Shown piece by piece: positions 1-49,869 of a DNA stretch of 49,869 bases. The position numbers were made by a program, and so were the translations under genes. The stretch covers positions 1 to 49,869 of the forward strand of contig NZ_JAEK01000039.1 of NCBI RefSeq assembly GCF_000518865.1, written 5' to 3'. Origin of the DNA: Bacillus sp. J37. GTDB taxonomy: Bacteria; Bacillota; Bacilli; Bacillales; Bacillaceae. Within the stretch, counting starts at the first letter, position 1, and each line of letters starts with the position of its first letter. The notes below the pieces were generated by a model. The model was not told the DNA's origin and made no database searches. It saw only the letters and a program-made list of their open reading frames with translations.

Positions 1-166
<166 letters not shown>

Positions 167-302
167 GTGTTTGATATAGCTCTTAAAAAAATGTTGTACT
201 ATATAGTACGTTTTTGTTAATCGAAATTAACGTTGGCACGCTTGGTTTTGTTTAGTTTTCAAAGATCATTAGTTTGTCGTTTCTCTCAGAAGCGACTTTA
301 TT

Positions 303-332
303 AATATAACATGTAGCAACTATTAAAGTCAA
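303..332 (-). promoter_or_regulatory. rRNA operon promoter P2
   Basis: On the minus strand there is a TTGACT -35 box (327-332) and a TATATT -10 box (303-308) with 18 bp between them (17 bp if TTATAT is used). It lies about 130 bp upstream of the 16S 5' end. Together with the box pair at 386-414 it forms the tandem P1-P2 arrangement usual for Bacillus rrn operons. Confidence 0.8.
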
Positions 333-385
333 CATGTTTTTTCATCAACCGGAAGTAACTGAATGCCTCTCGGATGACTTTTACT

Positions 386-414
386 ACTATATCAGCAATA
401 CATCATATAGTCAA
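386..414 (-). promoter_or_regulatory. rRNA operon promoter P1
   Basis: TTGACT (-35, 409-414) and TATAGT (-10, 386-391) are separated by exactly 17 bp on the minus strand, about 80 bp upstream of P2. This is a strong sigma-A promoter. Because it is so close to 16S, no gene lies between promoter and rRNA. Confidence 0.8.
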
Positions 415-444
415 CAATAAATTTCAGAACAAAAAAACAAGGCT

Positions 445-545
445 TTGATCAGCCTAGGGCATAAACCACAAATAATAGAAGACATTCTTTGTCATCAATT
501 CATTTGCGGCTAGACTCTCTAGGGGCTAGACACTGGCAGTTTAAG
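445..545 (-). repeat. Dispersed palindromic intergenic repeat, copy A
   Basis: This stretch matches the element at 41925-42040 in order and sequence: TTGATCAG, CATAA.CC.CAAAT, TCATTTG.GGCT, then GGGGCTAG.C.CTG. The two inner arms (CC.CAAAT and ATTTG.GG) are complementary, so it can fold back on itself. It lies between the rrn promoters and the pbuG terminator. I recognise this layout from repeats common in Bacillus intergenic regions, but that is recollection and not a search result. Confidence 0.65.
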
Positions 546-638
546 AATGCGACGTCAATCTCCACGACTGCATTTGCACTTCCTGTGCTTTCGGGGTTGG
601 ATGTCTCGCACTTATCACAGTTCAGTTTCCTAAGCAAT

Positions 639-662
639 TAAAAAAAGGAAGCAAATGCTCCC
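639..662 (-). terminator. pbuG transcription terminator
   Basis: The minus strand reads GGGAGCA-ttt-TGCTTCC followed by seven T residues, 14 bp after the pbuG stop codon. It is a short intrinsic terminator. Positions 546-638, between it and repeat A, hold nothing I can identify. Confidence 0.8.
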
Positions 663-676
663 TTCTCAAATCGTTA

Positions 677-1999
677 TTAAGCTAAGAATACAAAATATAG
701 AATAAAGATAACAAACAAACCGTACATAACAGGATGAATATCTTTCGCTTTACCCTTCATCATCATTGTGATTGGATAAAAGATAAAACCAACAGCAATC
801 CCTGTTGCAATGCTGTATGCTAATGGCATTGTAATAATAGTTAAAAATGCCGGTACTGCAATTTCAAAACGATTCCAATCAATATTACCAAGTGATGCTA
901 CCATTAATGCTCCTACAATAATCAATGCTGGTGCAGTTACTGCAGATGTAATAACTCCTAGTAACGGAGAGAAAAACAAAGCTAATAGAAATAAGATAGC
1001 TGTTACAACAGAGGCAAAACCTGATCGTGCACCTGCAGCAACCCCTGCAGAAGATTCAACATATGATGTTGTCGTAGATGTACCTAAGATAGAACCTACA
1101 ACCGTAGCAGCTGAGTCAGCGAACAACGCTTTCCCTGCTCTTGGTAATTTATTGTCTTTCATTAGTCCCGCTTGGTTCGCAACCCCAACTAATGTTCCAG
1201 CTGTATCAAAGAAATCCACGAATAAGAAAGTTAAAATAACAACAAGCATTTGAATTGTAAAGATCTGATCTAAATTCATAAATGCCTGTCCAAAAGTCGG
1301 TGCTAAGCTTGGTATAGCTCCAACCACCTTATCTGGTACAGCAATTTGGCTTGTGAACATTCCAACGATAGCTGTAATAAGCATTCCGTAAAAAATACCG
1401 CCTTTTACTCCACGAACCATTAATATAACAGTCACAAAAATACCGAAGATCGCAAGCAATGTTTGAGGATTTGTAAAATCACCTAAGCTAACTAAAGTAG
1501 CATCATTATTAACGATAATTCCTGCGTTTTGAAAACCAACAAATGTTATAAATAAACCAATCCCGGCACTTACAGCGAACTTTAGCTCAGCCGGAATAGA
1601 ATTAATAATTTTTTCACGTAATCCTGTTAGAGTTAGAAGAATAAAAATAACACCTGACACTAAAACCCCTGATAGTGCTGTTTGCCAAGGTACTCCCATT
1701 GTCAATACAACTGTAAAAGAGAAAAATGCATTTAATCCCATACCCGGCGCTAAAGCGATAGGGTACTTCGCTATGAGACCCATTAACAACGACCCGACTG
1801 CAGCTGCTATTGCTGTAGCTGTAAAGATCGCTCCCGTATCCATTCTCATATCAGCCGGCAAATCCGGAATAGATGTCATTGCCAATGTGTTCGGGTTAAC
1901 AAATAAAATATAAGCCATAGATAAGAACGTTGTTAAACCACCAATAAATTCACGTCGATAATTTGTACCTAATTCATCAAACTGAAAAAACTTTTTCAT
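677..1999 (-). CDS. pbuG: Hypoxanthine/guanine permease PbuG (AzgA/NCS2 family)
   Basis: This is an inner-membrane purine permease that imports hypoxanthine and guanine for salvage. The 440 residues equal the length I recall for B. subtilis PbuG. The sequence is almost wholly hydrophobic, with about a dozen membrane segments. Family hallmarks are the N-terminal FLSMAYILFVNP segment (about 26-37), the APGMGLNAFF motif (about 84-93) and the FVDFFDTAGTLVG motif (about 260-272), which contributes to the substrate site in NCS2 transporters. The start is firm: GAGGAGG lies 9 bases before the ATG. It is a single-gene transcript with its own sigma-A promoter, a guanine riboswitch and a terminator, so it should be shut off when guanine is plentiful. 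The upstream neighbour guaA is controlled the same way, which supports the purine role. Confidence 0.95.
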   Translation of the reverse strand: MKKFFQFDELGTNYRREFIGGLTTFLSMAYILFVNPNTLAMTSIPDLPADMRMDTGAIFTATAIAAAVGSLLMGLIAKYPIALAPGMGLNAFFSFTVVLTMGVPWQTALSGVLVSGVIFILLTLTGLREKIINSIPAELKFAVSAGIGLFITFVGFQNAGIIVNNDATLVSLGDFTNPQTLLAIFGIFVTVILMVRGVKGGIFYGMLITAIVGMFTSQIAVPDKVVGAIPSLAPTFGQAFMNLDQIFTIQMLVVILTFLFVDFFDTAGTLVGVANQAGLMKDNKLPRAGKALFADSAATVVGSILGTSTTTSYVESSAGVAAGARSGFASVVTAILFLLALFFSPLLGVITSAVTAPALIIVGALMVASLGNIDWNRFEIAVPAFLTIITMPLAYSIATGIAVGFIFYPITMMMKGKAKDIHPVMYGLFVIFILYFVFLA

Positions 2000-2066
2000 A
2001 AATAGGTATTCCTCCTCAGTATTAGTTCATTAGCATATACGACTATTTTCCCCATTAATATCCAAA

Positions 2067-2219
2067 TAAAAAAGCGCCCAACATTACGTGAGCGCTTGAC
2101 TAAAAAAATATTAATGGCAGGTTTAATCGAACCATGCTATTAATACCTCGTAGTCAAGCCATTTACGGTAGCTTGGTAGAAACTTTCGAGCCATATCCTC
2201 GACATTATACGACGTATTC
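2067..2219 (-). promoter_or_regulatory. Guanine riboswitch of pbuG with terminator
   Basis: On the minus strand the aptamer spans about 2219 to 2142. P1 pairs AATAC.TCGTA with TACGAGGTATT. The junction contains TATAAT, ATATGG, GTTTCTACC and CCGTAAAT. The specificity base is C (GACTACG), as in guanine/hypoxanthine aptamers; adenine aptamers have U there. Two hairpins follow. One pairs TATTAATAGCA with TGCCATTAATA and ends in seven T (about 2107-2146). The second is AAGCGC...GCGCTT with a T tract (2067-2098). The first overlaps the 3' side of P1 by a few bases, so it may be part of the switch. The second is the likely terminator. Ligand binding should stop transcription before pbuG. Confidence 0.9.
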
Positions 2220-2241
2220 CGACTTATTTAATTCTACCTTT

Positions 2242-2270
2242 ATTTTATCAGCACACCTTATTTTAGTCAA
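2242..2270 (-). promoter_or_regulatory. pbuG promoter (sigma-A)
   Basis: TTGACT (2265-2270) and TAAAAT (2242-2247) are 17 bp apart on the minus strand, about 22 bp upstream of the aptamer. It is a near-consensus promoter, as expected for a gene regulated at termination and not at initiation. Confidence 0.8.
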
Positions 2271-2271
2271 T

Positions 2272-2304
2272 AAAAAAAACGAACATTATTTTAAATAATG
2301 TTCG
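2272..2304 (-). terminator. guaA terminator
   Basis: The minus strand has a 12-bp stem, CGAACATTATTT pairing with AAATAATGTTCG, followed by eight T residues. It begins 14 bases after the guaA stop and abuts the -35 box of pbuG, so guaA and pbuG are separate transcripts. Confidence 0.9.
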
Positions 2305-2317
2305 TTTTGTTCGTATT

Positions 2318-3859
2318 TTACTCCCACTCAATTGTTGCAGGTGGTTTGCTAGTAATATCATACACCACACGATTAATGTGTTTAACTTCATTTACAATTC
2401 TTGTTGAAATAACCTCTAATACATCCCAAGGAATTCTGGCCCAATCAGATGTCATTCCATCAATTGATGTTACAGCTCTAATTCCGATTGTGTAATCATA
2501 TGTTCTTGCATCACCCATTACACCAACACTTCGAATGTCAGGTAATACTGTAAAGTACTGCCAGATGTCACGATCAAGCCCTGCCTTTTTGATCTCTTCA
2601 CGTAAAATATAGTCTGATTCACGAACAATCTCAAGTTTTTCATCAGTGATTTCTCCAAGCACACGGATTCCTAATCCTGGACCAGGGAACGGCTGTCTCC
2701 ATACAATTTCATCGGGAATACCAAGTTCTGTTCCAAGAGCACGAACTTCATCTTTAAATAAAGTATTTAACGGCTCAATTAGTTGGAATTCCATATCTTC
2801 CGGCAGACCGCCTACGTTGTGATGGGATTTAATGGTTTGAGCTGTTGCTGTACCACTTTCAATAATATCCGTATAAAGAGTACCTTGAGCTAAAAATTCA
2901 ATACCTTCCAATTTAGCCGACTCATCATCAAAAACATAGATAAACTCGTTACCAATGATTTTACGTTTTTGCTCAGGATCTGATACACCTTTTAGTTTAT
3001 CTAAGAAACGATCCTTCGCGTCCACTTTAATAACATTCATGTTGAAGCCTTCACTAAAGGTCTTCATTACACTCTCCGCTTCATTTTTACGCAGTAATCC
3101 ATGATCCACGAAGATACATGTTAATTGATCACCAATTGCCTTATGAATTAAAACTGCTACAACAGATGAATCAACTCCACCACTTAATGCACATAGAACT
3201 TTTTTATTTCCTACCTTTTGCTTCAGCTTGTCCGTTTCCATTTCAATAAAGTTTTCCATAGACCAGTTACCTGCACTGCCGCAAATATTGAAAACAAAGT
3301 TTTTAAGTAATTCATTTCCAAATTCAGAATGACGAACCTCAGGGTGGAATTGAACACCATAAAACTTACGATCTTCATTACTCATTGCTGCAAATGGGCA
3401 AGAAGTGCTTGTAGCATCTACATGGAAACCTTCTGGAATTTCTTGTACCAAATCACCATGACTCATCCAAACAACCTGCTGCTCAGGCAACTCTTTAAAA
3501 AGAGCCGGATTTCCATGCACATCTATTGTCGCTTTTCCGTATTCACGGTGATCTGCAGGAACAACCTTACCACCAAGTTTATGTGTCATAAGCTGCATTC
3601 CATAACAAATACCTAGTACAGGAATACCTAAATCAAAGATTTTCTCATCACAATCAAATGCATTTTCTCCATACACACTATTAGGTCCACCAGAAAGAAT
3701 GATTCCCTTTGGATTCATTTGTTTAATTTCTTCAGCTGTAAGAGTGTGGGGATGTAACTCACTATACACTCCAAATTCACGGATACGTCTTGTGATTAAC
3801 TGATTGTACTGACTTCCGAAGTCTAAAACTACTACCATTTCATGAATGTTTGCCACCAT
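2318..3859 (-). CDS. guaA: GMP synthase (glutamine-hydrolysing)
   Basis: This cytoplasmic enzyme converts XMP to GMP using ATP and glutamine, the last step of GMP synthesis. The N-terminal class-I amidotransferase domain (about 1-200) has the nucleophile Cys85 in GICYGMQ and the His172/Glu174 pair in FHPEV. The ATP-pyrophosphatase domain carries the P-loop SGGVDSS (226-232). The C-terminal dimerisation domain ends in KPPATIEWE. From the chosen ATG the protein has 513 residues, the length I recall for B. subtilis GuaA. A longer reading frame exists (to 3886), but only the ATG at 3859 has a GAGGTG just upstream, and the N-terminus then aligns with known GuaA. It sits behind a guanine riboswitch and downstream of the yeaC-yeaD-yebA operon. 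Confidence 0.97.
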
Positions 3860-3968
3860 CGTCACCTCATCGTATATTTCATGCACTTATTAGTATGCTA
3901 AAAAGACCATAGTATCCATACAAAAGGTTCATAACCCAGTAAATACACCTATCCATCGTCTAAATAGC

Positions 3969-4148
3969 AAAAAACCAGAATCCACCTTCATCATGGACAA
4001 TACATCCATGTATATTACATCTTTATGATGCAATAATTGAAGAAGGCAGAATTCTAGTTACATTACGAACTTATTCTGCCTTCATAGTCGGGAAATTTAT
4101 GGTTACCCGGTAGAGACTCTCGATCCATATTATCGAGGATATATGAAG
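3969..4148 (-). promoter_or_regulatory. Guanine riboswitch of guaA with antiterminator and terminator
   Basis: The aptamer (4148 to 4080, minus strand) has P1 CTTCATA/TATGAAG, ATATGG, TCTCTACC, CATAAAT and GACTATG with the guanine-specific C. The usual GTTTCTACC is GTCTCTACC here; this changes the position that flips out of the core and tolerates variation. The expression platform is unusually clear. GAAGGCAGAAT, which includes the 3' side of P1, pairs perfectly with ATTCTGCCTTC (4042-4083, antiterminator). The released ATTCTGCCTTC strand can instead pair with GAAGGTGGATTCTGG, which ends in six T (3969-4057, terminator). Guanine should favour P1 and therefore termination. Confidence 0.92.
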
Positions 4149-4164
4149 GTCTATTAATTTTTTA

Positions 4165-4194
4165 ATTCTATCAATCTCACATGCAATTGGTCAA
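4165..4194 (-). promoter_or_regulatory. guaA promoter (sigma-A)
   Basis: TTGACC (4189-4194) and TAGAAT (4165-4170) are 18 bp apart on the minus strand. The -35 box overlaps the last codons of the upstream transglutaminase gene. The start site would fall at the 5' edge of the guaA riboswitch. Confidence 0.7.
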
Positions 4195-6404
4195 GATGAT
4201 GTCCTTTTAATTAAATTTTCCCACAATTCAACTGATTTTCCCCATTCATCTTTTGCATTATCTTGTCTGTACAATGCCTTTTCATAGTTTTTGGTTAATG
4301 CCGTCATATGAACCATTTGAAAATACTCATCAATGTAACGAGCATATTCCCTTAAAGTTTGACCTTCTTTTCGTTTAATCCCTCGTCTTTCATACTGTTT
4401 TAACAGGGATTCATAGGCTTGGAAAAACACATCATCATCTGATCGATTCTTATATTTCATTATAATTAATCCTGGAAGCCACTTCATTCTTGTTCGATAG
4501 ACGATAAAGATCAATAAAGCTCCCACAATTAATAGTGTATACAAGCCCATACTCCCCAAACGAAAATCACCCATGTTTAATCCAGCGTTGTTCGTTGAGG
4601 ACGCAGTTTCTTCCTTTTCCGCTTCCTCAGGCTTTTCGGGAGTTTGTTCAGGTTCTTTTTCTTCATCTAAAACTTCCTCAGGTTCCTCTTTATCCTCTGT
4701 TTTTGTTACATCCCTATAATCATTCGTTAACGTATAAGGATTAACGAAACCTTTTGTTGGTTCAAAAGGGACCCAGCCAACATCATCAAAGTATATTTCC
4801 ACCCAAGAATGAGCATTATTGTTTGTCACAACATATTCTCTTTTATTATTCTCTGCCGTACTTACAAACTCACCTTCTGTATATCCTTTCACCCAACGTG
4901 CAGGTATATCGACGGCTCTTAATAAAACAATCATCGACGTTGAGAAATTATCACAATAGCCTTTAAATGTCTCAAATAAAAATTGATCTACATAATCCTG
5001 TTCAGCTCCAGGAACAGGGATCTCTTCTTTATCATAGGTATATTCAGCACTACCTAAATAATCCTCTATCGCCTTCGCTTTATCAAACTGATTGTCCTTT
5101 GATTCTGTAATAGATACCGCAAGCTCCCGAACCCGCTCTGGTAGTGATTCAGGTAATTGTGTATACCTTTCTATAAAACCTTCTGGTACATCTTCGAAAG
5201 TTCGTACTTTCTTCATCTCATTTAATGGATATAGCGGGAGATCATATGTCACGTCATATGACAGAAAATCTTTCCTGGCACCCTCATCATCCTGAAATGG
5301 GGATATCATTTCCGAATTCCGATTAAGAAATAGCGGTAATCCCGATTCAGTTTTAACAGATGTTAAACCAAGAGGATAGATCACATGTAGATAACGATAT
5401 TCTTGATTAATCGTAATGCTGGATTCAAGACTTTTTGTCTCTACTCTATCATCAAACCAGTTTAGCTCATCCGGAATGGAGCTTATTTCTTCCTGTACTG
5501 CTTCAGGATCAGAAGCCTGCCAACCCTTACCCGTGTATACATCCTTTGTTTCCACTCTCCAGTAATGCCTGTCTGAAGATGTATGTCTAAATACTTCAGT
5601 ATCATCACTAACAAACGATCCTCCCAATGAGTCATCATTCGGGCTATACCCAATCCTTTTCGTATCTCCTCCACCTTCATCTTGTTGCCCGACTGCTGTT
5701 ATAAACGGAACAGGATCAGGCCATTGCGGTGAAGCTTTAGGTGCTAGAATTGCAAGTATCATTGAAAAGACAATGAAAGCAAAAAGTGGCATAATCCAGC
5801 GTAAAGAAGTGATTCGTTTCACTTTAAGATTTTCAAGCTTCTTTAATCGGTCAAAATAAAGCAGACCCAGCATAAAAAAACCAATTAACACAATTCTAAC
5901 AATGGCATGGGTAGCGTCATAAGGTGTAAATGTGTCTAATACCGTAATATAAACGACAGTTAACACAAAGAAAAATAAAATTCTCTTCTGATATAAAATC
6001 CAATAATGAATTAAGTAGACCAAGAGCCAAAGTAGGATAAAGAATAGTAATGTCCGAAAATTTGACGTCATTCCCATCCAATCTGCACTTGGAATAAGAG
6101 AGAAATTAAAGCCAATATCCCGTATTAAGTCCCTTATCCATAAGAAACTGAAAAATACTCCTTCGAAATACAGTCCGTGCAGCATAAACATAATGATGAA
6201 TATCTTCACAGGAAAGGTAATATACCATTTCGTATGAAAGAACGTCATGAGAAAGCTGACACCAATAAAAAACACAAATATAAATGTATTTCCCGTATCG
6301 GTAAATGCATTTAGAGGTCTCAGCCATTCCCATAACAAAATAAACGCAAACACATAGTATAAAAGAGCACCTGATTTTCCCTCAAAACTATTAGATGCCT
6401 TCAC
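4191..6404 (-). CDS. yebA: Membrane transglutaminase-like protein (YebA family)
   Basis: This is a 737-residue membrane protein. About six hydrophobic segments fill residues 12-225. A large extracytoplasmic region follows, then a transmembrane segment near 625-645 and a cytoplasmic C-terminal tail. The transglutaminase-like core has Cys484 in KGYCDNFS, His532 in NAHSWVEIYF and an acidic residue in GWVPFEPT, the Cys-His-Asp/Glu order of this fold. A Glu/Pro-rich linker (about 570-610) joins the core to the last membrane helix. Its ATG overlaps the stop of the DUF58 gene by 4 bases, which indicates translational coupling. MoxR ATPase, DUF58 protein and TgpA-like transglutaminase commonly occur together. 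The substrate is unknown; peptide or cell-wall processing is inference. A 65-residue minus-strand ORF inside it is a shadow. Confidence 0.88.
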   Translation of the reverse strand: MKASNSFEGKSGALLYYVFAFILLWEWLRPLNAFTDTGNTFIFVFFIGVSFLMTFFHTKWYITFPVKIFIIMFMLHGLYFEGVFFSFLWIRDLIRDIGFNFSLIPSADWMGMTSNFRTLLFFILLWLLVYLIHYWILYQKRILFFFVLTVVYITVLDTFTPYDATHAIVRIVLIGFFMLGLLYFDRLKKLENLKVKRITSLRWIMPLFAFIVFSMILAILAPKASPQWPDPVPFITAVGQQDEGGGDTKRIGYSPNDDSLGGSFVSDDTEVFRHTSSDRHYWRVETKDVYTGKGWQASDPEAVQEEISSIPDELNWFDDRVETKSLESSITINQEYRYLHVIYPLGLTSVKTESGLPLFLNRNSEMISPFQDDEGARKDFLSYDVTYDLPLYPLNEMKKVRTFEDVPEGFIERYTQLPESLPERVRELAVSITESKDNQFDKAKAIEDYLGSAEYTYDKEEIPVPGAEQDYVDQFLFETFKGYCDNFSTSMIVLLRAVDIPARWVKGYTEGEFVSTAENNKREYVVTNNNAHSWVEIYFDDVGWVPFEPTKGFVNPYTLTNDYRDVTKTEDKEEPEEVLDEEKEPEQTPEKPEEAEKEETASSTNNAGLNMGDFRLGSMGLYTLLIVGALLIFIVYRTRMKWLPGLIIMKYKNRSDDDVFFQAYESLLKQYERRGIKRKEGQTLREYARYIDEYFQMVHMTALTKNYEKALYRQDNAKDEWGKSVELWENLIKRTSS

Positions 6405-7609
6405 GGGCTGCTCACCTCTTTATAGTTTTGATCTTTCACAATATGAAGCTGAATTTGACGTTGAGCCAGCCTCTCGACTAACACACTTTCCTCTTTGGAG
6501 AGATTTTCATTTTTTTCTTTTACCAGGTATAAGATAAACATTCGTTGCTGTCCTGACAACAACTCCAATTTTCTGGTTAGATCAAGGGTAAGATTTGATG
6601 TAACAACAATGCTGGTAGATTGCTTTACCTCCGTATTCAATCTATTTTCCTCTAAGACAGTGGCAAAGGAGGTTTTACTATCACAATCAACCTTGGCTAA
6701 ATGATAGAATAAATTCCTTCTATGTTGTTCATCCAATTGCATTGGAAAAACTTGTGATTGTTCTCCAACCGAAACAAACCCTACTCTCGCTCCGCTTTTT
6801 GTAATAGCTTGGATCAAAGAGGCAGCATAAGATACAGCCGTTTCAAATAATGGCGACGGGGTACGATCAAAAAAGATAACCACATCATGGCTTTGCATTT
6901 GTTCGAACTCTTTTGTCATAATTGAATCTCTTCTAGCTGTTGCCTTCCAATCAATCCATGCGAACTTGTCACCCGGTTGGTATTCCCTGACTCCTACTGC
7001 CATTGTTGAATCCTGCCAATATTTTGTTAAGGTTGATGCCGCCCCCTGTTCATATTGCTTTTGATTTGAATGATAGACAAGGTCAACAGTTGAAGGATAC
7101 ACTAAGAAATAATTTTCCTCCTCTACTGTTATTTCTTTTTCAATCAACCCAAAAAGATCTCCTGTTCTGAGACGAATTGATCTAAAATGATGTTCACCAC
7201 GCGGCATCTCAAGAAGAGCATAACTAAATGACATTGTTTTATTAAACCAAGGGAAAAAGAGTTTCTTAGGCTCTTCCAATCTTTTCACACCCATTAGCTT
7301 TTCAGTTAATTCATCTTCAACAAGTAAGTAAAATAGCGGGAAGGGAAATGATCTCTTAATTGTAATTGTGCCAATTAATCGCTGGCCAACCGAAAATTGA
7401 TCCTGATTAATTCGTCTCGTAACCCGGAATGAACGAATAGGGTAAATCATTAATAAAAGGGAGTAAATAGCAAAGGGAAGAAAGCTGTAAAATAAAAACC
7501 AGCTTACAAACCCACCTTGAAACATCGCATAACTAAACGCAATCAACGTAAAAAACAAGAGGGAAACAACCTTCCAGCCAGCCTTTAAACTCTTTAGGAC
7601 ATCACTCAT
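6401..7609 (-). CDS. yeaD: DUF58 domain protein (YeaD family)
   Basis: The 402 residues begin with two membrane segments (about 15-60). The DUF58 signature EYQPGDKFAWIDWKATAR (about 210-230) follows, then a von Willebrand-like fold starting DVVIFFDRTPS. The function is unknown. In MoxR-linked operons such proteins are thought to act with the ATPase as assembly or activation partners, by analogy with VWA proteins. The ATG directly abuts the stop codon of the MoxR gene, and the stop overlaps the transglutaminase start. The three genes therefore form one tightly coupled transcript. Confidence 0.88.
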   Translation of the reverse strand: MSDVLKSLKAGWKVVSLLFFTLIAFSYAMFQGGFVSWFLFYSFLPFAIYSLLLMIYPIRSFRVTRRINQDQFSVGQRLIGTITIKRSFPFPLFYLLVEDELTEKLMGVKRLEEPKKLFFPWFNKTMSFSYALLEMPRGEHHFRSIRLRTGDLFGLIEKEITVEEENYFLVYPSTVDLVYHSNQKQYEQGAASTLTKYWQDSTMAVGVREYQPGDKFAWIDWKATARRDSIMTKEFEQMQSHDVVIFFDRTPSPLFETAVSYAASLIQAITKSGARVGFVSVGEQSQVFPMQLDEQHRRNLFYHLAKVDCDSKTSFATVLEENRLNTEVKQSTSIVVTSNLTLDLTRKLELLSGQQRMFILYLVKEKNENLSKEESVLVERLAQRQIQLHIVKDQNYKEVSSP

Positions 7610-8572
7610 TTACTTACTCATTGCCCTTTGCACTGGCACAGGCGTTTTTGAAATAATTTCCTTCACAATATCATCGGCACTTTTCCCTTCAAACTTGGCT
7701 TCCGGCCTCAAAATAATCCTGTGAGCTAATGTAAAAGGAGCTAAATACTGAATATCATCAGGAATAATATAATCACGTCCCACAATAAACGCATACGCCT
7801 GGGCAGCCTTCATTAATGCAATAGAAGCACGGGGACTGGCCCCTAAATAAACAGATGGGTGCAACCTTGATTTTGATGTCAAATCGATAATATAATTTTT
7901 AATCGTCCCATCAACATAGACAAATTGCATTTCATTTTGAAGTTCTACCAGCTCTTCTTTTGTAATCACACTATCAATTTTATGAATAGGTCTCTCTCTT
8001 TCAGCTAAGGTTAATACCTCTAATTCTTCAGCCTTTGTTGGGTAACCCATTCTAAGCTTAAATAAAAAACGGTCTAACTGGGCTTCCGGCAATGGATATG
8101 TTCCTTCATAATCAACTGGATTTTGAGTCGCCATTACAAAAAACGGCTTAGTAAGAACTCTGGTTACACCGTCTACTGTAATACTTCCTTCCTCCATTCC
8201 TTCAAGAAGTGCTGATTGAGTCTTTGGAGAGGTACGGTTAATTTCATCCGCTAATATGATATTCCCAAAAATAGGACCTTCCCGAAATTCAAACTTTAAT
8301 TCCTTTGGATTATAAATCGAGACCCCAGTTACGTCTGAAGGCAATAAATCCGGTGTAAACTGTATTCTTTTGAATTCAGCGCCTATTGATTTAGAAAGAG
8401 CACGAACCATCATGGTTTTTCCAACACCTGGAACATCCTCTAATAGAACATGTCCATTTGCCAGAATGGCCACCAGACTTAAAATGCTTACATCTCTTTT
8501 ACCAACCATAACATTTTCTATATTTTGAATAACTCGACCGAGTTTTGGATGCATTTCTTCAATTTGAGACAT
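7610..8572 (-). CDS. yeaC: MoxR-family AAA+ ATPase (YeaC family)
   Basis: This is a cytoplasmic AAA+ ATPase of about 320 residues. Walker A is DVPGVGKTM (about 47-55), Walker B is ILADEIN (about 106-112), and the sensor-1 region is FFVMATQNP. It also has the MoxR-typical LPEAQLDRFLFK. MoxR proteins act as chaperone-like factors for partner proteins, commonly the VWA/DUF58 product of the next gene. There are two adjacent ATGs; the second (8572) is 6 bases from AGGAGG and is preferred to the first (8575), which is only 3 bases away. It is the first gene of the yeaC-yeaD-yebA operon. Confidence 0.9.
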   Translation of the reverse strand: MSQIEEMHPKLGRVIQNIENVMVGKRDVSILSLVAILANGHVLLEDVPGVGKTMMVRALSKSIGAEFKRIQFTPDLLPSDVTGVSIYNPKELKFEFREGPIFGNIILADEINRTSPKTQSALLEGMEEGSITVDGVTRVLTKPFFVMATQNPVDYEGTYPLPEAQLDRFLFKLRMGYPTKAEELEVLTLAERERPIHKIDSVITKEELVELQNEMQFVYVDGTIKNYIIDLTSKSRLHPSVYLGASPRASIALMKAAQAYAFIVGRDYIIPDDIQYLAPFTLAHRIILRPEAKFEGKSADDIVKEIISKTPVPVQRAMSK

Positions 8573-8608
8573 CATTTTCCTCCTACGGTGAAATTCTATC
8601 TATCTTCT

Positions 8609-8614
8609 ATTATA
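8609..8614 (-). promoter_or_regulatory. Possible -10 box of the yeaC operon
   Basis: A perfect TATAAT on the minus strand lies 37 bp before the yeaC start. The -35 region (TTTCGC, 18 bp upstream) matches poorly, so only the -10 box is convincing. Confidence 0.4.
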
Positions 8615-8668
8615 GTATTCTTTAGAAACGAAGCGAAACCCTTTTGCATTTAGTAATATGTACTACAC

Positions 8669-8706
8669 AAAAAAAGTGTCCCATTGAACTAATCAACTAA
8701 GACACT
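8669..8706 (-). terminator. Terminator of the two-component operon
   Basis: The minus strand has AGTGTC...GACACT with further imperfect pairing inside the stem and a run of seven T. It lies 28 bp after the sensor-kinase stop and separates the kinase from yeaC. Confidence 0.75.
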
Positions 8707-8733
8707 AATAGTAAGGAGTTTATCCTAGGCACA

Positions 8734-10494
8734 TCATTCCAATTCGACTTGTACAGGAAATGTTAACGTAATAACAGTCCCTTCACCGACCTGTGAACTT
8801 ACATGAATATCACCGTTATGCAGTTTTACAATTTCCTTCGCAATACTCATGCCAAGCCCTGCCCCGTCCACTTTCTCCTCCGTATTTGTTCCGCGATAAT
8901 AACGGTTAAATAGTTTTTCCTTCATCTCTTCTTCCATGCCAACCCCATTGTCCTTAATCTTTATTGCTATTGAATCTGGATACTTTCCTCTTTTAATAAT
9001 AAGCGTAATGATTGTACTTGTCGGGTTATGCTTTATAGCGTTCATTATCAGGTTATCAAAGATTCGTTCAAACCATTTTCTTGAAATGGTTAATTGTACA
9101 TGATCCACTTCTTCAACTAGTGAGAGATTTACTCCCAACAGTGTACGATCTTCCTTATACTTTGAAACAATATCTCTAAGAAACATGTTTATATTAACCT
9201 CTTCCTTTGACACCTCTAAAGCATTATTTTTCAATTGGAACGCAAGAGAGAAATCTTCAACAAGTTCGAGCATATATTCTCCCTTTTCGCGTATGACCTT
9301 GCCCATATCCTTAATCTCAAGCCTAGACCATTCATACTTTTCACTTTCTAATAAATGCCCATATCCTTGTACTGTTGATAAGGGAGTTCGTAAGTCGTGC
9401 GAGATCCCCGTCATCCACTCTTCCCTTGTTTGGTCAAGACGTTTCCTTTCTTTCTCCGCTGAGCTTAATCTTTCTGCCATACTATAAAAAGCTTGAAAAA
9501 CCTCCTGATATAAACGATACCTTGTCCTTACCTTCCCACTTTTCCGAAAGATTCTTTTCCTTTCTCTTTCAGTTAGAACTTCTTGATATTGTCCTTGTTC
9601 CATTCTTCCTAGCCAACTAGTAAAGATTACGATCGGACGTCCATATCGAAATCCGTGCCAAACAGCAATACTAATTGTAATCACCAAAACAATGATTGCC
9701 ACTACTATAAACGCAATTAACAGATTTCGGAAAAACGTTGGATTAGAATATTCCTTTGTTAACTTATTTTTCGAATGTAAAACCCATGTGAAATTTGATT
9801 TTTCATCGGAGATTACAGATATCTTTGTTGGATACATACCTTGATCTATTCTTCTTGATAAGATTTCAAGAGGTTTATATTCCTGAATTTCAAGCATCCT
9901 ACCAAACCTTTGTATAATTTCCCCATTTACATCAACGATATGTAAAGTTTCATCCTCTTTTAGGAGTTCGTTGTTAACATTTTCTATATAACTGCTTTCA
10001 ATTTTTCCATAATGACTGTACTTGTTCATAAGAGCGATTAGATGTTCATAGGCAGGATCTTTGTATCCTAACAAATAATAATAGGGGTCAGAAAATGAAA
10101 ACGTATCAATTTCGGTATAAACATGATAATCTCTAAAGCGATTTTCCTCATTAATCTTTAATAACTCATTAAATGAGTATGATTTTGGAACATTTGCCGG
10201 CGTATTACTTGAAGCAATTTCATTTCCATCTTCATTGATAATTTGAAACCACATTTCTTGCTTTTTCAATTCCTCGTTCCAGCCTTTACTAATCGTTGCT
10301 TCACCATCTACAATATTAATCTCAGTAGCAAGTGAACTTAATGCGCCTGCAGGAAAACTGCGCTTCATATCTTCATTTGCAATAAACCAAAATAACAATA
10401 TAACAAGTCCTACAACTATCACGCTTAACAGTAAAGCTATGGTAAAGTATTGGATTAAAAAGTGAAATGTTAATCTTCTCTTTACGGCTCTCAC
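8734..10494 (-). CDS. Membrane sensor histidine kinase (OmpR-system partner)
   Basis: This 586-residue kinase has an N-terminal membrane helix (about 12-38) and an extracytoplasmic sensor of about 220 residues. A second membrane helix lies near 260-283, and a HAMP-like and coiled segment follows (about 285-355). The HisKA domain has the phospho-acceptor His366 in GISHDLRTPLS. The ATPase domain has N-box NLIMNAIKHN, G1 DNGVGM and G2 GAGLGMSIAKEI. The ATG overlaps the regulator stop by 4 bases, so the two are co-translated. The signal is unknown; the sensor region has no family I recognise. The divergent DUF418 gene is a likely target. Confidence 0.9.
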   Translation of the reverse strand: MRAVKRRLTFHFLIQYFTIALLLSVIVVGLVILLFWFIANEDMKRSFPAGALSSLATEINIVDGEATISKGWNEELKKQEMWFQIINEDGNEIASSNTPANVPKSYSFNELLKINEENRFRDYHVYTEIDTFSFSDPYYYLLGYKDPAYEHLIALMNKYSHYGKIESSYIENVNNELLKEDETLHIVDVNGEIIQRFGRMLEIQEYKPLEILSRRIDQGMYPTKISVISDEKSNFTWVLHSKNKLTKEYSNPTFFRNLLIAFIVVAIIVLVITISIAVWHGFRYGRPIVIFTSWLGRMEQGQYQEVLTERERKRIFRKSGKVRTRYRLYQEVFQAFYSMAERLSSAEKERKRLDQTREEWMTGISHDLRTPLSTVQGYGHLLESEKYEWSRLEIKDMGKVIREKGEYMLELVEDFSLAFQLKNNALEVSKEEVNINMFLRDIVSKYKEDRTLLGVNLSLVEEVDHVQLTISRKWFERIFDNLIMNAIKHNPTSTIITLIIKRGKYPDSIAIKIKDNGVGMEEEMKEKLFNRYYRGTNTEEKVDGAGLGMSIAKEIVKLHNGDIHVSSQVGEGTVITLTFPVQVELE

Positions 10495-11210
10495 ATTTCT
10501 CTCTCCTTGACAAGCTTATATCCCAGACCTCTCACTGTTTTTAAATATTTTGGATTGCTTGGGTCTACTTCAATTTTTTCCCTTAACTTATGAATGTGGA
10601 CAGTTACTGTGTTATCATCTACGTATCTTTCAAATCCCCAAACAGTTTCTAATAACTTTTGTTTAGAAATAACAATATTCGGATTTTGACAGAAATAGAT
10701 TAACAGATAAAATACCTGTGCCGGACACTGCACTACTTTTCCGTCTACAAGCAATTCCCCTGCGTCAACATCAACACTAAACCTCCCAAAATCAAATCGA
10801 TTCGAGTTTTTCTTTATATTTTTGTCCATTCTCTTAGGCAACTCTCTCCTTCTTAGAGTCGCTTTAATCCTTGCTGCAATCTCCAGGGGGTTAAAAGGTT
10901 TTGTTACATAATCATCTCCCCCAATTGCAAAGCCGGTCAGGACATCTAAATCCGATACTTTCGCTGTTAAAAACAAAATATAAGCATCAGATATCTCCCT
11001 GATTTTTGGACATAATTCAAAGCCGGATAAGTCCGGCAGCATCACATCAAGTACAATAAAATCTATCGGATAATTTTGAATGATCCTTAACGCATCATGT
11101 GCTGTGTATGCAGTATAAATATTCGTAAATCCTTCTTTTTCTAACACCATTTCAACCATTTTCACAATTGATGTTTCGTCATCAACCAATAATATATTTG
11201 CTTCTTGCAC
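10491..11210 (-). CDS. OmpR/PhoB-family response regulator
   Basis: The receiver domain (about 1-120) has acidic pocket DDE near 10-12, phospho-acceptor Asp55 in IVLDVMLP, and the KPF switch lysine. A winged-helix DNA-binding domain follows (about 140-238), ending in the typical TVTVHIHKLREK...VRGLGYKL. The frame opens with adjacent TTG and GTG codons. GTG at 11208-11210 lies 6 bases from GAGGTGA, so it is chosen over TTG at 11211-11213. It is the first gene of the pair. It is divergent from the DUF418 gene, as I recall for B. subtilis YrkP and the DUF418 protein YrkO; calling it YrkP-like is inference only. Confidence 0.9.
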   Translation of the reverse strand: MQEANILLVDDETSIVKMVEMVLEKEGFTNIYTAYTAHDALRIIQNYPIDFIVLDVMLPDLSGFELCPKIREISDAYILFLTAKVSDLDVLTGFAIGGDDYVTKPFNPLEIAARIKATLRRRELPKRMDKNIKKNSNRFDFGRFSVDVDAGELLVDGKVVQCPAQVFYLLIYFCQNPNIVISKQKLLETVWGFERYVDDNTVTVHIHKLREKIEVDPSNPKYLKTVRGLGYKLVKEREM

Positions 11211-11363
11211 CAAATCTCACCTCAGGAATGATCGTAACATACAAACATTACCAAGACATTAATTTCCCTTTTTAAAAATTAAGTATCTGTTAATCTTCTC
11301 TTTTCGTTGAGTTAAGGCTGTATAGATATTCTAAAAGTACAAATCAACAAAAGGAGATTTATT

Positions 11364-12536
11364 ATGAAGACTACTGAACATAACAGAATTGACATGATTG
11401 ACGCAATGCGAGGTGCTAGTTTGTTTGGAATCTTACTAGCAAATATGCTTATTTTCCAATACGGGATATGGGGAAAAGATGAGATTAGCTTTTACTCTCT
11501 TTCACAAGCTAATCATACAGCCTATCATGTTATAAAAATTGCCATTGAGGGGAGCTTTATGCCAATCTTCACCTTCTTATTCGGCTATTCAATGGTTAAA
11601 ATGAAAGAAAAATTGGAAGGCAAAGCCCTTAAATATAAGCGCTACTTCGTCAGGAGATTTCTTGCACTTTTACTACTAGGTATTTTGCATGGTACATATC
11701 TATGGGAGGGAGATATTTTAACCTTTTACGGAATGATGGGGTTCTTTTTATTACTTTTCTTAAACCGAAAAAGTAACACCATTCTCATCTGGGCAGTCAT
11801 ATTACTCTGTTTGACGTCCTTATTAGGCTATGGAGGTTTTGAGGAAACGAAGAAAGAACAAAAGCAAATGGAGACCTATGTGAGAGATACAATCGAAATC
11901 TACAGCACAGGAACTTATCCGGAAATTAAAGAACACCGTAACAATGAGATACCATTAGACATATCAGATGGATTATTTCTCTTCATTCTAGCCCTGGCTC
12001 CATTAATTTCAGCACCACTATTCTTACTAGGAATTTATAGCGCTAAAATAGATACCATACCCCAATTAGAAAAAAAGCAATACAAACTTGGCTCGATTTT
12101 AGTACCTGTTGGTTTGGCATTAAAAAGTTGTTCACTCTTTTTCCCTGATTTCAATTGGTCAGAGGTCTTCCATTTCATAGGAGCGAACTTATTATCAATT
12201 GGTTACATCTTTTTATTTGCTTTTCTTTTTATCCTTTCAAAAGAGGGAATGATTAAAAAGGCATTCATAAGTGTTGGAAAGCTTTCTCTAACAAATTACC
12301 TTATGCAAACAATCATTTGTACAACATTCTATTATGGATATGGCTTTGGATATTTTGGAAAGTCCTCTGTAATTGAAGGCATTACCCTTGCAATAGGTAT
12401 ATTTATAATTCAAATGATTGCTAGTACATTATATCTTAGAATAGCTAAACAGGGTCCTATCGAGAGGGTTTTGAGAATTGTTACAAATTTATCTATAAAA
12501 GGCCCAAATAACAGAAAACAAACAGCATCTATGTAG
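11364..12536 (+). CDS. DUF418 family membrane protein
   Basis: The protein has 390 residues with about eight to ten membrane segments. The N-terminal IDMIDAMRGASLFGILLANM and the internal MPIFTFLFGYS and RRFLALLLLGILHG are typical of the YeiB/DUF418 family. The C-terminal LTNYLMQTIICTTFYYGYGFG is the DUF418 domain proper. The molecular role is unknown; relatives are thought to be transporters or acyltransferase-like proteins. AAAGGAG lies 7 bases before the ATG. The 150-bp gap to the divergent two-component operon should hold both promoters, but its -35/-10 elements are weak, which fits dependence on an activator. A short inverted repeat of GGATAG/CTATCC follows the stop (about 12551-12583) without a T tract. 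Confidence 0.85.
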   Translation: MKTTEHNRIDMIDAMRGASLFGILLANMLIFQYGIWGKDEISFYSLSQANHTAYHVIKIAIEGSFMPIFTFLFGYSMVKMKEKLEGKALKYKRYFVRRFLALLLLGILHGTYLWEGDILTFYGMMGFFLLLFLNRKSNTILIWAVILLCLTSLLGYGGFEETKKEQKQMETYVRDTIEIYSTGTYPEIKEHRNNEIPLDISDGLFLFILALAPLISAPLFLLGIYSAKIDTIPQLEKKQYKLGSILVPVGLALKSCSLFFPDFNWSEVFHFIGANLLSIGYIFLFAFLFILSKEGMIKKAFISVGKLSLTNYLMQTIICTTFYYGYGFGYFGKSSVIEGITLAIGIFIIQMIASTLYLRIAKQGPIERVLRIVTNLSIKGPNNRKQTASM

Positions 12537-12575
12537 TTTAATGTGAAAGTGGATAGGCAGTATATCGTCATATGT

Positions 12576-13220
12576 CTATCCTCCTTCCTGATTTTCTTCA
12601 TCTTTTCTCTTTAAAAGCATTTCCATCCATTTATCATCAGGTTTCTCTTGACTGTCATAGTAAACCTCGACTGCATCCTTTTCTTCCATAAGCGACTGTA
12701 TATCATGAATGTCATTTTCATTTCCGAAAATATTTCCAAAACCCTGATTGTGTTTTTTGTTACTTGTAAAATCTGTTGGAAAATTGTTTCCGAAGTTCAC
12801 AGCTGAGGCATCTTCAATGGTCCCAATATGAATATCACCAATTGTGAAGATAGAGGAAAGGGGGTCACGTTCATTTACTTTATTCTCTTCACTTCCAACA
12901 ATTTTATATGGGATTTTCTTTTCATTAATGATGATAGAAAAATCTTCTGTTTTCGGTTTTTGTCTACTTCTAATCTTTTGATTTTGGATTGTAGTGGGAT
13001 AATCCTCTTGAAAAGTATTACCTATATTTAGGATACCACTTACCTCTTTAACATCTACAGTCTCTAAATGATAGGACAAGTTTTCAAGAGTCAATTTTTC
13101 TACATGTTCAATATGAAACTTATAATTTTTCTGCTCAGCATTGAGTTTTTGTTCTATGTGAGCCATTCTTTTTTCTATATTTTGAAGGATTTTTATAATG
13201 GTTCCTTCATTTAAATCCAT
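12576..13220 (-). CDS. GerPC/GerPA-like two-module protein
   Basis: The 214 residues start with a short coiled coil (about 8-30, KILQNIEKRMAHIEQKL). Then comes a strand-rich segment, about 40-70, ending VKEVSGILNIGNTF. This resembles the segment YKFDQLKVE.LEGTLNIG that I recall from GerPC. Around residues 125-170 it carries one copy of the module shared with the next four genes (NFGNNFP, KKHNQGFG, GNEND). The C-terminus is acidic and then basic. GerP proteins are spore-coat proteins that let germinants reach the inner membrane; a similar place is inferred here. AAGGGATGAG precedes the ATG. It is divergent from the small plus-strand member at 13305. No close family is certain. Confidence 0.6.
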   Translation of the reverse strand: MDLNEGTIIKILQNIEKRMAHIEQKLNAEQKNYKFHIEHVEKLTLENLSYHLETVDVKEVSGILNIGNTFQEDYPTTIQNQKIRSRQKPKTEDFSIIINEKKIPYKIVGSEENKVNERDPLSSIFTIGDIHIGTIEDASAVNFGNNFPTDFTSNKKHNQGFGNIFGNENDIHDIQSLMEEKDAVEVYYDSQEKPDDKWMEMLLKRKDEENQEGG

Positions 13221-13304
13221 ATTATCTCATCCCTTATCAATAGCACTTTAGACAGTTGTAACATACCATGTGTTATAAGTTCATTAGATCGGTGTGAGGA
13301 AATG

Positions 13305-13511
13305 ATGAAATTTGAAATTACTGCCCCGCAGATTACGTTTGAGGAAATTACAGTAAGTAACATTAAAGATAATTCAGGGATTTTTATTGGGAAAAACTAT
13401 CAACTTTATTGGAGGTCAACAATCAAAAGAAATAATTCGGGTTTCGGGAAGGTGATTGGAAATGAAAATAAGTTATCCAACAATACACATCTTGTCCTAA
13501 ATGATGATTAG
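13305..13511 (+). CDS. Small GerPA/GerPF-like protein
   Basis: This 68-residue protein is one copy of the local module. It reads ITFEEITVSNIKDNSG, then IFIGKNYQLYW, then NNSGFGKVIGNENK. The NSGxFxGxNxQxxW core is shared with the minus-strand members at 13638, 13951 and 14201. There are two adjacent ATGs; the second (13305) is 5 bases from GAGG and is preferred. A possible sigma-A promoter (TAGACA, 18 bp, TTATAA) lies in the 81-bp gap to the divergent GerPC/GerPA-like gene. It is the only member of the cluster on the plus strand. The GerP link is by motif similarity only. Confidence 0.6.
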   Translation: MKFEITAPQITFEEITVSNIKDNSGIFIGKNYQLYWRSTIKRNNSGFGKVIGNENKLSNNTHLVLNDD

Positions 13512-13515
13512 AATA

Positions 13516-13535
13516 ACTTGGCTTGTCGCCTAGTC
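13516..13535. repeat. Short hairpin motif, copy 1
   Basis: ACTTGGCTTGTCGCCTAGTC can form a small hairpin through GGC/GCC and its flanks. It matches the motif at 21961-21980 at 17 of 20 positions. It directly follows the stop codon of the small gene at 13305, but there is no T tract to make it a classical terminator. Confidence 0.45.
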
Positions 13536-13637
13536 CTAAAGCGAAAGCCTTAGTTTTACTTATACTATCATCCATAAAATTTATATACCTTCTGTATATT
13601 AAAGATAATCAACAACCCTTCAATAACAATAGCTAAA

Positions 13638-13853
13638 TTACGTATTCCTCTCTCCTTTAACAGTTGTATTCCTCTTTATTTTATTTCCGCTTCCCTTTAC
13701 ATTGCCGAACCCCTCAGAAGTCTTCTTTTGAACTCTCCAATGATATTGGACATTCTCTCCGAAAAACACACCTGAACTATTCGTGATATGTTGGACACTA
13801 ATTGACTTGTATTGAACTTTCACTATCTTTAGTATCCCCTTTACATATAACAT
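13638..13853 (-). CDS. Small GerPA/GerPF-like protein
   Basis: This is another single-module protein of up to 71 residues: VQYKSISVQHITNSSG, VFFGENVQYHW, SEGFGNVKGSGNK, then a basic tail. The ATG at 13853 has no Shine-Dalgarno sequence. A GTG at 13820 has AAAGGGG 12 bases upstream and would give a 60-residue protein whose start fits the other members better. A sigma-A-like promoter lies just upstream (13872-13899). It is convergent with the gene at 13305; the 126-bp gap between them holds the hairpin motif and no clear terminator. Confidence 0.55.
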   Translation of the reverse strand: MLYVKGILKIVKVQYKSISVQHITNSSGVFFGENVQYHWRVQKKTSEGFGNVKGSGNKIKRNTTVKGERNT

Positions 13854-13871
13854 GATGATAAATTTCCCATT

Positions 13872-13899
13872 TATATAACGATATGCAAGTTTTAGTCAA
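13872..13899 (-). promoter_or_regulatory. Promoter of the small gene at 13638
   Basis: TTGACT (13894-13899) and TATATA (13872-13877) are 16 bp apart on the minus strand. A CATATCGTTA within the spacer also partly resembles a sigma-K -10 box but lacks a proper -35 element, so sigma-A is the better call. Confidence 0.5.
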
Positions 13900-13915
13900 T
13901 GAATACCCTTAAAGT

Positions 13916-13940
13916 AAAAAACCATCTATTTAAAGATGGT
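13916..13940 (-). terminator. Terminator of the two-gene GerP-like unit
   Basis: The minus strand has ACCATCT-ttaaat-AGATGGT followed by T residues, 11 bp after the stop at 13951. It separates the 14443-13951 unit from the promoter of the next small gene. Confidence 0.8.
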
Positions 13941-13950
13941 AAGGAGCTGA

Positions 13951-14199
13951 TTAACTCTGCGTAACAACCTGGTTATTTTCCTTTTGATATTGAGAGAAAT
14001 TCGCATCGATCAAATCATTATCATCAATGATATTAACAACTTGAGCAGCTACATTTTGATATCCAATCATTTTTCCTAATCCGCTATTACACTTCCTATT
14101 TATTTGCCAATTTATTTGTGAATTAGTCCCGGTAAAAACTCCAGAATTCGCTGAAATAGAAGCAATATTGATATTACTAAATGTAATATTCATACACAT
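13951..14199 (-). CDS. Small GerPA/GerPF-like protein (second gene of unit)
   Basis: The 82 residues start MCMNITFSNINIASISANSG, followed by VFTGTNSQINW, CNSGLGKMIGYQN, and a tail with IIDDNDLID. That tail resembles the D.DV.D ending of GerPA-type proteins. The longest frame reaches 14274, but it would run through the preceding gene. The ATG at 14199 comes one base after the TAA of that gene and has no strong ribosome site, which points to translational coupling. It shares the sigma-K-type promoter of the first gene. Confidence 0.6.
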   Translation of the reverse strand: MCMNITFSNINIASISANSGVFTGTNSQINWQINRKCNSGLGKMIGYQNVAAQVVNIIDDNDLIDANFSQYQKENNQVVTQS

Positions 14200-14200
14200 T

Positions 14201-14443
14201 TTAGATCTGGGAAACTGGTTGTGGATTAATATTCTCAGGCTGAGCAATAGGAGTATCACATACATCTTGATCATTTATAATATTTGTACATCCTAAGATT
14301 ACGGCGTTTACAGAATTACCATTACCCGAATTAAATTTCCCCTGAGCATTCCAGTCAGGTTGGCTGTTCTGGCCTGAGGCAATAATCGAATTGGAAGACA
14401 TGCTTAAAACATTTATTTGATTAAATACAACCGAAACAGGCAC
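14201..14443 (-). CDS. Small GerPA/GerPF-like protein (first gene of unit)
   Basis: This 80-residue protein begins MPVSVVFNQINVLSMSSNS and keeps GQNSQPDW and NSGNGNS. It ends with NIINDQDVCDTPI and a Pro/Asn/Gln-rich tail. It is the most GerPA/GerPF-like of the set, because those proteins also start MP.(V/I) and carry a (N/D).DV.D motif. The ATG at 14458 has no ribosome site. GGAGGA lies 8 bases before the GTG at 14443, which is therefore taken as the start. A sigma-K promoter match (14475-14502) fits expression in the mother cell late in sporulation, as for gerP. Confidence 0.62.
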   Translation of the reverse strand: MPVSVVFNQINVLSMSSNSIIASGQNSQPDWNAQGKFNSGNGNSVNAVILGCTNIINDQDVCDTPIAQPENINPQPVSQI

Positions 14444-14474
14444 TAATGATTCCTCCATTCATAAAAGATTATAT

Positions 14475-14502
14475 TACTATATGCATGTAGGAAAAGAATG
14501 TG
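14475..14502 (-). promoter_or_regulatory. Sigma-K-type promoter of the GerP-like unit
   Basis: CATATAGTA (14475-14483, minus strand) fits the sigma-K -10 consensus CATAnnnTA fully. CAC (14500-14502) sits 16 bp upstream, where the -35 AC element is expected. Start sites would fall about 25 bp before the GTG start codon. Confidence 0.6.
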
Positions 14503-14591
14503 AGTCAGTTAGCTTCAGTGGCCAAGTCCCTTATTAATTTCTTCCTATTCTCAGCCTGCACTACCCAAATTTTGCAAACTGTTACTACCTA

Positions 14592-14620
14592 TTGTAACTA
14601 TAGCCAATATTGGGTAGAAT
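14592..14620 (+). promoter_or_regulatory. Promoter of the orphan kinase gene
   Basis: TTGTAA (14592-14597) and TAGAAT (14615-14620) are 17 bp apart. An inverted repeat, CTACCCAA (14561-14568) and TTGGGTAG (14610-14617), brackets the -35 box and overlaps the -10 box. It could be an operator. Confidence 0.6.
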
Positions 14621-14686
14621 TCTTTAGATACCTATTATAGTAGAAATATATGTTTCCTTTAAACATTCTGTCGAAAGGAGTATAAC

Positions 14687-16021
14687 ATCATTAAAAAGAG
14701 TAAAAAGATTAAATTCATTATTATACTTGCGATAACAACTCTCCTTTGTTTAGTTACACTAAATATATTGGTTTCTTATTATACTGCTAAAAAAGCAGCA
14801 GAAATATCGGTAGGGAACAACGCACAAGTCATGGCTGCTTCAATTGCGAAAACAATTGATACAGATGCCTATGAGCGTTTTCTTAAAAAACCTGAAAGAA
14901 CGAAGGATTACTGGAAGATTAGACAATCTCTATATGAAGCAAAAAAACATACGGCAGCTTTGCATGTTTATACATTATCTTTCCAGGATCCAAAGTCAAG
15001 ACCCGAAGTCATGATTGCCGGATTCCCAAAAGATAATCAAAATTACTATACGATTGGTATGGACTGTTTGGTTCCTTTGGATCAAATTCAACAAGCCTTC
15101 GCGAACAAGCCGTATGTAACAGGTAAAATTAAGGATCCGCATTATGGCGAGTATATATCTGCCGGAGTACCCATTCAAAACAAACAAGGAGAAACAATCG
15201 GATTTTTAAGTATAGATATAGAAACAACAACCCTTGATCGAATTGGTGCTACGGTAATTGAGAACAGTATACCAAGCTTTATCATAAGTGGACTGTTAGT
15301 CATTTTATTATTAATGATTTTTTTCATTATACAAAAATGGTACAAGCGTGAATTAATGAACCAAATTGGCGAAACAGAAGAAACATATCATGTTGAAATT
15401 CATTCATTAGTACAGTCTGTACGTTCATTACGTCATGATTTTGCCAACCACATTCAAGTTTTAAATGGGTTACTTAAACTAGGAAAACAGCAGGAAGCTC
15501 TGGATTATTCAAATTTAATGCGTGAAGAAGCTAAAGTCATCTATCAATTGCCAAGTAACGCTAAAAATCCAGCATTATCTGTTTTATTCCAAGCAAAATC
15601 TCTTAAAGCACAGAATCATAATATTGATATTCAATTTCATATTTCAAATTCTTCCTTTGAATCCATCCAATCAATCGACCTGGTTAAAATCTTATCTAAC
15701 TTGATCGATAATGCGATCGATGCAACAAGTGAATTACCACATGACCAACGTAAAATTGACATTTACTGTGAAGACAACAGCGTAGAATATGTACTCCATG
15801 TAACAAACACAGGCCCTGTTATCTCATCAGAAGAAAAAGAGAAAATTTTCATTCCTGGATATTCAACGAAATTGAAGAATTCAGAACGGAAGATTAGAGG
15901 CCAAGGACTTTATATTGTGAAGAAAATAGTGGAGGCTTATCATGGGAGAATTGTTGTAGAGTCTAACAACGGGCAAACTACATTTTATGTGAAATTACCT
16001 ATAAAAAAAGCTATGATGTAA
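14687..16021 (+). CDS. Spo0B-type (CitA/DcuS-like) sensor histidine kinase, non-ATG start
   Basis: This orphan kinase has about 444 residues. A membrane helix (about 8-30, KFIIILAITTLLCLVTLNIL), an extracytoplasmic CACHE-like sensor (about 35-190) and a second helix (about 195-215) come first. The phospho-acceptor is His250 in LRHDFANHIQVLNGLLKLG, the Spo0B-type form. The ATPase domain has NLIDNAIDAT, a G1 region reading TNTG in place of D.G.G, and GQGLYIVK. No response regulator is adjacent. The start is odd: AAAGGAG is followed after 6 bases by ATC ATT AAA AAG, in frame with the whole first helix, and no ATG, GTG or TTG lies there. The first standard start (TTG, 14768) would remove the first helix and has no ribosome site. 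Confidence 0.8.
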   Translation: MIKKSKKIKFIIILAITTLLCLVTLNILVSYYTAKKAAEISVGNNAQVMAASIAKTIDTDAYERFLKKPERTKDYWKIRQSLYEAKKHTAALHVYTLSFQDPKSRPEVMIAGFPKDNQNYYTIGMDCLVPLDQIQQAFANKPYVTGKIKDPHYGEYISAGVPIQNKQGETIGFLSIDIETTTLDRIGATVIENSIPSFIISGLLVILLLMIFFIIQKWYKRELMNQIGETEETYHVEIHSLVQSVRSLRHDFANHIQVLNGLLKLGKQQEALDYSNLMREEAKVIYQLPSNAKNPALSVLFQAKSLKAQNHNIDIQFHISNSSFESIQSIDLVKILSNLIDNAIDATSELPHDQRKIDIYCEDNSVEYVLHVTNTGPVISSEEKEKIFIPGYSTKLKNSERKIRGQGLYIVKKIVEAYHGRIVVESNNGQTTFYVKLPIKKAMM

Positions 16022-16242
16022 ACTGAGGCAAAATAGAGGATGGTTAATTAAAAGCTGCTAAGCTGCTGTTAACTTAACCCCTCTAGCTTTATAATCCCCC
16101 CTTTCAAGCCTACATACATACCAATATAATTCTATTAACTATATACTTAATAAAATTTACCATTATATCCATTTTTATGTTAGTTTTTCCATCCTTTTTA
16201 CTATATTATAAATTAGTAATATTAAGGGTGGAGATTAGAATA

Positions 16243-19200
16243 ATGAAACATATAAAAACATATAAATGGGTTCTAATTATTATTTTATTTATTATATCTA
16301 TAACAATTATTCGCTTATCATGGATCGGTTTTTTGACACAGTTGGACTATCAACAAATTCCTTCTATTAAACAAGGTGTACTAGATTTGCGCGGGTGGAA
16401 ATATTCCGATCATCAGACACTTCCGTTAAACGGAGAATGGGAGTTTTACCCCTCAACATTTCTGTCATCTAAAGACCAAATAAACATGAAGAAAGAAAAT
16501 CACCTTATTGTCCCTAATAATTGGAAAACAGTGTTTGAAGAAGATCAACTCTATCAATATGGAACATATAGACTTCGTATTCTAATTGATAACAAAGACG
16601 TAGACACATTCGGAATAAGAATTAATAAATTGAATAATGCTTCAGCTATATATGTAAATGGTCAAAAAATTGGTCGTTCAGGAAAAGTCAGTACAACAGA
16701 AGAACAGCATAAAGGGAGTAATATTCCATACACAGCTTTAATCAAACCAACTACTAATGAAATTGACCTTATGATTCAAGTTTCAAGTAACCGTAACAAT
16801 GGAGGAATTGTCAAACCTATAAGGTTTGGAACGATAGAGGCAATTCGCTATCAAACGCAATTATCGGTAGGGTTGCAACTATTGCTTTGTGTAATTTTGT
16901 TATTACACAGTGCATATGGATGTATCCTATACTTCATGAGACCTTCGTTAAACAAAGGCTTGCTTTACTTCTCCTTATTACTTATATGTGCCCTAGTTAG
17001 TGTTCTAAGCTCTGATGACAAGCTATTATACAAATGGATCGAAGTTCAATATGACTGGGAAGTGAAAATTACATATTTATCATACATTGGTGTTGGAGTC
17101 TTTATTCCTCTCATCATAAACCGATTGTATCCGACAAATAAAAAGGACATAAAACTACAATTTTTTTTGACTTACTGTCTTTTATACGCACTATTCATAC
17201 TAGTATCTCCAACAAGATATATATTGGTCTCTTCTAAAGTCTTGTTGCTAGCTGTGCTTATTTTGCCTATTATTCTATCAACCATTAAACTTCGATTAGC
17301 AAAGGTTGAGAAAGGTGAGAGCATCTTCCTGATACTAGGCTGTACAAGCATCGGAATGAATATTATTTGGTCTACACTAAAAAGCAATACACTATTAGAG
17401 ATGATGCATTATCCTTTTGATCTAATTTTTGCACTGCTTTGTTTTGCAGCCTTTTGGTTTAAGCGCTTTTTCAGGATTGCTACTGAAGCAAAGCAGCTTG
17501 CTGAAAAATTACAAAGTGAAAACAATCGCAAAGATGAATTCCTTATAAATACTTCACATGAACTGAGAAATCCATTGCACGGAATGATGAACATTATTCA
17601 AATGCTTATAGAAAACAAAACATCCCCAGGCAGGAATCAACAAGATCAATTGTCGTTACTACTTAATGTTAGCAAGCGGATGTCCCTAATGTTGGATGAC
17701 TTGCTAGATAGCACGAGACTGAAAGAAAAAACGATTCAATTACATTTAGAGAGAGTTCATTTAAAAGCAGTGATTAGGGGTGTTCTCGATTTGGCTAAAG
17801 CATTAACAGAAGGCAAGCCAATTCAAATAAAAGAAGAGATATCCGATTCATTTCCACCTGTAATGGCTGATGAAACACGACTGGTTCAAATTCTTTTTAA
17901 TTTAATTCATAATGCAGTGAAATTTACAGATGAAGGAGTCATTACAATTCGAGCTACAGTAGAGAATGATATGGCTCAGGTTTACATAGAGGATACTGGA
18001 ATTGGTATTAATCATGACATCATACAAAAAATTTTCGAACCTTATGAACAGGCATTAGTAAATGTCGAAAGAGCAGCTGGTGGCTTTGGTCTAGGATTAA
18101 GTATTTGCAAAATGCTAGTTGAGCTTCACGGGGGGACAATATGCGTTCAATCCTCGCCAGGTAAAGGCTCTATATTTTCTTTTACGCTTCCTTTGTTTCA
18201 GGGGTCTGAAGAGTTAGCAGAAACACATACGCAATTAATTAGAAAAGAATTTATTAATAATGTTGCTGCTACTTTTGATTTTATACCTTCTAAAGAGATA
18301 AGTGAATTTCCAGAGAAGAAAAAGATTCTGGCAGTGGATGATGACCCTATTAATTTGAAAATACTAGCTACTATCTTAAATAACGACTACTTAGTCACTA
18401 CTGTAACGAGTGGACATCAGGCTTTGGCAAAACTTGAGAGAGAGTCTTACGATCTAGTCCTTACGGATGTAATGATGCCGAAAGTTTCAGGATATGAACT
18501 AACCCGATTAATTAGAAAACGATTTTCAATTTCTGAACTTCCTGTATTACTTCTTACCGCAAGGTCACACACAGAAGATATCATGACAGGCTTTCAATCA
18601 GGGGCTAATGATTATATTTTAAAACCAGTCGACACTTTGGAATTAAGGGCAAGGGTGAATGCTTCAACAAGGTTAAAAGTTTCAATTGAAGAACGTATTC
18701 GCATGGAAGGTGCCTGGCTTCAATCCCAAATACATCCACACTTTATTTTTAATACATTAAATTCAATTGCTGCTCTAGCTGATATTGATGTTAATAAAAT
18801 GCAAGAACTTCTTGAAGAGTTTAGCCATTATTTGCGTCTCAGCTTCGATTTCCGTAATGCTGATCCAATCGTGCCGTTAAATCAAGAAATTTCTTTCGTC
18901 CGTTCTTATTTATATATCGAGAAAGTCAGATTTGGAAATCGCTTATTGGTACAGTGGGATATCGATACAGATCTTGATGTATTCCTACCTCCACTATCTG
19001 TTCAACCGCTTGTAGAAAATGCTGTTAAACACGGTATCTTAAAAAGGAAAAATGGCGGGACAGTGTATATCCATATAAAAAAACAGTCTGATCATATTAA
19101 GGTTTCTGTAAGTGATAACGGAAAAGGGATGACAGAAAATGAGGTAAGTGAACTCTTTATAGATAAAAAATCCCTTGAACGCACTAGTGTGGGACTACGA

Positions 19201-19305
19201 AATGTTGATCGCCGTTTAAAACAGTTATATGGTAAAGGGTTGATTATTCAAAGTATCCCCGAAATTGGGACAACAGTTAGCTTTTATATCCCCGATAATA
19301 GATGA
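16243..19305 (+). CDS. Hybrid kinase: 7TMR-DISMED2, HisKA, receiver, LytS-type kinase
   Basis: This is a 1020-residue multi-domain signalling protein. It has a membrane helix (about 10-30) and an extracytoplasmic DISMED2-like beta domain (about 45-205, with LDLRGWKY, LNGEWEFYP, YRLRI and IYVNGQKIG). A bundle of seven membrane helices (about 210-410) follows. The first kinase has His439 in NTSHELRNPLHG, then LIHNAVKFTDEG, EDTGIGI and GFGLGLSICK. The receiver (about 690-805) has Asp742 in LVLTDVMMPK. The C-terminal LytS/YesM-type kinase has His833 in SQIHPHFIFNTLN, then ENAVKHG, SDNGKGM and a final ATPase domain. The start at 16243 has GGTGGAG 9 bases upstream; the longer frame from 16177 lacks one. 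The SARP-type regulator 61 bp downstream is the likely output. Confidence 0.88.
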   Translation: MKHIKTYKWVLIIILFIISITIIRLSWIGFLTQLDYQQIPSIKQGVLDLRGWKYSDHQTLPLNGEWEFYPSTFLSSKDQINMKKENHLIVPNNWKTVFEEDQLYQYGTYRLRILIDNKDVDTFGIRINKLNNASAIYVNGQKIGRSGKVSTTEEQHKGSNIPYTALIKPTTNEIDLMIQVSSNRNNGGIVKPIRFGTIEAIRYQTQLSVGLQLLLCVILLLHSAYGCILYFMRPSLNKGLLYFSLLLICALVSVLSSDDKLLYKWIEVQYDWEVKITYLSYIGVGVFIPLIINRLYPTNKKDIKLQFFLTYCLLYALFILVSPTRYILVSSKVLLLAVLILPIILSTIKLRLAKVEKGESIFLILGCTSIGMNIIWSTLKSNTLLEMMHYPFDLIFALLCFAAFWFKRFFRIATEAKQLAEKLQSENNRKDEFLINTSHELRNPLHGMMNIIQMLIENKTSPGRNQQDQLSLLLNVSKRMSLMLDDLLDSTRLKEKTIQLHLERVHLKAVIRGVLDLAKALTEGKPIQIKEEISDSFPPVMADETRLVQILFNLIHNAVKFTDEGVITIRATVENDMAQVYIEDTGIGINHDIIQKIFEPYEQALVNVERAAGGFGLGLSICKMLVELHGGTICVQSSPGKGSIFSFTLPLFQGSEELAETHTQLIRKEFINNVAATFDFIPSKEISEFPEKKKILAVDDDPINLKILATILNNDYLVTTVTSGHQALAKLERESYDLVLTDVMMPKVSGYELTRLIRKRFSISELPVLLLTARSHTEDIMTGFQSGANDYILKPVDTLELRARVNASTRLKVSIEERIRMEGAWLQSQIHPHFIFNTLNSIAALADIDVNKMQELLEEFSHYLRLSFDFRNADPIVPLNQEISFVRSYLYIEKVRFGNRLLVQWDIDTDLDVFLPPLSVQPLVENAVKHGILKRKNGGTVYIHIKKQSDHIKVSVSDNGKGMTENEVSELFIDKKSLERTSVGLRNVDRRLKQLYGKGLIIQSIPEIGTTVSFYIPDNR

Positions 19306-19366
19306 TCTCTTGTAAATTAATATTGTATAATAATGGTAGATTTTGTGTGAAAAGGAATGATTTTTT

Positions 19367-20488
19367 ATGATTCGTGCAGTCATAATGGATGATGAAGAAT
19401 TATCTATTCATTTATTAAAAAGGAAACTACAGGCATTTCCAATCATTCAAATAATAAAAACTTATTCTACACAAGAACAGATCTTTCATGATCTCATTGA
19501 GGAAAAAATTGATGTTGTTTTTTTAGATATTGAAATGGGGAAATCTAATGGATTGGATATAGCTGAAGCCATTCTGTCCAGCCAATCCTCTATACATATT
19601 GTTTTTGTCACAGCACACTCGAAGTATGCTGTCCAAGCTTTTGAGGTAAACTCTATTGACTACATATTAAAGCCAATTTCCAGTAAACGTCTCGAAAAAA
19701 CGATTGATCGGCTAATTAGCATAGTTGGAAGTAGTCAAAATAGGTCTAAAACGATTTCAGAAACACAACCCTTGATCATAAATTGTTATAATGAACTACA
19801 AGTGTTTCAAGATCAACAATTGATTAATTTTAAAACAGCTAAGGTAAAGGAACTATTTGCATTCCTCCTCACTCATTTTAACCAATATATCCACAAGGAT
19901 ATTATTATTGAAAATCTATGGCCCGATCAAGATTATAAAAAATCAAAAATTCACCTACATACCTGCTTAACATATTTGCGGAAAATGTTAGGCAAATTAG
20001 GATACCCAAATTGCATTTTTTTTTCAAGTAATTGTTATTCATTACAGTTGGAAACCATTCATTGTGATGCGATTCATTTTGAAAAAACAATAGAGAGTGT
20101 CCAGGTTCTTGATGATTCTAATCAGAACATCGCCATAGAGTTAATTGAAACATATACAGGCCATTATTTAGAATTGAACCACTATGAATGGGCCCATGAT
20201 AAGTCTACTTATTATTACGAGAAGATTATGCATCTTTTTGATAAACTGATCAACTTTTATGAAAACAAAGACCCAAACAAAGCTTTTTATTACCTTCAAC
20301 GTCAGCTAAAGTTAAATCCTTATTCAGAGAACAATGTTAGAAAAAGCATGCAAATTCTCATTCACCAAGGATACAGATCAGAGGCAATTAAACTGTATCA
20401 AGAATTTGAGAATTTACTTATGGAGGACTTAGGAATCATGCCAGAAAGGTCCCTGAAACAATTGTATCAGTCGATGATAACCAGCTAG
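19367..20488 (+). CDS. Response regulator with winged helix and BTAD domain (SARP type)
   Basis: The 373 residues hold a receiver (1-120; DDE near 8-10, Asp54 in VVFLDIEMG, KPI lysine). A winged-helix domain follows (about 145-225; ENLWPDQD, HTCLTYLRKML). The last part is a helical repeat BTAD domain (about 235-370; FYENKDPNKAFYYLQRQLKLNPYSE, then LYQEFENLLMEDLGIMPERSLKQLY). This order is that of SARP-like regulators fused to a receiver. AAAGGAA precedes the ATG by 9 bases. It is co-directional with the hybrid kinase, whose LytS-type module is the likely phosphodonor. The target genes are unknown. Confidence 0.88.
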   Translation: MIRAVIMDDEELSIHLLKRKLQAFPIIQIIKTYSTQEQIFHDLIEEKIDVVFLDIEMGKSNGLDIAEAILSSQSSIHIVFVTAHSKYAVQAFEVNSIDYILKPISSKRLEKTIDRLISIVGSSQNRSKTISETQPLIINCYNELQVFQDQQLINFKTAKVKELFAFLLTHFNQYIHKDIIIENLWPDQDYKKSKIHLHTCLTYLRKMLGKLGYPNCIFFSSNCYSLQLETIHCDAIHFEKTIESVQVLDDSNQNIAIELIETYTGHYLELNHYEWAHDKSTYYYEKIMHLFDKLINFYENKDPNKAFYYLQRQLKLNPYSENNVRKSMQILIHQGYRSEAIKLYQEFENLLMEDLGIMPERSLKQLYQSMITS

Positions 20489-20506
20489 TGGCCGTCCCTT
20501 CTATTA

Positions 20507-20546
20507 AAACAATGTAATTTCAGTTGAGGTTGAAGTTACATTGTTT
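20507..20546. terminator. Shared terminator-like hairpin between SARP regulator and SinI-like gene
   Basis: AAACAATGTAA pairs with TTACATTGTTT around a loop of 18 bases. On the plus strand it is followed by GTGGTTTTAT. On the minus strand it is followed by TTTTAAT. The T tracts are moderate in both directions, so it could serve both convergent genes. Confidence 0.6.
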
Positions 20547-20552
20547 GTGGTT

Positions 20553-20663
20553 TTATATGCTTCTTAAGAACAACCTAATTTCCTCTATGCTAATTCCCAA
20601 TTTTTTTGCCTCTAAAATTAAGTACATCCATTCTTTATCAAGATTACGATTCAATTCAACCAC
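20553..20663 (-). CDS. SinI-like small protein (putative antirepressor)
   Basis: The minus strand encodes 36 residues beginning VVELNRNLDKEWMYLILEA and continuing KKLGISIEEIRLFLRSI. This is the pattern of the SinI antirepressor domain, which in B. subtilis reads LDQEWVELMVEAKEANISPEEIRKYL. SinI binds the repressor SinR and frees biofilm genes. The start may be GTG (20663) or the TTG at 20654, which has GGAG 8 bases upstream. No SinR-like gene lies nearby, so the partner is unknown. A possible promoter (TTGTAA, 16 bp, TAGTAA) lies about 50-75 bp upstream. Length and pattern fit the family well; function is inferred. Confidence 0.72.
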   Translation of the reverse strand: MVELNRNLDKEWMYLILEAKKLGISIEEIRLFLRSI

Positions 20664-20759
20664 TCCAGTAATTAGTTTTCCCAAGAACTTATAGAAAAAG
20701 TAGGTCTATTACTATCATATATGGTTGTTCTTACAAAACTCTTAAACCATGAAAACATA

Positions 20760-21890
20760 TCATTTCGTTAAAAAATTCTCCGTATAATACGGACGTGAAT
20801 CACTACTAAACGCTACACCGACACCAAGTCCTTCAAAATCTGTTTGTAATATATTTTCTCGATGGCCGAGTGAATTCATCAATCCTTCATGCGCAAAGAC
20901 ACTGCTAATTTGTCCTGTAGCAAGATTCTCTCCAGCCATTCGATACGTAATATTGTCTTCTGTCATTCGATCAAACGGAGATTGACCGTTAAGGTTGGTA
21001 TGGCTAAAGTAGTTATGATCCGCCATATCCTTGCTATGGTCACGAGCTGTTTTCCGAACTGGTTCCTCCCAATTCAGTACAGATAAACCATGAGTCACTC
21101 TGGCAGCATTTGTTAAATCAAACAACTGGTACTCAAACCCTTCTTTCAACTCTTCACTTGGTACAGCAAAGAAGTTTTCTCTTTGATTTTCCAGTTCCTC
21201 ACTGATCATTTGAATAGCTGTAACAGTATTTTCCTCATGCTTATCATAAAAGAGTGTCACATAATTTTGATCAATCCGAAATATATCATATTCCTCATTA
21301 TTTTGAACTTGATAAGATACAAATCCTTTTTGAATACTTGTAAGTGGATCATCCATCTCCGCAAGGACCGCTTGCCTTGAACTTGCAAAGGAAATTTCCA
21401 TTGTTGTTGTTAATAGGTCCTGATTTGTATAAAGGCCAGCAACCCGGTCTTGATCATCATACGCGACCATAATAAAGTTTTGGTAATTCTCGTGATATGC
21501 AACCCACTCAACTCCATACTCATTTAAAGACGATCGTTTTGCTGTCCCTACTTGCTGTTCGACCTGTTCCCGAGTATCACCAATTTCTATATTATAAACT
21601 GAAAATGACTGTTCAGAAGGAGCTTCAAGCTTTGGAGGCTCTACGACTTGTTGATTTCCTTCTTCCTTTTCCGTTAAATTTTGAATGAACCTCTGAAACA
21701 ATTGCTGAACGTCATTACTCACTTTATTTATTGCAGAAATTACTTCAGGATTTTCCTTTATTTCTGTAATATCTGTACGAACTTCTTCAACTACACCTTG
21801 AATACCGGCTTGATTAAAGGAATCCCCATAAAAATACCAAAAACCACCTGCAACCAAAAGCAAAGCAACAATATTTTGTACTCTCGGCAA
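20760..21890 (-). CDS. CAP/SCP-domain protein with CAP-associated N-terminal domain (YlbC-like)
   Basis: This is an exported or membrane-anchored protein of about 377 residues. One hydrophobic segment (about 5-20, NIVALLLVAGGFWYFYG) is followed by a linker. A CAP-associated domain (about 90-230; IGDTREQVEQQVG, EWVAYH) precedes the C-terminal CAP domain (about 255-375). The CAP domain has LTNAARVTHGL, HSKDMADHNYFSH, AGENLATG and NSLGHRENIL. The His and Glu residues of the CAP cavity are present. Relatives such as YlbC and YkwD are extracellular or sporulation-linked with unknown activity. The ATG at 21917 has no ribosome site; CAGGAG lies 8 bases before a TTG at 21890, so that start is chosen. 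Confidence 0.85.
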   Translation of the reverse strand: MPRVQNIVALLLVAGGFWYFYGDSFNQAGIQGVVEEVRTDITEIKENPEVISAINKVSNDVQQLFQRFIQNLTEKEEGNQQVVEPPKLEAPSEQSFSVYNIEIGDTREQVEQQVGTAKRSSLNEYGVEWVAYHENYQNFIMVAYDDQDRVAGLYTNQDLLTTTMEISFASSRQAVLAEMDDPLTSIQKGFVSYQVQNNEEYDIFRIDQNYVTLFYDKHEENTVTAIQMISEELENQRENFFAVPSEELKEGFEYQLFDLTNAARVTHGLSVLNWEEPVRKTARDHSKDMADHNYFSHTNLNGQSPFDRMTEDNITYRMAGENLATGQISSVFAHEGLMNSLGHRENILQTDFEGLGVGVAFSSDSRPYYTENFLTK

Positions 21891-21960
21891 TAACGACACT
21901 CCTGTCCCGTATTTCATTTAGTCATGATTTTAGCAAAGATTTAGGTTCATAGATAGAAAA

Positions 21961-21980
21961 ACTCGGCTTATCGCCAAGTC
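21961..21980. repeat. Short hairpin motif, copy 2
   Basis: ACTCGGCTTATCGCCAAGTC matches the motif at 13516-13535 at 17 of 20 positions and keeps the GGC/GCC pairing. It lies in the intergenic region upstream of the CAP gene. No T tract follows. Confidence 0.45.
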
Positions 21981-22078
21981 TTTATGAGAATTCTTATCCT
22001 ATCTGTTAGTAAAGTAAAAAAGATTCTTTATAAACTTTGACCTAATTAAAGCTGATTATAACCCCCGATTATGAAAAT

Positions 22079-22107
22079 TTGGTAAAAGAACTTAAGGTAT
22101 TTATACA
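22079..22107 (+). promoter_or_regulatory. Promoter of the DUF4317 gene
   Basis: TTGGTA (22079-22084) and TATACA (22102-22107) are 17 bp apart, about 85 bp before the ATG. It is a reasonable sigma-A match. Confidence 0.5.
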
Positions 22108-22193
22108 CACTTTCGATACTTATTATCCTGAAACCAAGTATGTTAAAATAAAGGAATGACTAAAAGTAGAGTGGCTTAGGAGTGTAACAAATC

Positions 22194-23378
22194 ATGAATA
22201 AAAAAGATGTAGCAACTATTCGAAAACAATTCAAAATAAATAATGATTTACTCAAAATCTCTGACATTTTTAATGTGTATATTATGAAGGAATCTAGTGA
22301 CATTTATCATCATCAAAGCCAGCCATTTGAAATGCTTGATGATGATCAAAAAGAGCTATTTATGAGTAACTTTAAAAAATTACTTGCTGGCAATTTGGAT
22401 GAAAAGCTCTTTGAATTAAAGTTCCAACGAGATGCCGCCAATAGCAGTCAGCTTATTTTACATCAAGGATTACTCAGTACAGATGTGGAAGGCTGGAAGG
22501 AACAAATGCTTCAAATCGTAGGAAAAATGCTCCTCACCCGACAATATGAGATGGACATTGTCGTTACATTCATTCGTGGAGAATATTTAAAACCAACGAA
22601 ACGTCGAAATGACGAAGCTGAGGAAAGTGAACGAGATACTGTTTACTCTCATCCCTTTATTTTATGCAGCATCAATAATACTCAAGAGCCCAAAAAAGAA
22701 CTGCTTTTTGACTATGTTGAAAGAGAGTTTAAATACAACTTTGTTGTTGATCCAATCATTAACCTTAATGCACCTATGGGCGGATTTCTGTTTCCTTGTT
22801 TTACTGATCATGCAGCAGATGTTAATCACATCCTATATTCATCAGGCAGGGTATATGAACCTGATCACCAATTCATTGAAGAGGTATTAAATGGCGAGGA
22901 AACGATGACCGCAAAAGATGATAAAATCGTTTTTGAGGAAATTATTAAAGATGTTACAGGAGATCAATTGAATACCTCTACTCTCTCCAATGTATATGAA
23001 GAAATAAACCGAATGATCGTAGAAAATGAAGAGGAAGAACAACCGAAATTAGATTCAATAGACGTAGCACGTGTTCTAAAGATGAGCGGACTTGAAGATG
23101 TAAATACAGAAAAGGTCGAAACCTCCTTCAAGAAAATAATTGATGATGATAAATATGAGATAAAAGCAAACAGTGTTTTGCCGAAGTTCACTTCAAAATC
23201 AATTAAAATCAATACAAAAATAGCAAACATTTCGATTAGCCCGCAAGATTTAAGGTACGTAAAACAAGTTCAATTAAGTGGCAAACGTTACCTAATGATT
23301 GAAGTGGAAGAAGATACTGTAATTGAAGGATTTACGATGATTCCGGAGGCATTTGGTGTGAAACCGGAGGAAGAATAG
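22194..23378 (+). CDS. DUF4317 family protein
   Basis: This is a soluble, acidic 394-residue protein with no signal peptide or membrane segment. The N-terminal MNKKDVATIRKQFK and the internal FKYNFVVDPIINLNAPMGGFLFPCFTDHAADVNHILYS (about 180-217, shown here only as a landmark) are what I recall of the DUF4317 family. No catalytic motif is evident and its function is unknown. A TTAGGAG-like ribosome site precedes the ATG. It is a single-gene unit with its own promoter and a strong terminator. Confidence 0.75.
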   Translation: MNKKDVATIRKQFKINNDLLKISDIFNVYIMKESSDIYHHQSQPFEMLDDDQKELFMSNFKKLLAGNLDEKLFELKFQRDAANSSQLILHQGLLSTDVEGWKEQMLQIVGKMLLTRQYEMDIVVTFIRGEYLKPTKRRNDEAEESERDTVYSHPFILCSINNTQEPKKELLFDYVEREFKYNFVVDPIINLNAPMGGFLFPCFTDHAADVNHILYSSGRVYEPDHQFIEEVLNGEETMTAKDDKIVFEEIIKDVTGDQLNTSTLSNVYEEINRMIVENEEEEQPKLDSIDVARVLKMSGLEDVNTEKVETSFKKIIDDDKYEIKANSVLPKFTSKSIKINTKIANISISPQDLRYVKQVQLSGKRYLMIEVEEDTVIEGFTMIPEAFGVKPEEE

Positions 23379-23385
23379 AAATATT

Positions 23386-23422
23386 AAGAGTGAAACCTAC
23401 TTACCTTGTAGGTTTCACTCTT
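23386..23422 (+). terminator. Terminator between DUF4317 and nitroreductase genes
   Basis: A 15-bp perfect stem (AAGAGTGAAACCTAC with its complement) and a 7-base loop are followed by ATTTTCATTTG. The convergent nitroreductase gene ends 14 bp to the right, so the stem may serve both. Confidence 0.85.
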
Positions 23423-23435
23423 ATTTTCATTTGTT

Positions 23436-24017
23436 TTATATATTGTCAAAAGTACCTTCAAAAAGCAATTCTTTCAACGGACGGCGATCACTTGGTTGTT
23501 CACGCTCCTGTAGATTTTCTGGCAATATTACTTTTTCGCCTTGATATCCAATCGCTATTACTGCATGAATTTCAATATCATCTGACACATTTAAAACTTC
23601 ACGTGCCTTCTCTTTTTCAAATCCTCCCATTGCATGGGTAACTAGACCTTTTGCATGTGCTTCTAAAGCCAAATGTCCCCAAGCCGTTCCTGCATCAAAG
23701 GCATGCCAAGAATTAGGGCCGCGTTCAGTAGTTTTTTGTGAAGCAATGACAGCTAATACAGGTGCTTTTTTACACCATACAAGGTTTCCAGGCATAATAA
23801 AAGAATGGAATTTTTCAAGATCTTCCTTTGTGCGAGCTATAATAAATTTCCAAGGTTGTATATTAGAAGCTGATGGAGCCCAACGCGCTGCCTCAAAAAG
23901 GCTGAAAAGTACATTCTCCGGAATTTCCTTTTCCAAAAAGGCTCTCGGTGACCAACGATTGATAAATTGAGGAGATACTTCGAAATTAGGTTTACGGGTA
24001 GCTGAAACATTCACCAT
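23436..24017 (-). CDS. Nitroreductase family protein (YfhC-like)
   Basis: This is an FMN-dependent NAD(P)H oxidoreductase fold of 193 residues. The N-terminal RWSPRAF motif, the FEAARWAPSASNIQPWKFI segment (about 41-59, FMN binding) and the C-terminal GYQGEK are typical. It is cytoplasmic; the physiological substrate is unknown. GGAGG precedes the ATG by 7 bases. A promoter of its own (TTGATT, 16 bp, TAAAAT; 24047-24074) lies about 30-57 bp upstream. The length and sequence resemble B. subtilis YfhC, which is a recollection and not a search result. Confidence 0.85.
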   Translation of the reverse strand: MVNVSATRKPNFEVSPQFINRWSPRAFLEKEIPENVLFSLFEAARWAPSASNIQPWKFIIARTKEDLEKFHSFIMPGNLVWCKKAPVLAVIASQKTTERGPNSWHAFDAGTAWGHLALEAHAKGLVTHAMGGFEKEKAREVLNVSDDIEIHAVIAIGYQGEKVILPENLQEREQPSDRRPLKELLFEGTFDNI

Positions 24018-24324
24018 TTATAATCCTCCACACTCAAGATATATTTATTTTAGCAATATTTTCCTCTCAATCAAAATATACGGCTTATGAATCGGTCCTT
24101 TTTAGTGATTTTCTGATTATTGTCTTTCTTAGGCACTTAAGGAAGTCGTTACTCACTAAGAGATGCTCCCTTAAATGGTGGGGCCTTTTGTTTGGACTTA
24201 TGTTCTCCTATTTTACTAGTAAAAAAATTTAAGCACTGTTATGTCCATACTCCTACATAAAGGTTACTTTACATTTGAAATTAACTACTACGCCAAGTAT
24301 CATTTTGATACTTTTATACGTAAT
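24018..24324. other. Intergenic region before the nitroreductase gene
   Basis: It holds the nitroreductase promoter (24047-24074, minus strand). It also holds a partly paired stretch at about 24133-24192 (GGCACTTAAGG against CCTTAAATGGTGGGGCC, then TTTTGTTT on the plus strand) that looks like a terminator without an obvious gene in front. Nothing else is recognisable. Confidence 0.4.
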
Positions 24325-24376
24325 AAAAAAATCCAGCGTATTCTGCTGTTAAACAGAATAGCACTGGCTTTTTTTA
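24325..24376. terminator. Bidirectional terminator after tctA
   Basis: The imperfect stem (CCAG.G.TATTCTG with CAGAATA..ACTGG, 24333-24367) is flanked by seven A on the left and a run of T on the right. It can terminate in both directions. It serves the tct operon on the minus strand, whose stop codon directly follows. Confidence 0.85.
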
Positions 24377-25885
24377 TTACATATTTATATTTATATCTTT
24401 TCTCGCTTTACGTCTTTGAAAGAATTTTACAATAGCTGGATAGCTAATTGATAAGATCGTTAAGAAGATAAGGGTTATAGAAATCGGTGATGCAAAAAAA
24501 ATATCTATACTTCCATCAGATGATAAAACTGCCTTTCGGAAATTTTGTTCCATATCCGCTCCAACAATTAAGGCCAAAACAAGAGGTGCGATTGGAAAAT
24601 CTAGTACTTTAAGCATAAGTCCGAATAATCCAAAAATTAATAATAAGAAGAAATCAATAGCACTATAACTAAGTGTATATGTTCCAATGAAAGCTAGTAA
24701 CACAATGATTGGATAAAGTACTTTTGCTGGGGTATCAAGTATTTTTACAAGGACACCAACTAGTAATATATTAATAATTACTAAGGCAATATTTCCAATA
24801 AACATACTATTGATTAAAGACCAAACAGTTGTTGGGTCGTTTTCAAATAGAAGCGGCCCCGGCTTAATCCCAAGCATAATAAGTGCTCCAAGCATGACAG
24901 CTGTTGTACCGGATCCTGGAATACCCATTGTTAATAACGGGATCATTGCCCCTACAGATGCTGCATTATTAGCTGATTCCGGTGCAGCAAGCCCTTCTAC
25001 AGCACCCTTACCAAATTCATCCGACTTTTTAGACATTTGCTTCTCTGTAGAATAACTAATCATCGAAGCAATTGATCCACCTGCTCCAGGCAGAACTCCG
25101 ATAATAAATCCAAGTGGTCCGGATCTTAAAATTGGCCATTTTGAACGTCTCCATTGCTCTTTGCTAAACCATATTTTCCCTACCCTTTTCTTTTCCTTCT
25201 TAAGATGATCAATTGTGAGGAAATTGTACAATACTTCACCAATGGCATAAACCCCAATAATCACAATTAAGAAATCAATTCCTTCACTGAAATGTGGGAT
25301 ACCCATTGTAAATCGGTAAACACCCGTTTGTGTATCGATTCCAACTGTGCTTAATAATAGCCCCAGTGACATGGCCAAAAATCCTTTTATCATTTTGCCA
25401 ATTGAAAGTGATACAATTGCTGAAAGAGTAAGCAGCATTAAAAGAAAATATTCTGCTGGTCCAAATTTCAATGCAAAATTTGCAAGGGGTTCGGCAAGGA
25501 AAATAAATCCGATAACAGCCATTATTCCACCAATAAAGGAGGCTACTGCTGAAATGGCCATTGCTTCACCAGCTTGACCCTTTTGAGCCATAGGATATCC
25601 ATCAAAGGTTGCCGCAATTGCTGATCCATCACCAGGTGTATTTAATAAAATCGAACTTCTCGATCCACCATACATGGCACCATAGTAAATTGCTGCCATT
25701 AAAATAATAGCACTAATGGGCTCCATTCCAAATGTTATAGGTATTAATACAGCTACAGCTGTTGCTGGTCCAAGTCCTGGCAACATCCCTACAATCGTTC
25801 CTAAAAATCCACCAACAATAACCCATACTATATTCATCGGTTCTAAGGATGTCATTAATCCTTCAAGAAAATTATTCATGTCCAT
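24377..25885 (-). CDS. tctA: Tripartite tricarboxylate transporter, large membrane subunit TctA
   Basis: This 502-residue membrane protein has about 11-12 hydrophobic segments. TctA hallmarks are GMLPGLGPATAVAVLIPITF (about 33-52), YYGAMYGGSRSSILLNTPGD (about 67-86) and, in the second half, GVLPGAGGSIASMISY. The two repeated P-G-x-G regions are thought to form the substrate path. It works with TctB and the binding protein TctC to import di- or tricarboxylates. AGGAGGTGA precedes the ATG. It is the last gene of the tctCBA unit, 12 bp after tctB. The substrate cannot be told from the sequence; citrate or a related acid is inferred from the linked regulator. Confidence 0.92.
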   Translation of the reverse strand: MDMNNFLEGLMTSLEPMNIVWVIVGGFLGTIVGMLPGLGPATAVAVLIPITFGMEPISAIILMAAIYYGAMYGGSRSSILLNTPGDGSAIAATFDGYPMAQKGQAGEAMAISAVASFIGGIMAVIGFIFLAEPLANFALKFGPAEYFLLMLLTLSAIVSLSIGKMIKGFLAMSLGLLLSTVGIDTQTGVYRFTMGIPHFSEGIDFLIVIIGVYAIGEVLYNFLTIDHLKKEKKRVGKIWFSKEQWRRSKWPILRSGPLGFIIGVLPGAGGSIASMISYSTEKQMSKKSDEFGKGAVEGLAAPESANNAASVGAMIPLLTMGIPGSGTTAVMLGALIMLGIKPGPLLFENDPTTVWSLINSMFIGNIALVIINILLVGVLVKILDTPAKVLYPIIVLLAFIGTYTLSYSAIDFFLLLIFGLFGLMLKVLDFPIAPLVLALIVGADMEQNFRKAVLSSDGSIDIFFASPISITLIFLTILSISYPAIVKFFQRRKARKDININM

Positions 25886-25897
25886 TCAGGTCACCTC

Positions 25898-26347
25898 CTA
25901 AGGTAAACTAACACCCAGTAACACACTAAATGCATACCAGGATAAAAATGAGAAACAAACGGTTACAATAACATTAACTTTCCACTTATGTTTACCATTC
26001 ACAACAAATAGTAATGTTCCTAAAAATAAGACAGTTGCGAATAAAAATCCGATGATCTCAAAAATGAACGCATACCCTACCCCTAACAAAACAGTAAATC
26101 CAATAAGTTTAGGAGTCCGCCCAGCAAGCATAAGTGTTATTTTCTTATTTTCTTTATTTAATGTTTTTAGCTCCTGAAATAAATACAAAATACTAAAAAT
26201 CAATAATAGACAACTTAATCCGATCGGAAAATATAGCGGACCATTTGGATTCCCCAAATTTGCTTTTGGCAGATTGAAAGACCCAACTAAAAAAAGGAAG
26301 CTTAATAAGATGAAAAATATTGGCATCCCCATTTTAATGATTTTCAT
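25898..26347 (-). CDS. tctB: Tripartite tricarboxylate transporter, small membrane subunit TctB
   Basis: The 149 residues hold four hydrophobic segments (about 8-24, 38-55, 75-105, 118-145), the usual form of TctB. The N-terminal LPKANLGNPNGPLYFPIGL is typical of the family. GGAGAG precedes the ATG by 7 bases. It lies between tctC and tctA and is transcribed with them. Confidence 0.85.
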   Translation of the reverse strand: MKIIKMGMPIFFILLSFLFLVGSFNLPKANLGNPNGPLYFPIGLSCLLLIFSILYLFQELKTLNKENKKITLMLAGRTPKLIGFTVLLGVGYAFIFEIIGFLFATVLFLGTLLFVVNGKHKWKVNVIVTVCFSFLSWYAFSVLLGVSLP

Positions 26348-26394
26348 TAGATTTCTCTCCTTTCCATTTCTTTATCTATTTCTGATGAAAATCT

Positions 26395-26418
26395 AACCTT
26401 CCCTTTTAGGGGAAGGTT
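26395..26418 (-). terminator. Intercistronic hairpin between tctC and tctB
   Basis: AACCTTCCC pairs perfectly with GGGAAGGTT on the minus strand, followed by a weak T tract (AGATTTTC). Such leaky hairpins after a binding-protein gene usually lower expression of the membrane subunits or protect the upstream mRNA. Confidence 0.65.
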
Positions 26419-26445
26419 AACTGATTTCTTTTCATCTTTCATTCT

Positions 26446-27417
26446 TTATTTAACGAGTCCAGAATTATTAACCAACTCTGTATAAGTTTTCTCTTGTTCA
26501 TCTAAGAAGGTTTTTGTTTCTGAACTGTTTTTATAAAAATCGTCCCAATCATTATTTTTAAGAACTTTTTGCCACTCTTCAGTTTTTACTAATTCACCAA
26601 CTTTTTCATCCCAGTAAGCCATTTCTTCTTCTGTCATATCAGGCGGTCCCATGATTCCCCTCCAGTGCGGGAATACCATATCAACTCCTTGTTCTTGCCA
26701 AGTTGGAACATCATCAAGCTCATCTACTCTTTCCTCAGATGAAACAGCCAGAATTTTAAGCTTTCCAGCAATATGTTGGTCTTTCACTTCAGATAATGCA
26801 GTTGTTATAACATCTACGTGATTTCCCAGTAATGCTGTTACAACATCTCCTCCACCTTCATAGACAAGAAAGTCAAGTTGAGATGGATCTCCACCGTATT
26901 CACTAAAAGCTTGAACAAATGATAAATGGTCGTTATTCCCTAGCGCAGGGCCTACTCCAATTTTTAATGACTTAGGATCTTCTTTTAATTTTTCCATTAC
27001 TTCTTCAGCTGATTTAAATTCAGAATCAACTGGAACTGCAATCGAAATCCATTCAGTAGCAAGTGTTGCAATTGGTGTAAATTGCTTATGTGTTAACTGA
27101 CTTTGACCTAATAAGTTGTTCGTAAGAAGTAAGCTTGAATTAACAGCCAAGAAATGAGCATCCTTAGACTCTAAGTATTTCCAACCTACTTCTCCTCCTC
27201 CACCAGGTTTATTCATTACGTTAATATTACTATCTACTAATTTATTATCCTTTAAACCTTGTTGAATAGACCTGGCTGTTAAATCCCACCCACCACCTGG
27301 TGATGCAGGAGCAACAATTTCAATATTTTTATTTGGAAATTCCTTGTTCCCTGATGCTGAATTTGAACATGCTGTTAAAATTGCCATCAATAAAAGTAAT
27401 ATCCCTATTTTTTTCAT
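26446..27417 (-). CDS. tctC: Tripartite tricarboxylate transporter substrate-binding lipoprotein TctC
   Basis: The N-terminus is a lipoprotein signal peptide (KKIGILLLLMAILTAC, lipobox LTAC, Cys near 17). The mature domain starts with the family motif IVAPASPGGGWDLTAR and has NKPGGGGEVGW and the C-terminal PPDMTEEEMAYW. It should bind its substrate outside the membrane and deliver it to TctAB. The longest frame starts at a GTG inside the ribosome site (27429). The ATG at 27417 with GAGGGGTG upstream is preferred and gives 323 residues. The promoter overlaps a CcpA site. Confidence 0.9.
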   Translation of the reverse strand: MKKIGILLLLMAILTACSNSASGNKEFPNKNIEIVAPASPGGGWDLTARSIQQGLKDNKLVDSNINVMNKPGGGGEVGWKYLESKDAHFLAVNSSLLLTNNLLGQSQLTHKQFTPIATLATEWISIAVPVDSEFKSAEEVMEKLKEDPKSLKIGVGPALGNNDHLSFVQAFSEYGGDPSQLDFLVYEGGGDVVTALLGNHVDVITTALSEVKDQHIAGKLKILAVSSEERVDELDDVPTWQEQGVDMVFPHWRGIMGPPDMTEEEMAYWDEKVGELVKTEEWQKVLKNNDWDDFYKNSSETKTFLDEQEKTYTELVNNSGLVK

Positions 27418-27483
27418 ATCAACTAACACCCCTCTTTTTAACGATTTTTGCTACGCATACCCATATGTGCTTTACCTAGGAAT

Positions 27484-27520
27484 ATCTTATCTATCAAGCT
27501 TTTGAATGTAAACGTTTTCA
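27484..27520 (-). promoter_or_regulatory. tctC promoter with overlapping cre (CcpA) site
   Basis: TTTACA (-35, 27507-27512) and TAAGAT (-10, 27484-27489) are 17 bp apart on the minus strand. TGTAAACGTTTTCA (27507-27520) matches the cre consensus TGWAARCGNTWNCA at every position and covers the -35 box. CcpA bound there should block the promoter, so the transporter is expected to be carbon-catabolite repressed. Confidence 0.82.
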
Positions 27521-27551
27521 AAATATTGTGTGATAAATAAATTAAATTATG

Positions 27552-27569
27552 TTTTGTTCATTTTGTTCA
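27552..27569 (-). promoter_or_regulatory. Direct repeat upstream of the tctC promoter
   Basis: TGAACAAAA occurs twice in tandem on the minus strand, about 35-60 bp upstream of the -35 box. The position fits an activator site for the CitB-type regulator encoded next door; this is inferred. Confidence 0.5.
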
Positions 27570-27578
27570 CAAAATAGC

Positions 27579-27624
27579 AGAGAGACGCTACTACTCTACC
27601 TTTCCTGAGTAGTAGCGTCTCTCT
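27579..27624 (-). terminator. Long inverted repeat spanning the response-regulator stop codon
   Basis: An 18-bp perfect stem (AGAGAGACGCTACTACTC and its complement, 27579-27596 and 27607-27624) has a 10-base loop. Its 5' arm on the minus strand encodes the residues just before the C-terminus and its 3' arm contains the stop codon. It is followed by CTATTTTG, so the T tract is weak. It probably limits readthrough into tctC. Confidence 0.65.
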
Positions 27625-28271
27625 GGCCTACCGACAATTCCATATACATGTTCAGATATTGCTTCCCCTGTTCCGACTAAATATTCTAGATACCTCCTAG
27701 CTGTTGTCCTTGATGCTCCCATTTTTTTGCCGACTTTTTCCGATGTTATTCCATCTGTTTCAAATTTAATAATTTCTTTGACTTTCTTAAGTGTGACATA
27801 ATCAATACCTGAAGGAAGCAATGGCTTTTCAATTTGCTTATCACTTGATCCAAAAAGACTATCAAGGAAGTCCTGATTCACGTCTGAAACAGACTTCAAT
27901 AGCTCTTTTTTCTTTTTATACTGACCCATTATTTCTTTAAATCGCTCAATTGTAATTGGCTTTACTAAGTAATGTTCTACTCCGTAGTTTAACGCTTTAT
28001 TTACAAATGCCTTATCTGTCGCTGCTGTTATCATCATGATGTCAACTTCAGGATAGTTTTCTCTAATTTGTGCCAAAAGCTCTGTTCCAAGCCGATCAGG
28101 CATATATACATCTAATAAAATTAAGTCTACTTCCAGTTTCTCCATTAATTCAAACGTTTCTTTAGCATTTCTTGCTTTTCCTACTAAGTTCATCTGCTTC
28201 ACTTCTGCTAAATATGCCTCATGAATTTGGGCTACACGAAAGTCATCCTCAGCTATTATGACGTTAATCAT
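27591..28271 (-). CDS. CitB/DcuR-family response regulator
   Basis: The 226 residues have a receiver (1-120) with EDD near 8-10, Asp54 in LILLDVYMP and the KPI lysine. A C-terminal helix-turn-helix follows (about 180-215; TSEKVGKKMGASRTTARRYL). This is the CitB type that works with CitA/DcuS kinases and controls organic-acid uptake. The kinase gene is 23 bp upstream and tctC lies downstream, so it most likely activates tctCBA in response to the substrate. GGGGGAG precedes the ATG. Its last codons form half of a long inverted repeat. Confidence 0.92.
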   Translation of the reverse strand: MINVIIAEDDFRVAQIHEAYLAEVKQMNLVGKARNAKETFELMEKLEVDLILLDVYMPDRLGTELLAQIRENYPEVDIMMITAATDKAFVNKALNYGVEHYLVKPITIERFKEIMGQYKKKKELLKSVSDVNQDFLDSLFGSSDKQIEKPLLPSGIDYVTLKKVKEIIKFETDGITSEKVGKKMGASRTTARRYLEYLVGTGEAISEHVYGIVGRPERRYYSGKVE

Positions 28272-28294
28272 TCCCTACTCCCCCTCTTATTCCA

Positions 28295-29863
28295 TTACTT
28301 TGGTAAAAATACAGAAAACACAGTCCCTTCATCTTTCCTACTTATTAATTCAATAAAGCCTCCTAGAAGCTCAACCTCCTCTTTAACATTCGCAAGACCA
28401 TATCCTCTTTTTTCTCCCTTAAGTGATACACCTTTTTGAAAAATCGTTTCTTCCAACCCATTTGGAATTCCCTTACCACTATCTGTTATCTCAAACAAAA
28501 CATCGTTCCCAAAATCTGTTACAAAAAAGGAAACTTTTTTTTCTTCACTATCAGCAGCTGCATCAAACGCATTATCCAATATGTTTCCTAAAATAATAAT
28601 TAATGGTGCAAGTTGAAATTTTTCTGATAGAGGAGAAACTGAACTTTCTTCTTCAATATGAAAGTGAATTTTCTTTTCTGATGCCTTCGCTAGTTTCCCT
28701 AATAAAATGGCTTGGATTTTCTCATCTTGAATATGATTAAAAATAAGTTCGGTATGCTGTTCTTGTGATTTTGTTTCCTCTTGAATAAGTTGTATGACCT
28801 CTTCTTTTTTACCAAGTTGAATTAGACCTAATATGACATATAGTTTATTTGTAAACTCATGTGCTTGTGCTCGTAAATCTTCTGAATACTGCTTTACCTC
28901 AGAAAAAGCATCAACCATCTTCTTCATTTCCGTTTTGTCCCTAAAGGTGGCAACTGTTCCGACTCTTTTCCCCTCTTCTAAGACTGGCTGTGTATTAACA
29001 ATAAGGGTTCGATCCTTGTACTGTACTTCCTCATTTACAACATCTTTATTTGATTCCATAAGTTTTAGAATATGATCAGATGTAATCATTTCATTTATTC
29101 TTTGAACTTCATCTCGACTAGAAATATCTAAAATTTGTTGAGCTGATTTATTCATCATCGTAACCTTGCCGTATTGATCAATGGCAATGATACCCTCTTT
29201 TACGGATTGAAGTATTGCATTACGTTCTCTAAATAATAAAGCGATTTCATAAGGTTCCAGCCCAAGAGTATCTCTTCGTATATTTCGTGCAAGAATGACA
29301 CTTCCTATAATCCCTATAAACAGTACTATTCCAGAAGTAGTAACCATTTCTTTTACTTTACTTGAAATACGGCCACTAATTTCCGTCATATGAAACTCTA
29401 CAATTACAGCGCCTTCTACCTTATTATAATTTTCGTAATCAAGAATAATTGGGGCAATCCCCCTTAGTACTTCACTTTCGCCTTTTCCTACACGAGTAAC
29501 ATAGGTACTTCCAAATACAAGTGCCTTATAAGTATCCTGATATTGAGAAGGCGGCTCTTCGCCAGCTATTATGTTCTTTTCTCGATCTTCAATAAGAACG
29601 CGTGAAGCATCTACCTGTTCAATTACCTTATTAATAACCAATTGTAGTTTTTGCTGATTGTTATTTTGTCCCCGAAAAGTCTCCTGGACTGCAGGCATAA
29701 ATGAAAGAGTTTGGGCTGTTTGAAGTGCTAATTCTTCAGCCTGTTCAACATCTTCTTTTGTTTCATTGAAAGCAAATGTTCCTGTTAGAACTCCAATAAC
29801 AAGTAAAATAAGAAAGAAAATGAGACCTAGAATTTTTGTCTGTAATGTAAATTGAACTTTCAT
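28295..29863 (-). CDS. CitA/DcuS-family sensor histidine kinase
   Basis: The 522 residues comprise a membrane helix (about 10-30) and an extracytoplasmic CACHE-type sensor (about 40-170; RVLIEDREKNIIAG, YVTRVGKGESEVLRGIAPI). A second helix (about 172-192), a PAS domain (about 210-310) and the Spo0B-type phospho-acceptor His335 in AQAHEFTNKLYVILGLIQLG follow. The ATPase domain has NILDNAFDAA, DSGKGIP and GYGLANVKEEVELLGG. It should sense an external carboxylate. GGAGG precedes the ATG. It is the first gene of a kinase-regulator pair upstream of the transporter. Confidence 0.92.
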   Translation of the reverse strand: MKVQFTLQTKILGLIFFLILLVIGVLTGTFAFNETKEDVEQAEELALQTAQTLSFMPAVQETFRGQNNNQQKLQLVINKVIEQVDASRVLIEDREKNIIAGEEPPSQYQDTYKALVFGSTYVTRVGKGESEVLRGIAPIILDYENYNKVEGAVIVEFHMTEISGRISSKVKEMVTTSGIVLFIGIIGSVILARNIRRDTLGLEPYEIALLFRERNAILQSVKEGIIAIDQYGKVTMMNKSAQQILDISSRDEVQRINEMITSDHILKLMESNKDVVNEEVQYKDRTLIVNTQPVLEEGKRVGTVATFRDKTEMKKMVDAFSEVKQYSEDLRAQAHEFTNKLYVILGLIQLGKKEEVIQLIQEETKSQEQHTELIFNHIQDEKIQAILLGKLAKASEKKIHFHIEEESSVSPLSEKFQLAPLIIILGNILDNAFDAAADSEEKKVSFFVTDFGNDVLFEITDSGKGIPNGLEETIFQKGVSLKGEKRGYGLANVKEEVELLGGFIELISRKDEGTVFSVFLPK

Positions 29864-29931
29864 ATCGACCTCCAGTTTACTTGCAAACTACTATTTTAAA
29901 TAAATAATATAATTCGAGATATTTATATTTT

Positions 29932-29960
29932 ATAATACATGAATGAATATTCTGACTCAA
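29932..29960 (-). promoter_or_regulatory. Promoter of the CitA/CitB-type pair
   Basis: TTGAGT (29955-29960) and TATTAT (29932-29937) are 17 bp apart on the minus strand, about 70 bp before the kinase start. Confidence 0.65.
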
Positions 29961-29980
29961 ACGAACTTTCTAAAACACAG

Positions 29981-30012
29981 AAAAAAGTCTTCCACTGTGA
30001 GTAATGAAAGAC
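29981..30012 (-). terminator. Terminator of the glycine-rich-protein operon
   Basis: GTCTTTCA pairs with TGGAAGAC (one wobble) on the minus strand, followed by six T. It lies about 220 bp after the stop at 30232. The 30013-30231 stretch in between holds no gene I can support. Confidence 0.7.
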
Positions 30013-30231
30013 CTTATGTAAATACTCATAATGCTACGGAATATTAGACACATACACAATGGGTTAAGTAAACTTTCTAACAGTTCTTGACCTCTAAATT
30101 TGCTTTCTTTATGTTAACGAAAGTCCATGTTTATAGGCCCACCAAAAATGCCTCCAAACCGATTTGTATACTGCCGAAAGACCTTTTCTAATCGAATAAT
30201 TATAATGTGCGAGATTCCGGAATTTTTCCAA

Positions 30232-31188
30232 CTAACTACTACAGCCTCCTCCACAACTGGAGCAGCTGGATCCCCCTGAATCCCCACCACCACTTGAGTC
30301 ACCTGAATCACTGCTACAAGCAAAGCCGGAACAACTAGATCCTCCACCGGACGATATACCTTTTTGGTACTCTTCAGGAACAACTTCACTCATATGCTCA
30401 TGAAATTGATCTTCATTGTATATCGAATAAAAGACCGCTGCCCCGGCTGCATATGTATATAGATTGGTTTCTACCGCCGATGTATGCGGAGCAAATTTCT
30501 TAGAAGTTGTGTTTTGCAGCTCAGCCTCATGAATCTCCTTTTTCATTTTATGAATTAAAAATCTCTTTACTTCCAGCCATTCTTCATTTTTTCTAAAATA
30601 TTTCGATAGTAATTCATCTTCAGATAATAAACGGAAATCTTCTAGAATTTCACGCTTAATTGGGTTCTGTAAAAGACGCCCCCAGATGGATCTACTGTTC
30701 TCAGTTACTTCAAATAGACTAATATACACCCAATCAAAAAAGGCACGTTCACCTGGTATCGGAGTACTATCCAGATTAGGTGTGTGGTGCAGTGTATCAC
30801 TGTAAAAGTCATTCGAAAACTTCTCATAGTCCCTTGTAAACATAAGCATTTCATGCCAAATTTCATCTACATGATGACTAAACATCGGGACTGACTTTAA
30901 AAGACTATTCATCAAGAAATAACGTTTCAACTCAAACATTCCCCAGTCAAACTCATGATCCTTCCATTTCGGATGACTCTGTAGGACCCGATTTTTCACA
31001 TTATCTATATAAAAGTTTGATAGGGACAGATCGAGCTTATTCACAATCGGAATTGCTTCGACTACCTGTACACCTAGTTGTTCTGGAATAAGGTCATTCT
31101 TTAAAGACTTTTTCCTCCCTGCACCGAATGTGCGTCCCAGCAGAAAAAAGAGCCCCATTACAATAACCCCTATAAAAATTCCTGTCAT
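30232..31188 (-). CDS. Membrane-anchored glycine-rich-domain protein with Cys/Gly/Ser tail
   Basis: The protein has about 318 residues. An N-terminal membrane helix (about 3-18, GIFIGVIVMGLFFLLG) is followed by a soluble domain. HHVDEIWHEMLMFTRDYEKF (about 105-124) and LHHTP resemble the D..WH.H.L...Y motif of the glycine-rich domain-containing (DUF1399-like) family. The last 35 residues are nearly all Ser, Gly, Asp and Cys and end CSSCGGGCSS; six Cys lie within the last 36 residues. The function is unknown. The ATG at 31188 is preferred over 31197 because AAAGG then has normal spacing. It is the second gene of a unit with the membrane protein at 31291. Confidence 0.65.
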   Translation of the reverse strand: MTGIFIGVIVMGLFFLLGRTFGAGRKKSLKNDLIPEQLGVQVVEAIPIVNKLDLSLSNFYIDNVKNRVLQSHPKWKDHEFDWGMFELKRYFLMNSLLKSVPMFSHHVDEIWHEMLMFTRDYEKFSNDFYSDTLHHTPNLDSTPIPGERAFFDWVYISLFEVTENSRSIWGRLLQNPIKREILEDFRLLSEDELLSKYFRKNEEWLEVKRFLIHKMKKEIHEAELQNTTSKKFAPHTSAVETNLYTYAAGAAVFYSIYNEDQFHEHMSEVVPEEYQKGISSGGGSSCSGFACSSDSGDSSGGGDSGGSSCSSCGGGCSS

Positions 31189-31290
31189 GGCCCTCATCCT
31201 TTCAAATTCTTGTTATATAATCCTCTTCATCTCTTAAATATACGAATTAACCTTTGGTAAGTTTCCTTAAAGTTTCTAGCCTGCTTATAT

Positions 31291-32403
31291 TCATCGTTTT
31301 TTTCTCAATCTTTGAAACCAAGAAGATAATTTCACTCCATAGTAGAGGAGCAAAAATGAACAGATCGTCATCATTGCATACCCCTGAACCGCGAATGGAA
31401 ATGTCGTTCGTTCATCTGGTGAAAGTTGAATCCCGATTAGGATGCCTAGATAAATGATGAAAATATCCCGTATCGGCTCATACCATTTGATCTTTCGCAT
31501 TTTTATATAGATAAAAAACTGAGAAAGAAGAGTAAATAAAAGAGCAACAAACTCCCCGGAACTATCACTGAAGGACTTATCTACTATTTCCCACTGAGGA
31601 AACCATAAGCAAATCATCATGATCTGTGAAATTGATAACAGAATTGTATAGTATAGGCCGCTCTTTCGTCCTTTTTTCTCTTTTTCCTCAATCAATTCTT
31701 GCTGCTTTTCTGTTAAAAAGATATTATCCAAGCCGTCTGCCTCTGAACCAACTTCAAAGGAAAGTGTTCCCTCAAACCTCTTTTTTGGAATTGATTCAAT
31801 AACTTCCGGATTGTTTGGGGTTGCTGTTAAGGCTTTATCTGTATGAAAAATGTCTACCCCGTGCTTTTGGAAGTTATCAATCCATTTAGTAAGTGATCCT
31901 TCATCCCAATGAGCAAAACTTGTAACCTCTAATTGATTATTGGTACTGACACCACAGATTAATATTTTTGCCGACCGTACTGGAATAAGTTTGGTCCTAT
32001 CATGATGAACACTATACTTGTATTTTGCCTTCAATCGATAATCCATTCCGATTAAAACATATTTCATATTTTCATAAGGTAGGGAAAATTCTTGTTCAAT
32101 ACCTTTCTTTTTGTCTTTTGCGTAATAATTATAACCTTTTTCACCAACATGGATTTTTATAATGAAGTCTAAATACTTTTGTAAATTTTTATAACTAAAC
32201 CACGAAAGCCCAAGAAAGACAATACCGATCACGAATAAAGGAATTGAAATAACCAGCCCTGTCTCTGAGACTTCTTTGACAGTAAAAAAGAACATACCCA
32301 TTCCCAATAAAAAGAACAAGGAGATTAACCCAATATGGCATCCAATGGCCCACTTTGGCAGCTGATTCGTAATGTTAAAATGATCTTTTGTTTGCATTTC
32401 CAT
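31291..32403 (-). CDS. Uncharacterised four-helix membrane protein
   Basis: The 370 residues have two hydrophobic segments near the N-terminus (about 20-40 and 50-68). A hydrophilic middle of about 170 residues follows, then three or four further segments (about 248-350). The C-terminus is basic (RLRKKR). I recognise no family. The middle part (YYAKDKKKGIEQEFSLPYENMKYVLIGMDYRLKAKY region, about 92-126) looks like a PH-like beta domain, which is a guess. GGAGGAG lies upstream of the ATG. The gap to the next gene is about 100 bp with no terminator, so the two are probably co-transcribed. Confidence 0.6.
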   Translation of the reverse strand: MEMQTKDHFNITNQLPKWAIGCHIGLISLFFLLGMGMFFFTVKEVSETGLVISIPLFVIGIVFLGLSWFSYKNLQKYLDFIIKIHVGEKGYNYYAKDKKKGIEQEFSLPYENMKYVLIGMDYRLKAKYKYSVHHDRTKLIPVRSAKILICGVSTNNQLEVTSFAHWDEGSLTKWIDNFQKHGVDIFHTDKALTATPNNPEVIESIPKKRFEGTLSFEVGSEADGLDNIFLTEKQQELIEEKEKKGRKSGLYYTILLSISQIMMICLWFPQWEIVDKSFSDSSGEFVALLFTLLSQFFIYIKMRKIKWYEPIRDIFIIYLGILIGIQLSPDERTTFPFAVQGYAMMTICSFLLLYYGVKLSSWFQRLRKKR

Positions 32404-32593
32404 ATATCAACAACTCCTCCCATTCCCTATTTTACCAGAAATAGTAAAGTGATAATGACTTATTCTATATAAATCTGGCTATAGTTTAATTCACCTTATC
32501 CTAGACTAGCATTCTTACGAAAACCTATTTAGGTTTCAACTTCTTATTCAACATGTGCACCTTAATCCATATCTTTGTGAGAAATGTAAAAAG

Positions 32594-32621
32594 AAAAAAG
32601 CTTCCCAAAATTTTGAGAAGC
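32594..32621 (-). terminator. Terminator of the aldo/keto reductase unit
   Basis: GCTTC.CAAAATTTTGGGAAGC folds as a near-perfect hairpin on the minus strand followed by six T. It lies about 60 bp after the stop at 32684. Confidence 0.85.
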
Positions 32622-32683
32622 ATTGCATTGATTACTATTCTTTAGTTCCTTAAGGAGGATCATGAAACCAGCCCAACCTCCTC

Positions 32684-33700
32684 TTATTCTCTACCTTTAG
32701 TGCGCTGATTTATTGCATCAATATCATAGGGATAGCTTACAAACAATTCACTCGCTTTAGTTAAGCGACTTAGTTGATCATTCGTTAAAGACCATCCAGC
32801 AGAACTTAAGTTAGCTTCAAGCTGTTCCATTGTACGTGCGCCGATAATTGGGGCTGTAACACCTCGACTATTTAGAAGCCAGTTGATTGCTGTCTGAGCC
32901 GGAGTCTTACCTGCTTCTTCTGCAACACTATATAACGTATCTAACAAATTCCACGTAAAATCATTATTATACTTATCCCATGTCTCACTATAACCTTTCT
33001 CTTCAGCAACAGATATACGAGAATCTTCTGGCGGTCTAACCATGTCACGTGTAAACTTACCACTTAACCATCCTCCGCGCAGCGGACTCCATGGGATAAC
33101 GCCTAAACCTTCATTTTCACAAACATCAATCAATTCATATTCGGTAGCACGACATAACAAATTATATTGAGGTTGTAGGCAAACAAATTGTTCCCAACCT
33201 TTTTGTTTACTTAAGTCTATTGCTTTTTGAAGCTGCCAACCTTTAAAGTTACTTGCTCCAATGTAACGTACAAGACCTTCACGAACAAGATCATTTAACG
33301 TGCTTAACGTTTCTTCTAAAGGTGTTCGAGGATCCCATGCATGAACCTGATAAAGATCAATATAATCAGTCCCTAGACGGCGTAAGCTTTCTTTAACACC
33401 GGAAATAATATGTTTTCTGCTCAGCCCAACATCATTTGGTCCTTCACCCATAGGGAAACGAACCTTTGTTGCAACAACATAGTCATCACGATTTTGATTT
33501 TTTAACCACTTACCGACGATTTCTTCAGAAACACCACGTGTATAGACATCAGCAGTATCAATAAAATTCCCGCCTTCTTCAGCATAACGGTCCAAAATGC
33601 TGAAACTATCCTTTTCATTGGTTTCCCGACCTAATGTCATTGTTCCAAGACAAAGTTCACTTACTTGTAAACCAGTTTTCCCCAGATAACGATATTCCAT
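32684..33700 (-). CDS. Aldo/keto reductase
   Basis: This is an NADPH-dependent reductase of the TIM-barrel AKR superfamily with 338 residues. The catalytic tetrad is visible: Asp48 and Tyr53 in FIDTADVY, Lys79 in VVATKV and His120 in LYQVH. The cofactor-binding end has [15 protein letters not shown] near 295. The substrate is unknown. AGGAGTGA precedes the ATG. It lies 85 bp downstream of a second reductase with the same [17 protein letters not shown] segment, so the pair arose by duplication or was acquired together. Confidence 0.92.
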
Positions 33701-33785
33701 TGAGTCATCACTCCTAATAGACTATTTCAGTTAAACCTGACAATTATAAAAAAGGATAGATTAGTAGTCTAAATTCTTTCACCCT

Positions 33786-34760
33786 TTACCATATAGGTAC
33801 AAATCCATCAATTTCTTTTAAAATAGATTCAATTTCAATTAATACATCATTAGAAAGCTCAACTTCAGAGGCTTTCACATTCTCAGTTACCTGTTCTGGT
33901 CGGCTTGCTCCGACGATTGCGGAACTAACACCAGGTTGTCTTAAGATCCAGGCAACAGCTAATTGAGATAATTTAATACCTAAATCATTCGCAATTCCCT
34001 CTAAACGGGCAACCCGTTCTAACACTTCATCATTCAAGTAGCTCTTAATCCAACGATTGATGTTTTCGTTGGCTGCACGAGTGTTGGAAGGAATCCCTTG
34101 ACCTGGTTTATATTTACCTGTAAGAATTCCTTGTGCTAAAGGAGAAAAGACAACCTGTCCAATCCCAGCTTTTTCAGAAACCGGTAAAACCTCTTTTTCG
34201 ATATAGCGTACAAGCATGTTATAGATTGGTTGATTTGAAATAAGTGGTCGTAGATTTTTTTCTTTTGTTATATGAACCGCATCGGTGATCTGTGCTGCAG
34301 TCCACTCACTAACACCATAATATAAAATTTTTCCTTGCTGAACTAAATCATCTAATGCGCGTAATGTTTCTTCTGTTGGGGTTTCTTCATCAAATCGATG
34401 ACATTGATAAAGATCGAGGTAATCAACACCTAATCGTTTTAGACTCGCATCGCACTGCTCAATGATATGTTTTCGAGAAAGGCCTCGGTCATTCGGACCA
34501 TCTCCCATCGGGAAAAACACTTTCGTAGCAAGCACATAGCTTTCTCTGGAATAAGATTTAAGGGCTTCACCAACCACTTTCTCAGCTTCGCCTCCATTGT
34601 ATGCGTTTGCAGTATCAAAAAAATTAATACCAAGTTCATATGCTTGATGAATACAATCAATGGCATTTTGGTTTCCTACTGTTTCCCCATACGTTAGCCA
34701 GCTTCCAAGCCCAATTTCACTAATTTTCAAACCGCTGTTGCCTAAACGACGATACTTCAT
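33786..34760 (-). CDS. Aldo/keto reductase (K+ channel beta-subunit-like)
   Basis: The 324 residues carry the tetrad Asp49 and Tyr54 (FFDTANAY), Lys80 (VLATKV) and His121 (LYQCH). The C-terminal SSAIVGASRPEQVTENVKA binds the cofactor. The sequence is of the YajO/KvAB-beta branch, which reduces aldehydes and ketones. GGAGT precedes the ATG by 8 bases. It is the first gene of the reductase pair; its promoter should lie in the long upstream non-coding stretch, but I see no clear boxes. Confidence 0.92.
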   Translation of the reverse strand: MKYRRLGNSGLKISEIGLGSWLTYGETVGNQNAIDCIHQAYELGINFFDTANAYNGGEAEKVVGEALKSYSRESYVLATKVFFPMGDGPNDRGLSRKHIIEQCDASLKRLGVDYLDLYQCHRFDEETPTEETLRALDDLVQQGKILYYGVSEWTAAQITDAVHITKEKNLRPLISNQPIYNMLVRYIEKEVLPVSEKAGIGQVVFSPLAQGILTGKYKPGQGIPSNTRAANENINRWIKSYLNDEVLERVARLEGIANDLGIKLSQLAVAWILRQPGVSSAIVGASRPEQVTENVKASEVELSNDVLIEIESILKEIDGFVPIW

Positions 34761-35922
34761 TTCGAAACACTCCTATAATTTTAGTTTGATAACGGAAAAA
34801 ATTGTTCCTAGAGAAGATATAAATCGTTAAAAAATGTTTACATTTCTCTAAATAAGACTGAAAGCAAACCAATAGTTTTTAAAAAGCCTTTAAGTTGTTC
34901 GTAAATATTTGAATAATAAACAATAAACAACCTTGTTTTTATAGTATAAAGAGTAAAGAAATTCATTTAAAGTACTGAATTTTTTTTGATATAGTAAGAA
35001 AAAGGTTAGATAATATAAAATTTATAGTAGCTACTATTGGGGTAAGGGAAGGAATAATATGTGATGAAACTGTGGGTTCACAACAGCGGAAACATGGGCT
35101 CCCATCAGAGAGTGATAATCTCATACTATATTGATTTTTCTGACGAGACACGGCATCCGTATTATTGCTTGTCCATGTTTATCGCATATAGTAGAGAATT
35201 CCCGGATCCACTCTTCCTTTCACTAGACCAGTTATCAAATCTAACATCTGGGAAGCTAGTTGTTTATGTATCCATTTCTTTATATAATCCCAGCATATAG
35301 GTGTGCACCGTTACCCTTGAGCAGGCAGTAGAGCGAAGCCGATATTTCAGTCATATCGCCGTTCATGTCGCATTTCATATAGGGAAACATGACTTTTGCT
35401 GAAATATCGCAAACTCGTATCGGAGTTTTATGCCCTAAGTAGGTACAACCTTCTCTTTTCACTTGCGAGCTTTACAAAATAAATCACTTAATACATATCT
35501 AATTTTGTCAAATATCGACTCGGAATCTGCCGATATTTCCCGGGAATTTGTTGTAATTTGAAAAATAGTATATCCGGATTGTCAGAACAAATGAATCTCT
35601 GTTTTTGATTATCTCATCTTGTAAATATAACTTGTTTGCAACCTCTATATCGCTCCCTGATACGTTTAAACATATACATATCACCCTGTATGACCATACA
35701 TGTTGATTCCCCACTTACTGCTAACTTCTTGTAACAAATGTCATTTTATCATTTGTAAAACATATCGCGTATCGATCCACCATTTCTATTAAAACATGAA
35801 GCTTTAGGGTTATTTACAAGATATATCGCCAAGCGATACAACAACAAAAAGAGCCACTCTATCCAGCTATTTATCTAATACTATTTCTGAAAATAGTATT
35901 AGATAATATCATTATTTTCATT
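34761..35922. other. 1.16-kb non-coding stretch with TATCGC motifs and a fold-back element
   Basis: No convincing gene is present: the open frames of 60-79 codons lack ribosome sites and look compositionally random. TATCGC or its complement occurs at 35180, 35354, 35405, 35648, 35763, 35824 and 35833. The last two face each other as TATCGC-caa-GCGATA. A nested inverted repeat lies at 35339-35423. The motifs continue through the following gene, so the stretch probably belongs to it functionally. Confidence 0.6.
35339..35423. repeat. Nested inverted repeat with TATCGC motifs
   Basis: GATATTTCAG (35341-35350) pairs with CTGAAATATC (35399-35408). An outer CCGATA/TATCGG pair (35339-35344 and 35418-35423) and an inner TCATGT/ACATGA pair add to the structure. 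Two TATCGC motifs are inside it. It could be a protein-binding site or a folded single strand. Confidence 0.6.
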
Positions 35923-36630
35923 TTATTTTCGAAATAAGGTGAAAAGCCATCCCCGTTTTTCTTTCGGTTGTTGTATCGAAACTTCTAGGCGTTTATTAAA
36001 ATCGTTTTGTAACTTCCATTCTTTTTTCTGTTCCTCCCTCATATTTTGTAATTCTTTTTGTAAGTGTTCACTTCTTTGTTTTTCTTGTTCCAGTAGTGTT
36101 TCGTAATGGGTGTTTTGTTGTTCCGTTAATTTTTCAATTTTAGTATTCGTTCTTTGTGCTGAATTTGCGATGCTTGAACTTATTACATGGTGATCTTGTT
36201 GGAGTTGGGAAACATGTGTTTTTAGCTGTGATATATCGTTTGTCAATTGGACATTCATTTCACGTGCTGCAGCAAGCTCATTCACTAAAAACCTTAGAGC
36301 TTCTTTTACTTGATTAGGGTCGTATGATAAATTTTCATATGTATCGTTTATCGCTATATCTGTTTCACCAGATGCTTCTAATCTTTCTTTTTGTTGAACC
36401 ACAAGCTCTCTAGCTGTATCGTCCAAGGGCTTGTCCGTATCGCGTAACGCTATAAGTGCTCTAATGTCAGATTGAACAAAGATACGCCGGTCTCCATCTT
36501 TCAAAAATTCATATCCATTACGCTCTAAAATTTGTCCATACTTTCGAACTGTGGGAGTTGCAATTCCCACTTCTTCCGCCACCTCTTTGGAAGAGAATGC
36601 TCGTTCATTTGCTTGTATATCGTGTCGCAT
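35923..36630 (-). CDS. MerR-type HTH, coiled-coil protein (DUF3967-like)
   Basis: The 235 residues begin with a MerR-type helix-turn-helix (about 8-60; FSSKEVAEEVGIATPTVRKY, NGYEFLKDGDRRIFVQSDI). A linker and a long Gln/Glu/Lys-rich coiled coil (about 115-215) follow. The short tail, RGWLFTLFRK, is basic and aromatic and could touch the membrane. The layout is that of DUF3967 proteins, common on Bacillus plasmids, and resembles the chromosome-anchoring protein RacA. The frame is open to 36678, but AGGAGGTG lies 4 bases before the ATG at 36630. A TATCGC motif (36630-36635) sits between this ribosome site and the start codon, which suggests autoregulation. A role in DNA anchoring or partition is inference. 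Confidence 0.7.
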   Translation of the reverse strand: MRHDIQANERAFSSKEVAEEVGIATPTVRKYGQILERNGYEFLKDGDRRIFVQSDIRALIALRDTDKPLDDTARELVVQQKERLEASGETDIAINDTYENLSYDPNQVKEALRFLVNELAAAREMNVQLTNDISQLKTHVSQLQQDHHVISSSIANSAQRTNTKIEKLTEQQNTHYETLLEQEKQRSEHLQKELQNMREEQKKEWKLQNDFNKRLEVSIQQPKEKRGWLFTLFRK

Positions 36631-36945
36631 ATCGCACCTCCTTCCTTCCAATATGAAGGTTTTTAAAGATATATGCAAGAGGCATATCGCCCATATCTAC
36701 TTATTGTGGCGAATACCATTAAACACAAACGATTAATAAAAACGAAAAAAACTCAGACCATTTAAGTAGACTGATAAAAGCCATTTCTAATTTAATTCAT
36801 GCATCTGATATATAAATCTAAACAAGTAGAACCATTCAGATTCATCAGTAAAACTATTTTTAATCCAGCTCTAGAAGAAACTAGACTCCAGCGAGCATGA
36901 TTGGCCTCTGGCGTCCGTCATCTCTTACGCATATTTTAACAACGC
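36631..36945. other. Region between the MerR-type gene and the groEL terminator
   Basis: It should carry the promoter of the MerR-type gene; TTGTGT, 17 bp, AATAAG is a weak candidate around 36700-36730. TATCGC motifs lie at 36630 and 36685. A GACTCCAG/CTGGCGTC inverted repeat lies at about 36883-36916. No gene is evident. Confidence 0.4.
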
Positions 36946-36979
36946 AAAAACCACTCCCTAATTTTTATAGGAAGTGGTT
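36946..36979 (-). terminator. groEL terminator
   Basis: AACCACTTCCTA pairs with TTAGGGAGTGGTT on the minus strand, followed by TTTTTG, about 57 bp after the groEL stop. Confidence 0.85.
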
Positions 36980-37035
36980 AATGCTATATACATGACTACT
37001 TTAAAGAATGGCAGTTGATGTTTGGCTTAAATGCC

Positions 37036-38688
<1,653 letters not shown>

Positions 38689-38724
38689 TCAAATTTTTAA
38701 CTAATCTATTATGTGTGCTGTATA

Positions 38725-39009
38725 TTATCCGATAACAGCTAAAATGTCGTTTTCACGTAAAATTAAGTATTCAGTACCTTCATACTTCACTTCAGTACCA
38801 GCATATTTTGAGAAGATAATACGATCGCCTTCTGCTACTTCAAGAGCTACTTTCTCTCCACTATCTAGTACACGACCTGTACCAACAGCAACTACTTTAC
38901 CTTCTTGTGGCTTCTCTTTCGCACTATCCGGAAGGACGATACCACTAGCAGTTTTTTCTTCTGATTCAACTAACTCGATAATAACGCGATCACCTAATGG
39001 CTTTAACAA
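38725..39009 (-). CDS. groES: Co-chaperonin GroES (Hsp10)
   Basis: The 94 residues start [19 protein letters not shown] and contain the mobile loop [19 protein letters not shown] that binds GroEL. The TTG at 39007-39009 is taken as start because AGGAGG lies 9 bases upstream and the protein then begins exactly like other Bacillus GroES proteins. The in-frame ATG six codons earlier (39027) lies inside the ribosome site. Confidence 0.98.
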
Positions 39010-39060
39010 GTGAAACAACCTCCTCAAATTCTTTGAATAAATGATTATTTTTCCTTTTTA

Positions 39061-39087
39061 TTAGCACTCACATCCTTCGAGTGCTAA
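39061..39087. promoter_or_regulatory. CIRCE operator (HrcA site)
   Basis: TTAGCACTC, a 9-bp spacer and GAGTGCTAA form a perfect CIRCE element between the groES promoter and its start codon. HrcA bound here represses groESL until heat shock. Confidence 0.98.
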
Positions 39088-39097
39088 CACAATTAAT

Positions 39098-39126
39098 ATA
39101 ATATATAAATTTTCTTTTAATTTCAA
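39098..39126 (-). promoter_or_regulatory. groESL promoter (sigma-A)
   Basis: TTGAAA (39121-39126) and TATTAT (39098-39103) are 17 bp apart on the minus strand, directly upstream of CIRCE. Confidence 0.75.
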
Positions 39127-39327
39127 GTATGAAGTTAAAAATTTTTATTAGAAGTTTTCAACTTATCTATTAATTATAAATTTGGGATGAGTGCGCTGCC
39201 AAAAAGTGAACTCTTCACTAATTTGTCTCATTCTTATGGGGTATCATACATAGGATGACATTAGGGTATGTTACAATATACCTGACTAACTAAACAGAAA
39301 CGTTTGTGCTTTACTTAGGAGGTTTAC

Positions 39328-40053
39328 ATGAAAAAGCATTATTGGTTTATTATGATTGCCTATATGATTCTTCAGTTATCAGGCTATCTGGGAATCAAGC
39401 TATTTGACTTATTGAACATCGGGGAGACAAATGTAGAGAGATTTGCCTATTGGACAATCTTTAGCTTTACACTTACGTTCTTAATTATTCTCTTTTTCCT
39501 AAGAAATGAACGTCATGAGGAAAACCGTTTTCGTGGAGAACCAGCTTCTGTAGGTGCTTCCATTGGATGGGCAATTATTGGGTTTTTCTTAGCTATTTTT
39601 GTACAAGGTGCAGCTGCTAATATCGAAGTTAATATTTTTGGAGTTGACCCGGGTTCTGAAAATACCCAAAGAATTGTAAGTATAATTGAGCTCTTTCCTT
39701 TAGTTATGATTGTTACATCTATTATAGGCCCGATTCTTGAAGAAATCATATTCCGAAAAATCCTTTTTGGCGTACTATATACAAGAACAAACTTTTTCAT
39801 TGCAGCATTAATCAGTTCTCTTATCTTCTCTCTATTGCATGGTGAACCACAGCATGTGTTGTTGTATGGTTCGATGGGCTTTACCTTTGCTTTTCTTTAT
39901 GTGAAGACCAAGCGTATCCTCGTCCCCATCTTTGCACACGTTTCAATGAATACAATGGTCGTGGTTTTTCAAATTGCGTTTCAAGAGGATATTGAAAGAA
40001 TGATGAAGCAGATGGAACAAATGCAAGTCATTATTGGAGGCTTTTTACCATGA
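39328..40053 (+). CDS. ydiL: CPBP-family intramembrane protease (YdiL-like)
   Basis: This is a 241-residue membrane protein with about seven to eight segments. The CPBP (CAAX protease) motifs are Glu138-Glu139-x3-Arg143 in ILEEIIFRKI, His171 in SLLHGE and His204/Asn208 in AHVSMN. These would bind the catalytic metal inside the membrane. Substrates are unknown. TAGGAGG precedes the ATG by 7 bases. It is divergent from groESL and overlaps ydiK by 4 bases. The same two genes lie beside groESL in B. subtilis. Confidence 0.9.
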   Translation: MKKHYWFIMIAYMILQLSGYLGIKLFDLLNIGETNVERFAYWTIFSFTLTFLIILFFLRNERHEENRFRGEPASVGASIGWAIIGFFLAIFVQGAAANIEVNIFGVDPGSENTQRIVSIIELFPLVMIVTSIIGPILEEIIFRKILFGVLYTRTNFFIAALISSLIFSLLHGEPQHVLLYGSMGFTFAFLYVKTKRILVPIFAHVSMNTMVVVFQIAFQEDIERMMKQMEQMQVIIGGFLP

Positions 40054-40253
40054 GAACAAACCCTATTTCTATGGCTGTTTTTTATTTGATTATGGGGTTG
40101 CTGTTTATCTATTTAGCGATTAACAGTGCAAAAGAAGGCATTTTTACGTTTCCGACAATCTTATTGATGCTTATTGCTACATTCGATATTGGTGTTTCCA
40201 TTCGGATGTTCCGTTTATCTAGAAAAATAAAAAAAATGAACATAAAAAAATGA
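40050..40253 (+). CDS. ydiK: Small membrane protein YdiK (DUF4305)
   Basis: The 67 residues hold two membrane segments (about 8-26 and 32-52) and a basic tail (RLSRKIKKMNIKK). It overlaps the end of the protease gene and is translated with it. The function is unknown. Its TGA stop lies within the terminator stem shared with tatC. Confidence 0.85.
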   Translation: MRTNPISMAVFYLIMGLLFIYLAINSAKEGIFTFPTILLMLIATFDIGVSIRMFRLSRKIKKMNIKK

Positions 40254-40276
40254 GACTACTGACAGTCTCATTTTTT
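40244..40276. terminator. Bidirectional terminator holding both stop codons
   Basis: ATGAGACT-actgac-AGTCTCAT (40250-40271) is flanked by A7 on the left and T6 on the right. The TGA of ydiK (40251-40253, plus) and the TGA of tatC (40268-40270, minus) are both inside the 8-bp stem. Confidence 0.9.
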
Positions 40277-41026
40277 ATTTTCCTCTTCAAATCTCAATTT
40301 TTGTGATTTTCTATATGTGATTCTTGAAACCCAAATACTAATTTCATATAAAATAAATAGAGGAATAGAAACCATTAAGTGTGAAGCTAATTCAGGTGGT
40401 GTAATAAGTGCCGCGATAACTAATAAGACAAAATAAGCATATTTCCGTACGCTTGATAAAAACATCGGTGTAACGATTCCTAATCTTGTTAAGAACATAA
40501 TAACAACCGGTAATTGAAAGAGTAATCCAAATGGAAGAGTTAATTGAATTAAGAAGGAGAAATATTCATTAATTCCAATTACCTGGTTTACATCCAGATC
40601 ATTTGATATTCTTTCCATAAAATCAATGACAAATGGAAAGAGAATAAAGTACGAGAATGCCAAACCTAATAAGAAAAGGAAAACTGAGATCGGTATGTAG
40701 CTTAAGGTTACTTTTCTCTCCTTCTCATATAGACCTGGACTTACAAAAGACCAAAGCTGGTACAAAATGATTGGCGATGTAATAACAAATGCAATAATAA
40801 ATGCAAACTTCATGTAGACCATCAATGGATCTGTCAGATTAAATGCATTTAATGTTAATGATTTTGCTTCGTCTGTATGCTGTAAATATTTAATGATCGG
40901 TCCTGAAAGTAAAAAACCGGCAATAACAGCTAAGAAAAAGAAAACGACAACAATGACGAGTCGTTTTCTCAGTTCTGTTATATGTTCAATGACCGACATT
41001 TCATCGTGTTTCATATCGGGTTCCAT
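40268..41026 (-). CDS. tatC: Sec-independent protein translocase TatC
   Basis: This is the six-helix inner-membrane receptor of the twin-arginine translocase that recognises RR signal peptides. The 252 residues include the N-terminal HITELRKRL (with the conserved Glu), LSYIPISVFLF, LFPFVIDFM and the conserved FGLLFQLPVVIMFLTRLGIV. ITPPELASH closes the fourth loop. The sequence is closest to B. subtilis TatCy as I recall it. It lies 6 bp downstream of tatA, and the pair forms a complete minimal TatA-TatC system. Confidence 0.97.
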   Translation of the reverse strand: MEPDMKHDEMSVIEHITELRKRLVIVVVFFFLAVIAGFLLSGPIIKYLQHTDEAKSLTLNAFNLTDPLMVYMKFAFIIAFVITSPIILYQLWSFVSPGLYEKERKVTLSYIPISVFLFLLGLAFSYFILFPFVIDFMERISNDLDVNQVIGINEYFSFLIQLTLPFGLLFQLPVVIMFLTRLGIVTPMFLSSVRKYAYFVLLVIAALITPPELASHLMVSIPLFILYEISIWVSRITYRKSQKLRFEEENKK

Positions 41027-41032
41027 CCTATC

Positions 41033-41230
41033 TTACTTTACCTCTTCTTTATTCTTTTGCTTAGCATCTTGATCATCGTCATCATCATCGGCTAAACCTT
41101 TTGTAGCATTTTTAAACTCTCGTAATGTATTACCAGCTGCTTTTCCGAGCTGTGGCAGTTTCTTTGGTCCAAAAATAAGGAGTGCAACAAAAACAATCAA
41201 TAAGAGGCTTCCGATTCCTACATTTGGCAT
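41033..41230 (-). CDS. tatA: Twin-arginine translocase subunit TatA
   Basis: The 65 residues have a short membrane helix (about 6-20, [15 protein letters not shown]), the conserved [14 protein letters not shown] hinge and an amphipathic helix ([13 protein letters not shown]). A run of six Asp follows. It forms the translocation pore with TatC. The ATG at 41239 directly abuts GGAG. The ATG at 41230, 9 bases from it, gives the usual MPNVG start and is preferred. Confidence 0.96.
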
Positions 41231-41254
41231 TAAATCCATCTCCTTTGTGTGTTG

Positions 41255-41899
41255 TTATTTTTCATCATTTGGATAATGTTTCAAAAAGTAGACAAGTGAC
41301 TGAAGTTCAACCGCTAAATCAATATGGTGAATTCTAATTTCATCTGGAACATTAATTCGAGCAGGTGTAAAATTTAAAATTCCTTTAATTCCTTTTGTAA
41401 TTAAGCGGTCGGTAATGGATTGCGCAACTGCAGCAGGTACTGTTAAGATGGCCACTGTTACATCATCTGGCAGCTGTGTTTCAAGATCATCTAAATGAAA
41501 AACAGGTACTCCGCCAATTTCTGTCCCAACCTTTTCTTGTGCTACATCAAAAGCTAAAGATATCACCGTATTATTATTCTTAGTAAAATTATAATGTAAA
41601 AAGGCGGTACCTAAATTACCTACTCCTATTAAACAAACCTTTGTTGTTTCATCCTGATCTAGTGTTTTTCTAAAAAAGGATAACAGATAATTCACATTAT
41701 AACCATACCCTTTTTTTCCTAATGCTCCAAAATATGAGAAATCTCTCCGAATCGTTGCTGAATCTACCTTTACAGCATCACTTAACTCAGCTGAAGACAC
41801 ACGCTGCTTCCCTGATGAGTGTAAATTTTTTAAAAAACGGTAATATAACGGCAACCTCTTTGCTGTTGCCTGCGGTATTTTCGTTTGGTCTATATTCAA
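41255..41899 (-). CDS. rex: Redox-sensing transcriptional repressor Rex
   Basis: This is a 214-residue dimeric repressor that senses the NADH/NAD+ ratio and controls fermentation and respiratory genes. The N-terminal winged helix (about 1-80) contains [15 protein letters not shown]. The Rossmann domain has GVGNLGTA (92-99), and the C-terminal domain-swapped helix is [19 protein letters not shown]. The start codon is TTG (41899) after AGGGAT. It sits between moaC and tatA as in B. subtilis. Confidence 0.97.
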
Positions 41900-41924
41900 T
41901 CTGATCCCTCACTTAAGAAAAGCC

Positions 41925-42040
41925 TAAGCGCCTTGATCAGACCCGACAAGCATAAGCCGCAAATGAATTGAGACGCTCTATGTCTTCCATTCATTTGTGG
42001 CTTATGACCTCGAGGGGCTAGGCGCTGAAGCTAGACACTC
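41925..42040 (-). repeat. Dispersed palindromic intergenic repeat, copy B
   Basis: This fills most of the rex-moaC gap. CATAAGCCGCAAATGAAT and ATTCATTTGTGGCTTATG are near-perfect complementary arms. The outer parts read GCGCCTTGATCAG on the left and GAGGGGCTAGGCGCTGAAGC on the right, so GCGCC and GGCGC can also pair. Copy A at 445-545 shares the arms and flanks. Read on the minus strand it starts GTGTCTAGCTTCAGCGCC. Confidence 0.7.
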
Positions 42041-42083
42041 AAACTTAGTATAATCATAAATTTTAAAGATGACATATAGATTG

Positions 42084-42572
42084 TCATTTTTCTTTTCTTA
42101 AAAAATCACCACTTTTGCCACCTGTTTTTTCAACTAAATAGGTTTCTCCTATGATCATACCTTTATCAACTGCTTTACACATATCATAAACAGTAAGTGC
42201 TGTAATGCTTGCAGCGGTTAACGCTTCCATTTCAACACCTGTACTTCCTCTTGTTTTGACAGTAACAGAAATACATAAAGTATAAGTAGAATCGTTAACT
42301 ATCCATTCAAATTCAACGTTAACACCTTTAATTGAAATTGGATGACACATCGGAATAACATTTGATGTTTGTTTAGCAGCCATAATTCCGGCTACCTGGG
42401 CAACGGATAAAACATCACCCTTGCCTATCTCATGATTTGTGATTTTCTTGTATACTTCTTCGGTGACAGTTATGCTGGTTTTAGCAAGAGCTGTTCTAAC
42501 TGTTTCTTCTTTGGCAGAAATATCAACCATCTTTGCTCTGCCCTGATCATTAAAATGAGTAAACTCTGACAT
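42084..42572 (-). CDS. moaC: Cyclic pyranopterin monophosphate synthase MoaC
   Basis: This enzyme acts in molybdenum cofactor synthesis, turning the MoaA product into cyclic pyranopterin monophosphate. The 162 residues have [12 protein letters not shown] near the start and the active-site segments [17 protein letters not shown] and [11 protein letters not shown] (catalytic Asp and Lys). It forms a hexamer in the cytosol. GGGGAT precedes the ATG. A candidate promoter (CAGACA, 17 bp, TATAGT) has its -10 at 42595-42600. Confidence 0.96.
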
Positions 42573-42879
42573 ATACAGATCCCCTTATACCTAGACTATA
42601 CACTATTTTTTTGCATCTGTCTGTTTTGTTATTGTGACAATTAATAGATTTGTTTTTTGTTCGTTTTCCTTCGTTAAAAGTAACTTTACTTGGGTGACCT
42701 ACTGACAATTGTCTTTCATCACCCTCATGAGAGATCCTTCCTACTCTATCTCTTCAACTTTTGTCTTCATCACCCTTAAGAAGAGTTTCCCTTTAGGTTC
42801 TTTCAATATGAAATCAGTCTCTGTTGCCTATAAGGGTATTATTAGGCTACACTAAAGACATTAGTAGAGGTGAAAAACA
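42573..42879. other. Divergent promoter region between moaC and the ABC-F gene
   Basis: It holds the moaC -10 candidate (42595-42600) and a plus-strand promoter for the ABC-F gene (TTGCCT 42824-42829, 18 bp, TACACT 42848-42853). An imperfect direct repeat of about 30 bp starts TTGTCTT.CATCACCCT at 42709 and 42761. No leader-peptide and terminator arrangement is visible. Confidence 0.5.
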
Positions 42880-44814
42880 ATGATATTGTTACAAATAAAT
42901 CAACTTAGTAAATACTTTGGTGCTGATCCTATTTTATCGAATATTAAGCTAGAAGTACAAACTAGAGATAAAATTGCTCTTGTCGGCCGCAATGGTGCGG
43001 GTAAATCAACTCTTTTAAAAATAATTTCCGGCACAATGTCTTATGACTCTGGTGAAATTATTAAACCGAAAGATGTTTCAATTGGTTACTTGGCGCAGGA
43101 TACTGGTTTAGAATCACAATTATCTATTTGGAATGAGATGAATTTAGTTTTTAAGCATCTAAAATCAATGGAAGAAGATATGCGTAAATTTGAACAACGA
43201 ATGGCAACTGTAGATCCTAACAGTGAAACTCAAAAGTTTGAACAACTATTAAAAGAGTATGACAAACTTCAAGTGAAATTTAAAGAGGAAGGCGGTTACC
43301 AGTATGAAGCAGATATTCGTTCCGTCCTACATGGTTTAGGTTTTAGCAGCTTTGATCCGGAAACGAAAATCTCTTCTTTAAGTGGCGGCCAAAAAACACG
43401 GTTAGCCTTAGGTAAATTATTGTTAACAAAACCAACTCTATTGATTTTGGATGAGCCAACAAACCACCTTGATATCGAAACCTTAACTTGGCTGGAACAA
43501 TATTTACAAAATTACCCGGGTGCTATCTTAATTGTTTCACATGACCGATATTTCCTCGACAAAATTGTTAATCAAGTTTATGAAATTAGCAGAAATACAA
43601 GCACAAGGTTCATTGGGAATTATAGCAACTATTTAAAACAAAAAGCTGAAAACTATGAAAAAGAAGTAAAAAGCTTTGAAAGACAGCAAAATGAAGTGGC
43701 AAAACTTAAAGATTTTATTCAGCGCAATATAGCAAGAGCATCAACAACAAAGCTTGCACAAAGCCGCAGAAAAAAGCTGGAAAAAATGGAGTTAATGAAT
43801 AAACCCCTTGGAGATGAAAAATCGGCAAGCTTTCAATTTGATATTGAAAGACAAAGTGGAAATGATGTGTTAAAAGCAACAGATATTTCTGTTTCTTACG
43901 ATAAACATCACCCTATTATCTCAAATATCTCTTTTTCTATATCCAGAGGTGACTCAATCGCTCTTGTTGGTCCAAATGGTATTGGAAAATCAACCTTGTT
44001 AAAGTCCATTGTCCAAAAGCTTGATGCATTAACTGGTAGCTTTTCATTAGGGTCACATGTGCAAATTGGATATTATGATCAACAGCAAGCTGATTTAACG
44101 TCAAATAAACGTGTGTTGGACGAGCTATGGGATGAATATCCACAGCAAACAGAAAAGGAAATTCGAACCGTACTGGGTAACTTTCTGTTTTCAGGTGATG
44201 ATGTGTTAAAGCCTGTTTCAACACTAAGTGGTGGAGAAAAAGCAAGGTTGGCCCTTTCTAAGCTTATGCTGCAAAAAGCTAATTTCCTCATTCTTGATGA
44301 ACCAACAAACCATTTAGATTTAGATAGTAAAGAAATATTGGAAAATGCTTTAATCGACTTTCCAGGAACCATACTTTTTGTTTCACACGATCGTTATTTT
44401 ATAAACCGCATAGCCACAAAGGTCTTTGAATTATCAAGTCATAACCTAACTGAGTACTTAGGTGACTATGATTACTTTTTAACAAAGAAAGAAGAAATAT
44501 TAGAGCTAGAGCGACTTGAGAAAGAAGAGACAAAGAACGTTTCTCAAAAAATCAGTTCATCTTCATCAGAAGGAAAGCTAAACTACCAGCAGGAAAAAGA
44601 ATTAAAAAAACTCGAACGTCAAAAGCAACGAAGAATTGAAGAAGTAGAGCAAAGCATTAGTGAAATTGAAGAAACGATAGAAAAAAACGAAGCTCTACTT
44701 TGCGATCCTTCTATTTATCAGGATCATGAGCAAGTTCAAAAAATTAATATTGAAAATGAACAACTGAATTCTGAATTAGAACAACTTATGACTGAGTGGG
44801 AACAGTTACATTAA
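42880..44814 (+). CDS. ydiF: ABC-F family ATP-binding protein (YdiF)
   Basis: This is a cytoplasmic protein of 644 residues with two ABC domains and no membrane part. The first has Walker A GRNGAGKST (about 36-44), LSGGQKTRLALGKLL and LILDEPTNHLD. The linker (about 245-320) is rich in charged residues and corresponds to the P-site tRNA-interaction motif. The second has GPNGIGKST, LSGGEKARLALSKLM and LILDEPTNHLD. A C-terminal coiled coil (about 560-640) is rich in Glu and Lys. ABC-F proteins act on ribosomes; this one is the YdiF housekeeping type by synteny, not a known resistance factor. GAGGTG precedes the ATG. Confidence 0.93.
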   Translation: MILLQINQLSKYFGADPILSNIKLEVQTRDKIALVGRNGAGKSTLLKIISGTMSYDSGEIIKPKDVSIGYLAQDTGLESQLSIWNEMNLVFKHLKSMEEDMRKFEQRMATVDPNSETQKFEQLLKEYDKLQVKFKEEGGYQYEADIRSVLHGLGFSSFDPETKISSLSGGQKTRLALGKLLLTKPTLLILDEPTNHLDIETLTWLEQYLQNYPGAILIVSHDRYFLDKIVNQVYEISRNTSTRFIGNYSNYLKQKAENYEKEVKSFERQQNEVAKLKDFIQRNIARASTTKLAQSRRKKLEKMELMNKPLGDEKSASFQFDIERQSGNDVLKATDISVSYDKHHPIISNISFSISRGDSIALVGPNGIGKSTLLKSIVQKLDALTGSFSLGSHVQIGYYDQQQADLTSNKRVLDELWDEYPQQTEKEIRTVLGNFLFSGDDVLKPVSTLSGGEKARLALSKLMLQKANFLILDEPTNHLDLDSKEILENALIDFPGTILFVSHDRYFINRIATKVFELSSHNLTEYLGDYDYFLTKKEEILELERLEKEETKNVSQKISSSSSEGKLNYQQEKELKKLERQKQRRIEEVEQSISEIEETIEKNEALLCDPSIYQDHEQVQKINIENEQLNSELEQLMTEWEQLH

Positions 44815-44843
44815 AAACAGCGGATCATTTTCGCTGTTTTTTT
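44814..44843 (+). terminator. ABC-F gene terminator
   Basis: AAACAGCG pairs with CGCTGTTT followed by a T tract, directly after the stop codon. Confidence 0.85.
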
Positions 44844-44909
44844 GTGCAACATTTGATAAAGTAATTGTTTCGACAAACTTCTTAACATTCAATATAAATT
44901 GAAATCATG

Positions 44910-45099
44910 TTATACACAATCCACTTAATTATCCACATAATAAATCCTCTATTTCCAACATATCAACAGACTTATACACATTATCCACAGTTTTTTGTTT
45001 TTTTGACCAAGTTATTCACATGGGATTTTCCGTTGATTTGACAGCTTTTTTAATTCTTTTACACATTTCTACAAAAATGAGTGAACATCCTGTGGATAA
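44910..45099. promoter_or_regulatory. DnaA-box cluster between ydiF and tsaD
   Basis: Six 9-mers fit the DnaA box TTATNCACA: TTATACACA at 44910 and 44972, TTATCCACA at 44929 and 44981, TTATTCACA at 45012, and TGTGGATAA (reverse strand) at 45091. A one-mismatch copy, TTTTACACA, lies at 45057. The region has no gene and lies between convergent terminators. B. subtilis is known to have DnaA-box clusters outside oriC that titrate DnaA, one of them near gcp (tsaD). Confidence 0.88.
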
Positions 45100-45174
45100 C
45101 TCTATTCTTAACCAAGTCTCGATGAACATTGACTAATTTGCTATGGAGATTCAAGATTTTGTCGAAAAATACCG

Positions 45175-45206
45175 AAAAAAGGACAGAACCCGAATCAGGC
45201 CTGCCC
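45175..45206 (-). terminator. Terminator of the thiL-tsaD operon
   Basis: GGGCAG pairs with CTGTCC on the minus strand (one wobble), with CC/GG inside, followed by six T. It lies 16 bp after the tsaD stop. Confidence 0.75.
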
Positions 45207-45222
45207 AATTTTGTACCAATTA

Positions 45223-46242
45223 CTATGAGTTAAGCTCTAAGCCAGGATTAGCATTAAGCGCTAAATCACTTCTCATTCCCTTATCAAATAATATACTGCC
45301 TGCCGCCGCAATCATTGCTGCATTATCAGTACATAAAGATAAAGGAGGAATAATTAACTCTATCTCATCTCTTTGAGAAAATTTCTTTTCCAACGCTGTT
45401 CGCAAACCTTTATTTGCTGCAACCCCACCTGCTAGTAATAGTTGTTTCACTTTATACTTATCCACAGCTTGTCCTGTTTTGGTTACTAATACATCAACAA
45501 CACTTGCCTGAAAACTAGCAGCAACGTCCTTTGGATCAAGTTCAATGCCTTTTTGCTTAGCATTGTGTAATGTATTAATTACAGCTGACTTAAGTCCACT
45601 GAAACTAAAGTCAAACGAGCCTTCACTAAGCCATGCTCTTGGTAAATCAATAGTTGCCTGTCCCTCATGGGCTAAACGGTCAATATGAGGACCTCCCGGA
45701 TATGGAAGACCAATTGTTCTAGCTACCTTGTCATATGCCTCACCTGCAGCATCATCCAAGGTTTCACCTATTACATTAAAGTGTCCATGTTCCTTCATAT
45801 AAACTAATTCAGTATGTCCTCCAGATACAACTAAGGCAAGTAAAGGAAATTCTAATTCTTTGATCAAACGATTTGCATAAATATGACCGGCAATATGATG
45901 AACACCTACTAATGGAATAGAATGTGAGAAAGCTAAAGCTTTTGCTGCATTTATACCTGTTAATAAAGCTCCTACTAATCCTGGTCCTTCTGTCACTGCA
46001 ATAGCTGAAATATCATCAAACGAAAGCTCGGCTTGTTTCATTGCTTCTTCAAATACAATGGTTAATTGCTCAACATGATGTCTAGATGCGATTTCCGGGA
46101 CCACACCACCAAATCGCTTATGACTCTCAATTTGAGATGCTACAACATTCGCTACAATCTCTCGTCCATTTTTCACAATGGCTGCTGCGGTTTCATCACA
46201 GCTTGTTTCAATTCCTAATATATATTGATCAGTTTGACTCAT
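45223..46242 (-). CDS. tsaD: tRNA threonylcarbamoyladenosine transferase TsaD
   Basis: This is the catalytic subunit that, with TsaB and TsaE, adds threonylcarbamoyl to A37 of ANN-decoding tRNAs. The 339 residues have the ASKHA fold: [14 protein letters not shown] (10-23), the metal site His116-x3-His120 in [15 protein letters not shown] and [10 protein letters not shown]. It ends [14 protein letters not shown]...[14 protein letters not shown]. The GTG at 46257 lies inside the ribosome site; the ATG at 46242, 7 bases from GGGTGA, is chosen. It overlaps rimI by 4 bases. Confidence 0.97.
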
Positions 46243-46703
46243 ACTAAATTCACCCACATTACTAAAGCATCTTCCTGATTATCTGTATAATAATTTTTTC
46301 TTATACCACCAGGTTCAAACCCTACTTTTTTATATAAAGATTGAGCAATATGATTAGATACTCTTACCTCTAATGACAATCTTTGTGCCTTCATTTCCCT
46401 ACTTAATTGCATGGCAAATGTCAACAGAGCTTCACCTATTCTTTTTCCTCTAAATTTAGGATGGACCGCAATATTGGTAATTTGGGCATCATCCATTATC
46501 ACCCACAAGCCACAGTATCCAATCACTTGTTTCTCATGTTCAACAACTATATATTTCGCGAATAAATTTTGCTCCAACTCATAGTGTAAGGACTCTTTCG
46601 TCCATGGTGCCGAAAAGGATTGACATTCTATTTGATAAACTTCGTCAATATCTTCTCTTCGCATTTTTCTAATTGTAAATTGATTTTCCACAGTAGACAC
46701 CAT
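46239..46703 (-). CDS. rimI: Ribosomal-protein-alanine N-acetyltransferase RimI
   Basis: This GNAT-family acetyltransferase modifies the N-terminus of ribosomal protein S18 in other bacteria. It has [16 protein letters not shown] near the start, the acetyl-CoA motif [13 protein letters not shown] (about 83-95), and the C-terminal [14 protein letters not shown] typical of RimI. The ATG at 46703 begins one base after the tsaB stop. The longer frame to 46721 would overlap tsaB and lacks a ribosome site. It lies between tsaB and tsaD, as in most Firmicutes. Confidence 0.93.
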
Positions 46704-46704
46704 C

Positions 46705-47394
46705 TTATTTCTGTTGCTCAAGCCACTTGGCCTCTGCTTCAGCTAATCTGATATAATTTGGTACAAGTTTATGAACATCTGTTGCTTCTCTTTTTATCCC
46801 TATTAGACCTAGTTCTGCAGGTCTTGGATTATGTAAAGAAACATTGCCTATTACAGCTCGATCACCGAGCAATTCAATAATGGTATCTTTATGGATATGA
46901 ACATCATTTCCTAAAAATAAAATACTCTTATCACTCTTATATAGCTGCCCTATCCAATCAGTTAATAGTAAATTTTGATCTTTATGAACCGTCACTAATT
47001 CACTATTATCATATTGATATAATCCTGTATAGACTTGTCCTCTTCTTGCATCAAAAACCGGTGAAATAAGTCCGTCAAAATAGCGGCCATTTGCAGCCAA
47101 AGTTTCTAAACTAGATACACCTACAATAGGAATCTTTAGAGCCCAAGCCATTGTCTTTGCAATCGATACACCTATACGAACACCCGTGTATGAACCTGGT
47201 CCTGTCGCTACAATTATTTTTTCTAAATCCTTCGCTGTAAAGTCACAGTCATGTAGTAGTCTCTCAATAGCAGGCATGGCTCGAACAGAATGATTTTTCT
47301 TTATATTTGTTATATACTCACCTATAACCGTTTCTCCATTGACAATGGCAACTCCAAGCACATTATTCGTCGTGTCTATAGCTAATGCATTCAT
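46705..47394 (-). CDS. tsaB: tRNA threonylcarbamoyladenosine biosynthesis protein TsaB
   Basis: This ASKHA-fold partner of TsaD has 229 residues and lacks the metal site. LAIDTTNNVLGVAIV opens it, IIVATGPGSYTGVRIGVSIAKTMAW (about 61-85, a known TsaB signature) follows, and FDARRGQVYTGLY is near 115. Two adjacent ATGs overlap the tsaE end; the second (47394), 7 bases from AAGGAG, is preferred to 47397. Confidence 0.95.
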   Translation of the reverse strand: MNALAIDTTNNVLGVAIVNGETVIGEYITNIKKNHSVRAMPAIERLLHDCDFTAKDLEKIIVATGPGSYTGVRIGVSIAKTMAWALKIPIVGVSSLETLAANGRYFDGLISPVFDARRGQVYTGLYQYDNSELVTVHKDQNLLLTDWIGQLYKSDKSILFLGNDVHIHKDTIIELLGDRAVIGNVSLHNPRPAELGLIGIKREATDVHKLVPNYIRLAEAEAKWLEQQK

Positions 47395-47848
47395 CATTTA
47401 ACTCCTTACATAGTTCCTCATAATGAGACCCTCTAGGTGTCATTATAATTGTCCTTGTTGTATCATCCACATAAAGAATTTTTATATCTAATCGTTCATT
47501 TGGAAGCTGATCTTCAATTAAATGTGCCCACTCTACGACTGTAATACCATTACCATGAAAATACTCATCGAAACCAAGATCTTCATCCGCATCTTCAACA
47601 CGATATACATCCATGTGATACAAGGGCAATCTACCATCTCTATACTCTTTAATAATTGTAAACGTAGGACTATTTACATTTCGGCCTATCCCTAGCCCCT
47701 TTGCTAATGCTTTAGTAAAAGTTGTTTTCCCTGCACCCAAATCTCCCTCAAGAGTAATCACATCATTTTTGTTTAACATCTTCGATAAAGATTGCGCAAT
47801 AGTTGCAGTATCTTCAGTACTTTTTGTCTTAAATTTAATTTGATCCAC
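47363..47848 (-). CDS. tsaE: tRNA threonylcarbamoyladenosine biosynthesis ATPase TsaE
   Basis: This small P-loop ATPase cycles the TsaBD complex. It has about 161 residues. Walker A is GDLGAGKTT (about 35-43), and PTFTIIKEY, YHMDVYR and VEWAHLIE are family motifs. The GTG at 47848 has AAGGTG 6 bases upstream and gives an N-terminus that aligns with B. subtilis YdiB. The GTG at 47857 lies within that ribosome site. Its 3' end overlaps tsaB by 32 bases. Confidence 0.95.
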   Translation of the reverse strand: MDQIKFKTKSTEDTATIAQSLSKMLNKNDVITLEGDLGAGKTTFTKALAKGLGIGRNVNSPTFTIIKEYRDGRLPLYHMDVYRVEDADEDLGFDEYFHGNGITVVEWAHLIEDQLPNERLDIKILYVDDTTRTIIMTPRGSHYEELCKELNDECISYRHDE

Positions 47849-47858
47849 TCTGCTCACC

Positions 47859-48845
47859 TTAACTTTTTTTGAAGTGGTTATACCCTGATTTTTTAAGTTT
47901 TATATACTCTTGATTCTTTGATTTTAGCATTACCTCTTTATGGCTGGAATCAACGAAACCTATCTTAGTGACTTTTATCCCTAGTTCATTACAGTCTTTC
48001 TTTAATTTTTCCCATGAATCTGGTGAAGTTGTCCCAACTAATTCATAATCCTCTCCACCATATAGGGCCCAATCTTGAAGAAGAGAGGTTGACTGTAATA
48101 ATAAAAGTTCATCACTTAGTGGAAGATCATCTTCATCTATTGTGATTCCGACGTGACTAGCTTCAGAAATTTCATTTAATTCACTTGCCAATCCATCGCT
48201 TATATCATTTAATGATGCTCTTTTTAACTTGCCTATCAATCTTCCTGCCTTCACTTGAGGAACTGGCATCTTATGCTTTTCAGTAAAATACATTTTTAAA
48301 GATTCATTATGTAAAGAAGTTTGACCTAATAATATGGCTAGTCCTGCAGCAGAATCCCCAATTGTTCCTGTTACAAAGACGATATCCTCATTCTTAGCAT
48401 TACTCCTTAGAGTATTTCTACCTTCTTCCACCTCTCCGATGACTATTACAGTAATCACAAGTTTATCTGAGGTAGAAACTGTATCGCCACCTAATAGATC
48501 CATTTTGTATTCTTCTGATAGCTTCTTCATTCCCTCATATATTTCAATAAGATCCTCTTCATTCCAATTTGAAGGTACAGCTAGAGAAATAAAATAATAC
48601 AGAGGTATTGCTGACATAGCAGCAAGATCACTCACATTAACGGCCAGCGCCTTGTACCCTATTTCAAAAGGAGAAGATAGGTTTCTAAGGAAATGAACAC
48701 CCTCAACCATTGTATCTACACAAACTACTTGATGAAAACCATGGGAAGATTCATATATAGCTGCATCATCACCTATAGCAACTTTTACATTTTGTTGAAA
48801 GATACGATCTGGTTTTACCTTATTAATAAAATCAAATTCATCCAT
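47859..48845 (-). CDS. thiL: Thiamine-monophosphate kinase ThiL
   Basis: ThiL phosphorylates thiamine monophosphate to the active diphosphate. It has the PurM-like fold with 328 residues: IGDDAA (about 25-30, metal ligands), CVDTMVEGVHF (about 42-52), the nucleotide segment LGGDTVS and the C-terminal LYGGEDYELVGT. GGAG lies 6 bases before the ATG at 48845, and the protein then starts MDEFDFI as in B. subtilis. The longer frame to 48863 is rejected. It is the first gene of thiL-tsaE-tsaB-rimI-tsaD. A terminator-like hairpin lies only 34 bases upstream of the start. Confidence 0.95.
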   Translation of the reverse strand: MDEFDFINKVKPDRIFQQNVKVAIGDDAAIYESSHGFHQVVCVDTMVEGVHFLRNLSSPFEIGYKALAVNVSDLAAMSAIPLYYFISLAVPSNWNEEDLIEIYEGMKKLSEEYKMDLLGGDTVSTSDKLVITVIVIGEVEEGRNTLRSNAKNEDIVFVTGTIGDSAAGLAILLGQTSLHNESLKMYFTEKHKMPVPQVKAGRLIGKLKRASLNDISDGLASELNEISEASHVGITIDEDDLPLSDELLLLQSTSLLQDWALYGGEDYELVGTTSPDSWEKLKKDCNELGIKVTKIGFVDSSHKEVMLKSKNQEYIKLKKSGYNHFKKS

Positions 48846-48878
48846 TTCGCTCTCCATATTCATAATATTTTACCTATG

Positions 48879-48905
48879 AAAAAACCTTAGGAGTATTTCC
48901 TAAGG
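48879..48905 (-). promoter_or_regulatory. Terminator-like hairpin in the thiL leader
   Basis: CCTTAGGA pairs perfectly with TCCTAAGG, followed on the minus strand by six T, 34 bases before the thiL start. A second palindrome (AAACTAAT/ATTAGTTT, about 48924-48940) lies upstream. It may shield thiL from rrn readthrough or act as an attenuator; I see no aptamer I know. Confidence 0.65.
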
Positions 48906-49031
48906 AAGTGGTTTTGTCGTAGAAAACTAATAATTAGTTTAACCAAGTTTTACACATTCTATCGTACCATATTAATTCGAAAGGTGGAATTAATATAATT
49001 TTTAGTTTGTGTTCAATCTAAAAAAGAGCAT

Positions 49032-49057
49032 AAAAAAAACGAAACATCTATGTTTCG
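49032..49057 (-). terminator. Terminator of the rRNA/tRNA operon
   Basis: CGAAACAT-ag-ATGTTTCG on the minus strand is followed by eight T, 16 bp after tRNA-Asp. Confidence 0.9.
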
Positions 49058-49073
49058 CAAGCAATCAATTATA

Positions 49074-49150
49074 TGGCGGTCCGGACGGGACTCGAACCCG
49101 CGACCTCCTGCGTGACAGGCAGGCATTCTAACCAACTGAACTACCGGACC
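49074..49150 (-). tRNA. tRNA-Asp (GTC)
   Basis: The complement is a full cloverleaf of 77 bases with acceptor GGTCCGG/CCGGACC, anticodon loop CTGTCAC (GTC), T-loop TTCGAGTC and an encoded CCA end. It follows tRNA-fMet by 36 bp in the same rrn transcript. Confidence 0.98.
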
Positions 49151-49186
49151 ATAATGGTTGCACTTTTCAGCGTCGACAACTTAAAT

Positions 49187-49263
<77 letters not shown>

Positions 49264-49275
49264 ATAATAATAATA

Positions 49276-49390
<115 letters not shown>

Positions 49391-49477
49391 TATTATAAAG
49401 TTTGAAGGCATATTCCTTCAAAACTAGATAACGATACACAATTCAATTCACTAACTGAGTTTATGCTCTTACTTTGT

Positions 49478-49593
49478 CCAGCTACAGAAGCCAAATCCTA
49501 CAGTCATTTCACTCTCTCGGACGAAGTCAAAGAACGACTTCTACTCGATCGCTCCAATGCCCTATGGATTTAAGCGGCTTCTTCCGCTTTTCT
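49478..49593 (+). repeat. Fold-back element in the 23S-5S spacer
   Basis: GTCCAGCTACAGAAGCC opens it and AAGCGGCTTCTTCCGC closes it, with GAAGTC/GACTTC in the middle. The order resembles the ends of repeat copy B read on its minus strand (GTCTAGCTTCAGCGCC...GGCGCTTAGGC), so it may be a distant third copy. It could equally be a 23S processing stem. Confidence 0.4.
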
Positions 49594-49595
49594 AT

Positions 49596-49869
<274 letters not shown>

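Follow-up and report, generated by a model that had tools for sequence, protein, structure and literature searches.

The window that we analyzed, a stretch of 49,869 nucleotides from the 5.3 Mb genome of Bacillus sp. J37, a soil bacterium, carries five small genes, P1 to P5, at positions 12576-14458 that encode versions of one module; all are on the minus strand except P2, which is on the plus strand. The first-pass annotation had described five related small genes sharing one module, and this was borne out, as all the open reading frames are in place and P4, used as a query against the whole 5.3-Mb genome, returned five matches at E ≤0.01, all of them cluster genes (P4 itself, P5 at 8.7e-9, P2 at 1.7e-8, P3 at 4.1e-5, and P1 at 8.8e-5). 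Since the query finds just these five genome-wide, the common module is not due to chance. P5 (14201..14443, minus strand) codes for 80 amino acids with a GerPA-like module and a DQDVCD tail. Its reading frame is open to an ATG at 14458, but a GTG at 14443 sits behind GGAGG and is most likely the start, because the relatives begin at MPVS and the ATG at 14458 falls on the ribosome site. P4 (13951..14199, minus strand; 80-82 aa), which starts one or a few bases past the stop codon of P5, combines a GerPA-like module with a DNDLID tail; thus, the D.DV.D tail formerly ascribed to two members is present in P5 but not exactly in P4. A terminator-like hairpin directly 3′ of P4 (13921..13940, minus strand) possibly marks the end of a P5-P4 unit; the hairpin scan returned one against 0.9 expected in shuffled sequences, so it is weak on its own. 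P3 (13638..13853, minus strand; at most 71 aa, start uncertain) contains the module without the acidic tail, and P2 (13302..13511, plus strand) is a module of 68-69 aa, oriented divergently from P1. Finally, P1 (12576..13220, minus strand) is a protein of 214 aa in which a GerPC-like N-terminal part (12999..13175, minus strand; approximately residues 16-74, up to VSGILNIGNTF) is fused to a GerPA-like module, here called the P1-type module (12690..12860, minus strand; approximately residues 121-177). The layout departs, as had been remarked, from that of the six-gene gerP operon, with five genes on two strands. A gerP operon was indeed located elsewhere in the same genome (G000:C14, about 14.2-16.5 kb), so the five-gene cluster is an additional set. 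The A, C, and F genes of this operon are recognized by Pfam, and those that we take to be B, D, and E were named from their order and sequence.

By Pfam cut-offs the cluster proteins are not members of named families. A scan with Pfam and NCBIfam placed none of the five window proteins above any cut-off, and with the Pfam gerPA model (PF10676) they scored 13.4-14.9 bits, all under the cut-off of 27.3, with weak E-values of 0.032 (P1), 0.076 (P2), 0.099 (P3), 0.076 (P4), and 0.045 (P5). The same family was matched at E ≤0.1 by 31 of the 40 modules from the window and its named relatives, and the next family by three of the 40. In profile-profile comparisons, whose E-values are per single pair, the profile of all modules matched canonical GerPA at 2.7e-6 over 63 columns, that is, the whole length of the module, and GerPF at 9.6e-5, whereas 60 column-shuffled versions did no better than 0.0068 and 0.006, respectively, and the reversed profile gave 0.5 and 0.12. 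The P1-type module taken alone gave weaker matches (E 0.015 to GerPA and 0.001 to GerPF), and those to GerPB, GerPD, and GerPE (0.005, 0.001, and 0.0011) span just the first half of the module. Two modules from distant relatives do exceed the gerPA cut-off (31.1 bits in G193 and 29.3 bits in G162); the P1-type model finds both, yet the module tree puts them outside the P1-type clade. Judged from these profiles, the five-gene module is remotely homologous to GerPA. The first-pass annotation had made its GerP reading depend on a match to some GerP profile: the window proteins passed none of the Pfam cut-offs, whereas profile-profile comparison matched them to GerPA and GerPC. The fold prediction for P4 from 40 aligned modules was unusable (pLDDT 50, pTM 0.25), and the PDB held no convincing sequence relatives of the module profile (best E 0.36) or of a GerPF-type protein (best E 0.13). 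We set aside a match of the P1 C-terminus to encapsulated ferritin (TIGR04535, E 0.0016, 18.4 bits against a cut-off of 125; Pfam EncFtn-like, E 0.026, a family matching two of the 40 modules), which a short charged segment likely produced by chance.

The N-terminal part of P1 matched the GerPC profile at E 5.8e-9, compared with 0.003 for the best shuffle and 0.0047 for the reversed profile; this last value indicates that coil composition contributes some of the score. The match includes the N-terminal stretch with the LxGxLNIG strand and stops at column 77 of the 204 of GerPC, so that P1 has no counterpart of the C-terminal half of GerPC, and the module follows instead. A model of residues 1-72, built from ten P1 proteins and searched among 5688 ORFs, found GerPC in 31 of 31 canonical loci (E 6e-7 to 2.5e-3). 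The Pfam GerPC model (PF10737, cut-off 22.4 bits) left P1 of the window unmatched, even at E 1, and scored P1 relatives (0.0025 in G029, 0.0067 in G035, 0.035 in G032, 0.072 in G030, 0.084 in G023, and 0.64 in G005) at a level at which unrelated-looking ORFs turn up too. Three P1 relatives were scanned, two of which showed GerPC and gerPA in one protein, both under cut-off (GerPC at 18.3 bits in L042 and 19.9 bits in L043, none in L033). In one family, six genomes (G162, G172, G193, G204, G214, and G234) have GerPC above cut-off less than 1 kb from modules that the P1-type model detects, the match in G214 having an internal stop. On the evidence of the profile comparisons, the N-terminal part of P1 is remotely homologous to GerPC. 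In a tree of 181 modules, those of P1 type group in a single clade with support of 0.998 (30 members, 30 loci), and 22 of these 30 loci encode the module on its own. Of these 22, 18 have a GerPC-like gene immediately upstream in the same orientation and two have one at a greater distance; in the other two none was found. P1 therefore unites what are usually two adjacent genes, which suggests that its two parts work together. The proposal that P1 fuses GerPC to a GerPA-type protein is thus upheld both by the kinship of the part that ends in ILNIGN and by its split counterparts. We also observed other module clusters, some lacking a P1-type module and some a GerPC-like gene.

As for promoters, we searched for a sigma-K-like pattern (AC-N15-17-CATANNNT) at most 110 bases before the gene start. 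One site precedes the P5-P4 pair (14476-14501, minus strand; AC-N16-CATATAGT), where the earlier reading had placed it, and another precedes P2 (13245..13269, plus strand; AC-N15-CATACCAT); no full site was found in the window before P1, P3, or P4. Across loci, 35 of 203 cluster genes have the pattern, compared with 3 of 324 among the flanking genes (p 1e-12); in this count and the next, the two sets were treated unlike in that starts were set by the ribosome site near the module for cluster genes and by the first ORF start for flanking genes. Restricting the count to 32 less redundant loci gave 23 of 146 versus 2 of 241 (p 8e-9); none of five scrambled −10 patterns was enriched in these loci. 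When the −35 letters were swapped (CA for AC), enrichment was still seen (26 of 203 versus 3 of 324), and the signal is therefore mostly in the −10 part. Sigma-E shares the −10 part with sigma-K and may be an alternative for the cluster sites. The site is absent from 20 of the 44 cluster loci. It occurs before P5 in all 11 fused-type five-gene loci; gene by gene in ten loci, P2 has a full site in seven and P3 in one (with the −10 part alone in four), and neither P1 nor P4 has one in any of the ten. Sigma-70-type promoters were as frequent as expected (12 found versus 13.4). In canonical gerPA, which served as positive control, the pattern was found upstream in 30 of 30 genes (31 loci were given, two of them representing the same gene), and gerP is described as being under sigma-K (PMC2817736).

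The same cluster recurs in related genomes. Gene order and strands are identical in 11 fused-type loci, namely those of the window, Metabacillus halosaccharovorans, M. niabensis, M. iocasae, Mesobacillus maritimus, and six genomes from two other genera; in a twelfth (L037) a frame-broken P1 stands alone in the fetched stretch. The window's genome is of the Metabacillus kind, the nearest named loci by P1 identity being those of M. niabensis (90%) and M. halosaccharovorans (89%). A tree with eight loci per type recovered each type as monophyletic with support of 0.96-0.99, but P3 with 0.21. Against four named loci, dN/dS was 0.06-0.14 for P5, 0.05-0.23 for P4, 0.14-0.24 for P2, 0.24-0.31 for P1, and 0.24-0.54 for P3, which is under the weakest constraint; P3 and P1 had saturated dS in the comparison with L036, and ratios are given where computable. 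The strong divergence noted at first sight holds between the five genes but not within them, each being conserved as its own type (dN/dS 0.05-0.54). The suggestion of a set of variable coat proteins was set aside as the main idea for the window's lineage in view of this low dN/dS and the conserved order, with order, strands, and types kept across genera. Distribution within the genus is patchy, as P4 has matches in four of 20 other genomes, two of them of the unfused type. Between Mesobacillus maritimus and the window, dS of the cluster genes is 0.21-0.36, under that of GroEL (0.86) and Rex (saturated), and for this reason the cluster seems to have been transferred whole from one genus to another. 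The number of modules varies in distant lineages, and some ORFs carry two.

Two further observations, an Hsp20-like partner in other lineages and a wide spread, had no place in the first-pass annotation. We searched 34 loci of types other than the fused one with a model built from four cluster-adjacent Hsp20 proteins (three confirmed by Pfam, the fourth annotated as Hsp20 in its record), and 29 of them gave an Hsp20-like ORF at E ≤1e-3, a count that includes the four seed loci, some near relatives, and two loci from one genome; it was not found in L040, L049, L055, L127, or L135. No such ORF is present in any of the 12 fused-type loci, window included, and the three Hsp20 genes of the window's genome are all on other contigs. 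We take YocM to be the probable B. subtilis counterpart of the cluster Hsp20. Induction of yocM/YocM by salt has been described (PMC3498285, where the order yozO-yocM is also in print), as has the movement of YocM to protein aggregates (PMC10536567); a sporulation study dealt with an hsp20 gene from B. thuringiensis (PMC6737285), and searching the literature for GerPC along with Hsp20 brought up one genome paper (PMC10556750). Regarding spread, the P1-type model matched 59 of 398 Bacilli genomes at ≤1e-5, the window's included, part of these matches being other module types. SpoIVA, our proxy for a spore former, is present in 58 of the 59 (the exception, G372, is a draft) versus 267 of the 398 overall; the genomes are related, so this count is not a probability. 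In a sample of the phylum, 17 of 299 genomes matched, 15 of them outside the class. One family (f39) had gerPA above the Pfam cut-off in none of its 25 model-positive genomes, in a search that covered all 25 plus five others of the 59 and that a very distant gerP could escape; GerPC passed its cut-off in three of the 25. The seven loci fetched from this family all have a GerPC-like gene directly before the P1-type module as well as an Hsp20-like ORF. Some of its genomes (G414, G432) have two such places.

Taking together the remote homology, the fusion, the conservation, the promoter pattern, the link to spore formers, and the Hsp20 linkage, all established at the sequence level, we consider it reasonably likely that the cluster constitutes a second GerP-type assembly that would be produced late in sporulation and located in the coat. 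Though not the gerP operon, the cluster is a relative of GerP and probably functions in a similar way. According to this model, the five module proteins would be made late in sporulation in the mother cell, as the sigma-K-like sites suggest. P1 would be the organizer, its GerPC-like part taking the place of GerPC and its own GerPA-like module being tied to it by fusion. P1 to P5 would then assemble together in the inner coat, and the assembly could alter both the build of the inner coat and the passage of small molecules during germination. The GerPC-like part and the P1-type module come as two separate adjacent genes in many other lineages, where the Hsp20-like protein of the cluster would probably keep the small proteins soluble until assembly.

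The main rival is that these are purely structural or surface proteins of the coat, with no role in germinant passage, and that they have no more than a building block in common with GerP, which would explain the homology. This would account for the differing number of modules between lineages, with two in some ORFs, for the clusters without a P1-type module or a GerPC-like gene, and for the patchy distribution in the genus and the probable transfer between genera. We nevertheless regard it as rather unlikely, given that a GerPC-like gene is present in 20 of the 22 stand-alone P1-type loci, which is a GerP-like make-up, and that in one family none of the 25 genomes tested has a gerPA above cut-off, such loci therefore being the GerP-type genes found there. 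We give still less credit to a sporulation stress system centered on Hsp20, with the modules as its clients or regulators: the 29 of 34 other-type loci with an Hsp20-like ORF (four of them model seeds) and the reported behavior of YocM (salt-induced, PMC3498285; aggregate-bound, PMC10536567) would suit it, but the ORF is missing from all 12 fused-type loci, and the genome's three Hsp20 genes lie on other contigs. That the genes are decaying, functionless gerP duplicates is hardly credible, for in spite of a dN/dS of 0.54 for P3 against one relative and the lone frame-broken P1 of L037, all five genes have dN/dS below 1, the promoter pattern is conserved, and the modules do not group with GerPA/GerPF in the tree and are thus not recent gerP copies.

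Beyond a second GerP-type assembly as such, we tentatively raise the possibility of a distinct GerP-type machine that would extend beyond its own class in the phylum and have its own Hsp20 chaperone, and whose loci would be the sole ones for germinant passage where no canonical gerPA is detected. The form in the window would then be derived, with the GerPC-like part and the module fused and the chaperone lost. To our knowledge, the way in which GerP proteins allow nutrients to pass the coat is unsolved. A fused P1 that points to two direct partners, a larger natural family of modules, and species in which such loci may replace gerP offer direct means of testing what parts are necessary and how these fit, and a cluster-borne Hsp20 would indicate chaperoned assembly of the coat. 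In the literature searched we recognized no paper describing a second GerP-type cluster such as this conserved and widespread one.

Among known systems, gerPABCDEF is alike in consisting of one GerPC-type part and five small module units and in having the same upstream sigma-K-like pattern, and the cluster shows remote homology to its GerPA/GerPF and GerPC. It differs in being one co-directional operon of six genes, A to F, whereas the cluster occupies both strands, has its GerPC-like part fused to a module and devoid of the GerPC C-terminal half, and has a module with the core NSGxFxGxNxQxxW that scores under the Pfam cut-offs. Deletion of gerP delays germination, and removal of the coat is described as curing the defect (PMC2817736); in a survey of sporulation genes, gerP comes up once (PMC3533761). 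A locus of Bacillus velezensis AP3 (L090) likewise has a GerPC-like protein (annotated as GerPC; 27.7 bits versus the cut-off of 22.4), module proteins, and Hsp20 side by side, but it is without the fusion, and its modules are nearer GerPA/GerPF in the tree, with modest support. By synteny, this region presumably corresponds to yocL-yocM-yozN of B. subtilis. CotM and CotP, Hsp20-type coat proteins, are alike in linking Hsp20 proteins to the spore coat, and we know of no GerP-type cluster in which they sit. The gerPF2 and gerPF3 genes of B. anthracis, unlike the cluster, are single genes close to GerPF, with no GerPC-like part mentioned, but they resemble it in coding for additional GerPF-type proteins that lie outside gerP and overlap in function (PMC2817736).

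The five-gene cluster of the window has a close counterpart in Mesobacillus maritimus (3857-5648 of locus L035), to which its genes stand at a dS of 0.21-0.36. The GroEL gene adjoining that counterpart, in contrast, reaches a dS of 0.86, so that its silent sites are far more diverged than those of the cluster itself, and this disparity points to transfer of the cluster between genera.

P1, which joins a GerPC-like N-terminal part to the GerPA-like module, was the sole cluster gene detected in a 10.6 kb stretch of Bacillus sp. CGMCC 1.16541 (L037, 5016-5644). There it is split over two frames and looks like a decaying remnant. In the window, the start of P3 (13638-13853, minus strand) is uncertain because, near its likely position, an isoleucine (LKIVKVQ) replaces the methionine of the relatives (LKMVKVQ).

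Several distant clusters carry two modules in tandem within single ORFs (L050 5634-6188, L053 5092-5607, L040 193-720, L125 5914-6528, L127 4077-4583, L132 3054-3581 and L137 5067-5627). A GerPC-like cluster also lies in the Bacillus velezensis AP3 record NZ_CP094295.1, together with a sodium-dependent transporter, a superoxide dismutase and a squalene-type enzyme; the record is labelled a plasmid, yet its content looks like an ordinary chromosomal stretch.

Elsewhere in the J37 genome, at G000:C88:203849-204007, and at like places in relatives, positions ~35-88 of Pfam GerPC matched weakly (E ~0.006-0.6) within an ORF of ~530-590 residues; 35 of 59 genomes show this match. Two gerPA/gerPF-type genes, G000:C89:69478-69693 and G000:C95:38252-38437, score above the Pfam cut-off and lie outside both the five-gene set and the canonical gerP operon.
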